Below the pieces are notes generated by a model. That model saw only the letters and a program-made list of their open reading frames with translations. It searched no databases and was not told the DNA's origin. From Bdellovibrio bacteriovorus (GTDB lineage: Bacteria; Bdellovibrionota; Bdellovibrionia; Bdellovibrionales; Bdellovibrionaceae), in the NCBI RefSeq assembly GCF_002208115.1, contig NZ_CP020946.1, positions 1,302,001 through 1,366,000 of the forward strand: a stretch of DNA of 64,000 nt. The letters run 5' to 3'. The position numbers were made by a program, and so were the translations under genes. Below, piece after piece: positions 1-64,000 of the stretch. Positions within the stretch are counted from its first letter, which is position 1. Every line of letters begins with the position of its first letter.

Positions 1-1
1 C

Positions 2-3000
2 TTGATTTCCGCAAGTTTCCTGATCATCGGGGTCGTGGCGATGCTGTTCTATTATATTGGCTGGTCGGCACTGGCGGCATTGGCTGTGCTGTTCATCCTG
101 GCGCCATTAACCAATTACGTGGCGAAAAAATTCACGCATCTGGATGAAGAGATGATGGAACACCGGGACCGCCGGGTGACCCTGATGACTCAGGCGATGA
201 ATGCGATCCGCGTGGTGAAGTACTTTGCCTGGGAAAAGAGCGTTGCCAAGGAAGTCACCGAAGTCCGTGAAAAGGAACTGACCAGCCGTCGTCGTTTGGC
301 CAAAGCCGAAGTGGTTTCAAGTCTGGGTTACCTGGCGGTGTCCACGCTGGTCTTGTTTGTGGCCTTGGCGGTGCATGCCTGGCGCGGGGAAAAGCTGGAT
401 GCGGCGGTGATCTTCACCTGTATTTCTTTGTTCGGTCTTTTGGAAGGTCCATTTGGTGATTTGTCCCGACTGATCTCCCGTGCAACGAATGCCAAAGTCG
501 GTGCTCGTCGTATTTTGGACTATCTGAACGAGGACGAAGTTGAAATCTCGACTGAAGAGCGCACCGATGGCGCGGCCGTGGGTCTGCAGATGCAGCACCT
601 GAGCCTTCGTCATGACGGGGCTGTTTCTGATGTGCTTCACGATGTGAACGTTCATGTGCCGGCGGGAAGTTCACTGGCCATCGTCGGACCTGTCGGGGCG
701 GGGAAAAGCTCGCTTTTGATGTCGTTACTGGGCGAGGTGTCTCCGCGTGAGGGTTCGTTGCGCTTTGTGCCGGAAATGCCGGGACGTCCGCGCATGGCCT
801 ATGTGCCGCAGGAAGCATACATCGTAAATACTTCACTGCTGGAAAACCTGCAGTTCGGTGAAGAGGTTTCCAAAGAAGAGCTGCGTCGCGCTTTGCATAA
901 CAGCTGCCTGAGCCGCGACCTGAAAGAATGGTCCGGGGGACTTCGCACTGAGATCGGTGAAAAAGGCGTGAACCTGTCCGGCGGTCAGAAACAGCGTGTG
1001 GCCCTGGCCCGCGCGTTCTTGCGCAAACCGCAGATCGTGCTTTTGGATGATCCGTTGTCTGCAGTGGATGCGGATACGGAAAACCTGCTTTGTGAGCGTC
1101 TGATTTTTGGCGCCTGGAAAGACGTGACCCGCATTGTGGTCACGCACCGACTGGAGCATTTGGCGCAGTTTGATCAGGTGATCTATATCCAGCACGGACG
1201 AGTGCAGGGGCAGGGCACTTTCAGTGAGCTGGTGAAGACGTGTGCACCATTTGCAGAGTTCTATAAAGAGCACGGCAAAACTCAAGGTGAAGGGCACGAA
1301 GTGCGCCCGGCCGAAGCCGCTCAGGAAGCCGCGTCCATCAACACCGAGCTTGAAGCCAAAACGACCCGTGTGACCGAAGACGAGGATCGCGAAGTCGGTG
1401 CGGTGAAGGGTTCGGTGTATTGGGATTATATCAGTTCTTTGGGGGGTGACGGTAAATTCACCAAGCCATTGATTTTGGCGACGCTGCTTCTGGGAGCAAC
1501 GGCGGCAACACTTCTGCCTTTGGCGCAGAAAGCCTGGCTTTCTTATTATTCCGGTCATCAGGCCGAGTGGGTGGCGTTGACGGCCATCGGGATTTACGGA
1601 CTGATTGGCGTGCTGGTGCTGGTAGGTTCATTGCTGAATCACCTGTTCTGGCTGGATCGTGGTATTCGCGCCGGTAAAAACATGCACGACAAAATGCTGA
1701 AAAGTGTTTTGAGTTCCCCGGTACGCTTCTTTGATTCGACTCCGGTGGGACGTATTATTCAGCGCTTCTCGCGTGATGTGGAATCGGTGGACGTGTACCT
1801 GCAATGGAGCTTTGATTCGGCGGTTCACTGTGCGCTGCAGGTGATTGTATCGATTGTTTTGATTTTGGGTCTGATGCCTTTGATGGTGTTTGTGATTGCT
1901 CCGGTGATGGCGCTTTATTATGTGCTGCAACGGGACTATCGCCGTCCAGCCCGTGAAGTGAAGCGTTTTGACAGTGTTGCCAGATCGCCTCGTTATGCCC
2001 ACTTCAAGGAGAGCCTTCAGGGGCTGGTGGTCATTCGCAGCTTTAACAAGGCGCCATGGTTCATGCAGAATTTCTATGCAAAACTTTCGCACAGCAATCG
2101 CATGTTCTATTCACACTACATGATCAACCGCTGGTTCTCTTCGCGCATTCCGCTGGTGGGTGGCCTGATTTCCATGGCGACTGCCGTGGGGGTCAGCTTG
2201 TCGGCCTATTATGGAGTGATGGATGCCGGAACTGCCGGCCTTGTGACGTTGTACTCGCTGTCCTTCTGGGGGTTCCTGAACTGGGGTGTTCGTATCTTTG
2301 CGGATATTGAATCGCGCATGACATCGATTGAACGTTTGAAGTTCTTCTCGAACCTGCCGGGGGAAGTGTCCGTTCTGAAACCGATGCCTGAACCGCTGCG
2401 CCCGACGTGGCCGGAGTTCGGTGAAATCTCTGTCGAAGGCCTGAAAGTGCGCTATGCAAGTCATCTGCCGTTGGTTTTGAAAGGAATCACTTTCAAAGTT
2501 GAGGCGGGAAGTCGCGTGGGCATTATCGGACGGACAGGTTCTGGTAAAAGCACGTTCTTCCAGTCACTGTTCCGCTTTATTGAGGCGGAAGAGGGCAGCA
2601 TCAGCATTGACGGTGTGAACACCGCCAGTGTGCCTCTGGAAAAACTGCGTCGCAGTCTTGCGATCATTCCGCAGGATCCGACTCTGTTTATGGGGACGAT
2701 TCGCAATAATCTGGATCGTTACAACGAGTATTCAGATGACGAGGTGATGGGCGCACTGACACATGCTTCCATGTGGGACTATGTGCAAAGTCTGCCGCAA
2801 GGCATGAACTCGGCCGTGGCCGAAGGTGGTTTGAACTTAAGTCAGGGACAGCGTCAGTTGCTGTGTCTGGCAAGGGCTCTGCTGACCAAGGCGCGGGTGA
2901 TCGTGATGGATGAAGCCACCGCCAGCGTGGATGTGCAGACGGATGCTCTTTTACAGAAAGTCATTCGCACCTCCTTTGCCGGGGTGACGATGTTGATCAT

Positions 3001-3124
3001 CGCCCACCGTCTGGGAACGATCGCCGACTGTGATCAGATCGTGGAAATTTCAGCAGGCGAGGTGAAATCCATTCGTCGGCCGACAGAATTTTCAAAGGAA
3101 GAGATCGAAGAAAGTCTGGTGTAA
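2..3124 (+). CDS. ABCC/MRP-type fused ABC exporter, 5'-partial
   Basis: Full-size ABC exporter with two halves in one chain. The window edge cuts it, so the first membrane domain is incomplete and the true start lies upstream. Order: remaining TM segments (about residues 5-155, with the KYFAWEKS loop typical of ABCC proteins), first nucleotide-binding domain (Walker A GPVGAGKS near 229-236, signature LSGGQKQR, Walker B LLDDPLSAVD), linker, second membrane domain (about 485-760), second nucleotide-binding domain (GRTGSGKST, LSQGQRQL, VMDEATASVD). The first site has Asp where the catalytic Glu should be, the second is canonical; this asymmetry is characteristic of ABCC transporters. It should work in the inner membrane as an exporter, substrate unknown. 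A split version of the same architecture lies at 40257-43905. Family assignment is firm. Confidence 0.93.
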   Translation: MISASFLIIGVVAMLFYYIGWSALAALAVLFILAPLTNYVAKKFTHLDEEMMEHRDRRVTLMTQAMNAIRVVKYFAWEKSVAKEVTEVREKELTSRRRLAKAEVVSSLGYLAVSTLVLFVALAVHAWRGEKLDAAVIFTCISLFGLLEGPFGDLSRLISRATNAKVGARRILDYLNEDEVEISTEERTDGAAVGLQMQHLSLRHDGAVSDVLHDVNVHVPAGSSLAIVGPVGAGKSSLLMSLLGEVSPREGSLRFVPEMPGRPRMAYVPQEAYIVNTSLLENLQFGEEVSKEELRRALHNSCLSRDLKEWSGGLRTEIGEKGVNLSGGQKQRVALARAFLRKPQIVLLDDPLSAVDADTENLLCERLIFGAWKDVTRIVVTHRLEHLAQFDQVIYIQHGRVQGQGTFSELVKTCAPFAEFYKEHGKTQGEGHEVRPAEAAQEAASINTELEAKTTRVTEDEDREVGAVKGSVYWDYISSLGGDGKFTKPLILATLLLGATAATLLPLAQKAWLSYYSGHQAEWVALTAIGIYGLIGVLVLVGSLLNHLFWLDRGIRAGKNMHDKMLKSVLSSPVRFFDSTPVGRIIQRFSRDVESVDVYLQWSFDSAVHCALQVIVSIVLILGLMPLMVFVIAPVMALYYVLQRDYRRPAREVKRFDSVARSPRYAHFKESLQGLVVIRSFNKAPWFMQNFYAKLSHSNRMFYSHYMINRWFSSRIPLVGGLISMATAVGVSLSAYYGVMDAGTAGLVTLYSLSFWGFLNWGVRIFADIESRMTSIERLKFFSNLPGEVSVLKPMPEPLRPTWPEFGEISVEGLKVRYASHLPLVLKGITFKVEAGSRVGIIGRTGSGKSTFFQSLFRFIEAEEGSISIDGVNTASVPLEKLRRSLAIIPQDPTLFMGTIRNNLDRYNEYSDDEVMGALTHASMWDYVQSLPQGMNSAVAEGGLNLSQGQRQLLCLARALLTKARVIVMDEATASVDVQTDALLQKVIRTSFAGVTMLIIAHRLGTIADCDQIVEISAGEVKSIRRPTEFSKEEIEESLV

Positions 3125-3148
3125 TTTCAGACTTTTGCAGATAAACAA

Positions 3149-3193
3149 AAGGCCCTCTGGTTTCTTGGCAAACCCGGGGGCCTTGTTGTTTTT
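3149..3193 (+). terminator. Rho-independent terminator after the ABC exporter
   Basis: A stem made of AAGGCCC and GGGGCCTT arms lies 25 bases after the stop codon and is followed by TGTTGTTTTT. Confidence 0.75.
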
Positions 3194-3247
3194 ATGGCCG
3201 AAAAAGCCTTTTATTATTCTGGGATGTGATCCTTGAAGGAGGTTTCA

Positions 3248-4366
3248 GTGGCCGTAAAACAAATTGATAAAATTCGTTATGCTGTTGTCGGGCTTGGGCA
3301 TATTGCCCAGAACGCGGTCCTGCCGGGATTTACCCAGTCCAAGGCCAACTCGGAACTGGTGGCGCTGGTGTCCGGGGACGAAGTCAAGCTTCAGAAACTT
3401 TCCAAAGAATATAATGTGGACTACACCTTCGATTATTCCGATTACCGCAAGATGCTTTATTCGGGGCTGATTGATGCCGTTTATATTTCTCTTCCCAACG
3501 ACATGCATGCGCGCTTTGCGGTGGAAGCGATGCAGGCCGGAGTTCACGTCCTGTGTGAAAAACCTTTGGCCATGTCGGTTGAAGACGCCAAGGTCATGGC
3601 TCAAGTCAGTGAAAAAACCGGCAGTCGCCTGATGACGGCCTACCGCCTGCACTTTCAGCGCGCCAATTTAAAAGCCATCGAAATTGCCAGGTCAGGCCAG
3701 GTGGGTGACGTGAGATTCTTTAATTCCGTCTTCAGCATGCGGGTGAAAGAAGGGAATGTGCGCACCAGTCGCACCAAAGGCGGAGGTCCGCTTTATGATA
3801 TCGGCATCTATTGCATCAACGCGGTTAGAGGCTTTTTTGGTGAATTGCCGGAAGAGGTTTTTGCCTTTGCCCATCAGGGATTTGATCAGCGTTCCACAGA
3901 GGTGGATGAAATGCTTTCGGTGGTGATGAAGTTTTCCGGCGGGCGTATGGCGACCTTTATCTGCAGTTTCAGCGGTCACCATCAGGCGGCTTTTGATGTG
4001 GTGGGAACCACCGGGTGTCTGCGCCTGGAAAATGCCTATGAATATTTTGATGACATGACCCTGCATTTCAGTCGGGTGAATGCGGCGCCTCGCAAGTACA
4101 AGTTTAAAAAAAGTGATCAGTTCGGGCCGGAGATCGTGTATTTCTCGGACTGCCTTATCAATAAAAAACACCCCGAGCCGAACGCCACAGAAGGGGTGCT
4201 GGACTTGATGGTGATTGAAGCCATCATGAAGTCAGTGAAATTGCGAAAGCCGGTAACCTTGACGGCACTTAGCAAGACTTTGCATCCCACTTTGCGACAG
4301 GCACTTCGCCGTCCGGCGGTTGAAAAACCTTTCACGATTCATGTGGAAGCCCCGTCGATGGACTAG
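3248..4366 (+). CDS. Gfo/Idh/MocA family oxidoreductase
   Basis: Probable cytoplasmic NAD(P)-dependent sugar or polyol dehydrogenase of the glucose-fructose oxidoreductase type, 372 residues, full length for the family. The N-terminal Rossmann fold shows the GLGHIAQ nucleotide loop, followed by the family signature EKPLAMS and the C-terminal alpha/beta domain (GGGPLYDIGIYC). I chose the GTG at 3248 because AAGGAGG sits five bases upstream; the in-frame TTG at 3233 would put the ribosome-binding site inside the gene. There is no signal peptide. It stands alone between a terminator and the fibre gene, so the context does not reveal the substrate. Confidence 0.9.
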   Translation: MAVKQIDKIRYAVVGLGHIAQNAVLPGFTQSKANSELVALVSGDEVKLQKLSKEYNVDYTFDYSDYRKMLYSGLIDAVYISLPNDMHARFAVEAMQAGVHVLCEKPLAMSVEDAKVMAQVSEKTGSRLMTAYRLHFQRANLKAIEIARSGQVGDVRFFNSVFSMRVKEGNVRTSRTKGGGPLYDIGIYCINAVRGFFGELPEEVFAFAHQGFDQRSTEVDEMLSVVMKFSGGRMATFICSFSGHHQAAFDVVGTTGCLRLENAYEYFDDMTLHFSRVNAAPRKYKFKKSDQFGPEIVYFSDCLINKKHPEPNATEGVLDLMVIEAIMKSVKLRKPVTLTALSKTLHPTLRQALRRPAVEKPFTIHVEAPSMD

Positions 4367-4386
4367 GTCGATTCCCAATTTAGGTC

Positions 4387-4418
4387 GGGGTTTGTGTCTG
4401 ATTCTGAGACAAAACCCT
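4387..4418 (+). terminator. Imperfect hairpin after the oxidoreductase
   Basis: Arms GGGTTTGTGTCTG and CTGAGACAAAACCC pair with one bulge. No strong T-run follows, so termination here is only possible. Confidence 0.3.
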
Positions 4419-4514
4419 GCTGAAATATGTAACAAAGGTTCGTAAATAGCGAGATACTCCAAGGATTTTGCGAATGTAATTCAGAGTCAGATTATAAATG
4501 CCGATATATTACGT

Positions 4515-7500
4515 ATGAAAAACTACGGAACGTTAACGGCACTTTTCTTTGTTAGCCTCTTAACAACGGTGGCTCATGCCAGTCCGGCGGCGCTGACTTA
4601 TCAGGGACGCATCGTTAAAAGCAGTGGGGCACCGCTGGAATACAATGCGGTCGCCTTCCAGTTTGAAATTCTGGCGCCGAATAAAGTCTGCGTTCTTTAC
4701 CGCGAGCAACTTAATCACATCGACATGACGAATTCAGGCGGGGTCTTCGACGTTAAGATCGGGGCTTCGCACAGTTATCCGGCAGCGCCGACATTCACAA
4801 TTCTGGATGCTTTTAACAACGGCAATCCTTTCACGTGTGACGGCGGTTCTCCTTACAACCCGGGACTGACTGATGGGCGTTTCCTGCGTGTGAAATTCCA
4901 CGATGGGGCTCAGTGGCAGACGATTTCTCCGGACAATGAAATCCGCACGGTTCCTTTTGCAGGTTTTGCTTCTTCCGCTGCGACTTTGGGTTCGCATGTG
5001 GCAACTGACTTTGTGATGAAAACGGAAGTTAACGCTGGTGCTGATTGCGGTGCCGGCAGCTTCCTGACTTGGAATGCGGCGACCAAAGAATTTGGTTGTG
5101 CGGGTGTGTCTGGTGCCAGCGGCGGAACGGTTCAGTCCGTGGGGGCATCTGCTGGCAGCAATCCTTATCTGACAGTTTCAGCAGATACGGTGAATCCGGT
5201 GATCACGTTGAACGTGGGCACTGTGGCTGGCACCGTGGCGGCGGGTAATGATGCGCGCTTTAGTGATGCGCGTACTCCGACGGGTGCTGCGGGGGGTGCT
5301 TTGACGGGCACTTATCCTAATCCGGGTCTTGCTGACAATGCGGTGACGACTCCTAAAATTGCCGCAGGCGCGGTTTCCACCGAAAAGCTTTTTGCCAATC
5401 CGGGCATCAGCCGTCTGGTGATGACGGATTCTTCGACGGGCGCGACGCTGGCTCCGCTGTCTTGTGGTGCCAATCAGTTGCTGACCTGGTCTGTGGCTTT
5501 GGGCTGGCAGTGCACAAATCAAACTTCGCTGGCTGTGGGATCGGCAACTCAAGCGACGAACTTCCTGGGAAGTCTTGCCGGGGATGTGACGGGCACTCAG
5601 GGTGCGACGGTGGTTGGTCAGATTAAAGGTTACCCTCTGGATTTCACGGTAGCTCCAACCAACAATCAGGTTCTGAAATTCAACGGCACCAGTTGGTATG
5701 CGGCCGCAGACAGCAATGCCGGCGGTACGGTCACGAATGTGACAGGCACTGCGCCGATTTCTGTGGCGACAGGCACGACGACCCCGGTGATCTCGATTTC
5801 TCAAGCGAACACAACGACAAACGGTTACTTGTCTTCAGCGGACTGGAACACCTTTAATGGAAAACAAAATGCGCTGGGCTTCACACCGCTGAATCCAGCA
5901 AATAATTTGAGCGAGCTGACGGCAACAGCTACGACAGCCCGTACCAATCTGGGTTTGGGAACTGCGGCCGTGAAAGATGCTCCGGCGGCCGGGGACGCGA
6001 CAGCGGCTCAAGTGGTGCTGGGGAATGATTCGCGCCTGACGAACTCTCGTGCTCCATCGGGTGCAGCGGGCGGAGATCTGACCGGCACTTATCCGAATCC
6101 GACGCTGGCGAATGTGGTGACGGCTGGTACCGGAACGAAAATCACTTATGATGCTAAAGGGCGCGTGACCTCATCCGCTGGCCTTGCGGCGGGCGACATC
6201 CCGAATCTGGATTGGTCTAAGATCACCTCCGGCAAGCCGACAACATTGTCAGGTTATGGCATCACCGATTCATTGGTTTCAAATGCCGGTGGTTCACCAA
6301 GCATTCAGTCCGGTACCGATGCTGCAAAACCTGCCAGTCCGGCGGCTGGCGCGATTTATTTCGCTTCTGATACGAAAGTAATTTATCAGTATAATGCCGG
6401 TTCTTGGGTGGCGATTGCTTCTTCCGCAGGTGCGGGTGGTACCATCACGGCCCTTACAGGTGATGTGACGGCTTCTGGTAATGGCACAGTCAGCGCGACA
6501 GTAAACTCTGTTGGCGGCTCTTCAGCGGCAAATATCAATACCGCAACTGTGGCGGCCAATGCTGCGACAAACTTGAATACTGCAAGTACGATTGTTAAAC
6601 GCGATGGGTCCGGTAATTTTGCAGCCGGAGCGATCAGCGCGGGCTCTGTGGTTCTGCGTGACACGGGCTCCAACACGGTGACTTTGCAGGCTCCAAACAC
6701 TGTGACGACTTCTTATGTGTTGAGATTCCCGGCGGCGGTGGGCTCAGCCAACCAGGTATTGACGACGGATGCTTCGGGAAATCTTTCCTGGACGACTCCG
6801 GCCGTGACTTCAGGTGTGGCGGTGACTTCTCCGATTGTGAACTCGGGCACGGCGGCGGCTCCGAATATCGGTATTCAACAGGCCAACGGTTCTCAAGCCG
6901 GTTATCTGTCGGCGGCAGACTGGACAGCATTTAATTCAAAACAATCCACTTCTTTGGCTCCGGCCAATATTCTTGTGGGTAACGGTTCCAGTGTGGCGAC
7001 GGCGGTGGCTCCATCGGGCGATGTGAGTATGACGAACGCGGGTGCCTTTACCGTGACCAAGGTTCAAAGCACGGCGGTTAGCAGCACGGCGCCAACGGCG
7101 GCGGGTCAGGTTCTTCGTTATAACGGGACAACTCAATATGCACCGGCCTTCTTGCAACTGGGTGATTTGCGCTCGACGATCACTCCGTTTGGTGGGGTGT
7201 TTGCAAGCACGGCTTGTACGACTTCTCAGACTATGTATTACAATGCAGCGACCGACACGTTCCTGTGTCAGTCGATTTCGGTGACGGCGGCTAACTTTGC
7301 CAATCAGGCGCAGAACTCATTCTTCGCGGGTCCTTCTACAGGTGGTGCAGGGGCGCCAGCATTCCGCGCCATTGCGGCTGCGGATCTTCCGACTGTGGGT
7401 ACAGCAGGAACCTATCGTTCTGTGACGACAGACGCCTATGGCCGTGTGACCGCAGGAACAAATCCAACGACGGCCAGCGGGTATGGTTTGACGGATGTCT

Positions 7501-8510
7501 TTGTCAATGGCGGCAACAGCTTCGGTGCTGCGGCGATAGTGGGAACAAACGATGCTCAGAGTCTGCAGTTTGAAACCGCCGGTACAGTGAAAATGACGGT
7601 GGACATTGCAGGCAATGTGGGTGTCGGAACCGCTTCGCCAATTACTCCACTGCATGTCAATGGTGCGGCCATCATCGGAACCGGAAATACGACTTTCACC
7701 AATGCCTCCAACTGGGTGTTTGGCTCTTCCAATTCGATCACGAACTCGGGTGGGGGTAATGCTTCTTCGATGAATATTGTGGGCTCTAGCAATGCTATCA
7801 TCACAAATTTACTGAACTTCAGCTACAGTCTGGATGTGTTTGGTCGCAGCAATACCGTGAATGCCAACTCGGGGAATTCCGTGGTGATCGGGCGCAGCAA
7901 TAATGTGACTTCATCCAACTCGGTGACTATCGGTAACAGTATAACCAACAGCGTGCTTGGTTCTTTGCAAATGGGTATCAGTAACACCGCGAAGATGACC
8001 ATTCTTAGCTCGGGTTACTTCGGTATCAATACGACGACACCAAGTGTGGCCCTGGAAGTAAACGGCGACGTGAAAGCTGCTTCCTATCTTTACACTTCCG
8101 ATGCGCGCCTGAAAAAAGACGTTGTGACTTTGCCGATGGCACTGGAAAACGTGCTGAAACTTCGTGGGGTGAATTTCGTCTGGAAGAACAACGGCGAAAA
8201 GACCATGGGTTTCATCGCGCAGGAAGTGGAAGCAGTTTATCCTGAACTGGTTCGCACCGACAAACAGTCCGGATATAAAGCCGTTCAATACGGAAATATC
8301 GTGGCAGTTCTGGTAGAAGCCCTGAAACAGGAACACGCAGAACGTCTGCAGGACAAAGAGCTTTGCCAAGGGCAGATTGCCCAGGTGTCCCGCGGTCTGG
8401 CCAGCGTGAATGAATCTTCCGACAGCCGTTTGAAAAAACTGGAACAGGAAAATCAGGATCTGAAAGCACGTCTGGAGCGTCTGGAAAAAGCTTTGTTGAA
8501 CGGAAAATAA
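4515..8510 (+). CDS. Giant surface fibre with C-terminal S74 chaperone (fibre A)
   Basis: Secreted fibre protein of 1331 residues that probably trimerises and acts as a cell-surface adhesin. A signal peptide (residues 1-22, ending AHA) is followed by a conserved base domain of about 200 residues starting LTYQGRIVKSSGAPLEY. Then come many phage-tail-fibre-like repeats (GTYPNP, YLSSADWNTFN, AGTYRSVTTDAYGRV), a YadA-head-like stretch near 1060-1150 (SNSVTIGNS and similar), and a C-terminal S74 intramolecular chaperone with Ser1195-Asp and Lys five residues later (SDARLKK). By analogy with phage endosialidase tailspikes, this Ser/Lys site cleaves the chaperone off after folding. A coiled coil ends the protein. 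This mosaic matches the mosaic adhesive trimer proteins described in Bdellovibrio. No good Shine-Dalgarno precedes the ATG. Two GGGW proteins follow directly. Prey target unknown. Confidence 0.88.
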   Translation: MKNYGTLTALFFVSLLTTVAHASPAALTYQGRIVKSSGAPLEYNAVAFQFEILAPNKVCVLYREQLNHIDMTNSGGVFDVKIGASHSYPAAPTFTILDAFNNGNPFTCDGGSPYNPGLTDGRFLRVKFHDGAQWQTISPDNEIRTVPFAGFASSAATLGSHVATDFVMKTEVNAGADCGAGSFLTWNAATKEFGCAGVSGASGGTVQSVGASAGSNPYLTVSADTVNPVITLNVGTVAGTVAAGNDARFSDARTPTGAAGGALTGTYPNPGLADNAVTTPKIAAGAVSTEKLFANPGISRLVMTDSSTGATLAPLSCGANQLLTWSVALGWQCTNQTSLAVGSATQATNFLGSLAGDVTGTQGATVVGQIKGYPLDFTVAPTNNQVLKFNGTSWYAAADSNAGGTVTNVTGTAPISVATGTTTPVISISQANTTTNGYLSSADWNTFNGKQNALGFTPLNPANNLSELTATATTARTNLGLGTAAVKDAPAAGDATAAQVVLGNDSRLTNSRAPSGAAGGDLTGTYPNPTLANVVTAGTGTKITYDAKGRVTSSAGLAAGDIPNLDWSKITSGKPTTLSGYGITDSLVSNAGGSPSIQSGTDAAKPASPAAGAIYFASDTKVIYQYNAGSWVAIASSAGAGGTITALTGDVTASGNGTVSATVNSVGGSSAANINTATVAANAATNLNTASTIVKRDGSGNFAAGAISAGSVVLRDTGSNTVTLQAPNTVTTSYVLRFPAAVGSANQVLTTDASGNLSWTTPAVTSGVAVTSPIVNSGTAAAPNIGIQQANGSQAGYLSAADWTAFNSKQSTSLAPANILVGNGSSVATAVAPSGDVSMTNAGAFTVTKVQSTAVSSTAPTAAGQVLRYNGTTQYAPAFLQLGDLRSTITPFGGVFASTACTTSQTMYYNAATDTFLCQSISVTAANFANQAQNSFFAGPSTGGAGAPAFRAIAAADLPTVGTAGTYRSVTTDAYGRVTAGTNPTTASGYGLTDVFVNGGNSFGAAAIVGTNDAQSLQFETAGTVKMTVDIAGNVGVGTASPITPLHVNGAAIIGTGNTTFTNASNWVFGSSNSITNSGGGNASSMNIVGSSNAIITNLLNFSYSLDVFGRSNTVNANSGNSVVIGRSNNVTSSNSVTIGNSITNSVLGSLQMGISNTAKMTILSSGYFGINTTTPSVALEVNGDVKAASYLYTSDARLKKDVVTLPMALENVLKLRGVNFVWKNNGEKTMGFIAQEVEAVYPELVRTDKQSGYKAVQYGNIVAVLVEALKQEHAERLQDKELCQGQIAQVSRGLASVNESSDSRLKKLEQENQDLKARLERLEKALLNGK

Positions 8511-8514
8511 GACT

Positions 8515-9942
8515 GTGAAGATCATCGGAAAGATCGCCTTCATTCTAGCCGTGTCACCTTTGCTGGTGGCACTGAACACCCAGGACACAGGTCACAGGGT
8601 GAATCGTGGCACCACCAAAGCCATCCATGCCCATAACGTCTGCAAGAAAGTGGTCAATGCCACGGCCGACAAAGATTTCTTTGTTCCGACCAAAACGGCG
8701 GCAGAGTGGACGGCGTTTCGGGCCGCTACGATCACCAGTGTCTCTTTGACCAAGTGTGGTTCCTGTCTGGATATTTTGAACAACAACGGTTCTGAAGGGG
8801 ATGGGATCTATTACATCGATCCCACGGGCAGTTCTCCGTATCCCGTTTACTGTGACATGACCACCGATGGTGGGGGATGGACCCGGATTTTCAAACACAA
8901 TATCTCCGGCGGGTATTTTACTGATGCGACGGATGCCAGCAGTAAAAACACGACCACTCCGACAGCGGATCTGTATTCCATTCTTAATAAAATCGATCAC
9001 TTTAAAACTCCCGGCAACAAGTATCAGTTCCGACTGACCTGGCCTGGAGAAAACTTAAAAAACATCTGGTTTCAAACCACTAACCCCACGGCCGACGTGA
9101 ATGTGGCCGGCTATAAGACTGTCTTTGTTCAGGGTTATACCAACTATTGGGGTGGACTTGAATTGGGGAACGGCGCTCATGGCCCTGCGCAAACATCGTC
9201 GTATCTGGAAGGTTCAGTGAATCACGTGAACTGGTTTTATTCCGTTGGTGCCTATGTGGTTTGGGGCACAACTCCACCGGGGATTCCGGCTTCTGATGTG
9301 CTTGGTGCAAGCCATGGGGTGCAGGAAGTGAATCTGTGGATGAAAGAAGATGACACTCACACGGTCTATAATTCCTGTAAAGCGATCCTGGATGCCGGGG
9401 CCTCCAAAGGTGACGGAATCTATACGATCGATATTGACGGAGCCGGAGCCACAGCGCCTTATGAGGTCTTCTGCGACATGACCACCTCCGGCGGGGGCTG
9501 GACACTGGTGGCATACTCCAACGGCACGGTCACGGGCACAACACCGAATGATTTCTTTGTGAATACCTACAATCTGGCGGCGGCGGGTAAACACATAATG
9601 CCGACGCAGCAGGCTTCCGTGAATCCTGAAGCGTTTTCCATTGCAGTGAACACGACGGATGCCATGTTTGTTTCCCCGTCTTACAACAGTGGAGCTCCAA
9701 TCATTGATCTGGCTGGCGGCAACTGGAACTATAACAATACCAAGTGTACCGGGAATTTGCGCCACACCAGCCGAACTGCCGGGTGCGCCGGGCAAAATGC
9801 CAATGACAATTACAATTCTTCCGATGCGTTTAACATAGCATTTAATTCCGGGAATGAGGGGATCGTGCCGACGTACAAAGCGACGGAGGTCTGCTACAGT
9901 GGCAAAGGAAACGCCTGTAACTTTAAATTCTATCTTCGCTAA
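8515..9942 (+). CDS. Secreted fibrinogen-like YCDxxxxGGGW protein, first copy
   Basis: Exported protein of 475 residues with an N-terminal signal peptide (about 1-20) and two fibrinogen-like segments, each opening with SC..IL and reaching a CDMTT.GGGW core (near residues 112 and 319). This is the bacterial GGGW fibrinogen-like family. Related eukaryotic folds (ficolins, tachylectins) bind acetylated sugars, so glycan binding on prey or on the fibre is a reasonable inference, not something the sequence proves. Between the signal peptide and the first segment it shares the VPTKT..EWTAF motif with the next gene. It starts with GTG four bases after the fibre stop codon, which suggests translational coupling with the fibre. 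The C-terminal part is Asn- and Gly-rich with several cysteines. Confidence 0.82.
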   Translation: MKIIGKIAFILAVSPLLVALNTQDTGHRVNRGTTKAIHAHNVCKKVVNATADKDFFVPTKTAAEWTAFRAATITSVSLTKCGSCLDILNNNGSEGDGIYYIDPTGSSPYPVYCDMTTDGGGWTRIFKHNISGGYFTDATDASSKNTTTPTADLYSILNKIDHFKTPGNKYQFRLTWPGENLKNIWFQTTNPTADVNVAGYKTVFVQGYTNYWGGLELGNGAHGPAQTSSYLEGSVNHVNWFYSVGAYVVWGTTPPGIPASDVLGASHGVQEVNLWMKEDDTHTVYNSCKAILDAGASKGDGIYTIDIDGAGATAPYEVFCDMTTSGGGWTLVAYSNGTVTGTTPNDFFVNTYNLAAAGKHIMPTQQASVNPEAFSIAVNTTDAMFVSPSYNSGAPIIDLAGGNWNYNNTKCTGNLRHTSRTAGCAGQNANDNYNSSDAFNIAFNSGNEGIVPTYKATEVCYSGKGNACNFKFYLR

Positions 9943-9960
9943 GACGGGACGTGAACGAAT

Positions 9961-11427
9961 ATGAAACTGCGAATTGCATTGATGATTATGATGGCGCCAT
10001 TTGTTTTGGGGATCAACACCCTGAGCGAAGGCTATCGTATTCCGGTGGGCGGTTCCACACGTGTGTACGTCCCTTACGTAAGCTCTCAAGGGTCCTGCTA
10101 TATTGTGACCAACAATCACGCCAGCAGTGATCTGTTCGTGCCTACCAAAACTTCGACCGAATGGACTGCGTTTATCGGTGCATCGAAGCCGGCATTCATT
10201 GTGGCGACTCAGTGCTATCCGAAATCCTGTAAAGAGATCAAAGATCTGATGGGAAGCCCGACCGATGGCACCTATACGATTGATTCGGATGGGACCGGAG
10301 CGAATGCGCAGTATTCCGCGTATTGTGACATGACGACCGACGGCGGCGGCTGGACACGCATCTTCCGTCACAACACGGCGGGCGGCTATTTTGCGAGCAC
10401 GGCCGATGCGCAGTCTAAAAACACCGGTGCTCCGACGGGGAATCTGTATTCGCAACTGACCAAAATTCCAGACTTTGCAACTAACGGCAAGTATCGCTTC
10501 CGTCAGACGTGGCCCGGGTATTCCAATAAAAATATCTGGCTTCAGAGCACAAACCCGCTTAGTGACGTGGTTGTGAGCGGGTGGACGCCCATCATGGCAA
10601 CAGCGATCACCGATAAATGGGGCGGTCTGGAACTGGGGAACGGAACCCACGGCCCTATCAACAACAATCAGGCTTTGCTGGATGGTTCAGTGCAGATTTC
10701 CGACTGGTGGTATGCGATCGGATCGACGGTGGCTTATGGAACACCTGCGGGAATTCCCGCCGCCAGTTCCATGATCGGAACCGGGGCCGGCGTGGCGGAG
10801 GTGAATCTGTGGATCAAAGAGGACGACACATACACCACCTACAACTCCTGTAAAGCGATCCTGGATGCGGGAGCGTCCATTGGCTCGGGACTTTATACGA
10901 TCAATCCCGGTGGTGGCGGCGCGATTCCGGTTTACTGTGACATGACCACCGATGGTGGCGGCTGGACTCGAATTCTGAACCACAATTATTCCGACGGAGT
11001 GTTTGCCAACGTCGCAGAGACGTTAAGCTACAACTCGGGGGCGCCGCTTGCGGGCCGCTACTCGATCATGGGCCGAGTGGCTGGATTCTATCGCTCTGGC
11101 AAGCTGGAGTTGAAAATCAACTGGCCGGGCTCGGGCAGTGCCATCCGCAACTGGTGGACTCAGACCAGCAACTTCACTTCACAACCGGTGGCCGGATATG
11201 TGGCGGTGGCGATTGAATCCACCTCGAACTATTGGGGTGGTCTTGAATACAATGGTGCCAGCAACACAGCTTTGGCCGACGGTTCGGCCAATCACTCGAA
11301 CTGGTTTTATGCGGTGGGGATGATGGCTCCGGCGGGGTATGGGACTCCAGTGGGGATTCCGGCTTGTGATACGGTTACGGGGGCGGGGACGATTGGTGTT
11401 CCGCGTGTGGAACTCTGGGTGAAATAA
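9961..11427 (+). CDS. Secreted fibrinogen-like YCDxxxxGGGW protein, second copy
   Basis: Paralogue of the preceding gene, 488 residues, signal peptide about 1-18. It has two GGGW cores (YCDMTTDGGGW near 121 and again near 325), each followed by a 100-130-residue region ending in EVNLWIKEDD or VELWVK. Tandem position, shared N-terminal motif (VPTKTSTEWTAF) and repeated internal segments suggest duplication of an ancestral two-unit gene. It starts 18 bases after the previous stop and ends just before a strong terminator, so fibre A and the two GGGW genes look like one transcription unit. It probably acts outside the cell or on the surface. The ligand is unknown. Confidence 0.82.
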   Translation: MKLRIALMIMMAPFVLGINTLSEGYRIPVGGSTRVYVPYVSSQGSCYIVTNNHASSDLFVPTKTSTEWTAFIGASKPAFIVATQCYPKSCKEIKDLMGSPTDGTYTIDSDGTGANAQYSAYCDMTTDGGGWTRIFRHNTAGGYFASTADAQSKNTGAPTGNLYSQLTKIPDFATNGKYRFRQTWPGYSNKNIWLQSTNPLSDVVVSGWTPIMATAITDKWGGLELGNGTHGPINNNQALLDGSVQISDWWYAIGSTVAYGTPAGIPAASSMIGTGAGVAEVNLWIKEDDTYTTYNSCKAILDAGASIGSGLYTINPGGGGAIPVYCDMTTDGGGWTRILNHNYSDGVFANVAETLSYNSGAPLAGRYSIMGRVAGFYRSGKLELKINWPGSGSAIRNWWTQTSNFTSQPVAGYVAVAIESTSNYWGGLEYNGASNTALADGSANHSNWFYAVGMMAPAGYGTPVGIPACDTVTGAGTIGVPRVELWVK

Positions 11428-11452
11428 TTCAACAACATTTTCAGGAATAAAA

Positions 11453-11476
11453 AAAGGGAACCCGGAGGTTCCCTTT
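11453..11476. terminator. Bidirectional terminator between convergent units
   Basis: Perfect ten-base arms AAAGGGAACC and GGTTCCCTTT with loop CGGA. A-rich sequence on the left provides the T-run for the minus-strand gene. It serves both the fibre cassette and the small gene opposite. Confidence 0.82.
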
Positions 11477-11501
11477 ATCACATCTTTGCTTTCGCGAAAG
11501 A

Positions 11502-11723
11502 CTAGTGACCAGCAGGAGCTGTAGTAGCAGGAGCAGCTGGAGCTGCAGCCGCTGCAGGAGCAGCTTCTTTAGCGTGTTTTTTCTTAGCAGCTTTTTTCTC
11601 AGCTTTAACTTCAGCAGCAGGAGCAGCTGGAGCAGTAGTTGTAGTAGCAGCTGGAGCAGTTTCGTTAGCGTGAGCAACAACACCTGCGAAAGCGATAGTC
11701 ATCAAGATAGAAGCGAATTTCAT
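11502..11723 (-). CDS. Small exported Ala/Lys-rich protein, Asr-like (acid-shock type)
   Basis: A 73-residue precursor with a clear signal peptide (about 1-19, ending AHA). The mature part is almost only Ala, Pro, Thr, Lys and His, with EKKAAKKKHAKEAA in its centre. The composition and the AAKKKHAK motif resemble the periplasmic acid-shock protein Asr of enterobacteria, which helps cells survive acid; this is similarity by eye in low-complexity sequence. A very strong ribosome-binding site (TAGGAGGT) precedes the ATG, suggesting high expression. It lies directly downstream of a two-component system. In E. coli, RstAB and PhoBR have been linked to asr control, which makes the neighbourhood notable. 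Confidence 0.7.
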   Translation of the reverse strand: MKFASILMTIAFAGVVAHANETAPAATTTTAPAAPAAEVKAEKKAAKKKHAKEAAPAAAAAPAAPATTAPAGH

Positions 11724-11742
11724 AGTAACCTCCTAATGGTTC

Positions 11743-11781
11743 TTTGTTAGCTTCAATTGCGAACTAGGAAAGGCTAACAAA
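11743..11781 (-). promoter_or_regulatory. Inverted repeat in the leader of the Asr-like gene
   Basis: TTTGTTAGC and GCTAACAAA are perfect nine-base arms 21 bases apart, between the kinase stop codon and the small gene. It could be an operator, a 5' leader hairpin, or a terminator remnant without a T-run. Confidence 0.45.
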
Positions 11782-11795
11782 CGGGGTTAAATCGA

Positions 11796-13253
11796 TTAAA
11801 TGTTTTTAATTTCAAAGCCGAACTTCGCACCGGTCCCTGAATGATTCTGAGCACTTAGCTTGGCATTATGAAGGATGGCGATTTTTTGCGCGATGGCTAA
11901 ACCTAGACCAAAGCCTTTAACACGAGTCTCCATATTGGAGCCGCGCGAGAAGCGCTCAAAGATGAACGGCAGCTGTTCTTCCGGGATGCCAGGGCCATTG
12001 TCTTCCACCAGCAGTTCCGTTGTTTCACGGCCGTGATTAACCGTGACAGAGACCACTTCCTGATTCGGTGAATACTTGATGGCATTTTCCACGATGTTCA
12101 CAATGAGATTCGTCAGCAGATCATTGTCGCCACGAATGTGTTTGTGCTCTTCTCCGGTTTCATTGTTAATTGTGACTTTCAGTTTGATGTCTTTGGACTT
12201 GGCCAGTTTCTCACAACGAGTCAGCGCTTCGAAAACCAGTTCATCAAAGTCCAGGTCTTCCAGATTCAGGGCGCCAATACCCGCGTCCACACGGGCTAGC
12301 AGCAGCATCTCCTGCACGATGCTGGAAAGATTGTCCACTTCCTGCAATGCACTTTTAATGAATTGATCCACATCACGCTTTTCCGTTTTTTGCAGCAGTT
12401 CCATTTCACCACGCATGATCGTCAGCGGGGTCAGCAACTGGTGTGAAGCATCCGCGACGAAACGCTCCTGTGACTGAAAGGCCTGCTGGATACGGTCCAG
12501 CATTTCATTGAGCGTCAAGGACAGTTGTTTGATTTCGTCGTTGGCATTGGGGACGGGGACTCTTTTGGAAAGCTCGGTGACTTTGATTTCCTTGGCAATG
12601 TTAATGATGTTGTTCACCGGGTTCAGCGCGCGGGCCGACAGGAACATTCCGCCCAGGGTGGCCACGAAAAGCACAAACGGAATACCCAATTGCAGCAGCG
12701 TCAGACGTTTTTGAATCTGGGTTTCCATCAGGGTCATCGGCACCGCAATTTGCAGCATCAACTGGGGTTTGGCGGCGTTATCCAGCGGGAAGGAAATCAG
12801 CCGGTAGGAATCGGCCTCGGCCGAAGGGATGTTGCGGATGTGTTCAATGGTTCGATAGGTGGCTTCTTCACCTTTCCAGATGCGTTCAAAATCCTTCTTG
12901 TAGGGCGGATTGAATTCACCGAAATTCCCGACTCGCGCCAGTACGGCCCCGGAGCTGTGGCGCACCTGAATCAACGCGGTTCCCAGAGGGAAGGGAAGGA
13001 TTTTACCGTGATCCAGTCTTAAAGGCGGAAAGCTTAAATCGCCCTTGATGCCGATTTCGATCCCGTCAGAAACGTCGACGCAATAGTTGAAAAGCGCATC
13101 ATCGAAATCCTGTTGAAGAGTGTCGATCATCATCTGGAACAGGAACATGTTAAAAAAGACCGTGGTCGCGCCGAAGATCAGCACGAAGATCAGTGACAGG
13201 CGCAGACGGATGCTGAAGCTTTGAAAGAAGTTATAGATTTTCTTTAAGAACAT
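11796..13253 (-). CDS. Membrane sensor histidine kinase
   Basis: Sensor kinase of 485 residues. First TM helix about 18-42, a periplasmic sensor domain of about 150 residues, second TM about 186-208, HAMP linker (ARALNPVNNI onwards), HisKA with phospho-acceptor His271 in SHQLLTPL, and a HATPase domain with N box (NIVENAIKYS), G1 (DNGPGIP) and G2 (GFGLGLAIA). All catalytic boxes are intact. Its start overlaps the 3' end of the response-regulator gene by 23 bases, so the pair is translationally coupled. The layout matches CusS/QseC-type kinases partnered with OmpR-family regulators; the signal is unknown. Confidence 0.94.
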   Translation of the reverse strand: MFLKKIYNFFQSFSIRLRLSLIFVLIFGATTVFFNMFLFQMMIDTLQQDFDDALFNYCVDVSDGIEIGIKGDLSFPPLRLDHGKILPFPLGTALIQVRHSSGAVLARVGNFGEFNPPYKKDFERIWKGEEATYRTIEHIRNIPSAEADSYRLISFPLDNAAKPQLMLQIAVPMTLMETQIQKRLTLLQLGIPFVLFVATLGGMFLSARALNPVNNIINIAKEIKVTELSKRVPVPNANDEIKQLSLTLNEMLDRIQQAFQSQERFVADASHQLLTPLTIMRGEMELLQKTEKRDVDQFIKSALQEVDNLSSIVQEMLLLARVDAGIGALNLEDLDFDELVFEALTRCEKLAKSKDIKLKVTINNETGEEHKHIRGDNDLLTNLIVNIVENAIKYSPNQEVVSVTVNHGRETTELLVEDNGPGIPEEQLPFIFERFSRGSNMETRVKGFGLGLAIAQKIAILHNAKLSAQNHSGTGAKFGFEIKNI

Positions 13254-13914
13254 ACCCTGTGCCCACCACCGTATGAATCAGACGTTTCGGGAACGGGACA
13301 TCGATTTTTTTGCGCAACAGATTGATATAGACGTCAATCACGTTGCTTTCAGAATCAAAGTGAATGTCCCAGACGTGTTCAGCGATAGAGACCCGCCCCA
13401 AAGGACGCTCTGGATTTCGCATAAAGTATTCCAGCAGGGCAAATTCTTTGGAGGTCAAAGAGATCTCCTGGGAATTTCTGCGGGCTTTGCGCTGGATCAG
13501 ATCCAGTTCCAGATCCGCATACTTCAGAACATTGGTGGTGGTGCCGTTGATAGGGGCTTTACGGCGAAGCAGGGCGCGCACGCGGGCGTGAAGTTCGTCA
13601 AAAGAATAAGGTTTGGTCAGATAGTCATCCGCACCGGCATCCAGTCCGTGAACCTTGTCCTTCGTGGTGGACAGTGCCGTCAGCATCAGGATGGGGCCTT
13701 CATAGCCGTCACGGCGGATGTGGCGGGCGGTGTCGATACCACTTTGATCCGGCAGCATCACGTCCAGAATCACCAGATCATAATCGCCTTGAGCCATGTA
13801 AGATTCCGCGGCAGAGCCGCTTTCAGCCAGGTCCACGGCATAGCCGACCTCATTGAGGCCCTTTTTCAAAAAGTTCGCCATTTTTATCTGATCTTCAACG
13901 ACTAGAATCCGCAT
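13231..13914 (-). CDS. OmpR/CusR-type response regulator
   Basis: DNA-binding response regulator of 227 residues. The receiver domain starts MRILVVEDQIKMANF, with phospho-acceptor Asp51 (VILDVMLP) and the conserved Lys in YLTKPYSFDEL. A C-terminal winged helix follows (SLTSKEFALLEYF to GTGYVLKE). The N-terminus looks most like CusR/CopR-like regulators, but that does not prove a metal response. It overlaps the upstream sulfatase-fold gene by 20 bases and the downstream kinase by 23, so the three genes form a tight operon. Confidence 0.95.
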   Translation of the reverse strand: MRILVVEDQIKMANFLKKGLNEVGYAVDLAESGSAAESYMAQGDYDLVILDVMLPDQSGIDTARHIRRDGYEGPILMLTALSTTKDKVHGLDAGADDYLTKPYSFDELHARVRALLRRKAPINGTTTNVLKYADLELDLIQRKARRNSQEISLTSKEFALLEYFMRNPERPLGRVSIAEHVWDIHFDSESNVIDVYINLLRKKIDVPFPKRLIHTVVGTGYVLKENL

Positions 13915-16012
13915 GATCCACGGGCCCTTTCTGATCTTGCTTTTCTTTCATGAAATAATAATCCAGGACACTCATCAGGGATTTGTATTTCACGGCGAGT
14001 TGTTTTTTATGATCGGTGTTTTCCCCACGGACCAGGCGCTCATAGCGGCCTTCCCAGTCCAAAGGAATGTCGTTTTCTGGTTTGCTGGCTGTCAAAACCC
14101 CGCCGGTGCGATCGGCAATCAGGTTGAATGCATTCACCGCAAAGTCACCGTTTTTATCAAACAGGTCGCGACCCAAAGCTGAATACGGAACTTCCGACAG
14201 AGCCAGATTGTAAAGCGTCGGGGCAATGTCAGCCTGCGAGCCAAAAGTTTCCGGATCCAGTTTCTTGCGAATGGGCTGTGGCAAATAAAGATAGAACGGC
14301 ACCGAGCCTTTTTGCAAAAGCTCCTGTTCAGTGAAATTCACAATCCAGAACGTATGATCGCCGGTGATGGCGACAATGACCTTGTCTTTTAAAGGCGAGT
14401 TCTTAAGCTTCGTCATGAACTTTGCCAACTGGTCAGAGGAATAACGATAAGTCTTAAAGCGTTTTTCCGCCAAGGTCGCATCGCCAATCAGACGGGACTT
14501 CAACTCATCCGGCGTTTTAAGATCCGGCAACTTGTAAGAGTTCGGAAGCTGATAAGGCGGGTGATTGGTTGTGGTCATGGTCAGCAGGAACTGTGGTTCC
14601 GTGCTTTCGTTCAAAGTCTTATAAACGTAGTCGAACAGCTCTTCATCATAAACGCCCCAGTCATGGCGCTCTTTAAGTCCGCCAAGAGCTTCGGCCATTT
14701 CGCTTTCACCTTCGACGGTGTCAAAGCCCTGCTTTATCGCAAACTTGTTCACTTCACGCCAGCCCGGATTGCCACCGTAAAGGAAGCGCGCTTTGTAGCC
14801 AGCACTCTTAAACACTCTTGCAGTGCTGGAACGGAACGGCACCTGCAGGTAATCACTTTCCGTCAAAAATTCGCCGATGGGTCTTTGTGGGGAGCCAATC
14901 ATCAGACAGCTCAGGCTGCCAATCGTGGCATTGGTGCTGGAAAGGAAATTCGTGAGGTAGGTGTCTTCGTTCAGGTGCTTTTGGAAATCACCCAGCAGAT
15001 TGAATTCCGGGTTGTTATAATTAAACCAGTAAGCCCCCATGGACTCCATCACCAGTAACAATACATGCGGACGGTTCTTTTCAGCCCAGGCGTTTTTGGG
15101 TGTCTGACGCTTCATCAGATCCAGGGGGTCGGCCGGAACCTGATCCACAGGGATCTGATAGAAATCGGCAAAGGCCTGACGGTAATTGCCGCCGTATCCA
15201 TAATGGCGCAGATTGCTGTCCCACTGGGAAATCTGCTGGGCTTTCAGTTCCACCGCGCGGCCAAAGGCGCGCACGCCATTGAAGCTGAGGTGATTCACAA
15301 AAATGCTCTTGGAAATCCCGGTGTCCATTTCACTTAATGGAAACAGGGCCAAAGAACCCCGGGCTCCGATGCCGTTCAAAACAAACAGTGCAAAGAAGAA
15401 AAGCACAAACACCGGGTAAGAGATTTTTTGCACTCGCCAAGGAAGCCATTCACGCCCTTGAGTGAAATTGATTTTTAGACCTTTCCACAAAAGATAAGTG
15501 AAAAGTCCCAGGCCCAGGAATATCCACACTGCCGGATAGTTGCGCCAGATGGTTTTGGTGATGGCGACGGTGTCGTCTTCGAAATATCCAAAGATCAAAA
15601 CGTTGATGCGGTCCTGATAGAAGCTGTAAAAACCAAAGTCCACCGCCGTGATAAACATCACGATGAACAACATCACGGTGTAGTACGGCACCAGGAAAGC
15701 GGTGAAGCGGGAATAGATGCGGGTCAAGCCCGCTTCAAAACCCTTCCAAAATGTGAAGAGGCTTAAGAACAGCAGAATCAGCAGGGGAACGGCATTCACG
15801 TAAAACAGCACCGTGCTGTCAAAGCGGAAGCCCAGAATGAAGGCCTGAATCACATGCGGGGTCAGTTGCGAAAGTTCGCGGGCATCGCCAAAAGTGGCCA
15901 TAAATGCCCAGCGCCAGATGGAACCGATAATCAGGAAAGCGACATTCACGATCAGAATGCGCTTGAGATATAGCCAGGATTGATTGAACCAAAGTGCCCG
16001 AGTGTTTTTCAT
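13895..16012 (-). CDS. LtaS/OpgB-type membrane sulfatase-fold enzyme
   Basis: Inner-membrane protein of about 705 residues: about five N-terminal TM helices (to roughly residue 230), then a large periplasmic domain of the alkaline phosphatase/sulfatase fold. Visible motifs are the metal-binding start HVLLLVMESMG, a Thr-containing active-site region (SSTNATIGSLSCLM) and the ITGDHTFW metal-binding His. Family members transfer phosphoglycerol (lipoteichoic acid synthase, OpgB) or phosphoethanolamine to envelope polymers; in this Gram-negative the acceptor is unknown. Start: ATG at 16012 gives a conventional N-terminus. An in-frame TTG at 16051 overlaps the upstream stop codon and remains possible; neither has a good ribosome-binding site. 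First of three overlapping genes with the response regulator and kinase. Confidence 0.85.
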   Translation of the reverse strand: MKNTRALWFNQSWLYLKRILIVNVAFLIIGSIWRWAFMATFGDARELSQLTPHVIQAFILGFRFDSTVLFYVNAVPLLILLFLSLFTFWKGFEAGLTRIYSRFTAFLVPYYTVMLFIVMFITAVDFGFYSFYQDRINVLIFGYFEDDTVAITKTIWRNYPAVWIFLGLGLFTYLLWKGLKINFTQGREWLPWRVQKISYPVFVLFFFALFVLNGIGARGSLALFPLSEMDTGISKSIFVNHLSFNGVRAFGRAVELKAQQISQWDSNLRHYGYGGNYRQAFADFYQIPVDQVPADPLDLMKRQTPKNAWAEKNRPHVLLLVMESMGAYWFNYNNPEFNLLGDFQKHLNEDTYLTNFLSSTNATIGSLSCLMIGSPQRPIGEFLTESDYLQVPFRSSTARVFKSAGYKARFLYGGNPGWREVNKFAIKQGFDTVEGESEMAEALGGLKERHDWGVYDEELFDYVYKTLNESTEPQFLLTMTTTNHPPYQLPNSYKLPDLKTPDELKSRLIGDATLAEKRFKTYRYSSDQLAKFMTKLKNSPLKDKVIVAITGDHTFWIVNFTEQELLQKGSVPFYLYLPQPIRKKLDPETFGSQADIAPTLYNLALSEVPYSALGRDLFDKNGDFAVNAFNLIADRTGGVLTASKPENDIPLDWEGRYERLVRGENTDHKKQLAVKYKSLMSVLDYYFMKEKQDQKGPVDHADSSR

Positions 16013-16015
16013 TGA

Positions 16016-16036
16016 GGAAGTGAAAATCTCACTTCC
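16016..16036 (-). promoter_or_regulatory. Inverted repeat just upstream of the chosen start
   Basis: GGAAGTGA and TCACTTCC are perfect eight-base arms with a five-base loop, ending three bases before the ATG at 16012. In mRNA the hairpin could sequester the start region, or the DNA could be an operator. Confidence 0.35.
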
Positions 16037-16047
16037 CGGGCTTAGGA

Positions 16048-16458
16048 TCAATCTGGAATTTTACCGAAATCCCATTTCTTGTTTGGGTCGTCAGGCACAA
16101 TCACTGTGGATTTCGGGGCGGCGGAAGCCTCCACGGATTTGATGCGTTTTTCACCATCGGCCGAGACCTGCACCGGAGGGCCCCCCGGCTTGCGGGACTT
16201 CTCAAGGATCTTCAGCAGTGCGCCATATTGCGGCAGGGAGCGGGGCAGGGTGTAGGCACCCTTGGCTTTTTCGCCCTCAAAGAAGACCTCCACTTCATCG
16301 GAAATCTCGCGAACAACGCGGACTTTGGCGGAAAAACTCTCTGTTTTCTCCTCTTCCGCTTCCTGCTCATAGATGGAAGTGTTCATTTTCTTGGCTTTAG
16401 GTGGGTTCTGGGCCTGTGCATTACCGGCCAGAGCCAGCATCATGATGAAACTCAGCAT
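16048..16458 (-). CDS. Small periplasmic protein, function unknown
   Basis: A 136-residue precursor with a signal peptide (about 1-16, ending AQAQ), then a charged segment (YEQEAEEEKTESFSAK) and a core (residues 45-90) that reads as a small beta-rich domain. It ends in a Lys/Pro-rich tail. I recognise no family. The start is supported by an AAGGGG element before the ATG. It is immediately upstream of the sulfatase-fold gene and probably in the same operon, so a role in envelope modification or signalling with that enzyme is possible. Confidence 0.7.
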   Translation of the reverse strand: MLSFIMMLALAGNAQAQNPPKAKKMNTSIYEQEAEEEKTESFSAKVRVVREISDEVEVFFEGEKAKGAYTLPRSLPQYGALLKILEKSRKPGGPPVQVSADGEKRIKSVEASAAPKSTVIVPDDPNKKWDFGKIPD

Positions 16459-16491
16459 CGTATTTCCCCTTTCTCAATATAATGCACCTCC

Positions 16492-16520
16492 TTTTGTTGC
16501 CGCGCAATAGGCCTTATGCT
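16492..16520 (+). promoter_or_regulatory. Candidate sigma-70-type promoter of tatA
   Basis: TTTTGT, 17 bases, then TATGCT, placed about 30 bases before the tatA ATG. The -10 box is good and the -35 box weak. Confidence 0.35.
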
Positions 16521-16550
16521 AGGGTTTCGGTGTTCTAACGAGGAGACCTT

Positions 16551-16793
16551 ATGAATTTGGGTTGGACAGAAATCCTGCTTATCGGTGGTATCGCTTTGCT
16601 TCTTTTTGGACCAAGCAAGCTTCCCAATTTGGGACGTTCTTTGGGTGAATCCATCCGTGGTTTCAAGAAGGGCTTGAATGAAGATCCTTCTTCCGACGAA
16701 AAGGAAGCGAAACAGCAGATCACTCAGAATCCGCAAAGACCGGTGAATGAGCAGCATCAGACTGAAGAGAAAAAAGAAACTCACAACTCATGA
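16551..16793 (+). CDS. tatA: Twin-arginine translocase subunit TatA/E
   Basis: An 80-residue Tat pore subunit. It has a short N-terminal TM helix (TEILLIGGIALLLFG), the hinge motif FGPSKLPNLGRSLG, an amphipathic helix (ESIRGFKKGL) and a charged tail, as in TatA/TatE. It polymerises in the inner membrane to let folded proteins with RR signal peptides across. GAGGAG precedes the ATG. No tatB or tatC lies nearby, which is common outside enterobacteria. The stop codon overlaps the selD start (ATGA). Likely Tat substrates in this window are the flavoprotein at 44563 and the DUF1501-like protein at 55695. Confidence 0.94.
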   Translation: MNLGWTEILLIGGIALLLFGPSKLPNLGRSLGESIRGFKKGLNEDPSSDEKEAKQQITQNPQRPVNEQHQTEEKKETHNS

Positions 16794-17842
16794 CTTCCCC
16801 AAAAATTTCCCTGACCCAGACGGTGCAAAAAGGGGGCTGTGCTGCGAAAGTGGCGGCTTCCGAATTGCGTGAGATCCTGAAGCAGGTGAAATTTCCGGCG
16901 GCTCATCCGGCCTTGATGGTGGATGGCGGCCTGTTTGACGATGCGGCGATTTATCGTATTAACGATGAAATCGCCCTGGTGCAAACCCTTGATTTTTTCA
17001 CTCCCATTGTCGACACCCCCAAACTGTTCGGAGAAATCGCCGCAGCCAATGCGCTGAGCGACGTTTATGCCATGGGTGGAAAACCCAAAACCGCGATGGG
17101 TATTTTGGCGTTTCCTCTGGCGACTTTGCCTAAGGAAGTGATCGTCGATGTCATGCAAGGGGCCAGTGACAAGATCGCGGAAGCTGACGCCAACTTCGTG
17201 GGCGGACATTCCATTGATGATGACACTTTGAAGTTCGGCCTTTCCGTGACAGGATTTGTGAACCCGCAACAGGTCTGGACCAATGCGGGTGCGAAAGTCG
17301 GGGATCATCTGATTCTGACCAAACCTTTGGGTACGGGCACGTTGACGGCAGGATTGAAGCGTCAGGAAGTGCAGGAGGCGGACATCATGGAGGCTTTGCA
17401 GAGCATGGCCACCGTGAACAATGCCGTGGATTACATGACTCCGGTTTTGAAGTCCGAAGTGCATGCGGCGACTGATATCACCGGCTTTGGTTTGTCCGGT
17501 CACGGAATGCAACTGGCCAACGCAAGTCAGGTCAGTCTGCGGATTTCATTCAGTCAAATCCCGCGTTTTGCCAAGGCATTGTCGTTCCTGGAAAAAGGTT
17601 TCCTGACCAAGGCGCACCGTTCGAATGCCGAATACACGAAAGAATCCATTTCTGTGACCGGTCTTGAGTCGTTGCAGCAGCACTTGCTGCATGATCCGCA
17701 GACCAGTGGTGGGCTGCTGTTGTCGGTGTCCCGCGAGGTCAGTGCCGACATGGTTCAAGCCTTGCGCGCAAAATTCAAATCTGCTGAAATCATTGGAGAG
17801 GTTTTGCCTCGCCAGGATAAAGCGGTGATCTTTGAGCCTTAA
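16790..17842 (+). CDS. selD: Selenide, water dikinase (selenophosphate synthetase)
   Basis: Makes selenophosphate from selenide and ATP. 350 residues, normal length. The catalytic N-terminal motif is QKGGCAAK with Cys17 and Lys20, the same positions as in E. coli SelD, so this is the Cys rather than the selenocysteine form. An AIRS-type ATP-binding core follows (DDAAIYRI, DFFTPIVD, GGHSIDDDTLKFGLSVTG, GTGTLTAG, DPQTSGGLLLSV). It overlaps tatA by four bases and selU by eleven. With selU next to it and no selA or selB here, the likely product use is tRNA 2-selenouridine. Confidence 0.96.
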   Translation: MTSPKISLTQTVQKGGCAAKVAASELREILKQVKFPAAHPALMVDGGLFDDAAIYRINDEIALVQTLDFFTPIVDTPKLFGEIAAANALSDVYAMGGKPKTAMGILAFPLATLPKEVIVDVMQGASDKIAEADANFVGGHSIDDDTLKFGLSVTGFVNPQQVWTNAGAKVGDHLILTKPLGTGTLTAGLKRQEVQEADIMEALQSMATVNNAVDYMTPVLKSEVHAATDITGFGLSGHGMQLANASQVSLRISFSQIPRFAKALSFLEKGFLTKAHRSNAEYTKESISVTGLESLQQHLLHDPQTSGGLLLSVSREVSADMVQALRAKFKSAEIIGEVLPRQDKAVIFEP

Positions 17843-18971
17843 AAATATCAAACCCGATGAGTTAAAACGACTGTTCCAGCAGAACATTCCGTTGATGGAT
17901 GTTCGTGCTCCGGTGGAGTTTCAACAAGGCTCTATTCCTGGGGCCGTGAATCTGCCCATAATGAATGATGAGGAGCGCGCGCAAGTTGGGACGGTTTATA
18001 AAAACCAGGGCAACGAGGCCGCAGTGAAACTGGGGCATGAACTGGTTTCCGGTCCCGTCAAAGAGCAGCGGGTGAACGCCTGGAAAAGTTTTGTCCAGGC
18101 AAACCCCGAAGCCGTCTTTTACTGTTTTCGTGGCGGTCAGCGTTCGCGCATATCTCAGTCCTGGCTGAAAGCGGCCGGAATTGAGCGCCCCCTGCTGGTC
18201 GGTGGGTACAAAGCTGCCCGCAACTATCTGATCAAGCAGATCGAAGAATTTTCTGTCCGGCAGCCGCTGATTGCGGTGTCGGGGCCGACGGGCAGTGGGA
18301 AAACGCATTTTCTGCGCAGTCTGAAAGACTATCCGGTCATTGATCTTGAGGCTCTGGCTCGTCATCGGGGTTCGGCCTTTGGCAACTGGGAGGTTCCACA
18401 GCCCACCCAAGTGGACTATGAAAACAGTCTGGCCCGGGAAATCCTGCTTCTTGAGGACAAAATTCAAGGAAAAATCAAACCTGTGGTGGAGGATGAAAGC
18501 CGTTTGATCGGGCGCATCTCGCAGCCAGCCACGTTCTTTATTCGTCTGCGGTCTTCGCCGGTGATCTGGATTGATGAGCCGCTGAATGTCCGGGTGGAGA
18601 ATGTTTTTGACGATTACATTTTGAATTCCTCGATCGGCAAAAGCCTGGAGGCGGCGCCCCGTTGTGCGGAAGAAAGCGACATCCTTCGTCGCCAAGCCCT
18701 GGATCTTTTTGCCCGCTATCGCCAGTCTTTGACGGCCATTCACCGGAAGCTGGGAGGTCTACGAACCCAGGAAGTGATGGCCGATCTTGAAAAGGCCGAG
18801 ATGGAATACCTGAATCATGCGGAGCTATCCGGCAATAAAGTGTGGATAGAAAAGTTGCTGCAATATTACTACGATCCAATGTATCTGGGATCTTTGGATC
18901 GGCGCCATGTGACGGTCCTGTTCAAGGGAACCCGCGCTGAGGCGGAAAAGTTTCTGCTAAGTCAGGTCTGA
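17832..18971 (+). CDS. selU: tRNA 2-selenouridine synthase
   Basis: Converts 2-thiouridine at the tRNA wobble position to 2-selenouridine using selenophosphate (SelU/YbbB/MnmH). 379 residues. An N-terminal rhodanese domain carries the active Cys98 in FYCFRGGQRS, followed by a P-loop (GPTGSGKT, about 151-158) and the helical C-terminal region (VEDESRLIG). It starts at a TTG that overlaps the selD stop; there is no strong ribosome-binding site, consistent with translational coupling. The substrate donor is made by the preceding gene. Confidence 0.94.
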   Translation: MSLKNIKPDELKRLFQQNIPLMDVRAPVEFQQGSIPGAVNLPIMNDEERAQVGTVYKNQGNEAAVKLGHELVSGPVKEQRVNAWKSFVQANPEAVFYCFRGGQRSRISQSWLKAAGIERPLLVGGYKAARNYLIKQIEEFSVRQPLIAVSGPTGSGKTHFLRSLKDYPVIDLEALARHRGSAFGNWEVPQPTQVDYENSLAREILLLEDKIQGKIKPVVEDESRLIGRISQPATFFIRLRSSPVIWIDEPLNVRVENVFDDYILNSSIGKSLEAAPRCAEESDILRRQALDLFARYRQSLTAIHRKLGGLRTQEVMADLEKAEMEYLNHAELSGNKVWIEKLLQYYYDPMYLGSLDRRHVTVLFKGTRAEAEKFLLSQV

Positions 18972-19074
18972 ACTTAGCCTCATTTCTCTGCGCGTTATCT
19001 ATTTGAAAATAATAGAAACGAGCGCAAGATAAAACCTTTAGTATTTAAAACAAAACCCCTTAAGAGGAGACAGC

Positions 19075-19770
19075 ATGAATAAATTGGTCCTTGGTGGTCT
19101 GGTTGTTGCGGCGATGGCCTTCACAACAGCTTGCCAAAAGAAAGTTAAGCTCGACACTGATATGAAAAAAGCGAGCTATGCTATCGGTCAACAAATCGGT
19201 GGTAACTTGAAACAACAAAACATCGACTTCGATGCAGATGCATTGGCGATGGCTTTGAAAGACGCAGCAGCAGGTAAAAACGAAATGTCTAAAGAAGACA
19301 TGCAAGCTGCTATGATGAAACTTCAAGAAATGGCGATGAAAAAACAACAGGAACAAGCTGAAGGCAATGCTAAAGCTGGTAAAGACTTCCTGGAGAAAAA
19401 CAAATCTGCAGCGGGCGTGAAAACAACTGCTTCCGGTTTGCAGTACATCGTTGAAAAAGAAGGCACTGGCGCTTCTCCTAAAAAAGAAGACGTAGTAAAA
19501 GTTCACTACAAAGGGACTTTGACTAACGGTGAACAGTTCGACTCTTCCTACGATCGTGGTCAACCTGCTGAATTCCCAGTTGGTGGCGTGATCCCAGGTT
19601 GGACAGAAGCTCTTCAGTTGATGAAAGTTGGCGGCAAAGCCAAGCTTTTCATTCCACCTGAGCTGGCTTACGGTCCATCCGGTCGTCCTGGCATTCCGCC
19701 AAACTCTGTACTTGTTTTCGACGTTGAGTTGATCGACATCGTTAAACAAGACACTAAAAAGAAAAAGTAA
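19075..19770 (+). CDS. FKBP-type peptidyl-prolyl isomerase lipoprotein (Mip/FkpA-like)
   Basis: Envelope folding helper of 231 residues. A lipoprotein signal peptide (lipobox FTTAC, Cys20) is followed by the Mip/FkpA-type N-terminal dimerisation domain (ASYAIGQQIGGNLKQQ, then a long Gln/Lys/Met-rich helix to about residue 105). The C-terminal FKBP domain (about 125-225) contains VHYKGTLTNGEQFDSSYDRG and VIPGWTEALQLM plus LAYGPSGRPG. GAGGAGA precedes the ATG. Codon use is strongly biased (AAA, GAA, GCT), unlike many neighbours, suggesting high expression. pdxH follows after three bases. Confidence 0.94.
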   Translation: MNKLVLGGLVVAAMAFTTACQKKVKLDTDMKKASYAIGQQIGGNLKQQNIDFDADALAMALKDAAAGKNEMSKEDMQAAMMKLQEMAMKKQQEQAEGNAKAGKDFLEKNKSAAGVKTTASGLQYIVEKEGTGASPKKEDVVKVHYKGTLTNGEQFDSSYDRGQPAEFPVGGVIPGWTEALQLMKVGGKAKLFIPPELAYGPSGRPGIPPNSVLVFDVELIDIVKQDTKKKK

Positions 19771-19773
19771 TTA

Positions 19774-20364
19774 ATGTTCGACATTAACAAAGACCCTTTT
19801 GAGCATTTTGACCGCCTGATGAAAGAGGCGGTCGCAAAGCAGATCCCGGAAGCCAACGCCATGTCGGTGGCGACCGTGGATGAAAAGGGTGTGCCCTCCG
19901 TGCGCATCGTCTATCTTAAAGAGGTGAGCAAGGGGGGCTTTGTTTTTTATGGGAACTACAATTCTCATAAAGGCAAAGACATCGAGACAAATCCCATTGT
20001 CTGTCTGAATTTCCACTGGCCCGCGATCTGGCAACAAATCCGCATTACTGGTAAAGCTGAAAAAATCTCGGCGGCAGAAAGTGACGCTTACTTCGCGACA
20101 CGCGCCCGCCTGAGCCAAATCGGCGCCTGGGCAAGTCATCAAAGTGAAGAAATCCCGGACATTGAGTGGTTGTCCCGTCGGGTTCAAGAATACGAAAAAC
20201 AATTCGAAGGCCAGGTTGTACCGCGCCCGCCACACTGGGGCGGATGGAGAGTCATCCCAACCGAAATCGAATTCTGGTTCGGCCTGAATGGCCGTCTGCA
20301 CGAACGTTACATCTACCAGCGCACCTCAGATGGCGGCTGGAAGACATTCTTGCGAAGCCCTTAG
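19774..20364 (+). CDS. pdxH: Pyridoxamine 5'-phosphate oxidase
   Basis: FMN-dependent oxidase that makes pyridoxal 5'-phosphate from the pyridoxine and pyridoxamine phosphates. 196 residues, slightly shorter than the E. coli enzyme. Visible motifs are SVATVDEKGVPSVRIVYLK (FMN site), YNSHKGKDI, FHWPAIWQQIRITG, the PRPPHWGGWRV segment and the C-terminal substrate loop near WKTFLRSP. It follows the FKBP gene after three bases with no clear Shine-Dalgarno, so it is probably co-transcribed with it. A long palindromic terminator-like element follows. Confidence 0.95.
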   Translation: MFDINKDPFEHFDRLMKEAVAKQIPEANAMSVATVDEKGVPSVRIVYLKEVSKGGFVFYGNYNSHKGKDIETNPIVCLNFHWPAIWQQIRITGKAEKISAAESDAYFATRARLSQIGAWASHQSEEIPDIEWLSRRVQEYEKQFEGQVVPRPPHWGGWRVIPTEIEFWFGLNGRLHERYIYQRTSDGGWKTFLRSP

Positions 20365-20366
20365 CT

Positions 20367-20497
20367 CCTTCTTTTAAATAGAAAGCCCCTACCTGCCCCC
20401 TCGGCTGCGAACAGTCCTCGCGGACGCCATCCCGTTGGGATGAGCTGCTGCGGAACTTGCCGATGGGACAGGTAGGGGCTTTCTATTTAAAAGAAGG
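20367..20497. repeat. Long palindromic element with a structured 65-base loop
   Basis: Arms 20367-20399 and 20465-20497 are inverted copies of 33 bases with one mismatch. The core reads AAAGCCCCTACCTG against CAGGTAGGGGCTTT and is followed on both sides by T/A-rich bases, like a bidirectional terminator. Instead of a short loop there is a GC-rich insert that itself contains the hairpin ATCCC-GTT-GGGAT and flanking TCGG/CCGA. It sits between convergent pdxH and the pseudoazurin gene. Confidence 0.85.
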
Positions 20498-20591
20498 GCG
20501 TCAGACCTTGTACTTTGTCGACGCCCCCAAAAAGGTGCCTGGTGATTTTTTACTTAGCTTTGTGTCAAATGTCCGTGGGGCGGGCAGTTGA

Positions 20592-21035
20592 TTACTTTAC
20601 TTGCATTAAATATTTGTCCAGGCGGTCTTTGTTCATGGCGAAGGTTTTGGCCAGTTCTTTGGCTCTGTCTTGCGCCTCTTTGAGGTTGGTTGGGTTGCCT
20701 ACTTGGATGACGCCGACCATGGCCATGGGCAGGTGGGCTTTGCATTCGTAGACATAGACACCCTCTTCGCTGACTTTGATTGTCAGGGGTTTGTTTGATG
20801 GGGCGCTGAAGGCTTTGGCGCTTTTTGGGATCACCACAGAAGACACGTCATGGGCAGGGTCGGTGGGGACGAACTTGATGGTGTCGCCTTTGGCGGCCTT
20901 CAGGTAAGCCGGTTCGAAGACCATGATGCCCTCTTTGCCGTTGTTGAGCATTTTGATTTCGTGAGTGGCGGCATTGGCCGCCAGGGCGCCATTAAGCAGG
21001 ATTACAGTCGCAATAAGTTTTAGATTTCTTTTCAT
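20592..21035 (-). CDS. Pseudoazurin-like type 1 copper protein
   Basis: Periplasmic electron carrier of 147 residues with a signal peptide (about 1-22, ending ANA). The cupredoxin domain contains the first copper His (DPAHDV) and the Cys-His-Met cluster CKAHLPMAM, with His at Cys+3 and Met at Cys+8 exactly as in pseudoazurin. A short helical C-terminal tail (from EAQDRAKEL) follows, as in that family. Elsewhere, pseudoazurins pass electrons from the bc1 complex or quinol side to nitrite or nitrous oxide reductase or peroxidases. No such partner lies adjacent. A TGAT-N4-ATCA box is present 70-85 bases upstream. Confidence 0.9.
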   Translation of the reverse strand: MKRNLKLIATVILLNGALAANAATHEIKMLNNGKEGIMVFEPAYLKAAKGDTIKFVPTDPAHDVSSVVIPKSAKAFSAPSNKPLTIKVSEEGVYVYECKAHLPMAMVGVIQVGNPTNLKEAQDRAKELAKTFAMNKDRLDKYLMQVK

Positions 21036-21104
21036 AGAACACCTCTTTCATAGGGGGGATTTCGCTCTTGTTTTTTGAGTTGGTCAAAGCTGTATTCTTT
21101 CTTT

Positions 21105-21120
21105 CATGATGAGCATCATG
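21105..21120. promoter_or_regulatory. FNR/DNR-like palindrome upstream of pseudoazurin
   Basis: CATGATG-AG-CATCATG is a perfect palindrome whose core is TGAT-N4-ATCA, close to the FNR/DNR/NnrR consensus TTGAT-N4-ATCAA. Pseudoazurin genes are under FNR-family control in several denitrifiers. Regulation here is inferred. Confidence 0.4.
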
Positions 21121-21339
21121 GTGCTTCCGAATATTTTTTTCGCCCAGGAATCAACCCGAAAAATATAGCAATGAGTAGCTAGGTCCCTAAGTAAGGGAGT
21201 GCGTGTATTTGAGTAAGGATCGCTTTTTCGCACGAGCGGCAATTAACCAGCGGATAGGATTTCAGAAAATTGAATGTGACATTGATTTCATGTTTTGACC
21301 CTTTTGGCATGTGATGAGGCTGCCGAAAGAGTTAGCACT
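21121..21339. other. Intergenic region between divergent pseudoazurin and fibre B
   Basis: The gap between the two start codons is 304 bases (21036-21339). Apart from the FNR-like palindrome I see no ORF, strong hairpin or RNA. It must hold both divergent promoters, but I cannot pick convincing -35/-10 pairs. Confidence 0.5.
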
Positions 21340-24300
21340 ATGGTGCGACACTTCGGAACGTTCATGATTTTGTGTCTCTTTTTTGGACCGTTGACGTTGT
21401 CTGCGGCTCCGCAATTTCTGACTTATCAGGGGCGGGTGCTTAAGAACAACGGTTATCCTCTTGAATATGAAAATGTCAGTTTTAGTTTTGAAATCACAAA
21501 TCCGGACGGGCTTTGTGTGATTTACCGTGAGCAGGTTAATGGCATCAACATGGTGAACTCCGGAGGAGTTTTCGATGTCGCGATTGGTTCAGGGGCCCGG
21601 CAGTATCCGGCGGATGCGGGATTTAATTTGCTCGATACCTTTAATAATGCGACTCCTTTTGTTTGTGATGGCGGCAGCCTTTATTCGCCAGCCTTCAATG
21701 ACGGGCGTCGTTTGCGGGTGAAATTTCACGATGGAACTGGATGGAAGACAATCACGCCTGATTCCGTGATTCGCACAGTTCCTTATGCCGCTTATGCGTC
21801 TTCCGCAGCGAAGCTGGGGGCCTATTCAGCTTCTGATTTTTTATTGAAGAATGTTTTGCCTGTGTGTGGTTCTGGATCTTTCCTTTCCTGGAACGGAAGT
21901 GATCTTGTGTGTGAAGGTGTCAGTGGTGCCAGTGGCGGTACTGTGACCCAAGTGTCTTCCGCCAACTCTTATTTGACGGTGGCCAATGGAACTTCAACAC
22001 CACTTTTGACGTTGAAGGTGGGGACGGTCAGTGGGACCGTTGCGGCCGGTGATGATGCAAGGCTCACGGATGCGCGCACTCCGAAAGGGGCGGCTGGAGG
22101 AGATCTTTCAGGCACCTATCCGGCGCCTTCCGTGGTGGCCTTGCAGGGAGTTGCGGTGTCGAACTCGGCACCGGCTTCTGGAAATTACCTCAAGTACAAT
22201 GGTGCTCAGTGGGCACCGGCTGGAATCAATACCAGTGATGTTAATGGGCTGTCTGCGGCACTGAGCACATATCTGACTCAGTCCGCATTTAATGCGGCGG
22301 TCAGTTCTGCCAGTTGTGGTGCGAATCAGGCGGCTTATTGGAATTCTGTATCCTCTAATTTTCAATGTCAGACAATCAACGTGGGTGTGACCACAGTGTC
22401 GGGAACCGCGGGGCAAATTGTGGTTAGTAACGGCAGCACAACGCCAACATTGTCTTTGACCAGTGTCGGTACCAGCGGAACTTATTTTAAAGTGACGACG
22501 GATGCACAGGGGCGCGTGACTGCGGGGCAAAGTTCACTGGTCAGTGCTGACATTCCGGCACTGAGTTGGACGAAGATCGCTTCGGATCTTCCCACCACAT
22601 TGGCGGGCTATGGTATCACCAATGCAGTGACCAATGTCGCAGGAACGCCCAGTCTGCAAACAGGTTTGGATGCAAGTAAACCCGCGGTTGGTACTGCCGG
22701 TCGTTTGTACGTGGCCAGTGATACCAAACGAATCTATCGCGACACGGGAAGTGTGTGGGATCTTATAGCCTCTGCGGCGGGCGCCGGTGGCACTGTCACC
22801 AGCGTGGCCACAGGCACGGGTTTAACTGGTGGACCGATTTCCACGACAGGAACCATCTCGTTGGCGAACACCGCAGTGACGGCGGGCTCGTATGGTTCTG
22901 CAACGCAGGTGCCGACATATACGGTGGATGCTCAAGGCCGATTGACGGCGGCTTCCAACGTCACGATTTCCGGAGTGAGCCCTGGTGGGGTCGCAGGTGG
23001 AGATCTGACTGGTACCTACCCGAATCCAGTTCTGACTGCGACGGGGGTTGCGGCCGGGACCTATCCGAAAGTCACCGTTGATGCCAAGGGACGGGTGACG
23101 GCTGGCGCGGCCCTTGCGGCTGCGGATATTCCTGCACTGGATGCTTCAAAAATTACGACCGGCACCTTTGCCGCCGCAAGAATGCCGGCGTTCACGGGAG
23201 ATGCAACTTCCGTGGCGGGAGCCACGGCGTTGACACTGGCGGCTTCGGGTGTTTCGGCAGGGACTTATAAATCTGTCACTGTGGATACCAAAGGGCGCGT
23301 GATCGCGGGGACGAATCCGACAACTTTGAGTGGTTATGGCATTACTGATGCTGTGACCAATGTCGCCGGAACTCCCAGTGTGCAAACAGGTTTGGATGCA
23401 AGTAAACCCGCGGTTGGTACTGCCGGACGCTTGTACGTGGCCAGTGATACGAAACGAATCTATCGCGACACGGGAAGCGTGTGGGATCTTATTGCCTCTG
23501 CAACTGGTTCTGGCGGCACGGTCACCAGCGTGGCCACAGGCACAGGTTTAACTGGTGGACCGATTTCCACGACGGGAACCATCTCATTGGCGAACACCGC
23601 GGTGACCGCGGGAGCCTATGGTTCCACGACGCAAGTGCCGACATTCACTGTGGATGCTCAAGGCCGATTGACGGCGGCTTCCAACGTCACGATTTCCGGA
23701 GTGAGCCCGGGTGGAGCCGCGGGTGGAGATTTGACTGGCGCCTACCCGAATCCAGCTCTGACTGCGACGGGGGTTGCGGCCGGGACCTATCCGAAAGTCA
23801 CCGTTGATTCCAAGGGACGGGTGACGGCTGGAGCTACGCTTGCGGCTGCGGATATTCCTGCACTGGATGCTTCAAAAATTACGACAGGAACCTTCACGGC
23901 AGCAAGGATGCCGGCATTTACCGGGGACGCAACATCAGTGGCAGGGGCCACCGCATTGACACTGGCCGCCTCGGGAGTGACGGCTGGGACCTATCCGAAA
24001 GTGACGGTGGATACCAAAGGCCGTGTGACGGCCGGCGCGGCCCTTGTGGCTGCGGATATTCCAGCACTGGACACCTCCAAATTGACGACGGGAACTTTAC
24101 CGATTGCACGGGGCGGAACCGGTTCGACAACTGGATCAATTACTGGTTCTGGAGCACTGACTTTTGCTGCAGGAGGGACGAATCAGAACATCGTATTAAC
24201 CCCCAGTGGTACTGGCAGAACGGTGTTGAATGGAAATGTAGGCATAGGAACCACAACACCCGCTGCAGATTTGGAAATCAAAAGAGCATTTGGAGCGGGG

Positions 24301-25188
24301 GGGCATATTCGAATCGGGGATGGCTATGATGCCAATTCTTTTGCATCCCTTGGGTATTCAGCCTACGGGGCCAACCTGATTATTTCGTCAGGGTCTTATT
24401 GGAACGGAAGTGATTGGCAGGCCACCCACACTTCAGCTTCGCATGTCTCTGTTGGGCCTGACGGGGTGATGTTTAAAAATACCAAGGGTCTTACAATTGG
24501 TGGCTCTGATCCCCTTAAAAACATGGTGCTGATTGGGGGCACGCAGAATCGATTGGAAATTTATCCACAAGCAGCGACAGTCGAAGGTGGGGAAATCTAT
24601 CTGCAAGCTGCGGGAAATGCCGGGGCGACGGCAGATGTGTCATTGGATAACTATAACAACAGATTCCGTGTGATTGTCGGCGGGGCTGAACAAATGGTTG
24701 TGGCAAGTTCGGGAAATGTCGGTGTGGGGCAGACAAGTCCATCCTATAAGATGCATGTTAATGGGACTGTTGCCGGCACCGCGGCTTATGTGAATACTTC
24801 CGATGAAAGACTTAAGAAGAATATTTCTGTGATACCTGGAGCTTTGGAAAAAATCCTTCGTCTGAATGGTGTGTACTTTGACTGGCGCCAGGATGAATAC
24901 CCTGAATGGAATTTTGAACAGCGACACGATGTGGGGGTCCTTGCTCAGGAAGTGGAAAAAGTTTTTCCTGAAGCGGTTCGCACTGACGAAAAAGGTTATA
25001 AAGCTGTGGCTTACAGCAAGCTGGTGCCGCCCTTGATTGAAGCAACCAAAGAAATCAACGGAAAGTGCGAGATGAACGTGGCGCAGATCCGCGATTTGCA
25101 GGATAAAGTAACTGTCCTTCAAAAAGAAAATGAAGAATTAAAAAAGCGCTTAAGCGCCATTGAAGAAAAACTCAACGGGGCCCTCTGA
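21340..25188 (+). CDS. Giant surface fibre with C-terminal S74 chaperone (fibre B)
   Basis: Second fibre, 1282 residues from the ATG at 21340. This start gives a clean signal peptide ([18 protein letters not shown], ending SAA); the longer in-frame TTG at 21295 spoils it. The base domain of about 200 residues closely parallels fibre A ([41 protein letters not shown]). The shaft is made of phage-fibre-like repeats ([45 protein letters not shown]), including a 242-residue tandem duplication. A distinct distal domain lies near 960-1140. The S74 chaperone has Ser1154 and Lys five residues on (SDERLKKN), then a coiled coil. Predicted to be an autoprocessed trimeric adhesin at the cell surface. Its terminator overlaps the stop codon. 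Confidence 0.88.
22593..24044 (+). repeat. Two tandem 726-bp units inside fibre B
   Basis: Unit 1 is about 22593-23318 and unit 2 about 23319-24044; period 726 bp, 242 codons, in frame. Long stretches are nearly identical at the DNA level, for example around 22660-22780 against 23386-23506. A smaller motif ([17 protein letters not shown] followed by AADIPALD) recurs three times within and after the units. Confidence 0.9.
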
Positions 25189-25206
25189 GGAGGGCCTTAA
25201 ATTTTC
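25179..25206. terminator. Terminator overlapping the fibre B stop codon
   Basis: GGCCCTC-TGAG-GAGGGCC followed by TTAAATTTT. It lies between convergent genes and may also stop transcription of the LVIVD gene. Confidence 0.7.
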
Positions 25207-25212
25207 AACGAT

Positions 25213-28035
25213 CTATTGATGGATGTTGTCGATGTCCGAGATATCAAACACCTCTATGCCATCATACAGCAGGACGTAGAGATAGTTTCCTTTAATGACA
25301 ACAGCCTTGGAATTCGCCCCGCCGAACAGGGTTTTGTTCATTGTGGTTTTCAGAGTTGGATTCAAAGGATCAGTGACATCAATGACTTCCACGTGGCCGG
25401 AGTCGGCAACAAAGACGTAATTACCTTTCTTGGCAAGTGAGATCGCGGTCCCCGCAGTGTCGTAGGTGGCAACGGCTGTCGGGCTTGCCGGGTTGGATAC
25501 GTCAACCACCTGCAGTCCGGCGGTCCCGTCGGCCAGGTAGGCATAGGTGCCATCCAAGATCGCATGTCGGGCAGATCCTGGAGAATTGTAGGTTCCACTG
25601 AGGCTGGGGGATGTCGGGGTGCTGATGTCAAAAACTCTTAGACCGGTTGAACCGCTGGCAGCCAAAAGCATGTTTCCGCTGACTGTCAATTCCATCATGC
25701 TTGCATAAGACGGAGATGCCACCTGCAAGATATTGGCCGGATCTGCAACGTTATAGATGCCCAGAAAAGATCCTTCGATGGTGTAAAGTAAAGAACCCTT
25801 CTTGGCGAGAGCGTTGATATAGCCTCCGGTGGCACTGAATCGGGCGCTGCTTCCTAAAGAAACAGGGTTTGCAGCATCTGTGATGTCGATTGTGCGAATG
25901 AAATACTGGTCGGCGACGTAAAGGATGTTGTTTTCTTCAATAGGGGCTGCAACGACAGACATCGAGTTGATGCGACTTGTGAACTCGGGTCGCAAGGGAT
26001 TGGAATTGTTCAAAGTGACGATACCCATGAAAGAGTCCGGCAGATAGATGTGACTTGCGCCAACAGTTATTGAGTTCACACTCATCAATGAAAGGGGGTT
26101 TTCCATTCTCAGATACTTTCGAGAACTGGAATTCAGTATTCTCAGACCGGTTTCTTCGTCAGCGATATATACGGTGCCGCTCAGGGAAGTGATTCCCAAA
26201 CACCCTCCCAGAAGGAACGAGTCGATCCGTACGGGACTTGTCGGGGTTGCAAGATCCCATTCGTGCACACCCACGTCATAGTTGCATGAATAAAGCTTGT
26301 TTCCCAGGATCGTCATACTTTCCGGGGTGTCTGTTTTGGTGTCCTTGCTGATAAGAGTTGGCGCCGCGGGATTACTGATGTCGAGGACACCAAGGCTTTC
26401 GCTGCCACCGACGTAGATCAGAGATCCCGACTTAATCAGGCTGTAAGAAGTCGCCGTGCCGCTGGGATAAGTGTACGAGCCGACCACAGTGATACTGGCC
26501 GGATTTGAAATGTCTATAATTCTTAATGTGGTTGCTCCGGCCAGATAGGCATAGTTGCCTTCCACTATGATATCGTTGGCGGTGTAAGCATAGGTCCCAG
26601 CAACGGCCGGTGCCGCAGGGTTGCTGACGTTGTAAATGTAAAGGGCCCCTGAATATGCTAGGTACACAAAGTTTCCGGACTTCGCAATTTGTCTGGCTGA
26701 GCTTCCGTTGTCGATGTTGCCGATATCAGCCGGGCTGGCCGGGTTGCTGACATTCAATATCTTCAAACCAGAGTTGTTCATAGCGGCATAAACGTAAGTA
26801 CCGTCATAGATCAGCTCCCGGCTGCATCCGGATTCGGTGGTGCTGAGCAGAGTTGGTTTGGCAGGATTGCTGATATCCACCATCAAAAGGCGGCCCCAGT
26901 CGTTTTCGCAAACGGCGGCAATGGTTCCAACAACAGAGACGGAGTTGACCCAGGATCTTTGGGGTCGATAGGCATAGGGAACGTGAGGCTGCGCCGGGTT
27001 TGAAACATCGACCGCAGTAATGCCATATGTTTCAACTGCCATGAAGATGTGGGTGTCATTGCTGGCAAATCCATAGGGCTCGCCCCACCAGCGGGTGGTG
27101 TAAGGGGTCGCAACCCCTTTAAAAACTGGAGTCGCCGGAGTCGAGATATCATAGACTGTTATGCCGTCGTAGAAGTCCATGGCAAAAAGATAGTTGTTTT
27201 TGATTTCGATCTGAGTAAAGGCATTGTAGTAATTGTACTGATCATAAAAGTTGGTCACCAGTGCAGGGGCAGTCTTGTTGGTGATATCCAGAATGGTGAT
27301 ATTGTCCCAATCCACGGTTACAAAGGCATGGCTGCCTTTGACTTTCACATCCATGGCATCACCACCCACATTGTAACTGCCAATTTGCGTGGGGGTGGAC
27401 GGGGTTGAAATATCAAATATCTTTACTCCATCCCACTGGTCGGCAAGATATAGATAATTGCCATCAATGCTCGCAGAAAGAGCCACGCCCGTTGTGTCGA
27501 TAGTTGTAACCAAAGTGATATTGCCCGGATCGGAAAAATCAATCACGCGCAAGCCGCTGGCGCCGTCCGGAACATAGGCAAGACTGTTTTTGACAGCTAC
27601 TCTTTTTGGAGCTGTTAAAGTCACGGAAGATCTGGCGACCGGACCTGCGGGATTTGAAATGTCAAAAACCTCCAGAATTCCGTTGTTGTAACTGACAAAG
27701 GCCAGATCATCGACCTTCGTAAGTTTGCTCACTGTATAGGTTTTGAAAGAGTTGACCTCAACCGGCGTGTAGGGGTCCGTCGCATCCAGGATGGTCAATC
27801 CTTTTCGCCCCCCGGATATAATGTAACTTCCCGATATAAGAACATCATATTGAGTGCGACCGTAGCCCCAACGATCAATCTTGTCACTGATGATTGGAGC
27901 CGGAGGGGTCGGACCTGGATCCTCACTGCCGATGTCCGCTTGTTGAACTCGGCGAAAAAGTTCGGCATTCACAAGGCCACAAGATGTGGTTAACAGAAGA
28001 AGACAGTTGATGATGATTTTCCAAAACGTTCTCAT
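25213..28035 (-). CDS. LVIVD-repeat beta-propeller lipoprotein
   Basis: Surface or periplasmic protein of 940 residues built almost entirely from about 20 repeats of roughly 42 residues with the pattern VFDISNPA.P..VG.Y, then a strand ending VAVADGG.GL, i.e. the LVIVD family of beta-propeller repeats. The signal peptide ends in lipobox TTSC (Cys19). Such repeats occur in large secreted choice-of-anchor proteins of marine and predatory bacteria and usually act as binding scaffolds; no enzymatic residues are evident. Twenty repeats would make two or three propellers. It converges on fibre B and shares its terminator region, so it is not in the same operon. AAAGG lies upstream of the ATG. Confidence 0.85.
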   Translation of the reverse strand: MRTFWKIIINCLLLLTTSCGLVNAELFRRVQQADIGSEDPGPTPPAPIISDKIDRWGYGRTQYDVLISGSYIISGGRKGLTILDATDPYTPVEVNSFKTYTVSKLTKVDDLAFVSYNNGILEVFDISNPAGPVARSSVTLTAPKRVAVKNSLAYVPDGASGLRVIDFSDPGNITLVTTIDTTGVALSASIDGNYLYLADQWDGVKIFDISTPSTPTQIGSYNVGGDAMDVKVKGSHAFVTVDWDNITILDITNKTAPALVTNFYDQYNYYNAFTQIEIKNNYLFAMDFYDGITVYDISTPATPVFKGVATPYTTRWWGEPYGFASNDTHIFMAVETYGITAVDVSNPAQPHVPYAYRPQRSWVNSVSVVGTIAAVCENDWGRLLMVDISNPAKPTLLSTTESGCSRELIYDGTYVYAAMNNSGLKILNVSNPASPADIGNIDNGSSARQIAKSGNFVYLAYSGALYIYNVSNPAAPAVAGTYAYTANDIIVEGNYAYLAGATTLRIIDISNPASITVVGSYTYPSGTATSYSLIKSGSLIYVGGSESLGVLDISNPAAPTLISKDTKTDTPESMTILGNKLYSCNYDVGVHEWDLATPTSPVRIDSFLLGGCLGITSLSGTVYIADEETGLRILNSSSRKYLRMENPLSLMSVNSITVGASHIYLPDSFMGIVTLNNSNPLRPEFTSRINSMSVVAAPIEENNILYVADQYFIRTIDITDAANPVSLGSSARFSATGGYINALAKKGSLLYTIEGSFLGIYNVADPANILQVASPSYASMMELTVSGNMLLAASGSTGLRVFDISTPTSPSLSGTYNSPGSARHAILDGTYAYLADGTAGLQVVDVSNPASPTAVATYDTAGTAISLAKKGNYVFVADSGHVEVIDVTDPLNPTLKTTMNKTLFGGANSKAVVIKGNYLYVLLYDGIEVFDISDIDNIHQ

Positions 28036-28149
28036 AGAGAACCTTTCGGCTTCTGAGTTCTTCTCTAAAGCAAGTGTGCAACAGATTCCGAATTATATTC
28101 TTATATATTTGTCATGAACTTGCCTTGTTTTGAGGCGTCTTCTCTTGCG

Positions 28150-28830
28150 CTAGGGGGTATAGGGGCGACAAGCCAGTCCTACTTCATTCAAATGGGATTG
28201 CAGCTCCAGGGATTTTGACTGGACGGGTTTTGCAGAGGCCAGTAGGGCCGTCAAATAGCGGACCTGCACGGTGTTGTTACTCCAATGGGGATTGAGAATC
28301 TGATTGCGCAGCAGGATTTCATGCAACACCAAGGTCGCCTGTTGAAAGGCGTCCATTTTTTTCCACAAATCCAGATTGATGATGTAACGGGGCTGATTCG
28401 TGCTGAAGCGGGTTTTAAGCTGAATGGCCACCTGTTTTTTCTGGCAGTTCTTGGGTACCACGAAAGAAGTTTCATCATCGACTTCCCGGAACTCATGGTT
28501 TTTTACATACTGGAACTCACTCCAGAAACGAGGGTCGTTGACGTAGCTCATCAGGCACTGGTGGAGTTCGGGAGTTTTTTTACGGAGGGGGCGCAGCAGA
28601 TCTTCCACCGCGTATTCAATTCGGTATCCGTGAGAAATTCGCAGTCTGTTTTCTTCAGGGTGAATGTCAAATCCGTACAGTACGTTTCTTTCAAGGATGT
28701 CCAGCACCTGAGGTGCCTTGTCGGGGCAAAGGATGACGTCTCCGCCGTTACAAAGCTCGTCGCCAGCTTGGGATAGGGAAGCAAAAGAAAGTGCCACAAG
28801 CAGGCCGATGACAGGTGTTAGAATTTTCAT
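28150..28830 (-). CDS. Secreted protein of unknown function
   Basis: A 226-residue precursor with a signal peptide (about 1-22, ending SQA), followed by a Cys-containing N-terminus (DELCNGGDVILCPD) and a mostly helical body. Residues around LVLHEILLR look like half of a zinc-protease HExxH motif, but the second His is missing, so I do not call it a protease. The start overlaps the upstream regulator stop by four bases (ATGA), so the two are co-translated. TIGR02147-type regulators next to secreted unknowns fit a regulator-target pair. Confidence 0.7.
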   Translation of the reverse strand: MKILTPVIGLLVALSFASLSQAGDELCNGGDVILCPDKAPQVLDILERNVLYGFDIHPEENRLRISHGYRIEYAVEDLLRPLRKKTPELHQCLMSYVNDPRFWSEFQYVKNHEFREVDDETSFVVPKNCQKKQVAIQLKTRFSTNQPRYIINLDLWKKMDAFQQATLVLHEILLRNQILNPHWSNNTVQVRYLTALLASAKPVQSKSLELQSHLNEVGLACRPYTP

Positions 28831-29558
28831 TTGGAAGCCTCCGTTATTTTGCTAAGTGGAACAAGTTGCAGGCCCAGAAGATAAACTTCCGTGGCGGGGG
28901 CGGTCTCTTCCAGCAGTGCTGCCATCTTCCGTCTGAACAGACGGATCTCTTCTTTGGCTTCGGGAAGTTTGTCCGGATTGATGGCCATGACCATGTGGGA
29001 AATATCGCGAAATTCGACCGGCACTTTTTGCAAGGCCTTTTGGCTTTGCTCCATCATTTGATGATGCATGTTTCTTAATGTGGCACTGGGAATCTGAGCA
29101 GATGTGGTGACAAATCCGCTGGTGCGGCGATAGCCGGACTCTTCCTGTACTATGAGGCGCAGTCGAAGCATGCGGCGCAGGGCCTGATACACGTCCTTTT
29201 CGGTAATTCCCAGTCGTTGAGCAAACCAAGCGGGGTTGCGGTGGCCGCCATCTGTTTTGATCAGATTTAAAATAGCCAAGTGGTACCAGTTCTGGATGAC
29301 TTGAAGTTCGTCTTCGCTAAGAACCCGGTCGGGGCGAGTGGGGTTGGCGGTGCCAGCCTTCATAAGAGATTCTGGGGGAGTGATGTTCAGGGCCAGAGCA
29401 ATCTTGTTGGCGTAATAGACCGTCAGAGGTCTGCGCCCCTGAAGAATTTCAGAAACTCGGCCCGGGGGGATCTTCGCACGCAGGGCCAGGCCTCTTTGAG
29501 AAATGCGCCGGGTTTTGAGTTCAAGCCGAACTTTGTCCAAATATTCCAGAGTGTCCAA
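28827..29558 (-). CDS. TIGR02147-family transcription regulator
   Basis: Cytoplasmic regulator of about 243 residues. An N-terminal Xre-like helix-turn-helix (ISQRGLALRAKIPPGRVSEILQGRRPLT) is followed by a winged-helix/DUF4423 region (WYHLAILNLIKTDGGHRNPAWFAQRLGI, then QALRRMLRLRLI) and a C-terminal effector-like domain (EEIRLFRRKMAALLEE). This is the TIGR02147 family, expanded in Fibrobacter and Bdellovibrio. Start: a TTG at 29558 preceded by GGGAG at five bases is better than the TTG four codons upstream. It overlaps the downstream secreted gene by four bases. DNA target and signal unknown. Confidence 0.82.
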   Translation of the reverse strand: MDTLEYLDKVRLELKTRRISQRGLALRAKIPPGRVSEILQGRRPLTVYYANKIALALNITPPESLMKAGTANPTRPDRVLSEDELQVIQNWYHLAILNLIKTDGGHRNPAWFAQRLGITEKDVYQALRRMLRLRLIVQEESGYRRTSGFVTTSAQIPSATLRNMHHQMMEQSQKALQKVPVEFRDISHMVMAINPDKLPEAKEEIRLFRRKMAALLEETAPATEVYLLGLQLVPLSKITEASK

Positions 29559-29650
29559 ACATGCTCCCAAGGTTCTGCTAAGGATCGAAAATATAAGGGA
29601 AAGCCGTTAAAAAGTGAACAACTCTCTGTTGTTTTGGCACGATTGAGCCC

Positions 29651-29860
29651 ATGGATGATCAGATTGTGTTGCAACTGAAACGAGAATTTGCGCGCCGCCG
29701 CGCAAAAAACCCGCGCTATTCTTTGCGCTCGTTTGCAAAGTCTTTGGGTGTTTCTGTCAGTGTGGTGTCGCGTTCTCTGAATGGAGAAACAGTTCCCGGC
29801 CCTCGCAACAGCAAAATCATCGAAGAAGCCCTGGCGAAAACAGCAGCCAAGAACAGTTGA
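29651..29860 (+). CDS. Solo HTH protein resembling the N-terminus of TIGR02147 regulators
   Basis: A 69-residue protein consisting of one helix-turn-helix: LKREFARRRAKNPRYSLRSF, then AKSLGVSVSVVSRSLNG. The NPRYSLRSFAKSLG segment is what many TIGR02147 proteins carry at their N-terminus, but the effector half is absent. It is divergent from the full-length TIGR02147 gene, with 92 bases between the starts, so it may regulate it or compete with it. No clear ribosome-binding site. It could also be a remnant of a truncated paralogue. Confidence 0.65.
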   Translation: MDDQIVLQLKREFARRRAKNPRYSLRSFAKSLGVSVSVVSRSLNGETVPGPRNSKIIEEALAKTAAKNS

Positions 29861-29871
29861 ACTTCCGGCAA

Positions 29872-30453
29872 TTACTTCTTGGAAGAGCGCAGATCCTCGC
29901 AGGTCAGGGCCCAGATCTCCATGTCCTGCCACTTTTTATGAACCAGCAGGCGGCGTTTGCTTAAGCCTTCTTTGCGCATTTTCAAAGCCTTGGCGACCTT
30001 GATGGATTTTTTGTTCGTCGGCGCGATGCCGGCTTCCACCCGGTGAAGTTTCAATTTTTTAAAAGCGATGTCGATGCAACCGCGGGTGGCCTCTTGGGCA
30101 AAGCCATAGCCCCAATAGTTGTTGAAAATACGATAGCCGATATAGGCGTTCTGGAAAATCGCGCGGGAAATATCCATCAGGGTGACAAGACCAATCAGCG
30201 TGCCGTCGTCTTTCAAAAACACACCGAAAGAATAAAAGTGATCACGTGCGCGCTGGTCTTTTTCAGACTTCAGAAGCTCTTTGAATTTTTTAAGGGTCAG
30301 TTCACTCTCGTCCCAGTTCGTTTCATCCCATTCATTTTGCGGAGGACGCATACTGGAATAGGCCTGCACCCAGTTTTCATAATCAGTGGCTTCCAGGGGG
30401 CGCAGGATCAGGCGGGATGTTTTTTTAACGATGGGCAGATCTATAGACTTCAT
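29872..30453 (-). CDS. GNAT acetyltransferase (RimJ/RimL-like)
   Basis: A 193-residue GNAT enzyme that probably N-acetylates a protein alpha-amine or a small molecule with acetyl-CoA. The family pattern is visible: SRLILRPLEATDYENW at the start, then FGVFLKDDGTLIGLVTLMD, YIGYRIFNNYWGYGFAQEAT (acetyl-CoA loop) and HRVEAGIAPTNKKSIKVAKAL. The insert around residues 30-60 is longer than in RimJ. Its start overlaps the end of the upstream PEGA-like gene by 29 bases. Substrate unknown. Confidence 0.9.
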   Translation of the reverse strand: MKSIDLPIVKKTSRLILRPLEATDYENWVQAYSSMRPPQNEWDETNWDESELTLKKFKELLKSEKDQRARDHFYSFGVFLKDDGTLIGLVTLMDISRAIFQNAYIGYRIFNNYWGYGFAQEATRGCIDIAFKKLKLHRVEAGIAPTNKKSIKVAKALKMRKEGLSKRRLLVHKKWQDMEIWALTCEDLRSSKK

Positions 30454-30733
30454 TGCTGACGAGTCTAAGCGGGATGCGCTCCAGGTTGCAATAGTAATAG
30501 GTCAGATTGTGCGAGCTTTTCACCACGGCGGTGTGAGGTTCGTGGCCAATCATTTTTACGGTGATTTTGACCGGATGGTCCTTTTTGATTGCGACCAGTT
30601 TTGGGGTGAAATAGTTGGTTCTTTGGCCTTCAACCCAGATCTCGGCACCTTCTTGTTCAGACACGACCATGCACAGGCACATATCAGGTTTTTCGAGGCC
30701 CAGGAGTTCTTTGAGATTCTTAAACCACGTCAT
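30425..30733 (-). CDS. Small PEGA-like domain protein
   Basis: About 102 residues from the ATG at 30733, which has GGGGG upstream; a longer in-frame start at 30769 is possible. The body reads as one PEGA-like beta domain (GAEIWVEGQRTNYFTPKLVA then HPVKITVKMIGHEP), usually found as a surface or periplasmic module. Here it stands almost alone and has no clear signal peptide, only an N-terminal helix (MTWFKNLKELLGL). The 3' end overlaps the GNAT gene, so they are probably co-transcribed. Function unknown. Confidence 0.6.
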   Translation of the reverse strand: MTWFKNLKELLGLEKPDMCLCMVVSEQEGAEIWVEGQRTNYFTPKLVAIKKDHPVKITVKMIGHEPHTAVVKSSHNLTYYYCNLERIPLRLVSNEVYRSAHR

Positions 30734-30848
30734 AAAACGCCCCCAACGAATTGCCAGAGGGTTTAGCACGGCTTTCTTCGCAATTTCCAGCCAAAAACTG
30801 AAAACTGGACCAGGTAATGTTCAAAAACGAATTAGGAACAGCAGGGAA

Positions 30849-31238
30849 TTAATGCAGCGCCAAAGGAGCGATCAAATAGAACTCTGGCACTTCCACCGAG
30901 AAGCTTTCGCCGCTTTCGCCGACGAAGAAATAACGGCCCACCATGCTGCCGGTGGACGTCGTCAGCGGGCAGGCGCTGTCGTATTCAAAGGTCTGACCCG
31001 GTTGAATTTTGGGCTGTAATCCGACAACACCGGGGCCACGAACTTCTTCTTTTTTGCCCAAAGCATCGGTAATGATCCAGTGACGGCTCATCAGCTGGGC
31101 AGGAGTGGTGCCGGTGTTGGTGATGGCAATTTTATAGGCAAAGAAATGGTAGCCTTCAGACGGGCGCGACTCTGTTGGTACATAGACCACTTTCGCAGTG
31201 ATTTGGAAATCCGGGATCGAAGTTTTTTGCATTGCCAT
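30849..31238 (-). CDS. apaG: ApaG family protein
   Basis: A 129-residue single-domain protein of the ApaG family (fibronectin-type beta sandwich), the usual length. Family motifs are YHFFAYKIAITNTG, LMSRHWIITDALGK, VRGPGVVGLQPKIQPG and GSMVGRYFFVGESGESF. ApaG mutants affect Co2+ resistance and Mg2+ efflux in enterobacteria, but the biochemical activity is unsettled. I prefer the ATG at 31238 (MAMQKTS) because an upstream extension to 31277 adds 13 unlikely residues. Monocistronic between two minus-strand genes. Confidence 0.93.
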   Translation of the reverse strand: MAMQKTSIPDFQITAKVVYVPTESRPSEGYHFFAYKIAITNTGTTPAQLMSRHWIITDALGKKEEVRGPGVVGLQPKIQPGQTFEYDSACPLTTSTGSMVGRYFFVGESGESFSVEVPEFYLIAPLALH

Positions 31239-31289
31239 AGTGACATTCAGGATAAATTTGACCGTGAAAAACGTCAATATGTTGGCTTC

Positions 31290-32321
31290 TTATTTCAAAG
31301 GAAGCTTCTCAATTTCGAACACCAGCGGATAATGATCCGAGGGGAGACTTAATTTGGCATCCATATTGCGGGGAATGTCGTGAGCCATGCCGAACTCATC
31401 TTTGTACCGATGCACATAAGCTGACGCCGGCTTCAGATAGGGGTGCAACAGAGGTGGGATAAAAACAAAATCAATTTGTCGTCCGTCGGCCCGCGAGGAG
31501 TTTCGGACTTGATAGAAGGTCGCTCGCTGCTCGGCTTCCAGTTGCGCCACTTCCAACACGTCGCGCAGTGAGGTGAGGGTGTAAAGGTCTTTAAACTCCT
31601 CATCCGTTCCGGTGATGCTGGCGTTTCCGTTAAAGTCCCCGGCGACCATGACGGGCACTTGCGGATGGGTCTTTTCCAGTTCCTGATAGATTTCGATCAA
31701 AGTGCGCAGCTCGGCCTGACGGCGCTCAAAACCGTTCGGATCGATGCGTTCTGGATCCAGGCGGGATTTTAGGTGCGTCAGCAGGATGATCATGAAGGGT
31801 TTGTCTCGGTCAGTTTTGAAAAGCTTCAGCTCTACGACATCCCGGGAAAACTTGTGGCTGGTGGTGATCTTGCCGCCCTTGACCGGATAGCCGTGGGTCA
31901 GGCTTTCGCGTTCGTGCGGGTACAGGTAATTGATCAGGCGGTGCTTGTTGGATTGAAGGTCAAAATAGAACGGCAGTCCTTTGCGGATCAAAAAACCCAC
32001 GTCGATATTGCGTTCCGAGTTTCCTTCAATCAGACAAGGGGAATAGGCCTCATCCATAAAGAGAAGGTTGAAGTTATTCAGTGACTCCAAACCGCCCACT
32101 TCGCACAGCATGATGATGTCGGCATTGATCTCTTTCAGGGCTTTGGCGATATCCTGAGTCTTTTTCAGGGGTTTGTTTTCATAAACCGAGGTGGACAGAC
32201 GCTGCCAGTGAGCTTCTTTCAGGTTCAGAGCATCCTTGGAGGGGATTCCATCAAACATCAAAAACAGGTTCTCTGCATTGAGTAAGCAAAATTTTAGGTT
32301 TGTGGTCTCTGTCCACGTCAT
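31290..32321 (-). CDS. Endonuclease/exonuclease/phosphatase (EEP) family protein
   Basis: A 343-residue cytoplasmic enzyme of the Mg2+-dependent DNase I-like EEP superfamily. Metal and catalytic motifs are present in order: LLNAENLF (Asn), MLCEVGGLESL (Glu), ILLTHLKSRLD (His), VMVAGDFNGN (Asp/Asn), QIDFVFIPP and the C-terminal SDHYPLVFE. The fold cleaves phosphodiesters in DNA, RNA or phosphoinositides; the substrate cannot be told from sequence. No signal peptide. It is divergent from pepA across 54 bases, with no recognisable ribosome-binding site. Confidence 0.88.
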   Translation of the reverse strand: MTWTETTNLKFCLLNAENLFLMFDGIPSKDALNLKEAHWQRLSTSVYENKPLKKTQDIAKALKEINADIIMLCEVGGLESLNNFNLLFMDEAYSPCLIEGNSERNIDVGFLIRKGLPFYFDLQSNKHRLINYLYPHERESLTHGYPVKGGKITTSHKFSRDVVELKLFKTDRDKPFMIILLTHLKSRLDPERIDPNGFERRQAELRTLIEIYQELEKTHPQVPVMVAGDFNGNASITGTDEEFKDLYTLTSLRDVLEVAQLEAEQRATFYQVRNSSRADGRQIDFVFIPPLLHPYLKPASAYVHRYKDEFGMAHDIPRNMDAKLSLPSDHYPLVFEIEKLPLK

Positions 32322-32375
32322 ATTATGATTCTACGGAATATCACCCTAATCACAAACTAAAAGTGAGGATTTAAA

Positions 32376-33920
32376 GTGGCTAAAAAAGCGACTCCAGCAG
32401 CAAAGGCGGCGGGGAAGCTTCAATTCCATTCCTGGATTGAAACTTTCGACTTCGGAAAAGAACTTAAAGTAAAAAATGAAATGACAGGCTTTGTCTATTT
32501 CCTGGGAGTGGATGACTCTGCAAAGTTTGCTTCTTTGATTGAAGAACACGCGTTGGAATGGCAGGCAAAGTCCCTGAAACAGAACGACCGTGAGGTCGTT
32601 TATTTCGCAGGAAGCAAGGGCCCGGTTTGGATTCTGCGCCCGCGTAAAAAAGCGAGTGTTGGCCATGACGGTCTGATTGATGAAGCGGCTTATTCCTGGG
32701 CCCGCGATCAGTTCGGAACTTTGGTAAGTCAGTTGAAAGCACACCACCTGAAAGGTGTTCAAATGGAATTCCATGGCACCGAAGGGGCTCAGGATCTGGG
32801 CGCCTTGGTGGGGATGGATGTGGCAGTTTACAACTTCCGTCAGTTTGTTGACGGCAAGCAACTGACCGATCTGCCAAAAGTGGCTTTGAGAAAATCCCTG
32901 GGGTCCTGGGACAAGGCTGTGGTGAAGGATGCGATGCTGCGTGCCCGCGCGGTGAACGTGGCCCGTCACATGGTGAACTTGCCACCGAACGATCTGAATC
33001 CGAAATCTTTCGCGGAAATGGCGACCAAACGCCTGGGCTTCCCGAAAAACACCAAAGTCACTGTTTGGGACACCAAAAAACTGGTCTCTGAAAAAATGGG
33101 TCTGCATGTGGCCGTGGGGCAGGGCGCGGAAAACGGTCCTTGCATGGTTCATTTGAAATACCGCCCGGCGAAGAAGTCTTCTTTGAAGCCGGTGGCCTTT
33201 GTCGGTAAAGGGATCACCTTTGACACGGGCGGTTTGGATATCAAACCAAGCTCTGCAATGCGCCTGATGAAAAAAGACATGGGTGGCGCGGCCAGCGTGA
33301 TTGCTCTTGCTCAGTGGGCAGCGGAAAGCAACTATCCGGGGCCTTTGGATTTCTATCTGGCGTTGGCTGAAAATGCGGTGGATGGTAAATCCTTCCGCCC
33401 GGGCGATGTGATCACGGCCCGCAGCGGGATGAAAGTTGAAATCGACAACACTGATGCCGAAGGCCGTTTGGTTCTGGCGGATGTTTTGGATGTGGCCTGC
33501 ACCCAAAAAGGTGCGGAAGAAGCGGAGCTGGTGATTGACGTGGCGACCCTGACGGGCGCTATCAAGGTGGGCCTAGGGGCCGAAATCGCGGGTCTGTTCT
33601 CGAACGATGATGAACTGGCTTCTGCTTTGACTAAAGCGGGGCAGCGTTCCGGGGACCTGAACTGGCGCATGCCTTTGTTTGAAAAGTACTGGGGTGACCT
33701 GTCTTCACCATTTGCGGATTGTAAAAACTCCGGTGGTGGATTCGGTGGGGCTATCACGGCGGCCTTGTTCCTGCAAAAATTCGTGCGCGGAAAGAAGTGG
33801 GCGCACTTGGATGTGTATGCGTGGACGGACAAAGCTCATGGGGCTTTGCTTGCCAGCGGCGGCAGTGGTCAGCCGGTTCAGTGTCTGATTGAGTTCCTGA
33901 ACTCTCGCGTGTCCAAGTAA
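32376..33920 (+). CDS. pepA: Leucyl aminopeptidase (M17)
   Basis: Two-zinc cytoplasmic aminopeptidase, 514 residues. The M17 signature NTDAEGRLVLADVL and the upstream metal-binding region VGKGITFDTGGLDIKPSSAM, then KKDMGGAA, contain all the usual Lys, Asp and Glu ligands and the catalytic Arg. The N-terminal half is the divergent macro-like domain. It starts with GTG, supported by TGAGGA eight bases upstream, and has a Lys/Ala-rich tip. In E. coli PepA also binds DNA at recombination sites. Ends at a clear terminator. Confidence 0.95.
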   Translation: MAKKATPAAKAAGKLQFHSWIETFDFGKELKVKNEMTGFVYFLGVDDSAKFASLIEEHALEWQAKSLKQNDREVVYFAGSKGPVWILRPRKKASVGHDGLIDEAAYSWARDQFGTLVSQLKAHHLKGVQMEFHGTEGAQDLGALVGMDVAVYNFRQFVDGKQLTDLPKVALRKSLGSWDKAVVKDAMLRARAVNVARHMVNLPPNDLNPKSFAEMATKRLGFPKNTKVTVWDTKKLVSEKMGLHVAVGQGAENGPCMVHLKYRPAKKSSLKPVAFVGKGITFDTGGLDIKPSSAMRLMKKDMGGAASVIALAQWAAESNYPGPLDFYLALAENAVDGKSFRPGDVITARSGMKVEIDNTDAEGRLVLADVLDVACTQKGAEEAELVIDVATLTGAIKVGLGAEIAGLFSNDDELASALTKAGQRSGDLNWRMPLFEKYWGDLSSPFADCKNSGGGFGGAITAALFLQKFVRGKKWAHLDVYAWTDKAHGALLASGGSGQPVQCLIEFLNSRVSK

Positions 33921-33942
33921 TTTTATCTTGAAAAAGTATGTA

Positions 33943-33975
33943 AAAAGCAGCGTGCAGAAATGCCGCTGCTTTTTG
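33943..33975 (+). terminator. Terminator of pepA
   Basis: AAAGCAGCG and CGCTGCTTT arms with an 11-base loop, followed by TTTGTTTTT. Confidence 0.82.
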
Positions 33976-34080
33976 TTTTTGGGGGCACTCTGACACCGAA
34001 AGCGTTGGCCCTGATCTTGCTCTAGTTGTTTTCACCTTCTTCGATGGGGCGAAGAGGTAAAACACCTGGGGGTCTTTGTG

Positions 34081-34635
34081 ATGTCACTTATTAGAAATTC
34101 TTTGGTATTGGGTCTGTCTGCTGCCTGTTTCCTTTTTGCTAACAGCGCAGGCGCGCAGGAACGTGGTCAGGAACGCTCTTTGGAGCGCATCCGCATCCTT
34201 GAAACCCGCGTGAATCAATTGGAGGGCATTATCAGCCAGATCAACCAGCGCGTTTCCAATCTGGAGTACAATCAAAGACCGGAACCTTACCCTCCGGTGG
34301 CTGCGGAGGTGGCCTGCATGGTGACCGACACCGGATACAGCAAAGTCTTTTTAGGTAAGGGGCGTATAAAGCTTGAAGCGGAAGCTGCGGCTCGCGAAGC
34401 CTGCGGCAAAGCGGTTCATTCCAGCTACTGTCAAGGGGCGGTGAAGTGCTCTGATCCACGTCAGGATCGTCCGATTGCAGGCGCTATTTGTATGTTGACT
34501 GATACAGGTTACGCAAAAACTTTCAAAGGGGAGGGGAAATCATTGATAGAGGCTGAATACAATACTCGTAAACAATGTGGCGATCAGGTGCACCCATCTT
34601 ACTGTGTGGGTTCCATCCGCTGCGAGACTTTCTAG
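34081..34635 (+). CDS. Secreted protein with coiled coil and two Cys-rich repeats
   Basis: A 184-residue precursor. Signal peptide about 1-25 (ending AGAQ), then a coiled coil (RSLERIRILETRVNQLEGI onward, heptads to about residue 62). Two related 50-residue units follow: CMVTDTGYSKVFLGKGR and CMLTDTGYAKTFKGEGK, each ending in a Cys-containing Y-C-x-G-x-x-x-C segment. The repeats suggest a small disulfide-bonded domain present twice. I recognise no named family. GTG at 34078 directly before the ATG is the alternative start. Confidence 0.72.
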   Translation: MSLIRNSLVLGLSAACFLFANSAGAQERGQERSLERIRILETRVNQLEGIISQINQRVSNLEYNQRPEPYPPVAAEVACMVTDTGYSKVFLGKGRIKLEAEAAAREACGKAVHSSYCQGAVKCSDPRQDRPIAGAICMLTDTGYAKTFKGEGKSLIEAEYNTRKQCGDQVHPSYCVGSIRCETF

Positions 34636-34671
34636 GAATTTAAACTTAAAATTTGAAAGGACCTTCGGCCT

Positions 34672-36078
34672 CTATTTGAGGCCGAATAGTTTTTTGGATT
34701 TGATCAAATCGCGAGCGCTTGGCGGGACCAGTTGCTCCCATTTGGAATCGCCCGATTCAATCATCTTCATCACATCTGCAGAGTGCAAATAGTCGCCAGT
34801 TTCATCGCAGCCGGAAATGTCCACGATCTGCTTGTTTTCAATGAAATGAGCATAGATATGGCGCAGGTGCGGGGACGGGAAGAAGCTTTTCGCCGTCAGA
34901 CACAGGTTTGGTGTCTTGTGCGGATAAATGTACAGTTTGGTTTTTTGCTCTAACAGTTTACCCAGGCCCTCTAGCAGGCCGCCTTGCAGGTTGCTGTAGT
35001 GCTCTTCAGTAAATAGTTTGTTCAGGTGGCTTGCCCCTACAACCAGCGCCATGAAGTGCGGGTTGTAGCGACGGATAAAGCGCTTTAGTCCATAGAACAG
35101 GAAGAAATTGGAAATCATAACATGCACTCCCTGACTGGTCAGGGTTTCTACGCGCTCCAGGAAATCCTTTTCATTGACGTTTCCGTCCGTGATCAGATTG
35201 TGCATGGTCAGTTCCATGATCGGCAGAACCTCCAGGGCCTTACCCTCGCTTTTCAGGACGTCGTCCTTCATCTGCTCAAGCCCTTTTTTCAGCACATCCA
35301 TGTGAGTCACGGTCACCGGACGATAGGTTCCACGCTGAATCAATAGCGACTTGCCATAGATGGCGTCAGACACATTCAGGATCTCATTTTTCGGCGAGAA
35401 CAAGATGGCTTCCGCCAGACCCCGGCGCACGAGTTCCAGATTCATCAGACGCACATCGAAGTGCTTCACGGCAGAACCCGAGAACTTGATAACATCAATG
35501 ATGATCTGACCGTCTTTCAAGCCTTCCGCCAGCAGGGGAATGAAGTCCTCAGACTTGTCCAGATGATAGAACGCGCAGTTCAGAAGGTTCACCCCCAGGA
35601 TACCCAGGGCTTCCTGCTGCTGCAGACGATGGCGATCCAGCATGCGCACATGCAGAATGATTTCGTTGGCCGGCCCGCCGGGTTCCGATTGGAAACGCAC
35701 ACCCATCCAGCCATGAGATTGTTTGTTGCTGCCGGAAGAGGCCGTCGCCACGGTGTTAGCCAGAGCAAAGAATCGGGAGGTGGCGCCACGCGGGCCAGTC
35801 AGGCGGTCGATCAAAAGACTGTATTCATGATCCAGCATCTTGTACAGACGCGGTTCGCACACGTAGCGGCCGTTGGCCTCTTTGCCATAGATGTCATCGC
35901 TGACAACCATGTCATAAGCGGAAATAGTTTTCGCAATTGTCTGGGACGCTTTACCGGCCTGGAAAAAGTGACGGGCCACCTCTTGTCCGGCGCCAATTTC
36001 CGCAAACACACCATAACGACTGGTGTCCTGATTGATACGACGGGCTTTGCTCAGGGTGTTTTCAGAAGAATCAGACAT
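34672..36078 (-). CDS. Conserved cytoplasmic protein of unknown function
   Basis: A 468-residue soluble protein without signal peptide or TM helix. It opens with RYGVFAEIGAGQEVARHFFQ and contains KTISAYDMVVSDDIYG, GWMGVRFQSEPGG and QEALGILGVNLLNCAF, motifs of a family conserved over many phyla that carries unhelpful database names. Nothing supports a receptor role. The start codon overlaps the stop of the DUF502 gene (TAATG), so the two form an operon. Function unknown; an enzyme or complex partner linked to membrane metabolism is a guess only. Confidence 0.75.
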   Translation of the reverse strand: MSDSSENTLSKARRINQDTSRYGVFAEIGAGQEVARHFFQAGKASQTIAKTISAYDMVVSDDIYGKEANGRYVCEPRLYKMLDHEYSLLIDRLTGPRGATSRFFALANTVATASSGSNKQSHGWMGVRFQSEPGGPANEIILHVRMLDRHRLQQQEALGILGVNLLNCAFYHLDKSEDFIPLLAEGLKDGQIIIDVIKFSGSAVKHFDVRLMNLELVRRGLAEAILFSPKNEILNVSDAIYGKSLLIQRGTYRPVTVTHMDVLKKGLEQMKDDVLKSEGKALEVLPIMELTMHNLITDGNVNEKDFLERVETLTSQGVHVMISNFFLFYGLKRFIRRYNPHFMALVVGASHLNKLFTEEHYSNLQGGLLEGLGKLLEQKTKLYIYPHKTPNLCLTAKSFFPSPHLRHIYAHFIENKQIVDISGCDETGDYLHSADVMKMIESGDSKWEQLVPPSARDLIKSKKLFGLK

Positions 36079-36689
36079 TACTTTTTCTCGCCTTCGTTTT
36101 TGTCGGCCTTCACCCAGCCGGTGATGGCAAGACTCATGGCTTTTTCAATCGGCATGTCCAGCGGAGTGATGCGATTTCTTGGGATCATCAGGGTGAATCC
36201 ACCCAAACCATAGCTCATTGGAATATAAACAGCGACGCGGTCCCCGGCATTTTGTTCAATGGCAGGAACATCTTTGAAGCTTTCACGGGTCACAAGGCCC
36301 ATGGCACGAATCGGGTTTTCACCTTCGCCAATATCGACCAAGACAACTTTTTGCAATCCGCCCGGACCGCCACCTTTTGAAAACAGATTCATTAGGTCGC
36401 GCAGGGGACTGTAGATGGCTTTGATGAAGGGAACTTTGGTCAGCTTTTGTTCGAGTTTCTGGAAGATACCGCCCGCCAGCAGGTTGTTCAGCATCAGACC
36501 CAGCAGAAGAATCAGAACAATCGTGATCAGGAAGCCCAATCCCGGGATATAGATAGGCAGAATTTGGCGAAGAGCATCCCCCAGGAAACTGTCTACAATC
36601 GCGACGCCAGCGTAAATGATATAGATTGTCAGTGCGATCGGCAAAAATGTAACGAGGCCCTGCAAGAAGATCTTCTGAAGTTGTTTCAT
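36078..36689 (-). CDS. DUF502 family membrane protein
   Basis: A 203-residue inner-membrane protein. Two TM helices (LVTFLPIALTIYIIYAGVAI and GLGFLITIVLILLLGLMLNN) are followed by the family's conserved cytoplasmic or periplasmic part (IYSPLRDLMNLFSKGG, VVLVDIGEGENPIRAMGLVT, DRVAVYIPMSYGLGGF). The chosen ATG at 36689 has AGGA upstream; an open frame extends to 37175 but has no coding character and overlaps the protease gene. Function of DUF502 is not established; co-translation with the next gene suggests a common pathway. Confidence 0.9.
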   Translation of the reverse strand: MKQLQKIFLQGLVTFLPIALTIYIIYAGVAIVDSFLGDALRQILPIYIPGLGFLITIVLILLLGLMLNNLLAGGIFQKLEQKLTKVPFIKAIYSPLRDLMNLFSKGGGPGGLQKVVLVDIGEGENPIRAMGLVTRESFKDVPAIEQNAGDRVAVYIPMSYGLGGFTLMIPRNRITPLDMPIEKAMSLAITGWVKADKNEGEKK

Positions 36690-36805
36690 AGCTAGATGTC
36701 CTGTTCTCTGATGACCTATCGGCATTAAATAGATATCAGCTAAGCCCGCGGTCTTCAAGTTCTGACGCTGTCTCACTGTGAGGCACAGAATAAAAATAAT
36801 TTGTC

Positions 36806-36833
36806 TAAATCCTCCTCGACTTCCGGCCGAATA
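36806..36833 (+). promoter_or_regulatory. Candidate FliA (sigma-28)-type promoter of the protease-PilZ gene
   Basis: TAAA, 16 bases, then GCCGAATA, against the consensus TAAA-N15-GCCGATAA. It lies 25 bases before the GTG start. One spacing and one or two base deviations. Confidence 0.35.
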
Positions 36834-36858
36834 GTAACTGAGTGGAAAAGGAGAACCG

Positions 36859-38736
36859 GTGACGCCGATTCTAAGAGGTCTTTTTATTTCATTGATTCTG
36901 ATTGGGTGGAATGCGGGGGCGCAGTCAGCTCCTGAAGTGGTTCCTGGCGAGTATCTGATCAAGTTCAAGGCCTCTTCCGGAGGACCTGGATTGGCGCAGA
37001 ACAAGCTGCAGGGGAAAGCCAACTTTAAGGCCGCCTTCCCGGGCCTGGGTGTTTTCCAGGTTTCCATGAAGTCTGACATGGACGAAAAGGCCATGTTTGA
37101 GGCTTTAAAAAACGATCCGGACGTTGAGTATATTGAGCCCAACTTTGTTTTGAAGAAGAACGAAATCGAACCCAACGGTCCTGTAGAGCGTCTGTCCTAT
37201 GAGGACGTCGTGGCCTCAGGCTATGTTTCTTCCAATCCTTCGGTTTATTCCCAGTCCACAGCCGATACTCGGGTTGCGGATTCCTGGGCTCAGCAGTCGC
37301 CTTTGGACTCCTCGCACGGCAAGGTGATCGTGGCGGTGGTGGATACGGGGCTGGACAAGGCCCATGACGTATTTAAGCCTTACAGCTCCGGCGGTACCGG
37401 AGCCCTGTGGATCAATCAGATTGAAGCCAACGGAACTCCGGGCGTGGATGATGACCAGAACGGTTATGTCGATGACATCAACGGCTGGAACTTTATTTCC
37501 AACACCGGAAATTTCTATGACGATGATGACCACGGAACCCACGTGGCGGGGATTGTCGTTGGAGCCGGGCAGAACATCTTTGCCCGTCCTCTGGCTGAAT
37601 CCAAAATCCAGATCATGCCTTTGAAATTCCTGGGGGCAGGGGGCTCGGGCTCCACGGCCAATGCCATCAAAGCGATCTATTATGCTGTGAACAACGGCGC
37701 GCGCGTAATCAACAACTCCTGGGGTGGTTCAAGTTACAGCCGCTCTTTGCACGATGCGATCACTTATGCGTATGACCATCATGTGCTGGTGGTCTCTGCT
37801 GCCGGGAACTATGGCAGCAACAATGACTCAGCTCCGATGTATCCGGCCAACTACGATGTTCCAAGCAACATCGCGGTGGCTTCGACCTCCAAGTGGGATG
37901 ACCGCTCGGGCTTCTCGAACTATGGCAGCTACACGGTTCACATTGGCAGTCCGGGTGAATACATTGAAAGTACCGTTCCAGGGAACGATACGATGAAAAT
38001 GTCCGGAACCAGTATGGCTGCTCCGTTTGTGGCCGGCATGGCGGCTTTGGCTTTGCGTGAAGCTACAAGTCTTTCCGGTTATCAGATCAAACAACTGGTG
38101 TTGCAGTCCGCAGATCAGGTGTATTCCCTGAACGGAGTTGTTTCTTCCAGTGCGCGTATTGATGCTTTAAGTCTGCTAAACGGGGCGCAAAGCATGGCAT
38201 CGACAATGGCCTCCCAGCCTTCGTACAAACCGTCTTATCTGTCAGAGCGAAGTGTCGCTTCTGACGGAGCTGCTGGCGGCGGCGGTTGTGGTCTGGTTCG
38301 CTCTGTTGTCAGCCAGGGCCCGGGCTCTGGTCAGGGCGGTGCCGGCGGCGGTGCTGCGGGTGTGGTGTTTGGATTGTTGATGGTGCCTTTGATCTTGTGG
38401 CAGGTTCTGCGTGCCCGTGATCCGAAAGCGCGCCGCAAACACGAGCGCTTCAAGATGAGTTCTGAAATCCGCGTTCAGGTCGGTGACCGTGAACTGGTGG
38501 GTTCTGTGAACACGATTTCCCAGGGTGGTCTGTCCTTCAATACGGATCAGGCTCTGGAAAAAGGCGGTATCGTCACCATGCGTATCCAAAGCCCGGATGG
38601 CCACGAAGTCATCGAGGTGCAGGGGCAAGTCGTGTGGTGCGAAGAAAACAAAGCCTACGGGGTGGCATTCGAAAATGCCCGAACCGGAACTCTGGCTATG
38701 ATTCGAGATTGGACCAGCGGTTTAATCAAGACTTAG
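36859..38736 (+). CDS. Subtilisin-like protease with membrane anchor and PilZ domain
   Basis: A 625-residue fusion. Signal peptide 1-24; I9-type inhibitory propeptide about 27-100 (GEYLIKFKASS to YIEPNFVLKK); S8 catalytic domain with Asp162 (VVDTG), His225 (DDHGTHVAG), oxyanion Asn317 and Ser385 (GTSMAAP). A Gly-rich stretch with GGGGCG near 472-477 precedes one TM helix at about 499-517 (AGVVFGLLMVPLILW). After it come basic residues and a PilZ domain with RKHER (R526xxxR530) and TISQGG at 552-557, where the usual Asp/Asn of DxSxxG is Thr. This predicts a periplasmic protease tethered to a cytoplasmic c-di-GMP-type domain. GTG start with GGAGAA upstream. The combination is unusual; all parts are clear. 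Confidence 0.9.
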   Translation: MTPILRGLFISLILIGWNAGAQSAPEVVPGEYLIKFKASSGGPGLAQNKLQGKANFKAAFPGLGVFQVSMKSDMDEKAMFEALKNDPDVEYIEPNFVLKKNEIEPNGPVERLSYEDVVASGYVSSNPSVYSQSTADTRVADSWAQQSPLDSSHGKVIVAVVDTGLDKAHDVFKPYSSGGTGALWINQIEANGTPGVDDDQNGYVDDINGWNFISNTGNFYDDDDHGTHVAGIVVGAGQNIFARPLAESKIQIMPLKFLGAGGSGSTANAIKAIYYAVNNGARVINNSWGGSSYSRSLHDAITYAYDHHVLVVSAAGNYGSNNDSAPMYPANYDVPSNIAVASTSKWDDRSGFSNYGSYTVHIGSPGEYIESTVPGNDTMKMSGTSMAAPFVAGMAALALREATSLSGYQIKQLVLQSADQVYSLNGVVSSSARIDALSLLNGAQSMASTMASQPSYKPSYLSERSVASDGAAGGGGCGLVRSVVSQGPGSGQGGAGGGAAGVVFGLLMVPLILWQVLRARDPKARRKHERFKMSSEIRVQVGDRELVGSVNTISQGGLSFNTDQALEKGGIVTMRIQSPDGHEVIEVQGQVVWCEENKAYGVAFENARTGTLAMIRDWTSGLIKT

Positions 38737-38760
38737 TGAGTGGTGAAAAATAAGAAATAA

Positions 38761-38786
38761 AAAGGGAGTCGAAAGACTCCCTTTTT
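38761..38786 (+). terminator. Terminator of the protease-PilZ gene
   Basis: AAAGGGAGTC-GAAA-GACTCCCTTT followed by TTATT. The same hairpin occurs in the opposite orientation at 63619-63647. Confidence 0.85.
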
Positions 38787-38837
38787 ATTGCTGCTATTTT
38801 TGCTGCGCTGTGGGCCTGAAAAAGAACCAGGAACCTT

Positions 38838-40181
38838 TTAGAGCAGGATGCCTGACAGGAAGAAGGAGGCGGCGGTGAAGTAAATCACCAAACCTGTGAC
38901 GTCGACCAGCGTGGCAACGGCCGGGGCGGATGCGGAAGCGGGGTCAAAGCCGACTTTTTTCAGGATGAAGGGAAGCATAGAGCCTGAAATAGTTCCCCAC
39001 AACACGACGCCCACGACGCTGGCTGCAACCGTCAGACCCACTTGCATGTAGTGGGCGGTGTACAGGGTTTCACGATTCGGCCACAGCATGATTCGAATGA
39101 AACCAATTGCTCCCAGCACCAGACCCAGGCAGGCCCCGGTCATGATCTCCCGACCCAGAACACGCCACCAGTCACGCAAACGCACTTCGCGCAGGGCAAT
39201 CGCACGAATAATCAAAGTGGAAGCCTGAGAACCCGAGTTACCCCCCGAGCTGATAATCAAAGGAATGAACATGGAAAGCACCACAGCTTTGGACAGTTCA
39301 TCCTCGAAGAACGCCATGGCGGTCGCCGTGAACATTTCCCCCAGGAAGAGGATCATCAGCCAGCCACCGCGCTTTTTTAACATCTCCAGCATCGAGATCT
39401 TCAGGTACGGAGCATCCAGGGATTCAACACCCCCGATTTTATGGATATCTTCCGTCGCTTCTTCCTGAATGGCCGTGGCCACGTCATCGAACGTAACGAT
39501 ACCTTTCATGATACCGTTTTCATCAACAACCGGGACGGCCATCAGATCCTGTTGCGAGAAAATGCGACCGATTTGTTCCTGGTCCATTTCAACGGGAACT
39601 TTCAGAACATCCGTGTGCATGATCTCGGCAATTTTCTTTTCCGGAGAAGACTGGAACAACTCACGGAAAGAAACCACACCCAGAAGCTTCTGGTCCGAGT
39701 CCAAAACGTAAGCGTAATAAATCGTTTCAACGTGGGTTTTCGCCTGAATGCGGATGTAGCTGATGGCTTCATCCACGCTCATGTCAGGGCGCAGACGCAC
39801 GAAACGGGAACTCATCAAGCCCCCGGCGGCGTCTTCTGCGTAAGCCAGCAGAGCCGTGACTTCACGTTTGGTCTGAGGGTCCAGCAAAGACAGAATGTCC
39901 TCGCGGTGATCGCCACCCATTTCCTGGATCAAATCGGCCACGTCATCGGGGGCCAGCAGGCGGATCCAGGATCTTTTTTCAAGATGAGTCGCTTCTTCGA
40001 TCAGTTCGGCCTGATCGTGGGTTTTAAGACTGAGGAAAAGCTCTTCGGCTTCGGTGCGGGGAAGGTCTTTGAATTTTTCACGGCGTTCAGCCGGACTAAG
40101 GGCAGACCAGCTCTCAGACAGACTGAGAACTGTGTCTTGATCCTGGACTTCGATGTTGTTCTGGTTGTTGTTGCTGTCCAT
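38838..40181 (-). CDS. mgtE: Magnesium transporter MgtE
   Basis: Mg2+ channel of the inner membrane, 447 residues, full length. A cytoplasmic MgtE N domain (helical; RKEF-like repeats DVADLIQEMGGDHREDILSL) is followed by two CBS domains (FVRLRPDMSVDEAI, then VPVVDENGIMKGIVTFDDVA) that sense Mg2+, a plug helix, and about five TM helices with SSGGNSGSQASTLIIRA, the pore-region motif, and ASAPAVATLVDV. No riboswitch is evident in the 75-base gap upstream. Monocistronic. Confidence 0.95.
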   Translation of the reverse strand: MDSNNNQNNIEVQDQDTVLSLSESWSALSPAERREKFKDLPRTEAEELFLSLKTHDQAELIEEATHLEKRSWIRLLAPDDVADLIQEMGGDHREDILSLLDPQTKREVTALLAYAEDAAGGLMSSRFVRLRPDMSVDEAISYIRIQAKTHVETIYYAYVLDSDQKLLGVVSFRELFQSSPEKKIAEIMHTDVLKVPVEMDQEQIGRIFSQQDLMAVPVVDENGIMKGIVTFDDVATAIQEEATEDIHKIGGVESLDAPYLKISMLEMLKKRGGWLMILFLGEMFTATAMAFFEDELSKAVVLSMFIPLIISSGGNSGSQASTLIIRAIALREVRLRDWWRVLGREIMTGACLGLVLGAIGFIRIMLWPNRETLYTAHYMQVGLTVAASVVGVVLWGTISGSMLPFILKKVGFDPASASAPAVATLVDVTGLVIYFTAASFFLSGILL

Positions 40182-40210
40182 GTCGCCCCACCAGTTTAAG
40201 AATTATGCTT

Positions 40211-40240
40211 TGCCCGATGAAATACCCCTTATCATCGGCA
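40211..40240 (-). terminator. Hairpin after the split ABC exporter operon
   Basis: TGCCGATGA and TCATCGGGCA arms with an 11-base loop in the minus direction. It lacks a T-run, so termination is uncertain. Confidence 0.35.
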
Positions 40241-40256
40241 GGGGCAACCCTAATTG

Positions 40257-42119
40257 TTAGACCAGTTCTGTATTTTTAAAGCGAGGCAGCACTTCGGATG
40301 TCGGCCCCAAAGCTTTGATCTCGCCATTCTGTAACCATAAGATTCGATCACACTTTGCCAGTGTCGACAGACGGTGGGCAATGATGATCTGGGTGCGATC
40401 CGAGAAGAACTCTTCGGTCGCGCGGACCATGATTTCTTCAGACTGCGGATCCACCGAGCTGGTGGCCTCATCCATGATAACAATCGGGGCCTGTTGCAGC
40501 AGGCAGCGCGCCATGCACATAAGCTGACGTTCCCCCAGTGACAGGTTCTTGCCTCGTTCTTCAATGCGCATGTCCAAGCCGCCGGGCTGAGCCAGCACCC
40601 AGTCACGCAAGCCCACCTGTGCCAAAACAGAAAGAAGTTTTTCTTCGGTCAGGTTGCCTTCGATGTCCAGGTTAAAGCGCAAAGTCCCCTGGAACAGAAT
40701 GGGTTCCTGGGAAATAAAGGCCATGGATTTACGATACAGATTCAGGTCGACGCCGTTGGCAGCCGCAGTCAGTTTAGGCTGATGCGTGTTGATGGCGATC
40801 TGTCCTTTGTCGATCGGGTACAGATAGAACAAGGCTTGGATCAGACTGGATTTGCCGGACCCGGTGCGTCCCACGATGCCCAGGCGTTCGCCGGCTTTTA
40901 CGTCAAAATTGACACCTTTCAGGACCCAAGGAAGGTCTTCGCGATAGCGGAACCACACATCCTGCACTTGCACTGAGGCATTGCGTTCTTCGGTGAGGCG
41001 GCGGGTGGACAGGTACTTTTCAACACTCGGGGAATAGGTCGGATGCCCGGTCGCAAACGTGGCACTGGAAGGCAGCAAGCTGCCTTGTTCGATGTTCATG
41101 CGCATGTACTGATCCAGACGCTCAACGCCGATCATGGCTTCTTCAAACTGGGTCAACCATTCAAAGAACATCTGCACGGTGTTTCCGGAAAGCGCGATAA
41201 AGGCAAAGGCCACACCCACGGACCCCACCGTCGCCCAGCCTTTTTCAATCATAAAGTAAGCCGACACACCCGTCACCAAAAGCAGCAGGGCGGTCAGGCT
41301 GTTCATCTGCAGGGAAAAGCTCAGCAGGCTTTTTGTGGTGTCCATCTTTTGTGTCAGGAAGTGGCTGTCCAGGCGTTCAAAACGTTCACTGAAGGACTGC
41401 TGACGGCGGAATGAACGAATGGTGCTGGCCCCTTGGGTGGTTTCTGCAAAGTGCGCGATGCTGGGCGAGCGGCTGGCCGACAGTTCGCGACGGGCCGTGC
41501 GCAGTTTTTCCTGATTCAGTTTGTAAATCAGATAGTTCATCAAGGCGATAAAGACCACGAAGATCAGGTACACCGGATTGGCCACGGTGATCAGAATGAT
41601 CATCATGGTCAGATCAAAGATGATCGAAATAAATTCGGCCAAAGGTCCCCCGAACAGACGGAAGACGTTGCCATAGTCACTGGAAAAACGCGTGATGATT
41701 CGTCCGGCCGGAGTGTTGTCAAAGAAACTCATCGGCAGGCGGGACGTGCGCAAAGTCACTTCATCATAGAATGAGGAAATCGCCTGAGCCGACAAGCGCG
41801 AAAAACTGACCCGGAAGGTCATCGTTAATATAAAACCTGTCACGGCCATCACGCCCAGCAGGGCGATCAACTGGGCAGAGCTGAGGCCCGACAAGATATT
41901 CTCTTTGCCAACGATGGAATCGACCCAATAGCCGATCACGTTGGTGTTTGCCAGCAGCAATCCACGTCCAGTGATTCCCAGAATCAGACACAGGACAATG
42001 CGCGTGAAGAACGGGCTGTAGGCAAATTTCAGGGTTTCATAAATGCTCTTGTTGTATCCGCCGTCTTTTTTCGTGTCACCGTCGCTCAGGTATTTGGCTT
42101 TGATAGGGGCACTAGACAT
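40257..42119 (-). CDS. ABC exporter half-transporter, second subunit
   Basis: A 620-residue TMD-NBD half-transporter. Six TM helices (about 25-320) precede an NBD with Walker A GRTGSGKSS, signature LSLGERQL and canonical Walker B VIMDEATSSVD. The true start is the ATG at 42119, preceded by GGAGGTG; the open frame continues upstream into the neighbour in another frame. It overlaps the partner subunit by eight bases. Because the partner has a degenerate Walker B and this one is canonical, the two should form a heterodimer equivalent to the fused exporter at 2-3124. Substrate unknown. Confidence 0.93.
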   Translation of the reverse strand: MSSAPIKAKYLSDGDTKKDGGYNKSIYETLKFAYSPFFTRIVLCLILGITGRGLLLANTNVIGYWVDSIVGKENILSGLSSAQLIALLGVMAVTGFILTMTFRVSFSRLSAQAISSFYDEVTLRTSRLPMSFFDNTPAGRIITRFSSDYGNVFRLFGGPLAEFISIIFDLTMMIILITVANPVYLIFVVFIALMNYLIYKLNQEKLRTARRELSASRSPSIAHFAETTQGASTIRSFRRQQSFSERFERLDSHFLTQKMDTTKSLLSFSLQMNSLTALLLLVTGVSAYFMIEKGWATVGSVGVAFAFIALSGNTVQMFFEWLTQFEEAMIGVERLDQYMRMNIEQGSLLPSSATFATGHPTYSPSVEKYLSTRRLTEERNASVQVQDVWFRYREDLPWVLKGVNFDVKAGERLGIVGRTGSGKSSLIQALFYLYPIDKGQIAINTHQPKLTAAANGVDLNLYRKSMAFISQEPILFQGTLRFNLDIEGNLTEEKLLSVLAQVGLRDWVLAQPGGLDMRIEERGKNLSLGERQLMCMARCLLQQAPIVIMDEATSSVDPQSEEIMVRATEEFFSDRTQIIIAHRLSTLAKCDRILWLQNGEIKALGPTSEVLPRFKNTELV

Positions 42120-43905
42120 GAGGCACCTCCGCTTTCTTTGCGGATTCTTTTTCAGTGGCTTCTTTGGCGACACTGGTGGTGTATTCGCGGAATTTTTCGT
42201 TGCGCGCCAGCAGTTCTTCGTAACTACCGGAATCAATAATCTGACCGTCTTCCATGAACAAAATACGGTCCACGCGGTGAAGCGCACTGAGACGGTGAGT
42301 CACCAGCAAACGGGTGCGGTCCGCCCAGGCACCCAGCAAGAGTTGTTCAAATAATTTATGTTCCGTATCGACATCCACCGCGCTCAGGCAGTCATCCAGC
42401 AGCATGATCGGGGCTTCGTGATAGTGTACTCGCGCAAGTCCCACACGCTGCTTCTGGCCCCCGGAAAGATTCACACCGCGTTCACCGATTTCAGTGTTCA
42501 GACCTTTTTCCACGCGCTCGGTGTCCAGGTCAAACTGCGCCAGACGCAGGGATTCCTCCACCATCGGATCCCGCTCGGCTTCGATGTCGTACAAGAAGGC
42601 CACGTTTTCGCGCAAGGTGGCGTTCATGATAAAGCCTTCCTGTGGGACATAGGCAAAGTGCGAACGAACATCATCAACAGAAATCTTCAGGGCGTTTTTG
42701 CCACCCAGATGATAGAAGTCAAAATGAGCCCCGGTTTCTTTTAGCAGCGACAACAGCAGCATGGATTTACCAGCACCCACTTCGCCAACAACGGCGACAA
42801 ATTCCCCGTGAGCGATATCCAGATCCACATTGCGCAGGATCTTTCTTTGGGCCACAGTCAGATTCAAGCCGCGCACCTGCAGGGCGTACTTGTCGGCCAG
42901 CTCTGCCTGACGGCGCTCCTGGGAGTTTTCCGCGGTTTCATTGTTTTGTGTCGAGAAGAATTCTTCCAGACGGCGCAGGGACGTCCAGGAATCAAAGGCA
43001 AAAGTAAAGAACCACGGCATTTGACGGAAAGGGCGGGTCAGGAACACCGCCACAATCCAAAGCAGTGCCAAAAGTTCGCCACTGGTCAGGGTGTGCTTTG
43101 AATAGAACACCAAAGTTGCCAGGGCCACCACATTCAGGAAGAACGTGATGGAGGTGGAAATGGAGTTCATCATCTGACCGTTGGTGACCATGGAAACACG
43201 GTTGCTGGTTTCGATTTCACGTTTGGCGAAGATGTTGCTTTCAAAGTGATGGGTCCAGCTAAGAATGCGGATGGTGCGGATGTTCTGGATCCACTCATTC
43301 ACCAGGCCAATGCGTTCCGCCGCCAGTTGTTTGAAATTAAAAAAGAACTTGGACTGACGAAATGCCATGAACGTGTTTAAGCAGGAAATCCCCAGCATCA
43401 TCAGCACCGTGGGCCACAGAGGAATATCAAACAGCAGTGAAATTGCAAATGGCGCCAGAATCAGCGGGAATATCGTGGAAGCACCCGCGGGCAGGGTCTG
43501 ATCCAAAAACACCGTGGCCCCTTGCACGTCCGTGGCGTACAGGGAAACAATTTCCCCCACCGGGCGGCCGCTCATGGTGTCGACACGCAAGTGCAGGGTT
43601 TTGTTGTAAAGACGTTTGGCAAAGACCTTTTGCATGTGCAGGGCCTCGCGAACACTCAGGAAGTTTGTCAGTTGCGAGAAAGCCTGGGCCAGCAAAACAC
43701 AGAAGAAAGCGCCAATGATGTAAGACAGGGTGTGATCAAACTGGATGAAGTGCAGCTTGCTTTCGACTCCGGTCAACTGGTCGATGAATTCCTTCTGAAA
43801 GAAAGGACCCATCAAGCCCAGAACCGCCGCCACCAAAGAACAAATCAGAACCGTGATGCGGGCGTGAATGCGAGTGAAAACTACTTCTGCGAACAATGAC
43901 TTCAT
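42112..43905 (-). CDS. ABC exporter half-transporter, first subunit
   Basis: A 597-residue TMD-NBD protein. TM helices about 15-310; NBD with Walker A GEVGAGKSM, signature LSGGQKQR and Walker B LLDDCLSAVD. Asp replaces the catalytic Glu, as in the first NBD of ABCC transporters. The C-terminal tail is Lys/Glu-rich. It overlaps the upstream oxygenase gene by four bases (ATGA) and the downstream partner by eight, so three genes are translated together. Inner-membrane exporter; possible cargo is a peptide, lipid or conjugate. Nothing in the context fixes this. Confidence 0.93.
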   Translation of the reverse strand: MKSLFAEVVFTRIHARITVLICSLVAAVLGLMGPFFQKEFIDQLTGVESKLHFIQFDHTLSYIIGAFFCVLLAQAFSQLTNFLSVREALHMQKVFAKRLYNKTLHLRVDTMSGRPVGEIVSLYATDVQGATVFLDQTLPAGASTIFPLILAPFAISLLFDIPLWPTVLMMLGISCLNTFMAFRQSKFFFNFKQLAAERIGLVNEWIQNIRTIRILSWTHHFESNIFAKREIETSNRVSMVTNGQMMNSISTSITFFLNVVALATLVFYSKHTLTSGELLALLWIVAVFLTRPFRQMPWFFTFAFDSWTSLRRLEEFFSTQNNETAENSQERRQAELADKYALQVRGLNLTVAQRKILRNVDLDIAHGEFVAVVGEVGAGKSMLLLSLLKETGAHFDFYHLGGKNALKISVDDVRSHFAYVPQEGFIMNATLRENVAFLYDIEAERDPMVEESLRLAQFDLDTERVEKGLNTEIGERGVNLSGGQKQRVGLARVHYHEAPIMLLDDCLSAVDVDTEHKLFEQLLLGAWADRTRLLVTHRLSALHRVDRILFMEDGQIIDSGSYEELLARNEKFREYTTSVAKEATEKESAKKAEVPHV

Positions 43906-44531
43906 GATGCGTCGTTCCTAAACCAGCCAGTCAGACTGAGCCGGGGTGAATGACTCTTTTCCACCTGATGGGGAAAGAGATCGCTGCGGAAAAGGACCAA
44001 TGTTCCAAGGCGGGGTTGCACTTGCGCCAGCAGAAGGTTTTCATCTTCGGGGCTGTACAAACTCAGTTCTCCTCCGTCGCCTTTTTGCCAGTGGGCATTG
44101 AGGTAGAGGATGAAAGTGATCCGTCTTGCGCCGGAACCGCGGTGGTTGTCGATATGCTTATCATAACCTCCGCCGGGAGGATACAGGGCAAAGTGAGATT
44201 CAAATCTTTGGAGACCCAAATAAAAATTCTCATTCAGTTTTTGGCGCAGAACTTCAAGCTGAGCCAGGAACTGCTTTTGCAAATCCGAGCCCGTGTCCTG
44301 CTCCAGCCACAGAGTGAAATCACCGCGAATTTCCGCGTTCACCGTCTTGGTGGCAGAGTGACCGATGGAGGCTTTGTTCAAAGCGCCGGCAGCGTGCAGA
44401 TTTTGACACTCGTGGGCGAGCGCCTGACAAAAATCCTGTGAGAAAACCTCGGTGGCGACGGCCCAGTGATGGTCCGCGAGGTCATCAAACATTCTATCGA
44501 GATTTGTGAGATTGATTTGATTCTGCTTCAA
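43902..44531 (-). CDS. 2OG-Fe(II) oxygenase (prolyl-hydroxylase-like)
   Basis: A 209-residue cytoplasmic dioxygenase of the P4H-like family that uses 2-oxoglutarate and Fe(II). Metal ligands are His126 and Asp128 (KHIDNH) and His188 (FPHQVE); Arg197 (SPRLSLTGWF) would bind 2-oxoglutarate. The LYPPGGGYDKHIDNH and RRITFILYLNAHW segments resemble prolyl-hydroxylase-like bacterial proteins. The start is doubtful: TTG at 44531 gives the full domain, ATG at 44492 removes 13 residues. Coupled by a four-base overlap to the ABC exporter, so it may modify or accompany an exported substrate. Confidence 0.85.
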   Translation of the reverse strand: MKQNQINLTNLDRMFDDLADHHWAVATEVFSQDFCQALAHECQNLHAAGALNKASIGHSATKTVNAEIRGDFTLWLEQDTGSDLQKQFLAQLEVLRQKLNENFYLGLQRFESHFALYPPGGGYDKHIDNHRGSGARRITFILYLNAHWQKGDGGELSLYSPEDENLLLAQVQPRLGTLVLFRSDLFPHQVEKSHSPRLSLTGWFRNDAS

Positions 44532-44562
44532 AGTGTTGCCATTCTATGCAGGTGAGGGATTG

Positions 44563-46071
44563 ATGGCAAAAAGTTCTTTTACTCGTCGCGAGTTTTTAAA
44601 AATCTCGGCCCTGGGGTCTTCGGCTTTGGCATGGGGCGGCTGCGCCAGTGCCGAGCGATTCTTCATGGGGGATTCCCGCGACCTGCGCAGTGAAGTTGTC
44701 ATTCTGGGGGCCGGAGCGGCCGGCCTGGCTGCAGCTTTTGAACTGAAAAAGAAGAAAATCCCTTTCCGTATCTTTGAGGCCTCCTCACGTGTGGGGGGCC
44801 GCGTGCAAAGTGTTCCCGTGTTCGGTGAAGCAGGCCCCGTGGGCGAACTGGGGGCCGAGTTTTTTGACAACTCTCATGTGCAGTTGCTGAGTCTTGCCAA
44901 AGAACTGAATCTGCCCGTGCGCGAAATCAAAACTCCGACAGATGTGGAAGCACACCTGTTTTCCTTTGATGGCAAACAGTACCGTGTGAAGGATCTGCTG
45001 CCACGACTCAAAACCCTGCAGGCGCCTTTACGCCGTGTGCGCCTGGATCTGTATCGCGACCAGGACGTGGTGCTGAGTTACAAAAACGCCTTTCAGTTTG
45101 AGCGCGCCGCTTACTATGACACTTTGTCTTTGAAAGACCTTCTGGAGTCATGGTCCTCGGAAGTGGATCCGGTGCTGCGTCAGTTGATCGAAGTGCAGGC
45201 GGTCAGTCGTTTTGGCGTGGATGCGGCAGATCAGTCGTCTTTGCATTTCCTTTCCACCGTGGACGCTGAAGGCAGCTCGCTGCTGGGTGCGCGCACGACC
45301 TATCGCATGGAAGGCGGGCTTTCCAATCTGATGCAGACTTTGGCTTCCCGAGTGGCCGGTGTGATTCCGGACTATTCCGTGAAGATGAACATGGCCCTGG
45401 TGGAAATGTCCTTTGAGAATGAAACCTTCGAGCTGACTTTCCAGGGACCGCAGGGCAAAGAAACCTTCCGCACGCGCAGTGTGATCTGCACGATTCCGTT
45501 CTCAAAACTGCGTGAAGTGAAGGGCTTTATGGATCTGGAAATTTCCAACCTTAAAAAAGAGGCCGTGCGCACTCAAGAGTACGCGACGCATTCCAAAGGA
45601 CTGATCCCGTTTGCCAGCCCCTTCTGGAAGAATCGCAGTGGCTCAACGCCAGCGAATCTTGGGAACTTCACCGGTGACTTCCTGACCGAGAAAATCTGGG
45701 ACTCCGGGCGTTCTCAGGCTGGCACGCAAGGTCTTCTGACCTGGCAACGCGGAGGCAGTGCCGGCTTGAAGGCCGGGGCCGCTGCCACCGAAGAAACATT
45801 GAAGGACCTGGGTTTGTTCTATGGCGAAGTGCCGACAAAATTCAACGGCCGCGATCAGATGGTGAACTGGAAGCAGCGCAAGTGGTCTTTGGGGTCCATG
45901 GCGGTGTTTAAACCAGGCCAGTATATGAAGTATCGCGGGGCTGCCGCCGATCCGGAATTGAACGGGCAGTTGCTGTTTGCGGGCGAACACACCAGCCTGC
46001 GTTTTGCCGGAACCCTGCAAGGGGCGATTGAAACCGGGCAGAGGGCCGCGGCGTCTGTGTCCTTGGGATAA
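44563..46071 (+). CDS. Tat-exported flavin amine oxidase-like lipoprotein
   Basis: A 502-residue FAD enzyme. The Tat signal FTRREFLKI has Arg8 and Arg9, and Cys27 in GGCASA forms a lipobox, so it should be exported folded and lipidated. After it come the dinucleotide-binding VVILGAGAAGLAAAFEL, the RVGGRVQ motif and the C-terminal FAGEHTSLRFAGTLQGAIETG, all typical of amine oxidases. The substrate is unknown: monoamine, polyamine or a phytoene-desaturase-like compound are possible. I chose the ATG at 44563, with GTGAGGG upstream, because it places the Tat motif at the N-terminus. It is divergent from the oxygenase operon. Confidence 0.88.
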   Translation: MAKSSFTRREFLKISALGSSALAWGGCASAERFFMGDSRDLRSEVVILGAGAAGLAAAFELKKKKIPFRIFEASSRVGGRVQSVPVFGEAGPVGELGAEFFDNSHVQLLSLAKELNLPVREIKTPTDVEAHLFSFDGKQYRVKDLLPRLKTLQAPLRRVRLDLYRDQDVVLSYKNAFQFERAAYYDTLSLKDLLESWSSEVDPVLRQLIEVQAVSRFGVDAADQSSLHFLSTVDAEGSSLLGARTTYRMEGGLSNLMQTLASRVAGVIPDYSVKMNMALVEMSFENETFELTFQGPQGKETFRTRSVICTIPFSKLREVKGFMDLEISNLKKEAVRTQEYATHSKGLIPFASPFWKNRSGSTPANLGNFTGDFLTEKIWDSGRSQAGTQGLLTWQRGGSAGLKAGAAATEETLKDLGLFYGEVPTKFNGRDQMVNWKQRKWSLGSMAVFKPGQYMKYRGAAADPELNGQLLFAGEHTSLRFAGTLQGAIETGQRAAASVSLG

Positions 46072-46077
46072 AATAAA

Positions 46078-46105
46078 AAAAGGCCCTGAGTCAGGGCCTT
46101 TTCTT
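46078..46105 (+). terminator. Terminator of the flavoprotein gene
   Basis: AGGCCCTGA and TCAGGGCCT, then TTTCTTTTT. A-rich sequence on the left may also serve the opposite strand. Confidence 0.8.
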
Positions 46106-46127
46106 TTTCTGATTTTTCAGTTCAGAA

Positions 46128-46643
46128 CTACTTCACCAGATTGATTTGCAAAGTGCCGGCTTCGCCTTGAGCCGAGATGAAACCATCAACATCGGTTTTG
46201 TTGATCGCGTTGATCAAAGAGCTCAGACGGTTGCCGGTGGCGGTCATGCCCTGAGGCACGGAACCATCCGCGTTCACCCAGCTGTAGTTGGCTTGCGGGG
46301 ACACCACAAACACCACGATGTTGTAAGAAGGACGGAAGCCCTCTTTTTCCACCTGTACGGATGGCAAGCTCATGGAATCAGCAGAAATGTAAACGGTGCG
46401 CGCCTCTTTCACCTGAGAAATAGAGATTGAGGAATTCTCGGTGGAGATGAACGGGCGGGAGCCGACAGCATAAAGAACCGTCAGGTACTGACCGCGATAG
46501 TTGCCCAGTTTGTTGACCTGAAGGGACGGGATCGTTTCAAAGCGTGCAGCTTCTGCACTTCTTTGTGATACCGAACCACTCATAAGGCCCAGACCGATGA
46601 TCAGAGTCAAAGCATTGATGATAATAAGTTTGAGGGATCTCAT
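46128..46643 (-). CDS. Exported protein of unknown function (TULIP partner?)
   Basis: A 171-residue protein with one N-terminal hydrophobic segment (LIIINALTLIIGLGLMSGSV) acting as signal or anchor, then a beta-rich domain (IPSLQVNKLGNYRGQYLTVL and following). No family recognised. It starts immediately after the BPI-like gene (stop 46644) with no gap, so the two are certainly one operon. A role beside that protein in envelope or lipid handling is inferred from the context only. Confidence 0.7.
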   Translation of the reverse strand: MRSLKLIIINALTLIIGLGLMSGSVSQRSAEAARFETIPSLQVNKLGNYRGQYLTVLYAVGSRPFISTENSSISISQVKEARTVYISADSMSLPSVQVEKEGFRPSYNIVVFVVSPQANYSWVNADGSVPQGMTATGNRLSSLINAINKTDVDGFISAQGEAGTLQINLVK

Positions 46644-48359
46644 TTAGTTTGCTCCTGTTTTCGCGTAATCCAGATACATGATCAGGTGACCATTTGGATC
46701 CATCATCACACGATTGATATCCAGTTTAATTCCCAAAATCTGCGGTGGCAGTGGCAGGCCGCCTGGAAGGGCTTCTTCCGTCTTGGCCCAGTTGGCACTG
46801 CGTTTTTTCAGCTCGTCCTTCACACCTTCACGGACTTTGCCTTTGAACAGCTTGCCGGCTGTCGAGATGTACTTGTCATCCAGGTACATGCTGTCAGTGT
46901 CGATGGAGTACATCAGCAACTGCATGCCGGTCTTATCACTCAATTGGCGCAATTTTGCAATGATATCGAAGTCCACCACGATGGTGTTTTTCAAGAACAT
47001 GCTTCCGGGCTTGATTTCGACGGAAACTCTCAATTTAACGAAGGTTTCCGTAGGCTTAACCGCCACACCGGCTGGAGTTTTTACATAGTCAATCAGTGGC
47101 GTCGCGACCAGTTTCAAAACGGAACCATCACTTTGTTTGATCTGTTCGAAGTTTTTGCGCTCGAAAGCCAGTTGCAGAACGCGGTTGATCAGGGCGCGGT
47201 CCACGCTCAGGCCGATGTCATAGTTTTCCTGGGTCACGGCCGTGAAAGACGGAGCCCCACGGGAAGCGTGCGATTTCACCGGAGCACTCTGAGCGTTGAT
47301 CGGATCTTCCACATAGGTGGTCAGATCCACATTCAGGGATTTCTTAAGATTCAGGCTTTGCAACTGCAAGCCCCACTTGAAAGCGGGACGGGTGTCGGTC
47401 GGTTCCTGACCTGGGGCTGCCATGTCCTGAACCTGTTCTAAAGATCCACCCAGGAATTCTTTGGCCTTCTGATTCAGCATGGCCGGCAATTGCGTGCGGG
47501 CGAAGTCACCGATGCTGCCGCGGACTTTTTCAAGAATCATCGGAGCCTGGGACTGGAACAGTCTTTCCAGTTCCTCGTTGTTCACATAGAATTTCTTGCC
47601 GTTCACTTCCACGGCGAACTGCGGAACGATCAGACGGCCGTATTTCAAACCCAGGGGGATGGAATCAAAGTTGTTGGAAATCTCCAAAGCTTCAAATTCA
47701 AGTCCGCCCAGGTTGTTCATGCGCAGATAGAATGGCAGACGGATTTTCAGAGGCATTTCCTCATCCGCGGCCTGCAAAGTCACGTCTTCAAAACCGGCTT
47801 TACCCAGGAATTCGTTTTGAGTGTCCCACGCCACCACGGATTTGGTGGAGATCGTCAGTTTTTTGACTTCAAGTTCAATCGCCAGGATGGCGCCATCACG
47901 CTTACCCAGAGCTTCCATCAGAATTTCATCAGTCACCAGACCAAAACGCGAGAACTTCGCCACGTAACCGGATTCACCGATTTCAATAGTCGGTTGGTGA
48001 TCATTCATCGAGAAGCCCACCAGCCAGCGGGTCAATAGACCGCGCACCTGCTGGTACATTTTGACCATTTCAGGATTCGCATCCATGAAGTCGTCCATAT
48101 TGATGGGCTTTTCAGCGGTGTAGCTCATCGCCGGGAAGTAGCCCTCATCCAGTTTCACGCCGACGTTACCCAGGATTTCGCTCAAGCGGTTGTCGAAGTA
48201 TTTCATCCCGCGTGGGGTGATTTGCACGCGCACAGCATTGGGCATCAGATGCTTGTTTGCAATCTGCGGATTGGCGTCCGTGATAGCATGGGCATTCAGA
48301 CTCTGCAAAGTCAGCAGAAGTGGGATCAGCATCTTGGATGTATGAAACCGACGTACCAT
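46644..48359 (-). CDS. Secreted BPI/LBP-like (TULIP-fold) protein
   Basis: A 571-residue precursor, signal peptide about 1-25 (LLLTLQSLNAHA). I read similarity to BPI/LBP proteins at both ends. The mature start has RVQITPRGMKYFDNRL (BPI: VRISQKGLDYA). The second half contains YDIGLSVDRALINRVL (BPI: YLGLSDYFFN) and ends GLPLPPQILGIKLDINRV (BPI: GFPLPTPARVQLYNVVL). Two-domain length also fits. Such proteins bind lipids such as LPS in a hydrophobic tube. The alignment is by eye and not statistically tested. GAGGAC precedes the ATG; a small exported partner follows directly. A periplasmic or secreted lipid carrier is plausible. Confidence 0.7.
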   Translation of the reverse strand: MVRRFHTSKMLIPLLLTLQSLNAHAITDANPQIANKHLMPNAVRVQITPRGMKYFDNRLSEILGNVGVKLDEGYFPAMSYTAEKPINMDDFMDANPEMVKMYQQVRGLLTRWLVGFSMNDHQPTIEIGESGYVAKFSRFGLVTDEILMEALGKRDGAILAIELEVKKLTISTKSVVAWDTQNEFLGKAGFEDVTLQAADEEMPLKIRLPFYLRMNNLGGLEFEALEISNNFDSIPLGLKYGRLIVPQFAVEVNGKKFYVNNEELERLFQSQAPMILEKVRGSIGDFARTQLPAMLNQKAKEFLGGSLEQVQDMAAPGQEPTDTRPAFKWGLQLQSLNLKKSLNVDLTTYVEDPINAQSAPVKSHASRGAPSFTAVTQENYDIGLSVDRALINRVLQLAFERKNFEQIKQSDGSVLKLVATPLIDYVKTPAGVAVKPTETFVKLRVSVEIKPGSMFLKNTIVVDFDIIAKLRQLSDKTGMQLLMYSIDTDSMYLDDKYISTAGKLFKGKVREGVKDELKKRSANWAKTEEALPGGLPLPPQILGIKLDINRVMMDPNGHLIMYLDYAKTGAN

Positions 48360-48486
48360 TTTTTCGTCCTCATGGTTAGGGGCCTTTCGGCCTCAGCCAC
48401 TAGTTGCAAAGCAGATTCCAATTTGAGACGGCCTCAGAAGCAATTAATAGGGGACAGAAGCTTCTGCCGGTGTCCAAAATTGATAC

Positions 48487-48507
48487 AGGCGCCTTTTAGC
48501 GGCGCCT
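48487..48507 (-). terminator. Weak hairpin downstream of the 48513-49181 gene
   Basis: AGGCGCC and GGCGCCT with a seven-base loop. No good T-run on the minus strand, so termination is tentative. Confidence 0.4.
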
Positions 48508-48512
48508 TAAAC

Positions 48513-49181
48513 TTATTTAAGCAGACCCGCGCTTAACGCCAGGGCTTTTTCCATTTTCTGGTCCGCTTCGGCGCGGATTCTTTCTGACAAGCGGGCCTCC
48601 AAAAGATCGGCGTTGCCATCGGCCCCAGCCAGTGTTTCCAAAGAAGTCTTCATCGTGCTGTCAGCGGCAAATTCAAAAGAGCCTTCCAGAATGGAAGTCG
48701 TTTCACCAGAAGCCATGAAGAGCGCCAGAGAAGGGTGGCGGTCCGCTTGGAAAGTGCTTTCTGCCTGAGTGTAAGAGGCTTCTTTCAATGCCTTTCTGGC
48801 TTCGGCATCCCAAAGCTTCAGTTCTTCCATATCCGATTTTTTGCTGTCGACCAGGGCTTGCAGCATCGGCAGCGCCGCCAGGTCTTTGGCTTTGGCGAAA
48901 CTCAAAGCACGCGTGCGGGCCTCAGCGCAAGAGTCGGAGGTTTTAAGGATCTCTTGCACGGCGGCGATGTGCTCTTTGTGTGACGCTGTCGTCAGGATAA
49001 GATCGCGAACCGAGCCTTCCACTTCCTGCAGCAGGTACTGAGCTTTCAGGGGATGCTGGGAGCTGTAAAGGGACTGTTCCTGATGCAGACAGTTTTGGAT
49101 CTGGGAAACATCAAGGCCCGCCGCCTGGGACAGGGAAGAGCCGAACATCAGACAAAGCACCGCAATCTTAGTCATTTTCAT
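48513..49181 (-). CDS. Exported alpha-helical protein of unknown function
   Basis: A 222-residue precursor with a signal peptide (about 1-20, ending SQAA). The mature part is helical with two Cys, one near the N-terminus (IQNCLHQEQ) and one mid-chain (SDSCAEARTRA), and a charged C-terminal helix (ADLLEARLSERIRAEADQKM). I recognise no family. It stands alone between the BPI-like operon and the trypsin-like gene, and is a separate transcription unit on the minus strand. Confidence 0.68.
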   Translation of the reverse strand: MKMTKIAVLCLMFGSSLSQAAGLDVSQIQNCLHQEQSLYSSQHPLKAQYLLQEVEGSVRDLILTTASHKEHIAAVQEILKTSDSCAEARTRALSFAKAKDLAALPMLQALVDSKKSDMEELKLWDAEARKALKEASYTQAESTFQADRHPSLALFMASGETTSILEGSFEFAADSTMKTSLETLAGADGNADLLEARLSERIRAEADQKMEKALALSAGLLK

Positions 49182-49407
49182 TTTCTTATCCTTTGGAGGG
49201 TAAATCTTTGAACGGATTGAAATACTTCAAAGTGGGGACCACCGCGCTTGGCGAGCCATTGCGATCTGGGCTGTTGTGGTTGTGGCGGTGGGCCCAAAAT
49301 TGTCAAAAATCAGGACGGTAGGGTAAAAACATCTGGGAACACTTTTAATAGGAGGCGCGGCGGGACTTTTTTTGATAGAAGGGGAGCGCTTTTAAAGGAG
49401 TGCTCAA

Positions 49408-50211
49408 ATGCTCAAAAAGATTTCTTTGATGATGGTTTCGGCTGCGATGTTGGCTGCCTGTGCGGATCAAAATGCCGCTCAAATTCAGGCGCAAGGTACC
49501 CAGGATGTTATTGGTGGCGACAAGGTTTCTGCCAACGATATCATCGCTCGCTCTACCGTGGGTCTTTACGATGAAAAAGCCGGTGCTTTGTGCTCGGGGA
49601 CTTTGATTGCTCCCCAGTTGGTTCTGACGGCAGCTCACTGCGTGGATCCAAATTCTGACAAGCTGATTGTTTTCTTCGGTCAGGAAATGAAGGGTCTTGA
49701 TCCTGCGAAGGTTCGTAAGACGGTAAAAGCTCTTCAGCATAAGGACTACAATCCTGAGCGCGTGGAAGACACGGCCGACGTGGCTTTGGTCAGATTTGAA
49801 GGTGCATTGCCTGCGGGTTATGCTCCAGCTCCATTGTATACAGAATTCAACCAGTTGCAGAAAGGTTCCAACGTTGTGGTGGCGGGCTTTGGTTTGAACT
49901 GGGCTTGGGGTGTTAAAAAAGGTGCAGGGACTCTGCGCACAACGGAATTGAAAGTGAAACGTTCCCTGTATGGAACAACTGAAATCATGCTGGATCAGTC
50001 CATTCGCAAAGGTATTTGCAGTGGTGATTCCGGTGGTCCTGCGTATGTTCAGAAAGACGGCCGTCTGTATTTGATGGGTGTTGCCAGCCGTGGGGACTCT
50101 TTGCCAATTCCTTTGACTCCGGACTGCTTCATGATGTCCATCTTCACTCGCGTGGATGCTTACACTCCATGGATCGCAGAAACATCTGCATTGTTGATGT
50201 CCATTAAGTAA
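49408..50211 (+). CDS. Trypsin-like serine protease lipoprotein (S1)
   Basis: A 267-residue chymotrypsin-fold protease. The lipobox LAAC (Cys18) marks it as a lipoprotein. VIGGDKV at about 34-40 resembles a zymogen-activation site. The catalytic triad is complete: His77 (LTAAHC), Asp124 (DVALVRF) and Ser208 (GDSGGP), with the two Cys pairs around them. AAAGGAGTGC precedes the ATG. It would act in the outer-membrane or periplasmic space, possibly on prey proteins; the substrate is unknown. A strong terminator follows, so it is monocistronic. Confidence 0.93.
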   Translation: MLKKISLMMVSAAMLAACADQNAAQIQAQGTQDVIGGDKVSANDIIARSTVGLYDEKAGALCSGTLIAPQLVLTAAHCVDPNSDKLIVFFGQEMKGLDPAKVRKTVKALQHKDYNPERVEDTADVALVRFEGALPAGYAPAPLYTEFNQLQKGSNVVVAGFGLNWAWGVKKGAGTLRTTELKVKRSLYGTTEIMLDQSIRKGICSGDSGGPAYVQKDGRLYLMGVASRGDSLPIPLTPDCFMMSIFTRVDAYTPWIAETSALLMSIK

Positions 50212-50238
50212 TTCAGATTTGAATAGTTAGAAAAAGAA

Positions 50239-50263
50239 AAAGCTCCCGAAGGGGAGCTTTTTT
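50239..50263 (+). terminator. Terminator of the trypsin-like gene
   Basis: AAAGCTCCC and GGGAGCTTT with a four-base loop, then TTTTTATTT. It also lies at the end of the convergent BNR gene. Confidence 0.85.
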
Positions 50264-51906
50264 TATTTGAAATCCTTGTCATTGACCAGGAACCAGTTTT
50301 TGCCCTGGTCCTCTGATTTCAACAACGCCGAGTTCAGCATCGGGGAGGTGTTGATGGCCTCACCACTGGGTGATTTAAAGTAATAAGGCGCATAGGGGCG
50401 CATCTGGCTGTATTCCAGATACAGGTTGCCTTTGCGGTCCATTGTCAGCACCTGATAGTAATGGGTGTATTCCTGAGCATTCGGGTATACCAGAATTTTA
50501 GGCTCGGACCATTTCCAGTTTTTGCCGCTGTTGTCAGGCTCTGCACTCTGATAAGCCAAAGCACCGAAGTACTCAAAATCAAATACGGATTTGTCATGGG
50601 CCCACAGGCGGTAAGCCAAGTGCAGGCGGTTCTGGGGATCAATCACCAAAGACGCATAAGTTTGGCTGCCACCCTTAACGCCCGGGATATTGAAATTCGC
50701 AGAGTAACCACTGTCCGTGGTGTTCACATATTCTGACGGGCTCCAACTGTCGATAGAATCCGGTTTCAAACTTCTTGTATACGTGAAGTGAGCGCCATGC
50801 GCGCCCCCAATGACGTGCAAAGTGCCATCCTGACTGCGCACGATGGCCGGCTGATTGTGACTGTCATTCAGTGGCCAGGTTTTCAGGATCTCGGTTTTTT
50901 TGAAGTTGCGCGTTTTCACGTCCACTTCCGCAATCCAGATGGCAGAGTAGGGATTACCGGCTTTGTCAGGCTTGGAGTTCGTCACTCGGCCACGCTCGTT
51001 CTTTTCCATTTTGTGATCCAGCGTTGCTTCAAGCCAAGTGATAAAGTACTTGTCTTTGGAACGCAGGATTTTAACGCCACTGCCACTGCGATAGCCGATG
51101 GGCTGGGCATTTTCAGACAGCACCACAGGCAGATCCTTGACCAGTTCGCCTTGTTTGAAATGGGTCATCTGGAAAGTCAGTTTGCCGACGGTACCTTGCC
51201 AGTATTCAAAACCGCGTTCATAGCCCGGCGCTTTTCCCGTGGCTTGATAATACAAAAAAGCCGGAGGACCGGGCAGGGCTTCCACCGAGGTGGGTCTTTC
51301 CAGGTCATACCATTCAGGCAAAGCGCTTTCAGTCAGAAGATTCAAAGCCTTCCAACTGCGACCATAGTCTTTGGAGTAGGCCACGACATAACTTTTCTCA
51401 ACGCCATCTTTGATTCTTAGGGGCGTGTACATGATGTCGTCCCGGTCAAACACCGCCATCTTGGGGTCCCACAACAGATCCTGGCGGTTGGCTCGGGCCA
51501 GTTCATCGACATTGGATTTCGGGTAAAGGTCCTTCAGAAAATCTGATCCCAAACCAAGTTCAGTCCAGCCACCCCCGTCATAGCGGACAAAACCCGTGGT
51601 CAAGGCCGTGGTCTGACTGCGTTCATGCTGACGCAAGTAAGCGCGGTTCTGACTGTCAAAAGCAGGAATGTAAACTGGAAAACCCGGTGTCCAGTGAAAG
51701 ACGTTTCGTTCGTGCTGGGATTCCTGAAAGTTATAGGCTTCTGCAGCGGTGTTGAAGCTGTTCAAACCGCTTTTAGGCAAAGCCGGAAGTTTAATGGGAG
51801 TGAATGTGCGGCTGGTGGAGGCAAAGTCGGCCTGGCCTTCTTTGTCGTTATAGTATGCCGAAACCGCGATAAAGGCGATCAAGAGGAAGAAGACGACCTT
51901 CTTCAT
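50263..51906 (-). CDS. Exported BNR/Asp-box beta-propeller protein
   Basis: A 547-residue protein with a hydrophobic N-terminus (KKVVFFLLIAFIAVSAYY) that is a signal peptide or anchor. Asp-box motifs SKDYGRSWKAL and SEDQGKNWFLV, and TYASLVIDPQNRLHLAYR strands, indicate a sialidase-like six-bladed propeller of the BNR-4 type. I cannot see a sialidase catalytic set, so enzymatic activity is open; it may be a glycan-binding or hydrolysing protein. The ATG at 51906 overlaps the last base of the upstream barrel gene (TAATG), so they form an operon. Confidence 0.8.
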   Translation of the reverse strand: MKKVVFFLLIAFIAVSAYYNDKEGQADFASTSRTFTPIKLPALPKSGLNSFNTAAEAYNFQESQHERNVFHWTPGFPVYIPAFDSQNRAYLRQHERSQTTALTTGFVRYDGGGWTELGLGSDFLKDLYPKSNVDELARANRQDLLWDPKMAVFDRDDIMYTPLRIKDGVEKSYVVAYSKDYGRSWKALNLLTESALPEWYDLERPTSVEALPGPPAFLYYQATGKAPGYERGFEYWQGTVGKLTFQMTHFKQGELVKDLPVVLSENAQPIGYRSGSGVKILRSKDKYFITWLEATLDHKMEKNERGRVTNSKPDKAGNPYSAIWIAEVDVKTRNFKKTEILKTWPLNDSHNQPAIVRSQDGTLHVIGGAHGAHFTYTRSLKPDSIDSWSPSEYVNTTDSGYSANFNIPGVKGGSQTYASLVIDPQNRLHLAYRLWAHDKSVFDFEYFGALAYQSAEPDNSGKNWKWSEPKILVYPNAQEYTHYYQVLTMDRKGNLYLEYSQMRPYAPYYFKSPSGEAINTSPMLNSALLKSEDQGKNWFLVNDKDFK

Positions 51907-52748
51907 TAGAACTGCCAGCCCCATCCTGCGCGGATGATGATCTGATTCGCAGACGAGGTGTTGTTATCCGGGAACATGGCATAATCCAGTTGTACCGGAA
52001 TAAAGCTTTTGCGATCCAGATGATAGTCCAGACCCAAAGAGCCCACGATGGTTTGATTCGTGCTGATTTTGCTGGTGTCCAAAACGTTACTGGATTTGCC
52101 AATGGCGAACAGGAAGCCCAGACCGCCGCCAACCCAGGCGTCCATCTTGGTGTTGCGAAGGTAAGAATAGCGCACCAAAGCCTCTACCCCCAGATAGCTG
52201 ATGTCGACGGTACAATCAGAACCTGAGCAACTGACTGTGGAAGAGCTGCCTTTGGCGCTCAGGGTTTCATAGCCCCCCAGAATGCGCGCGCTGATGTTTC
52301 CATCCAGTGGCATCTGATAGAATGCAGAAGCATTGATGCTGCTGCCGCTCAAAGCCACCGAAGAGCTGGAGCTGGGTTTCACCGTCATGTTATTCATGGC
52401 GTAACCTGCAGTCACACCCCAGGATGATTTGCTTTTGCCGGGTTTTTCCGGAGCGGCGCTTTTGGCCGTGGAAGCCGCTTTGGTCCCGCCGATCTTGGCA
52501 ACAGTCAGGTCCGCCGTCATTTGTCCTTTGAGGACTGCCGCAACAGCTTTGCCATTTTTGATTTGTTTTACTTCAAGCAGGGCGCGGGCCTTGCCTTCAG
52601 CATTGCGGGCCCCGAGTTTGTCGCCAACCTGAAGGTCTTCACCTTCCATGTCGATCAGGGCGCGATCACCTTTAACGACGACAGTTTTAAGTGCCCAAGC
52701 TGGTGAAACCAAAGATGATATCAATAGTGTTGCAATCAAAAATCTCAT
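51906..52748 (-). CDS. Outer-membrane beta-barrel protein
   Basis: A 280-residue precursor. Signal peptide about 1-19 (SLVSPAWA), then a soluble N-terminal module (about 20-90, VKGDRALIDMEGEDLQVGDKL), a Lys/Ser/Ala linker, and a C-terminal eight-strand-type barrel (SWGVTAGYAMNNM to IIRAGWGWQF) ending in the terminal aromatic Phe used by the BAM machinery. The barrel includes two Cys (SCSGSDCTVD). The start at 52748 was chosen because it gives the signal peptide. Operon with the BNR propeller gene. Role unknown; possibly a surface platform for the propeller. Confidence 0.8.
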   Translation of the reverse strand: MRFLIATLLISSLVSPAWALKTVVVKGDRALIDMEGEDLQVGDKLGARNAEGKARALLEVKQIKNGKAVAAVLKGQMTADLTVAKIGGTKAASTAKSAAPEKPGKSKSSWGVTAGYAMNNMTVKPSSSSSVALSGSSINASAFYQMPLDGNISARILGGYETLSAKGSSSTVSCSGSDCTVDISYLGVEALVRYSYLRNTKMDAWVGGGLGFLFAIGKSSNVLDTSKISTNQTIVGSLGLDYHLDRKSFIPVQLDYAMFPDNNTSSANQIIIRAGWGWQF

Positions 52749-53137
52749 AATGACTTTATCGACAAATTGAAACGGAACTAAAGGAAAAGATGTTCCCCAA
52801 GGCGGCGGGGACGGGCGGCTAAATGGCGAAAAAGCCTCTGAAAAACATGGGTCCACAGCCTAGGTGTATCGCAATGATGCATTCGCGGAAGCAGGAATCA
52901 GCTTTTTCGTTCTTGGGGAACATTTAGTTTTCATCCTTCCGGAGCATAAAAGTGTCTCATGCAGGGATTCATGGATCCTGTCTTCAGATACTTAAGCCCT
53001 TTCAGAGGGCAAAAGTGTTTCACTGTGAATCATCGTCAATGTCTTCTACAGGGAAATCCGGACAAGTTTTTCTGTCCGGAGCATCACAATTTTTCCCAAA
53101 TTAGACGATAATGTAATCACTCAAGGGGGAATTGAGT
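52749..53137. other. Divergent intergenic region with hairpins
   Basis: 389 bases between divergent genes. It has a perfect hairpin at 53057-53080, a smaller one near 52994-53008 (GCCCT-TTCAG-AGGGC), and two copies of AAAAGTGT.TCA about 66 bases apart. No convincing ORF or RNA gene. Confidence 0.5.
53057..53080. promoter_or_regulatory. Hairpin/palindrome upstream of the cytochrome cluster
   Basis: TCCGGACA-AGTTTTTC-TGTCCGGA, perfect eight-base arms, 58 bases before the first start codon. Could be an operator or leader structure. Confidence 0.4.
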
Positions 53138-54988
53138 ATGAGGGGCTACAAATATCTTGTTGTCGTGGCGTCAGCGTTTTCTATTATAAACGCTCATGCT
53201 GCAGAGTCAGACATGCTTAAGGCCAAGAAACTCTACGAGAGAATGACCGGCGTTAAGGTGTCTTCCACCAAGCCCGAACTGAAGAAAGTGGCGGAGTTCA
53301 TTGCGAACGGGGACACTCGTGGTGCAGCGAACTATATTACCGGCACTTCAGACTTTCTGAATGTTCAGATCAAAAATCTGTCTTTGAAGCTTTCAAATAA
53401 AGATGAATCCGTGAAAGTGCCTTTCAACGACTTCTCGGCGTTGATCGTTGGTGTGGTTCGTGATGGCAAGGATTTCCGTGAAATTCTGACGGCTGATTAT
53501 TATTATGACGTGAAGGGCGTAGCCAACGAGACTGATCAAAGAACCCGCATGTTCAATCAGGCCAACTATACACCGGTTGAAACGTCTTATATGAATCTGC
53601 AGACATCCCTGGTTCAACAACCGCGCCAAAAGATGGTGAAGTCCGCGTGGAGCACGCCTTATCTGCAGTCTGAGAAAAACTATGAGATGGTCAGTCTGGA
53701 TAACAATCCTGAACCAGCCGGTGTGTTTACGACCCGCACCTTTGCGGAAAGAAACCTGAGCGGTGGTACCAACCGTCGTGCCGTTGAGTTTTCTTTGAAA
53801 CAGTTCCTGTGTGTGTCCATGGCGGAAGCGGCGGATTCTTCGGCTTCTGACCAATACGTGGGCCGTGATGTGGAGCGCTTCCCGGCAGGGGATCACAACA
53901 AATATCTGACCAGCTGTAAAAGCTGCCATTCCGTGATGGATGGTATGCGTGGTGCCTTTGCAAAGCTGGATTACACCAATTTCACCACGGGTGGTGCGAC
54001 CGGCACATATTCCCAGATGAACGGGGACTTCTTCAATCAGCATGGTATCCAGCAGGAATACAACACCTACAGCACGAACTTTATTACCCCGGCAACAAAG
54101 GATATTTTGCCTGATCTGGAGATCAGACAGGAGAATTCCACTTGGTACAAGACACGTCTGGCTTATTTGATGAAACGCGGGGACACCGAGGCCGTAGCGC
54201 GTGGCAAGTTGGATCCGACGTTGAGCACGATTCGCGATCCGGCGATTGCAAATGCAATGGCGGCAGATTTCAGTGCAAAAAAAGCCGCCTTCCTGGAGGA
54301 CTTGAAGGCGAACCGTGCGGTTGATGCCTATAAAACTCAATATGTTGCGGGCTGTCTGAACAATTTGGTGAAAGCTAATACCGATGTGGCCGAACAGCGC
54401 CGTCTGTTCCTGATCTGCAATCTCGACAACAAAAAAGAAATGTCTGTATTGTACGAACACTATGATGCGTATTTGACTGCGGCGAAGACAGCCGATACGG
54501 AAAAAACCCGTCTGTTGGGCAAGCTGGTCAACAGAGGCAAGCCGGCTCCGATCAACCTGGTGACACCTTACCTTGAAGCCCGTGAAGAACTGCGTTTGTT
54601 CCCGCGCAACGCTTTTGATTCCAGCACGGGTGTTGCGGCAAAAATGAACAAAGGCAGCTATCCTTATGGTTTTGTTGTCAGCAGCGATAACTTCGTGAAC
54701 AACGCTGTTTTGGGCAGCAAATCTACGTTCTTTGGCTGGAGAGGCAGCAATGCCGGTGGCGGCCAGGGAGTGAAGGATTTCGGCAAAATGCTTTCTCAAA
54801 GCCGTCGTTTCAGTCAGTGTATGGCCAAACGCGTTTACGAGAGCGTGTGCCTGAAAAAACTTGAATCCACCCAGTACACGACGCTGGTTCGCCTGGGGGA
54901 TCGTTTCGAAGCGGTCAATTATAATCTAAAAAGTCTTTATACTGAAGTCGCCCTGGACCCTGTCTGTGGCGTGGTGAAAGAGGAGTAG
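53138..54988 (+). CDS. Exported single-CxxCH protein, first gene of the cluster
   Basis: A 616-residue precursor; the ATG at 53138 is preceded by GGGGGA. Signal peptide about 1-21 (ending AHA). It has one haem-binding CKSCH (Cys260, Cys263, His264), so it is probably a c-type cytochrome. No distal Met is recognised. The rest is unfamiliar: a helical N-terminal region and a C-terminal region with FAKMLSQSRRFSQCMAKRV. Three bases separate it from the next gene. It is probably periplasmic. Some proteins in DUF1501 gene neighbourhoods have similar layout, but I cannot assign the family. Confidence 0.75.
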   Translation: MRGYKYLVVVASAFSIINAHAAESDMLKAKKLYERMTGVKVSSTKPELKKVAEFIANGDTRGAANYITGTSDFLNVQIKNLSLKLSNKDESVKVPFNDFSALIVGVVRDGKDFREILTADYYYDVKGVANETDQRTRMFNQANYTPVETSYMNLQTSLVQQPRQKMVKSAWSTPYLQSEKNYEMVSLDNNPEPAGVFTTRTFAERNLSGGTNRRAVEFSLKQFLCVSMAEAADSSASDQYVGRDVERFPAGDHNKYLTSCKSCHSVMDGMRGAFAKLDYTNFTTGGATGTYSQMNGDFFNQHGIQQEYNTYSTNFITPATKDILPDLEIRQENSTWYKTRLAYLMKRGDTEAVARGKLDPTLSTIRDPAIANAMAADFSAKKAAFLEDLKANRAVDAYKTQYVAGCLNNLVKANTDVAEQRRLFLICNLDNKKEMSVLYEHYDAYLTAAKTADTEKTRLLGKLVNRGKPAPINLVTPYLEAREELRLFPRNAFDSSTGVAAKMNKGSYPYGFVVSSDNFVNNAVLGSKSTFFGWRGSNAGGGQGVKDFGKMLSQSRRFSQCMAKRVYESVCLKKLESTQYTTLVRLGDRFEAVNYNLKSLYTEVALDPVCGVVKEE

Positions 54989-54991
54989 GCC

Positions 54992-55669
54992 ATGAATGCG
55001 AAAAGAAAAATTGGCGCAGTGATCGGTGTGAGCTTCTCTTTCCTGTTTGTGACGATGGGCTTTCAAAACTGTGCTCAACAGACTGATTTTGCAAGTCTTG
55101 AGGAAGTCACTTTGAATGGTGGCAGTGTTGATGGCAGCAATAACAGTGTCAACAACAAGCCCCAGTCGGACATCGATGGGGCGCCGGTGGATGCAAAGCA
55201 AACGCTGGAATCCATGATGTCACTTCTGAATCTGAAAAGTTCGGATATCAACATGACGCTCGTGAATTCCGAGATCAATTATCGTCGCAATCTGCTGGTT
55301 CCGGCCAATGATCTGACGCTGGTAAATTCACCTAGCATTATTGCCACGACGTCTTTGGCGGGCGTGGTCTGTCAGCAAGCGGTGACCAAAGAGAAAAAAG
55401 GCCCTCGCGATATCTTTAAGTACCTGGATTTTGCCAAAGGGCCGGGTACTTACGGTAAAATGGGTGCCATCAACACTTATATTCTGATGATCGACCGCTT
55501 CTGGATGCGTAAGCCTTCCAGCGATGAGCTGGTTTACATCACGCAGGCTGTGGATGAGTACTACAGCACGTTGAATTCCACGGCACTGGGGAGTGCTGCG
55601 GAAACCGACAAGCTGGCTATCTTTATCTGTTCAGGCATGTTGTCCGTGCCAGAATCTTATTTGCTGTAA
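54992..55669 (+). CDS. FQNC lipoprotein of the cytochrome cluster
   Basis: A 225-residue lipoprotein with lipobox GFQNC (Cys27) after a hydrophobic helix. Mature part: a low-complexity Gly/Ser/Asn linker (about 45-60), then a mostly helical domain with one further Cys (GVVCQQAVTKEKKG). No haem motif or named domain. The FQNC motif is shared with two other lipoproteins in this cluster. It lies three bases after the upstream gene and 25 before the Tat protein, so it is a central member of the operon. Function unknown. Confidence 0.75.
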   Translation: MNAKRKIGAVIGVSFSFLFVTMGFQNCAQQTDFASLEEVTLNGGSVDGSNNSVNNKPQSDIDGAPVDAKQTLESMMSLLNLKSSDINMTLVNSEINYRRNLLVPANDLTLVNSPSIIATTSLAGVVCQQAVTKEKKGPRDIFKYLDFAKGPGTYGKMGAINTYILMIDRFWMRKPSSDELVYITQAVDEYYSTLNSTALGSAAETDKLAIFICSGMLSVPESYLL

Positions 55670-55694
55670 CGGACGACGGGGATTTGGGGGGAAA

Positions 55695-57107
55695 ATGAAA
55701 AACGATAAACTGAAAAAAGTTCTTGATGAAAAGACCGACATTTCCAGCCTGAAACTGTCTCGCCGCGAGTTGCTTGAGACAGGCGTTCTGTCTTTCGCCG
55801 CGCGAGTGGCCGTGCCTGGCGCCGTGACATCCATCCTGACAATGGGCAGTCAGGCGGAGGCTGCTGACAATGCTTCGATGATTCCGTTTGTGACCCTGGG
55901 ATTGAGCGGTGGCGCTGCTCTTCATGGGAACTTTGTCGTAAAAGACAAAGGCGGCAGTCTGCTGAGTTCTTACAACAAACTGGGCCTGGGTAAGGCCGGC
56001 TTCGGCACTGAAAAAGTCATGGGGGCGGATTTTGCCACCAGCTCTCAGCTGCATAAAGGCATCAAGTCCGTCGCTTCTGCAGCAACGCTGGGCAAAGCCC
56101 GCCTTGTCGCTCTGTGCACGGACACCGCTAACGACACCAATGGTCAGGCGGCTCTTCGTCCTTTTTATGATCTGTCTGGTCCTTTGGAGCGCGCCGGTCT
56201 GATTGGTAAAGTTTTACCGGGTGTGCATCAGGGCGCCAGTGCGGAAAATATTCGCCCGGTGTTTTCTTCTCCGAATTCCACTTTGGAGTTGGCGAGCCTG
56301 GATAACATGTTTGGTGCCTTGAACTATTCAAACACTTTGGCGGATTCGAAATTGTTCAATGCAAATCAAAGACGCAGTCTGGCTTCATTTGTTGCCAAGA
56401 TGACCAAGTCCCAGGTGGCAAAACTGAACTCAAAAAATGACGGATTGAAAGTGGCTTTGCAGGAAGCCGGTATCAAGTCCGGAGATATCATTGCGGCGGG
56501 CGGCGCTTCGGGTGTCGATCCACGCAAAGATGCGATCGTTCAGAATGTTTATAAAATCAATACCTCCACGGCAAGCAACAATGCCACTGCAATTACGGCA
56601 GGTGTTGTTTACAATGCCCTGAACGGAAATATCGCGCACGGGCGCATTACTTTGGGCGGTTACGACTATCATGCTCCGGGAGTGCGTACGGCGGCGGATG
56701 CGAAAGACTTCGCTGCAGGTGTGCAGATCGGCAATATGCTGGAACTTGCCAGCCAGATGAAAAAGCCTTTGTTTATCATGGTCACAACTGATGGTGCTTG
56801 TTCCTCCGAAGTGTCGGACTCGCCAACTAGCATCTGGTCCAGTGACTATTCGTCGTCACTGCAGTTCATTATTGCCTTTGATCCAAGTGGCAAAGTGACT
56901 TCCAGTGGTACCCAGATCGGTCATTACCTGAGCGATCAAAGTGTGGATACGTCCACGCTGGTAGGATCCCGTCCGGACTATGTGGCGGCGGCGATTCTGG
57001 CGAACTATTTGAATTTGAATTACAAGATGGGGATGTTCAAACAACTGGCGCCGGCCACCTTGCAGGCGGACGACGTAGAAAAAGTTGTTAAACTTCACGT
57101 AGCTTAA
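55695..57107 (+). CDS. Tat-exported DUF1501-like protein
   Basis: A 470-residue protein with a Tat signal (LSRRELLETGVLSFAA, the RR at about 23-24) and no lipobox Cys. The mature part resembles DUF1501: an LGLSGGAALHGNFV opening and GGYDYHAPG, close to the family's GGWDTH, then IGNMLELASQMKKPLFIMV and TTDG. DUF1501 belongs to the alkaline phosphatase/sulfatase-like fold and often sits beside periplasmic cytochrome or DUF1800 genes in other phyla. The GGGGGG run upstream supports the ATG at 55695. The catalytic role here is not known. Confidence 0.75.
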   Translation: MKNDKLKKVLDEKTDISSLKLSRRELLETGVLSFAARVAVPGAVTSILTMGSQAEAADNASMIPFVTLGLSGGAALHGNFVVKDKGGSLLSSYNKLGLGKAGFGTEKVMGADFATSSQLHKGIKSVASAATLGKARLVALCTDTANDTNGQAALRPFYDLSGPLERAGLIGKVLPGVHQGASAENIRPVFSSPNSTLELASLDNMFGALNYSNTLADSKLFNANQRRSLASFVAKMTKSQVAKLNSKNDGLKVALQEAGIKSGDIIAAGGASGVDPRKDAIVQNVYKINTSTASNNATAITAGVVYNALNGNIAHGRITLGGYDYHAPGVRTAADAKDFAAGVQIGNMLELASQMKKPLFIMVTTDGACSSEVSDSPTSIWSSDYSSSLQFIIAFDPSGKVTSSGTQIGHYLSDQSVDTSTLVGSRPDYVAAAILANYLNLNYKMGMFKQLAPATLQADDVEKVVKLHVA

Positions 57108-57117
57108 GGGGAAGCGA

Positions 57118-58377
57118 ATGAAGAAACTTCAATCTTTGAAGGCTCTGGGGGCTGTATCCGGGGGACTGATCCTGGTTGTGGCATTCCAAAACTGCGCTCA
57201 GAGTCTGGGCGAAGGTTTTCAGATCGACACGCAGACCGTGAAGCTGGTCAATCAGGGCAGCTCGGGTTTGACGGGTGGATCCACGGAAGAAGAAGGGGAT
57301 GAAGGTGAGCAGAGCACAGGTGATATCTGTGAAGATCAGCTTTATGCCAAGTTCGGTTCCGGTTATTATACATTCCTGAAAAACAACTGCGCGGGCTGCC
57401 ACAATGGTGAGCACGAAGCACCGGCCTTTGCCTCCAAGAACTCTTTGATGTCCTATCAGGTGTTCAAGGATAAAGGTTACGTGGCGATTTCAGACAATGC
57501 GATCAATCCGGCGCACAATCCCCCTTACACAGGTGCGCACCACAACGGTGCGATTTCAAGCTTGAAGGCGGAATGGCAGGCGGCTCAGACGTCTTATCTT
57601 TCCTGTAAAGGTGATGACGGCGTCGATAAATCCGTCATCACAGCCAATAAATCCAATGCAGCCATCGTTAACAGCAAAGGCACCCCTGCCACCTGGACGA
57701 AGCTGGAATGGAATTACAGCACGGCAGCAGACCTGCCCGCAAAAGCCACGACGTTCCCATTGAAGATTTCGGTGGAGTTGCAGGTTGCAAAAGTCGGTGG
57801 AGTTGAAGTCGGATATGCGGCTCGCAATCCCACGATGTCCATCACAACCGGCACTGCGAAGTATCGTGTGAAGGGTCTGTTCTTCTATGTAAATGACAAG
57901 ATGCTGGATTCGGCGACTGTATACCGCAGCATTAATGCCGTGGTTTGTCCGGGAACACCGCTGGCGCTGGCGCCAGTAGGGAATGCCCAGCTTCTGGTGC
58001 AGAATACAACCAAAACAACAGATAAGTTTGCCCTGCAGTTCACTTCCATTGAAAAAGCCGAGTCCACCGCGACATGTGGAACCGGAAGCAGTGTGGTGGT
58101 GCCGGTTGATGAAGCTCCGGCAAACGTGACTTATGCGATGCTCGTGGGTTCGGATACAAAAGTAAATGTGTTTAAAACTCAGTGTCTGAGCTGTCACTCG
58201 GGCGCGGGCGCAGACGGCGGGCTGGATCTTAGCAATTATGCGGCTTCCAAGGCGAAGTCCGGTGTGATTATCAAGCGTATTAATGACGCGAACTCACCGA
58301 TGCCACGTTCGGGTCTGATGTCTTCGCAGATGAAGGCCATCGTGCAGAAATGGGTGGATCTGGGGATGCCAAACTAG
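57118..58377 (+). CDS. FQNC lipoprotein with two CxxCH haem motifs
   Basis: A 419-residue lipoprotein (lipobox VAFQNC, Cys26) with an acidic linker (EEEGDEGEQS). First haem motif CAGCH at Cys91-His95, second CLSCH at Cys356-His360, the latter followed by a cytochrome-like tail with MPRSGLMSS as a possible axial Met. Between them is a beta-rich domain of about 200 residues (KFALQFTSIEKA and others) of unknown type. Predicted di-haem periplasmic electron carrier attached to a membrane. It is ten bases after the Tat gene; the next lipoprotein starts 92 bases downstream. Confidence 0.8.
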   Translation: MKKLQSLKALGAVSGGLILVVAFQNCAQSLGEGFQIDTQTVKLVNQGSSGLTGGSTEEEGDEGEQSTGDICEDQLYAKFGSGYYTFLKNNCAGCHNGEHEAPAFASKNSLMSYQVFKDKGYVAISDNAINPAHNPPYTGAHHNGAISSLKAEWQAAQTSYLSCKGDDGVDKSVITANKSNAAIVNSKGTPATWTKLEWNYSTAADLPAKATTFPLKISVELQVAKVGGVEVGYAARNPTMSITTGTAKYRVKGLFFYVNDKMLDSATVYRSINAVVCPGTPLALAPVGNAQLLVQNTTKTTDKFALQFTSIEKAESTATCGTGSSVVVPVDEAPANVTYAMLVGSDTKVNVFKTQCLSCHSGAGADGGLDLSNYAASKAKSGVIIKRINDANSPMPRSGLMSSQMKAIVQKWVDLGMPN

Positions 58378-58469
58378 TCTCATATTGAGACAGGAAAGCA
58401 AACACGGAAGCCTTGGGTTCTTCGTGTTTGATGCCGATAAGAGTTTTGTATGTTTTTGGGGGAGTTCGA

Positions 58470-59483
58470 ATGAAGCTAGGGGTTTTAAAGACCGTTGCGG
58501 TCGGCAGTGCGGGGTTGGCGATGATTCTGGCGTTCCAGAATTGCAGCGACTTTGCTTTGCAGGATCAGGTTCTTTATGAACAGGGGATCTTTGATTCCCG
58601 CGAAGCCCTGGATCAAAAATCCCTGCCAAAACTTTTGTCTTCCACTGAGCTTTCTTTCTGGTCCAAGCCCGGCAATCCTTCCTATGTCAACAAAGCCCTT
58701 TTTATGGCGGATCAACTGTCCTTCGTTGTGGCACTGGATACCAGCATGACGGGGAAAGTTTTTTCAGTGTCTGCGGGAGCCAATCAAGAGGATGCTTATA
58801 TCAACATCGCTGCGGGTAAGATCCGCGTGGTGCGTGCGGCTCCGGATGCCAGCAATATCGCTTATATGGAAGTAAACCTTCCCAGCAGCGGCAGCAAGAT
58901 GGTGCTGGCGGCAGGTTTTGGTGTGAAGCCCACCGAGATGACCTTGCAGGTGAATGGCGTGGTGCAGACGGCTGAAATTAAAAAAACCGGAACTCCCGGA
59001 GACTTCGCCTTCACCGTGAAAAGTGTGGCGACCGGTGGTACGAACGGTCAGATATACGAGTATGTTGTGTATGGCGGCTCAGCCACTGACGGTCTGGCGT
59101 TGAGCAAGGGCGAACTGAATGTGATGTCCCGCTATGTGGCGACCAATAATCTGATTGAAAATGTGATCTTTGATCCGGCGTTGATCAACGAAGGCAAGGA
59201 AGTGGTGGAAGAAAATCCAAAATTCCTGGCGGCCAAAGCAGTTATCGATTCCAAATGTCTAAACTGTCACAATAGTTCTTCTTACGGAGACTTCCGCAAC
59301 CTGACGGAAACCAAAGCGCTTTCGCGCGGCCTGGTGAAAGCCAAGGATCTGGCGGGATCAAAACTTTACTATCGCCTGTCAGGGGCCACAGTGGGGCCGG
59401 GAACTCGCAATATGCCGACGTCGGGTTCTATGTCAGCGGCAGAGGTTCAAGCCGTGGCTGACTGGATCAACAGCATTGAGTAA
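58470..59483 (+). CDS. FQNC lipoprotein with LamG-like domain and one CxxCH
   Basis: A 337-residue lipoprotein (lipobox AFQNC, Cys25). After a short linker, residues 60-220 are a beta-rich domain that reads as LamG/concanavalin-like (MADQLSFVVALDTSM to YEYVVYGGSATDGLALSKGEL). C-terminal cytochrome module with CLNCH at Cys263-His267 and a downstream MPTSGSMSAAEVQAVADWI, where Met could be the axial ligand. ATG at 58470 is supported by GGGGGAG. Probably a cell-surface or periplasmic haem protein; the LamG-like part suggests binding to a glycan or protein. Confidence 0.78.
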   Translation: MKLGVLKTVAVGSAGLAMILAFQNCSDFALQDQVLYEQGIFDSREALDQKSLPKLLSSTELSFWSKPGNPSYVNKALFMADQLSFVVALDTSMTGKVFSVSAGANQEDAYINIAAGKIRVVRAAPDASNIAYMEVNLPSSGSKMVLAAGFGVKPTEMTLQVNGVVQTAEIKKTGTPGDFAFTVKSVATGGTNGQIYEYVVYGGSATDGLALSKGELNVMSRYVATNNLIENVIFDPALINEGKEVVEENPKFLAAKAVIDSKCLNCHNSSSYGDFRNLTETKALSRGLVKAKDLAGSKLYYRLSGATVGPGTRNMPTSGSMSAAEVQAVADWINSIE

Positions 59484-59535
59484 GTCATTTAATATGTTTT
59501 TAAAACAATCACCAAAAGTAAAAGGGGTAGGGCAA

Positions 59536-60015
59536 ATGAAATTTGTTGCAGCATTGATTGTCACAATGGGTATTTCCACAGCAGCGATGGCGCAAAGTGT
59601 GGTTCTGGATGTGGTTTTGAATCCGATGGGGGATTTCAAAGGCAAAACTTCTGACGTCAAAGGTCAGGCCGTGGTGAACGGTGACGAAGTTTCCGCTGAA
59701 AACATTGTTGTGAATCTGAAAACCTTGAAAACCGGCGTAGAGCTTCGTGATAAGCATACGCAAAAGCATCTGGAGACAGAAAAGTTCCCAGAGGCGGTTT
59801 TGCTTTCCGCAAAAGGTAAGGGCGGCAAGGGCACGGGTAAGATCAAAATCCGTGGTATTGAAAAGGACATTTCCGGGGTTTACAAAGTGGAAGGCAAGAC
59901 TTTGAAAGCGAAATTCAAGTTGAAGCTGAGCGACTTTGGCATCGAGGACATCAACTATATGGGTGTCGGTGTTGAAGACGAAGTGACCCTGGCCGTGACT
60001 GTTCCAGTAAAATAA
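59536..60015 (+). CDS. YceI family periplasmic protein
   Basis: A 159-residue precursor with signal peptide (about 1-20, ending AMA). The mature part is a lipocalin-like YceI domain (KGKTSDVKGQAVVNGDEV, then RDKHTQKHLETEKFPEAVL, the family hallmark). YceI proteins bind isoprenoid quinones or similar lipids in a beta barrel and often sit with cytochrome b561 or cytochrome genes. Here it ends the cytochrome cluster, 52 bases after the previous gene, with AAAGGGGTAGGG upstream of its ATG. It may carry a quinone or polyisoprenoid for the redox proteins. Confidence 0.9.
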   Translation: MKFVAALIVTMGISTAAMAQSVVLDVVLNPMGDFKGKTSDVKGQAVVNGDEVSAENIVVNLKTLKTGVELRDKHTQKHLETEKFPEAVLLSAKGKGGKGTGKIKIRGIEKDISGVYKVEGKTLKAKFKLKLSDFGIEDINYMGVGVEDEVTLAVTVPVK

Positions 60016-60021
60016 ATAAAA

Positions 60022-60060
60022 AAAGGCCCCTGAAAAGCCTGAAAAGGGGCCTTTGTCTTT
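60022..60060. terminator. Terminator between the cluster and convergent barrel genes
   Basis: AAAGGCCCC and GGGGCCTTT with a loop of about 15 bases, then TGTCTTTTT. Confidence 0.78.
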
Positions 60061-60696
60061 TTAGAATCGGTAGTTCACGCCGATTTTCCAAAGGGTGGAT
60101 CCTTCCGTCAAAGGACCAATCCCGGTATAGAAATCCCACTTCTGAAACATGCGAATGTTCAAGTCGGCAATACCCGTGACGTTCAGGCTGCGGCCCGAGT
60201 CAATGGTCTGCGTGCTGGTTTCTTTCGGCCAGTCGATGTTTTTATAAAACAACATTCCGGTCACACCGGCATTGATTCGTCCGGACAGACGGTAAAACAC
60301 GCGCGGGGAGATCCCGTAAGTGGTGAAGGCCACTTTGTCTGCAAGATAAGGATCCGCATCAGATCCACCGTTGGAACGGCCCGCCCCGATGAAGGCACCG
60401 GCGCTCCAGCCCCAGCGATAGTAGGTGATTTCTTTCATGATGGTCACTGTGATGGCATTATAGTTGGCAGGCACCTTGGTGTTGGTGATGCCGTCTTGAA
60501 CGCGCAGGGTTTCATCCCACTGCAAAGTGGAAAGGCTCAAGCCCCAGTTTTCACGTGCGCGAACCGCCGGTTTTTTGGCGGTGGTTGTTGCCGGCGCAGC
60601 TTCTGCCGCCGGAGTTTCTTCGGTCTCGGCCTCTTCCTGGGCCAGAACACTCTGAGTCAGTAAAGAGGCGATTAGTACAAGCATCCATTTTTTCAT
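60061..60696 (-). CDS. Outer-membrane beta-barrel protein
   Basis: A 211-residue precursor. Signal peptide about 1-19 (ending VLAQ), an acidic Glu/Ala/Thr/Pro-rich linker (about 20-50), then an eight-strand-type barrel (ENWGLSLSTLQWDETLR to WKIGVNYRF), ending in a terminal Phe. No haem motif. It is nine bases upstream of nothing on its own strand; rather, it follows the CxxCH barrel gene (stop 60706) with a nine-base gap, so both form an operon. Function unknown. Confidence 0.8.
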   Translation of the reverse strand: MKKWMLVLIASLLTQSVLAQEEAETEETPAAEAAPATTTAKKPAVRARENWGLSLSTLQWDETLRVQDGITNTKVPANYNAITVTIMKEITYYRWGWSAGAFIGAGRSNGGSDADPYLADKVAFTTYGISPRVFYRLSGRINAGVTGMLFYKNIDWPKETSTQTIDSGRSLNVTGIADLNIRMFQKWDFYTGIGPLTEGSTLWKIGVNYRF

Positions 60697-60705
60697 ATGC
60701 GTCCC

Positions 60706-61869
60706 TTAGTAGGAAATATGGATCTGCCCCTGCAGAGCCCAGGCATCATCGACACCACCGGTGTCCGAATAGGTTTTTCCATTGGTGGCCATGGCACGGA
60801 ACTCTGTGCGTGGCAGCGGGAACATCAAAGCCCCCAGACTCCATTTCATCGCCTCCGCCGAGGATTTGTTAATGTCGCCTTTGGTGTGTTCCAGAATCGA
60901 CAGGAAATTATAACCACGATTGATTTCAACCATGGTTTGCACGATCGCATAGGTTCCCAGCTCGGCTTCAGAATCCGCAATCTTGTCCTTTTTCTGGCGC
61001 AGACCAAATTCACCCATGATCGCAGAGCCTTTGGAAAGCCCCATACGCGTGGTCAGGGCCGCCAGATTCCACTGTTGCAGGTCACTTTGGGAAGTCAGCA
61101 CAGAGGCGCCGACTTTGAACTTTTCATAGACCTGGTATTCACCGGCCACCGAGAAGCCTTTTTGTTTTTGCGGATCTTCCTGGGCAGCGTTGCCAAAGAA
61201 CGCATTCACAGCCACGTCCCAGTCCGGGTAGGTGAAGTGACCAATCACTCCTTGAGACTGGTCAAACTGCCCCAGAGTGATGGCTTTACGGCTGACCGCC
61301 GAGTGATCGACGTTGCGGATGCCGTAAGCTTTATCCATCTGACCCACATACAGCCAGAAGTTGTTGCTTTGTTTCCAGCGCAGATAGTATTCACGCATGA
61401 ACCAGGTGTTGGTTTTTCCGTAATAAGGCTCCACGCCGGTGTAGGAAACGGTTGTGATCAGCGCATAGTTCTGTTTCTTGTCCAGGAAGAAATTCAGATT
61501 CACATCATTCTGCATGTTGATGTAGCGCTCGGTGGAAGCCTTGGCACCAGGATCCATCTGCAACCACAGACCACGGTATTTTAGACCCGGGCGCACCCAC
61601 CATGGCAGCTTCTTTTTACCCAGAAAGCCGGACATCTCGGCGATTTCCTCTTCTTCCATGGATTTCGGAAAGACCTGGCGGGACGTGATCTCGGTGGCAA
61701 ACAGGGCACGACCGTAGTCATTCAAAGCGCCACCCCCCAGACCGTTATAGTGGCAGGTGATGCAGGAGGAATAGCTGTACCCGATAAAATCAGGATAGGC
61801 CTTTGCCTGACTGGTCAAAACAAGGGACGCAAGGATGAAAATGACGTGCTGAAAATTTATGTGTCTCAC
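60706..61869 (-). CDS. Outer-membrane barrel with one CxxCH haem motif
   Basis: A 387-residue protein. A signal peptide is plausible from the GTG at 61869 (HVIFILASLVLTSQAKA). Right after it comes a haem motif, CITCH at Cys36-His40, in SSCITCHYNGLGGGALNDYG, a layout common in deltaproteobacterial outer-membrane proteins. The remaining 340 residues look like a porin-like barrel of alternating aromatic strands ending in HISY. Start is uncertain: no strong ribosome-binding site, and an open frame runs upstream into the divergent PilZ gene. It could pass electrons across the outer membrane with the adjacent periplasmic cytochrome cluster. Confidence 0.78.
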   Translation of the reverse strand: MRHINFQHVIFILASLVLTSQAKAYPDFIGYSYSSCITCHYNGLGGGALNDYGRALFATEITSRQVFPKSMEEEEIAEMSGFLGKKKLPWWVRPGLKYRGLWLQMDPGAKASTERYINMQNDVNLNFFLDKKQNYALITTVSYTGVEPYYGKTNTWFMREYYLRWKQSNNFWLYVGQMDKAYGIRNVDHSAVSRKAITLGQFDQSQGVIGHFTYPDWDVAVNAFFGNAAQEDPQKQKGFSVAGEYQVYEKFKVGASVLTSQSDLQQWNLAALTTRMGLSKGSAIMGEFGLRQKKDKIADSEAELGTYAIVQTMVEINRGYNFLSILEHTKGDINKSSAEAMKWSLGALMFPLPRTEFRAMATNGKTYSDTGGVDDAWALQGQIHISY

Positions 61870-61948
61870 AATGAGAAATTCTAAGGATTGAAGCGAGATA
61901 ATCAATAAAAATCTATACCCTGACTCGGCTCTAACCGATAAGTTTATC

Positions 61949-62626
61949 ATGGAAACAAAATCACCAGCTCTAGAACGTCCTCGTGCAGTGGAAATGGCTG
62001 CCGCTGTGCTTATGTTCACGCCTGTGCTTGACCTCATCATGATGCAAAGAACCGGAGTTGCGGTGTTGAATTGGGTGGGTTGGGTGTCTGTATTCGGCGC
62101 CGGATTGACGCTCATGATCCGTCACAAGCTGTCCTGGGTCCTGGGGATGATCCTTTGTGGAATCTTTGTGATCAGCACGCTGGTCAGCCTGTTTAAGGGG
62201 TTTGGCGTGGTGGACCCGGCGATCAGCACCGCAAGGGTGCTGGATTGCCTTTTGGTGCTCTTTATCGTGGGCACGGTGTTTTCATTCTTCCGTTATCCTT
62301 ACCTGGATCGTCGTCAGAACTGGTTTGCCCCGACGGGAGATCGTTTCGTCGTGGTGACCCCGGTTGTTTTGAACGGCAAAGTAAATGGCGAAACCGTGGA
62401 TCTGTCCTATACCGGAGCTCGCATTTCCGTGCCGGAAGGCGTGGAGTCTTTCAAAAAAGACCAAGTGCTGACCCTGGTGCTGTCAGAGATCAACGATATT
62501 CAGTGCAAAGCCAAGGTCATCGATGTGAAGGACAAAGTCCTCAGAATCCATTTTGACGGTCTGTCTTCGTCAGAGAAAGACCTGCTGCGCCAATGGCTGG
62601 GCAGTCAAAATCTACAAAAAACATAA
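61949..62626 (+). CDS. Inner-membrane PilZ domain protein
   Basis: A 225-residue protein with about four TM helices (residues 15-115) followed by a cytoplasmic PilZ-like domain (about 125-215). The DxSxxG motif is intact as DLSYTG (Asp151-Gly156), but the upstream RxxxR is degenerate (RRQNWF), so c-di-GMP binding is not assured. PilZ proteins convert c-di-GMP into changes of motility, adhesion or envelope functions. It is divergent from the CxxCH barrel gene. folE follows 71 bases later and is probably a separate unit. Confidence 0.85.
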   Translation: METKSPALERPRAVEMAAAVLMFTPVLDLIMMQRTGVAVLNWVGWVSVFGAGLTLMIRHKLSWVLGMILCGIFVISTLVSLFKGFGVVDPAISTARVLDCLLVLFIVGTVFSFFRYPYLDRRQNWFAPTGDRFVVVTPVVLNGKVNGETVDLSYTGARISVPEGVESFKKDQVLTLVLSEINDIQCKAKVIDVKDKVLRIHFDGLSSSEKDLLRQWLGSQNLQKT

Positions 62627-62697
62627 TTTAAGACCTTTGAGCTTTGCGAACCTGCCGATTTTAGGGCATAAGTGGGCTTTTCGAGCAGGGAATAACG

Positions 62698-63420
62698 ATG
62701 GCAAAAACAACAAAGAAAACCACCAAGAAAACCAGCAAAAAAAGTGTAAATGCAAAACCAGAATCTCAGTTCGCGGATGTCTCTGCATCCGTGAAGCAGA
62801 TTTTGGAAAATGTCCGCCCAACTCCGATGATCCACAATGGTCTGACCAACGAAGAAAAGATCGAACGTATCACCGAAAAATTCACCGACATCATGAACAC
62901 CCTGGGCTTGGATCTGGATGACGATTCTTTGCGTGAAACTCCAAAACGCGTTGCCAAAATGTACGTGAACGAAGTTTTCGGAGGATTGGATCCCAAGAAG
63001 TTCCCAAAAATGACCGTCATCGAAAACAAGATGAACTACGATCAAATGATCGTGGTGCAAAACATCGGTTGCCTGTCTTTCTGCGAACACCACTTCCTGC
63101 CAATCGACGGCTTCGCAACAGTGGCTTACATCCCAAATAAAAAAGTCATCGGTCTGTCCAAGATCAACCGCATTGTGCAGTACTTCTCCCGCCGCCCACA
63201 GGTGCAGGAACGTCTGACAAAACAAATCGCCGACTGCCTTCAATACATCCTGGGCACCGAACACATCGCGGTCCACATCAACGCAAAACACTACTGCGTA
63301 ATGATGAGAGGCATCGAAGACACCTCCAGCACAACCAGCACGAGCGACCTAAGAGGCCACTTCAAGAGCCGCATGGAAACTCGCGAAGAGTTCCTTGAAC
63401 ACTGCCGAACCAAATACTAG
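62698..63420 (+). CDS. folE: GTP cyclohydrolase I with Lys-rich N-terminal extension
   Basis: Makes 7,8-dihydroneopterin triphosphate from GTP, the first step of folate (and pterin) synthesis. 240 residues; the core (from about residue 50) matches FolE well: [40 protein letters not shown] (zinc Cys and His), [20 protein letters not shown] and [11 protein letters not shown] (third zinc Cys). The first 20 residues are a Lys/Thr/Ser-rich tail ([15 protein letters not shown]) absent from E. coli FolE. CAGGGA upstream of the ATG. Confidence 0.96.
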
Positions 63421-63579
63421 CGGCTGGTGAAAAGGGCCCATCTGACTGCGTTGTCGGCGGGCCTTCTCGCTCCGACGTGCAGGGAGCACGCCTGCGCTGC
63501 GAGGGACCGCCTCCGCGTGGGCTACACCTCAAAATGCCCCTGGCATTTTGTGCATCTGAGCCCTTTTGACCAGCCTTGG
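63421..63579. repeat. Long-arm inverted repeat with a structured GC-rich loop
   Basis: Left arm GGCTGGTGAAAAGGGCCCA at 63421-63439 and right arm ending GACCAGCC at 63579 pair with two mismatches. The 120-base interior is GC-rich and includes the perfect hairpin CAAAATGCC-CCT-GGCATTTTG. Directly follows the folE stop codon. Layout parallels the element at 20367-20497. Confidence 0.7.
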
Positions 63580-63618
63580 TCTTGGGTGGGGATGGGGAAA
63601 TAAAAACACGAAAAAAGC

Positions 63619-63647
63619 AAAAGGGAGTCTTTCGACTCCCTTTTTTT
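63619..63647. terminator. Strong bidirectional terminator
   Basis: AAAAGGGAGTC-TTTC-GACTCCCTTTT followed by TTT. This is the reverse complement of the terminator at 38761-38786. It could end folE transcripts or minus-strand transcripts from the pepN side. Confidence 0.82.
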
Positions 63648-63687
63648 ATGCGCATTTTAAGGTCGCATTGGATTAGTTGATTGAAGA

Positions 63688-63836
63688 GGGCAGAGGGAAC
63701 GGAAGCGAGCCGGGAGACCGCCCGTAAGAGGGCCTTCGGTGGCGCACGATGCGCGAACCGGGGCAACGCCCCGGCACCGACTGAGCACGGATGCGTGCCC
63801 TCTGAAGCGGCGGACTCCCGGATTGATTCCGAGCCC
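63688..63836. ncRNA. Candidate structured RNA, strand unknown
   Basis: A GC-rich 149-base element with nested long-range pairing: 63688-63691 with 63833-63836, 63700-63704 with 63827-63831, 63710-63716 with 63815-63821, and 63718-63722 with 63809-63813 (one A-A mismatch between the last two). Inside, 63728-63733 pairs with 63797-63802, 63737-63741 with 63775-63779, and hairpins form at 63742-63754 (GCGCA-CGA-TGCGC) and 63758-63774 (CCGGGGC-AAC-GCCCCGG). No coding frame fits. I recognise no Rfam family: it is not tmRNA, RNase P, SRP or a GEMM riboswitch. It may instead be a repeat element. Confidence 0.45.
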
Positions 63837-63854
63837 GCCGTCCTAAGCAACCTA

Positions 63855-64000
63855 CTAGGTCAAAGCCGATTGCAAAAGTTCGCGAGAGTTCTTGGACAAA
63901 GACTCCACCGCAACCATGCGTTTGATTTGAGTCAGGGCCTTTTCCTTCATGGCTGGTTCCAGCTTGGAAACGAAGTTGAAGGCCGCGCACAAACGGGCAG
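63855..64000 (-). CDS. pepN: C-terminal end of aminopeptidase N-like protein (3'-complete, 5'-partial)
   Basis: The window edge cuts this gene; only the last 47 codons are here, ending in tandem TAG TAG. The peptide opens ARLCAAFNFVSKLEPAMKEK and ends in RELLQSALT. This fits the last helices of PepN-type M1 aminopeptidases, where ASRL..., a Lys/Arg-rich helix and LS.D.YEK...AL are expected. M1 aminopeptidases remove N-terminal residues from peptides in the cytoplasm. The assignment rests on a short tail and could be wrong. Confidence 0.55.
   Translation of the reverse strand, partial: ARLCAAFNFVSKLEPAMKEKALTQIKRMVAVESLSKNSRELLQSALT

Follow-up and report, generated by a model that had tools for sequence, protein, structure and literature searches.

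A MAT-family fibre gene and two genes for secreted fibrinogen-related proteins in Bdellovibrio bacteriovorus: a probable two-part predator adhesin

The surface fibres of B. bacteriovorus which make up the mosaic adhesive trimer (MAT) superfamily number 21 in HD100, with 13 of these ending in S74; a trimeric fibre on the predator surface was demonstrated for MAT homologues and self-cleavage of the S74 chaperone for Bd3182, and in the main text of that study the tips belong to the same polypeptide as the rest of the fibre (Caulton et al. 2024, PMC10769870). MAT fibres with their built-in tips have been proposed as the answer to how predators recognise many different prey. The main text of the MAT paper does not mention fibrinogen, GGGW or an operon, and neither MAT nor fibrinogen appears in the main text of a later paper on the predation proteome.

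Trimeric fibres with a separately encoded receptor-binding head are known from T2-type phages (Salmonella phage S16, PP01), in which gp38 touches gp37 by its N-terminus and specificity is exchanged in chimeras (PMC12892980). With regard to the proteins encoded next to the fibre described here, two further comparisons apply: the fibrinogen-related domain (FReD) lectins, i.e. ficolins, tachylectin 5A (TL5A), FIBCD1 and intelectins, and the NCBIfam family GGGWT_bact (NF040941), which carries the YCDxxxxGGGW domain also present in our proteins. This family name conveys no function, and an adjoining S74 fibre, as in ours, is lacking in most of the further bacterial members examined (Myxococcota, Bacteroidota and others).

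The fibre gene and its transcription unit

The window, i.e. the whole 64-kb stretch of DNA analysed, contains three open reading frames in tandem on the plus strand, encoding the fibre (4515-8510), GGGW protein A (head A, 8515-9942) and GGGW protein B (head B, 9961-11427), which are separated by gaps of 4 nt and 18 nt, as in the preliminary description of this DNA. That description had treated the 1331-aa fibre as one of phage type; it is not an orphan of that type, but matches NCBIfam Bdello_MAT_N (NF053851, 4.2e-64) over residues 12-170 and is, judged by its sequence, a member of the published MAT superfamily, consisting of a signal peptide, this conserved N-terminal domain, a repetitive stalk, a tip, an S74 chaperone and a coiled coil. 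Residues 1195-1247 match Pfam Peptidase_S74 (PF13884, 1.9e-15), and the SDxxxK motif of the S74 subgroup is present as SDARLK at residue 1195. By homology to Bd3182, cleavage is predicted before Ser1195, which would release the S74 intramolecular chaperone and C-terminal coiled coil (8097-8507, plus strand) and leave TTTPSVALEVNGDVKAASYLYT (residues 1173-1194, 8031-8096, plus strand) as the C-terminal end of the mature fibre, the proposed socket for the heads; the fibre itself is presumably a trimer. Unlike in the MAT fibres as described in the main text of PMC10769870, the presumed binding domains are here separate proteins.

The 3.77-Mb genome contains 18 MAT_N and 13 S74 matches, with GGGWT confined to the genes of heads A and B. 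The window has one further S74 MAT fibre (21295-25188), for which there is no head gene, the next gene being convergent. Two other MAT genes of this genome (G000) are broken at the same codon (..VLKYDGTK, then stop; L090 at about 2140-2330, L091 at about 4767), one via an out-of-frame tandem duplication and the other apparently via a deletion, and this may represent either recombination-driven switching or an assembly error.

Upstream of the fibre gene is a FliA (sigma28)-type promoter, TTCAG-N16-CCGATA (4480-4506, plus strand), whose GCCGATAT element begins 15 nt ahead of the start codon of the fibre gene. It is the sole match in the 64-kb window with at most one mismatch to TTAAG-N16-CCGATA, the attack-phase FliA consensus (PMC3627812). 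Most MAT genes of this genome (L087-L103) have a GCCGATAA-like FliA -10 element at -14/-15, against a background of 9.6% of random 200-bp stretches matching 7 of 8 or better, and this distance of 14-15 nt to the start codons implies leaderless attack-phase mRNAs; the fibre mRNA is probably leaderless as well. Rather than separate FliA-type promoters, the unit has one at the fibre only, and the absence of a GCCGATAA element from the operonic heads is in favour of, though no proof for, their being transcribed together with the fibre from its promoter. Three heads unlinked to a fibre have a FliA-type element of their own, including the 3-domain heads of genomes G021 and G023 (the start of the L084 head was set at internal Met 34 for the promoter position), while head B of G010 and the heads of G004 have none. 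A scan for sigma70 promoters gave no excess over chance.

The single terminator with which the unit had been proposed to end is only partly borne out: there is a terminator-like hairpin at 11453-11476, but since its long T run is on the minus strand it best suits the convergent gene at 11502-11723 (minus strand), which encodes a 73-aa secreted, Ala/Lys-rich protein. On the plus strand the hairpin is weaker, and it is perhaps bidirectional. An open frame of 478 aa on the opposite strand of both heads (9214-10650, minus strand) is probably a codon-usage artefact.

Head proteins with a shared N-terminal domain

Heads A (475 aa, GTG start) and B (488 aa) are paralogues with 42% identity, both with a signal peptide and two GGGWT_bact domains (whole-protein E-values of 2e-39 and 5e-35, respectively). 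In all 39 heads aligned, the signal peptide is directly followed by a domain of ~60 aa, regardless of the number of GGGW domains, for which we coin the name head docking domain (HDD), with the consensus NTxxTGFxVxxGxxxxIxAHGxCKKVxNxxAxxxxFVPTKTxxEWTxF...C. It covers residues 19-84 of head A (8569-8766, plus strand) according to both this alignment and profile searches, and 10009-10227 (plus strand) in head B. Behind the HDD, heads carry one to five fibrinogen-fold (GGGW) domains, in head A at 8749-9333 (NF040941, PF00147 and domain profile) and 9361-9939 (NF040941; with a divergent second half and an extra Cys), and in head B at 10210-10806 and 10834-11412 (the latter by domain profile), all on the plus strand.

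An AlphaFold2 model of residues 17-290 of head B, based on a 51-sequence domain alignment, had a pLDDT of 90.1 and a pTM of 0.87, with the HDD folding as a small domain; a model of the whole of head A from 17 close sequences had a pLDDT of 40 and was set aside. Foldseek and VIA searches, which spanned mainly residues 67-274 of the head B model, matched its residues from about 69 to 274 to the FReD fold (ficolin, 7.5e-8), with VIA Z-scores of 14-15 over about 190 residues at 3.2-3.5 A for ficolin, TL5A, FIBCD1, angiopoietin and tenascin. The head domains are thus predicted to have the FReD fold, and their profile also matches tenascin, FIBCD1 and intelectins over the N-terminal part of the domain. 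They differ from the FReD lectins in that the ligand half has diverged, and in being repeated in tandem behind the HDD, a bacterial domain.

In ficolins, a second pair of cysteines in the C-terminal half, beside the Ca/acetyl pocket, forms part of, or borders, the acetyl-binding site. The cysteines in domain 1 of head B number just two, those of the first pair, and beyond this pair the 51-sequence domain profile contains no further invariant Cys. Binding of acetylated sugars, as initially proposed for these proteins, can therefore not be assumed from the fold, and this reading was rejected as unsupported. A further statement, that a pairing with fibrinogen domains is not normal for fibres of phage type, proved too strong, since viral models and phage records include fibrinogen-related domains in phage fibre-related proteins such as gp35 of Vibrio phage KVP40 and proteins of cyanophages.

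Conservation of the pairing and of the fibre tip

GGGWT was found in 21 of the 66 genomes of the family, and the flanking DNA of these loci was annotated by local profiles. A MAT-S74 fibre followed by a GGGW head is present in nine Bdellovibrio genomes with gaps of -38 to +4 nt, with head A and then head B following in G000, G003 and G008, an A-type head in G005, G007, G010 and G011, and a B-type head in G014 and G025. The order in G004 is single-domain head, 93-aa gene, fibre. Outside of this family, 13 Bacteriovoracaceae-type genomes, which belong to another family of the phylum, have 17 loci with GGGW proteins of four to five domains, and at all 17 an S74 fibre immediately precedes the GGGW gene, with gaps of -17 to +11 nt. 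Most of these fibres share the tip; their N-termini resemble MAT_N weakly or give no match to it. The linkage is conserved in a genome survey of the kind proposed at the outset, with multi-domain GGGW heads mostly adjoining fibres, and the pairing occurs in two orders of predatory bacteria; it is new relative to the main text of the MAT paper, and is not a matter of chance.

Immediately ahead of the S74 Ser, the linked fibres have in common the mature C-terminus ...APSEALEVNGNVKAxxYLYT, which is absent from other MATs. Over tip and S74 they are 47-85% identical, versus no more than about 45%, and this over shorter stretches, with other MATs. When this region was compared with 24 genomes, there were 12 strong matches (E <= 1e-44) before a sharp drop, of which ten are the linked fibres and two are from G021 and G023, where a tip-type fibre stands alone at its locus and 3-domain heads are found at distant loci. 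A tip-type fibre is present in 12/13 Bdellovibrio genomes with HDD+GGGW heads versus 0/11 without, for which the Fisher p-value of 1e-5 is not to be taken literally, as the genomes are related and p-values overstate their independence; its absences are scattered over an rpoB tree (which leaves out G011, having no rpoB match).

More generally, S74 fibres preceding an HDD gene end in [YF]x[YH][TSA], followed by SD with the cleavage Ser. Among all loci examined, Tyr or His is found at -2 of the cleavage Ser in 35/37 S74 proteins directly before an HDD gene, versus 4/35 of those not before one (p=1.5e-13, again with related genomes). In the four exceptions an HDD is found elsewhere in the genome (L190, L191), upstream (L194) or convergent next door (L325), and in the two cases without Tyr/His, heads with divergent HDDs (L254, L255) are paired with divergent tips (YLTTSD).

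Proposed docking of heads on the fibre tip

We consider it probable that the unit encodes a two-part predator adhesin, in which the S74-trimmed MAT fibre carries heads docked on its tip via the HDD. A MAT fibre trimer would be made on the cell surface, where the S74 chaperone would cut itself off and leave the strand ...EVNGDVKAASYLYT as the new tip; heads A and B, secreted and co-expressed from the attack-phase FliA-type promoter of the fibre, would then dock onto this exposed tip by their N-terminal HDD, with either head perhaps occupying it at a time, and would present their lectin-like fibrinogen-fold domains to prey surface glycans, for which they presumably have binding and sugar specificity. 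A composite of stalk and heads in one transcription unit, which the preliminary description had also suggested, is strongly supported by the conserved adjacency, co-occurrence, fused versions, shared N-terminal domain of the heads and matching fibre tip, which like the gene order, S74 motif and head architecture are read directly from the genomes.

Heads are also found apart from fibres, being unlinked in G010, G004, G021 and G023, and in G009, where both heads are intact, all that is left of the fibre is a 234-aa ORF with the fibre coiled coil at its end. Since these heads outlive their fibre, they may either do something independent of it or be in the course of being lost. Together with the heads having their own signal peptides, this could be cited for soluble or independently anchored lectins, made beside the fibre from the same attack-phase unit and without contact to its tip. 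Such lectins would leave unexplained the particular cleavage-site tip of fibres preceding an HDD, the MAT fibres of G019 and G020 with a C-terminally fused GGGW domain and no S74, and the same HDD before unrelated head domains, and we regard this as unlikely. At the G009 locus (L075, 7806-8510), an unrelated protein of cytoplasmic appearance carries the fibre coiled coil as a fusion, 4 nt upstream of the head genes.

Profile searches detected the HDD also in other secreted proteins, with glycine-rich, TSP1, TIG or LamG domains, and we count this variation of heads behind a constant HDD in favour of docking. Two HDD proteins, in G023 and G025, come directly after other S74 MAT fibres (tip YTSD) and are rich in glycine in their C-terminal parts (with Pfam Gly_rich_2 marginally below cut-off), and one in G024, TSP1-like by eye, comes after a pilin-like protein ending in S74. 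No HDD match was found in phages, and only one each in plasmids (E=1) and among PDB sequences (E 1.1); a single-protein genome scan gave no result. The variability of the heads bears on whether the proteins encoded downstream could, without binding prey, act as assembly chaperones of the fibre tip or as its caps, for which their position directly downstream of the fibre, the conserved pairing with one tip type and the precedent of T4 gp38 for gp37 could be cited; however, the fibre already has its own S74 chaperone, and the wide range of heads, both in size and in the kind of domain they carry (1-5 FReDs, glycine-rich, LamG, TSP1), is typical of binding modules, making this explanation improbable.

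Docked heads would have their nearest functional parallel in gp37-gp38 of the T2-type phages, where a separately encoded head likewise goes with a trimeric fibre. In the predators the head gene adjoins the fibre gene and the head has a conserved N-terminal domain, by which it would be attached, and some HDD heads elsewhere even contain glycine-rich domains. We do not claim membership of that family: no sequence relation was found, the HDD having no match in phages, heads A and B are of the fibrinogen fold and not polyglycine, and the Bdellovibrio fibre differs from gp37 in its S74 chaperone. The adhesin proposed here would be a cellular parallel to the detachable tip adhesins of these phages, and would add a second, combinatorial layer to prey recognition.

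Of the non-GGGW HDD genes, 11/43 are directly downstream of an S74 protein and the remaining 32 have no S74 gene directly upstream (some being at contig ends). These many secreted HDD proteins without a neighbouring S74 gene would fit an HDD serving as secretion or surface-retention signal of predator adhesins, with fibre adjacency reflecting clustered attack-phase adhesin genes, but this is highly improbable given that S74 adjacency in the non-GGGW set is far above chance (about 1e-17, assuming 15 S74 genes per 3500) and that the tip signature tracks HDD presence; the HDD could also serve attachment to another partner. Whether docking extends beyond the fibre-head pairs is finely balanced in our view: the HDD and the [YF]xY[TS] tip before the SD would then form a general plug and socket across the Bdellovibrionota, with S74-processed fibres and S74-tipped type IV pilin-like proteins taking interchangeable secreted heads (fibrinogen-fold, glycine-rich, TSP1, LamG). 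If so, prey range could be changed by swapping heads on an unchanged fibre. A detachable-head system, with its short docking domain and socket, would predict binding functions for many uncharacterised secreted proteins of predatory bacteria.

Several proteins adjoining HDD genes (L196/L284, L340, L341 and L344) combine a type IV pilin-like N-terminus with a C-terminal S74 chaperone, and are possible S74-processed pilus tips. At two other loci (L195, L204), the gene for an S74 fibre with a FISTSD tip overlaps that for a downstream secreted protein without HDD, which is perhaps a second form of fibre-head pairing.
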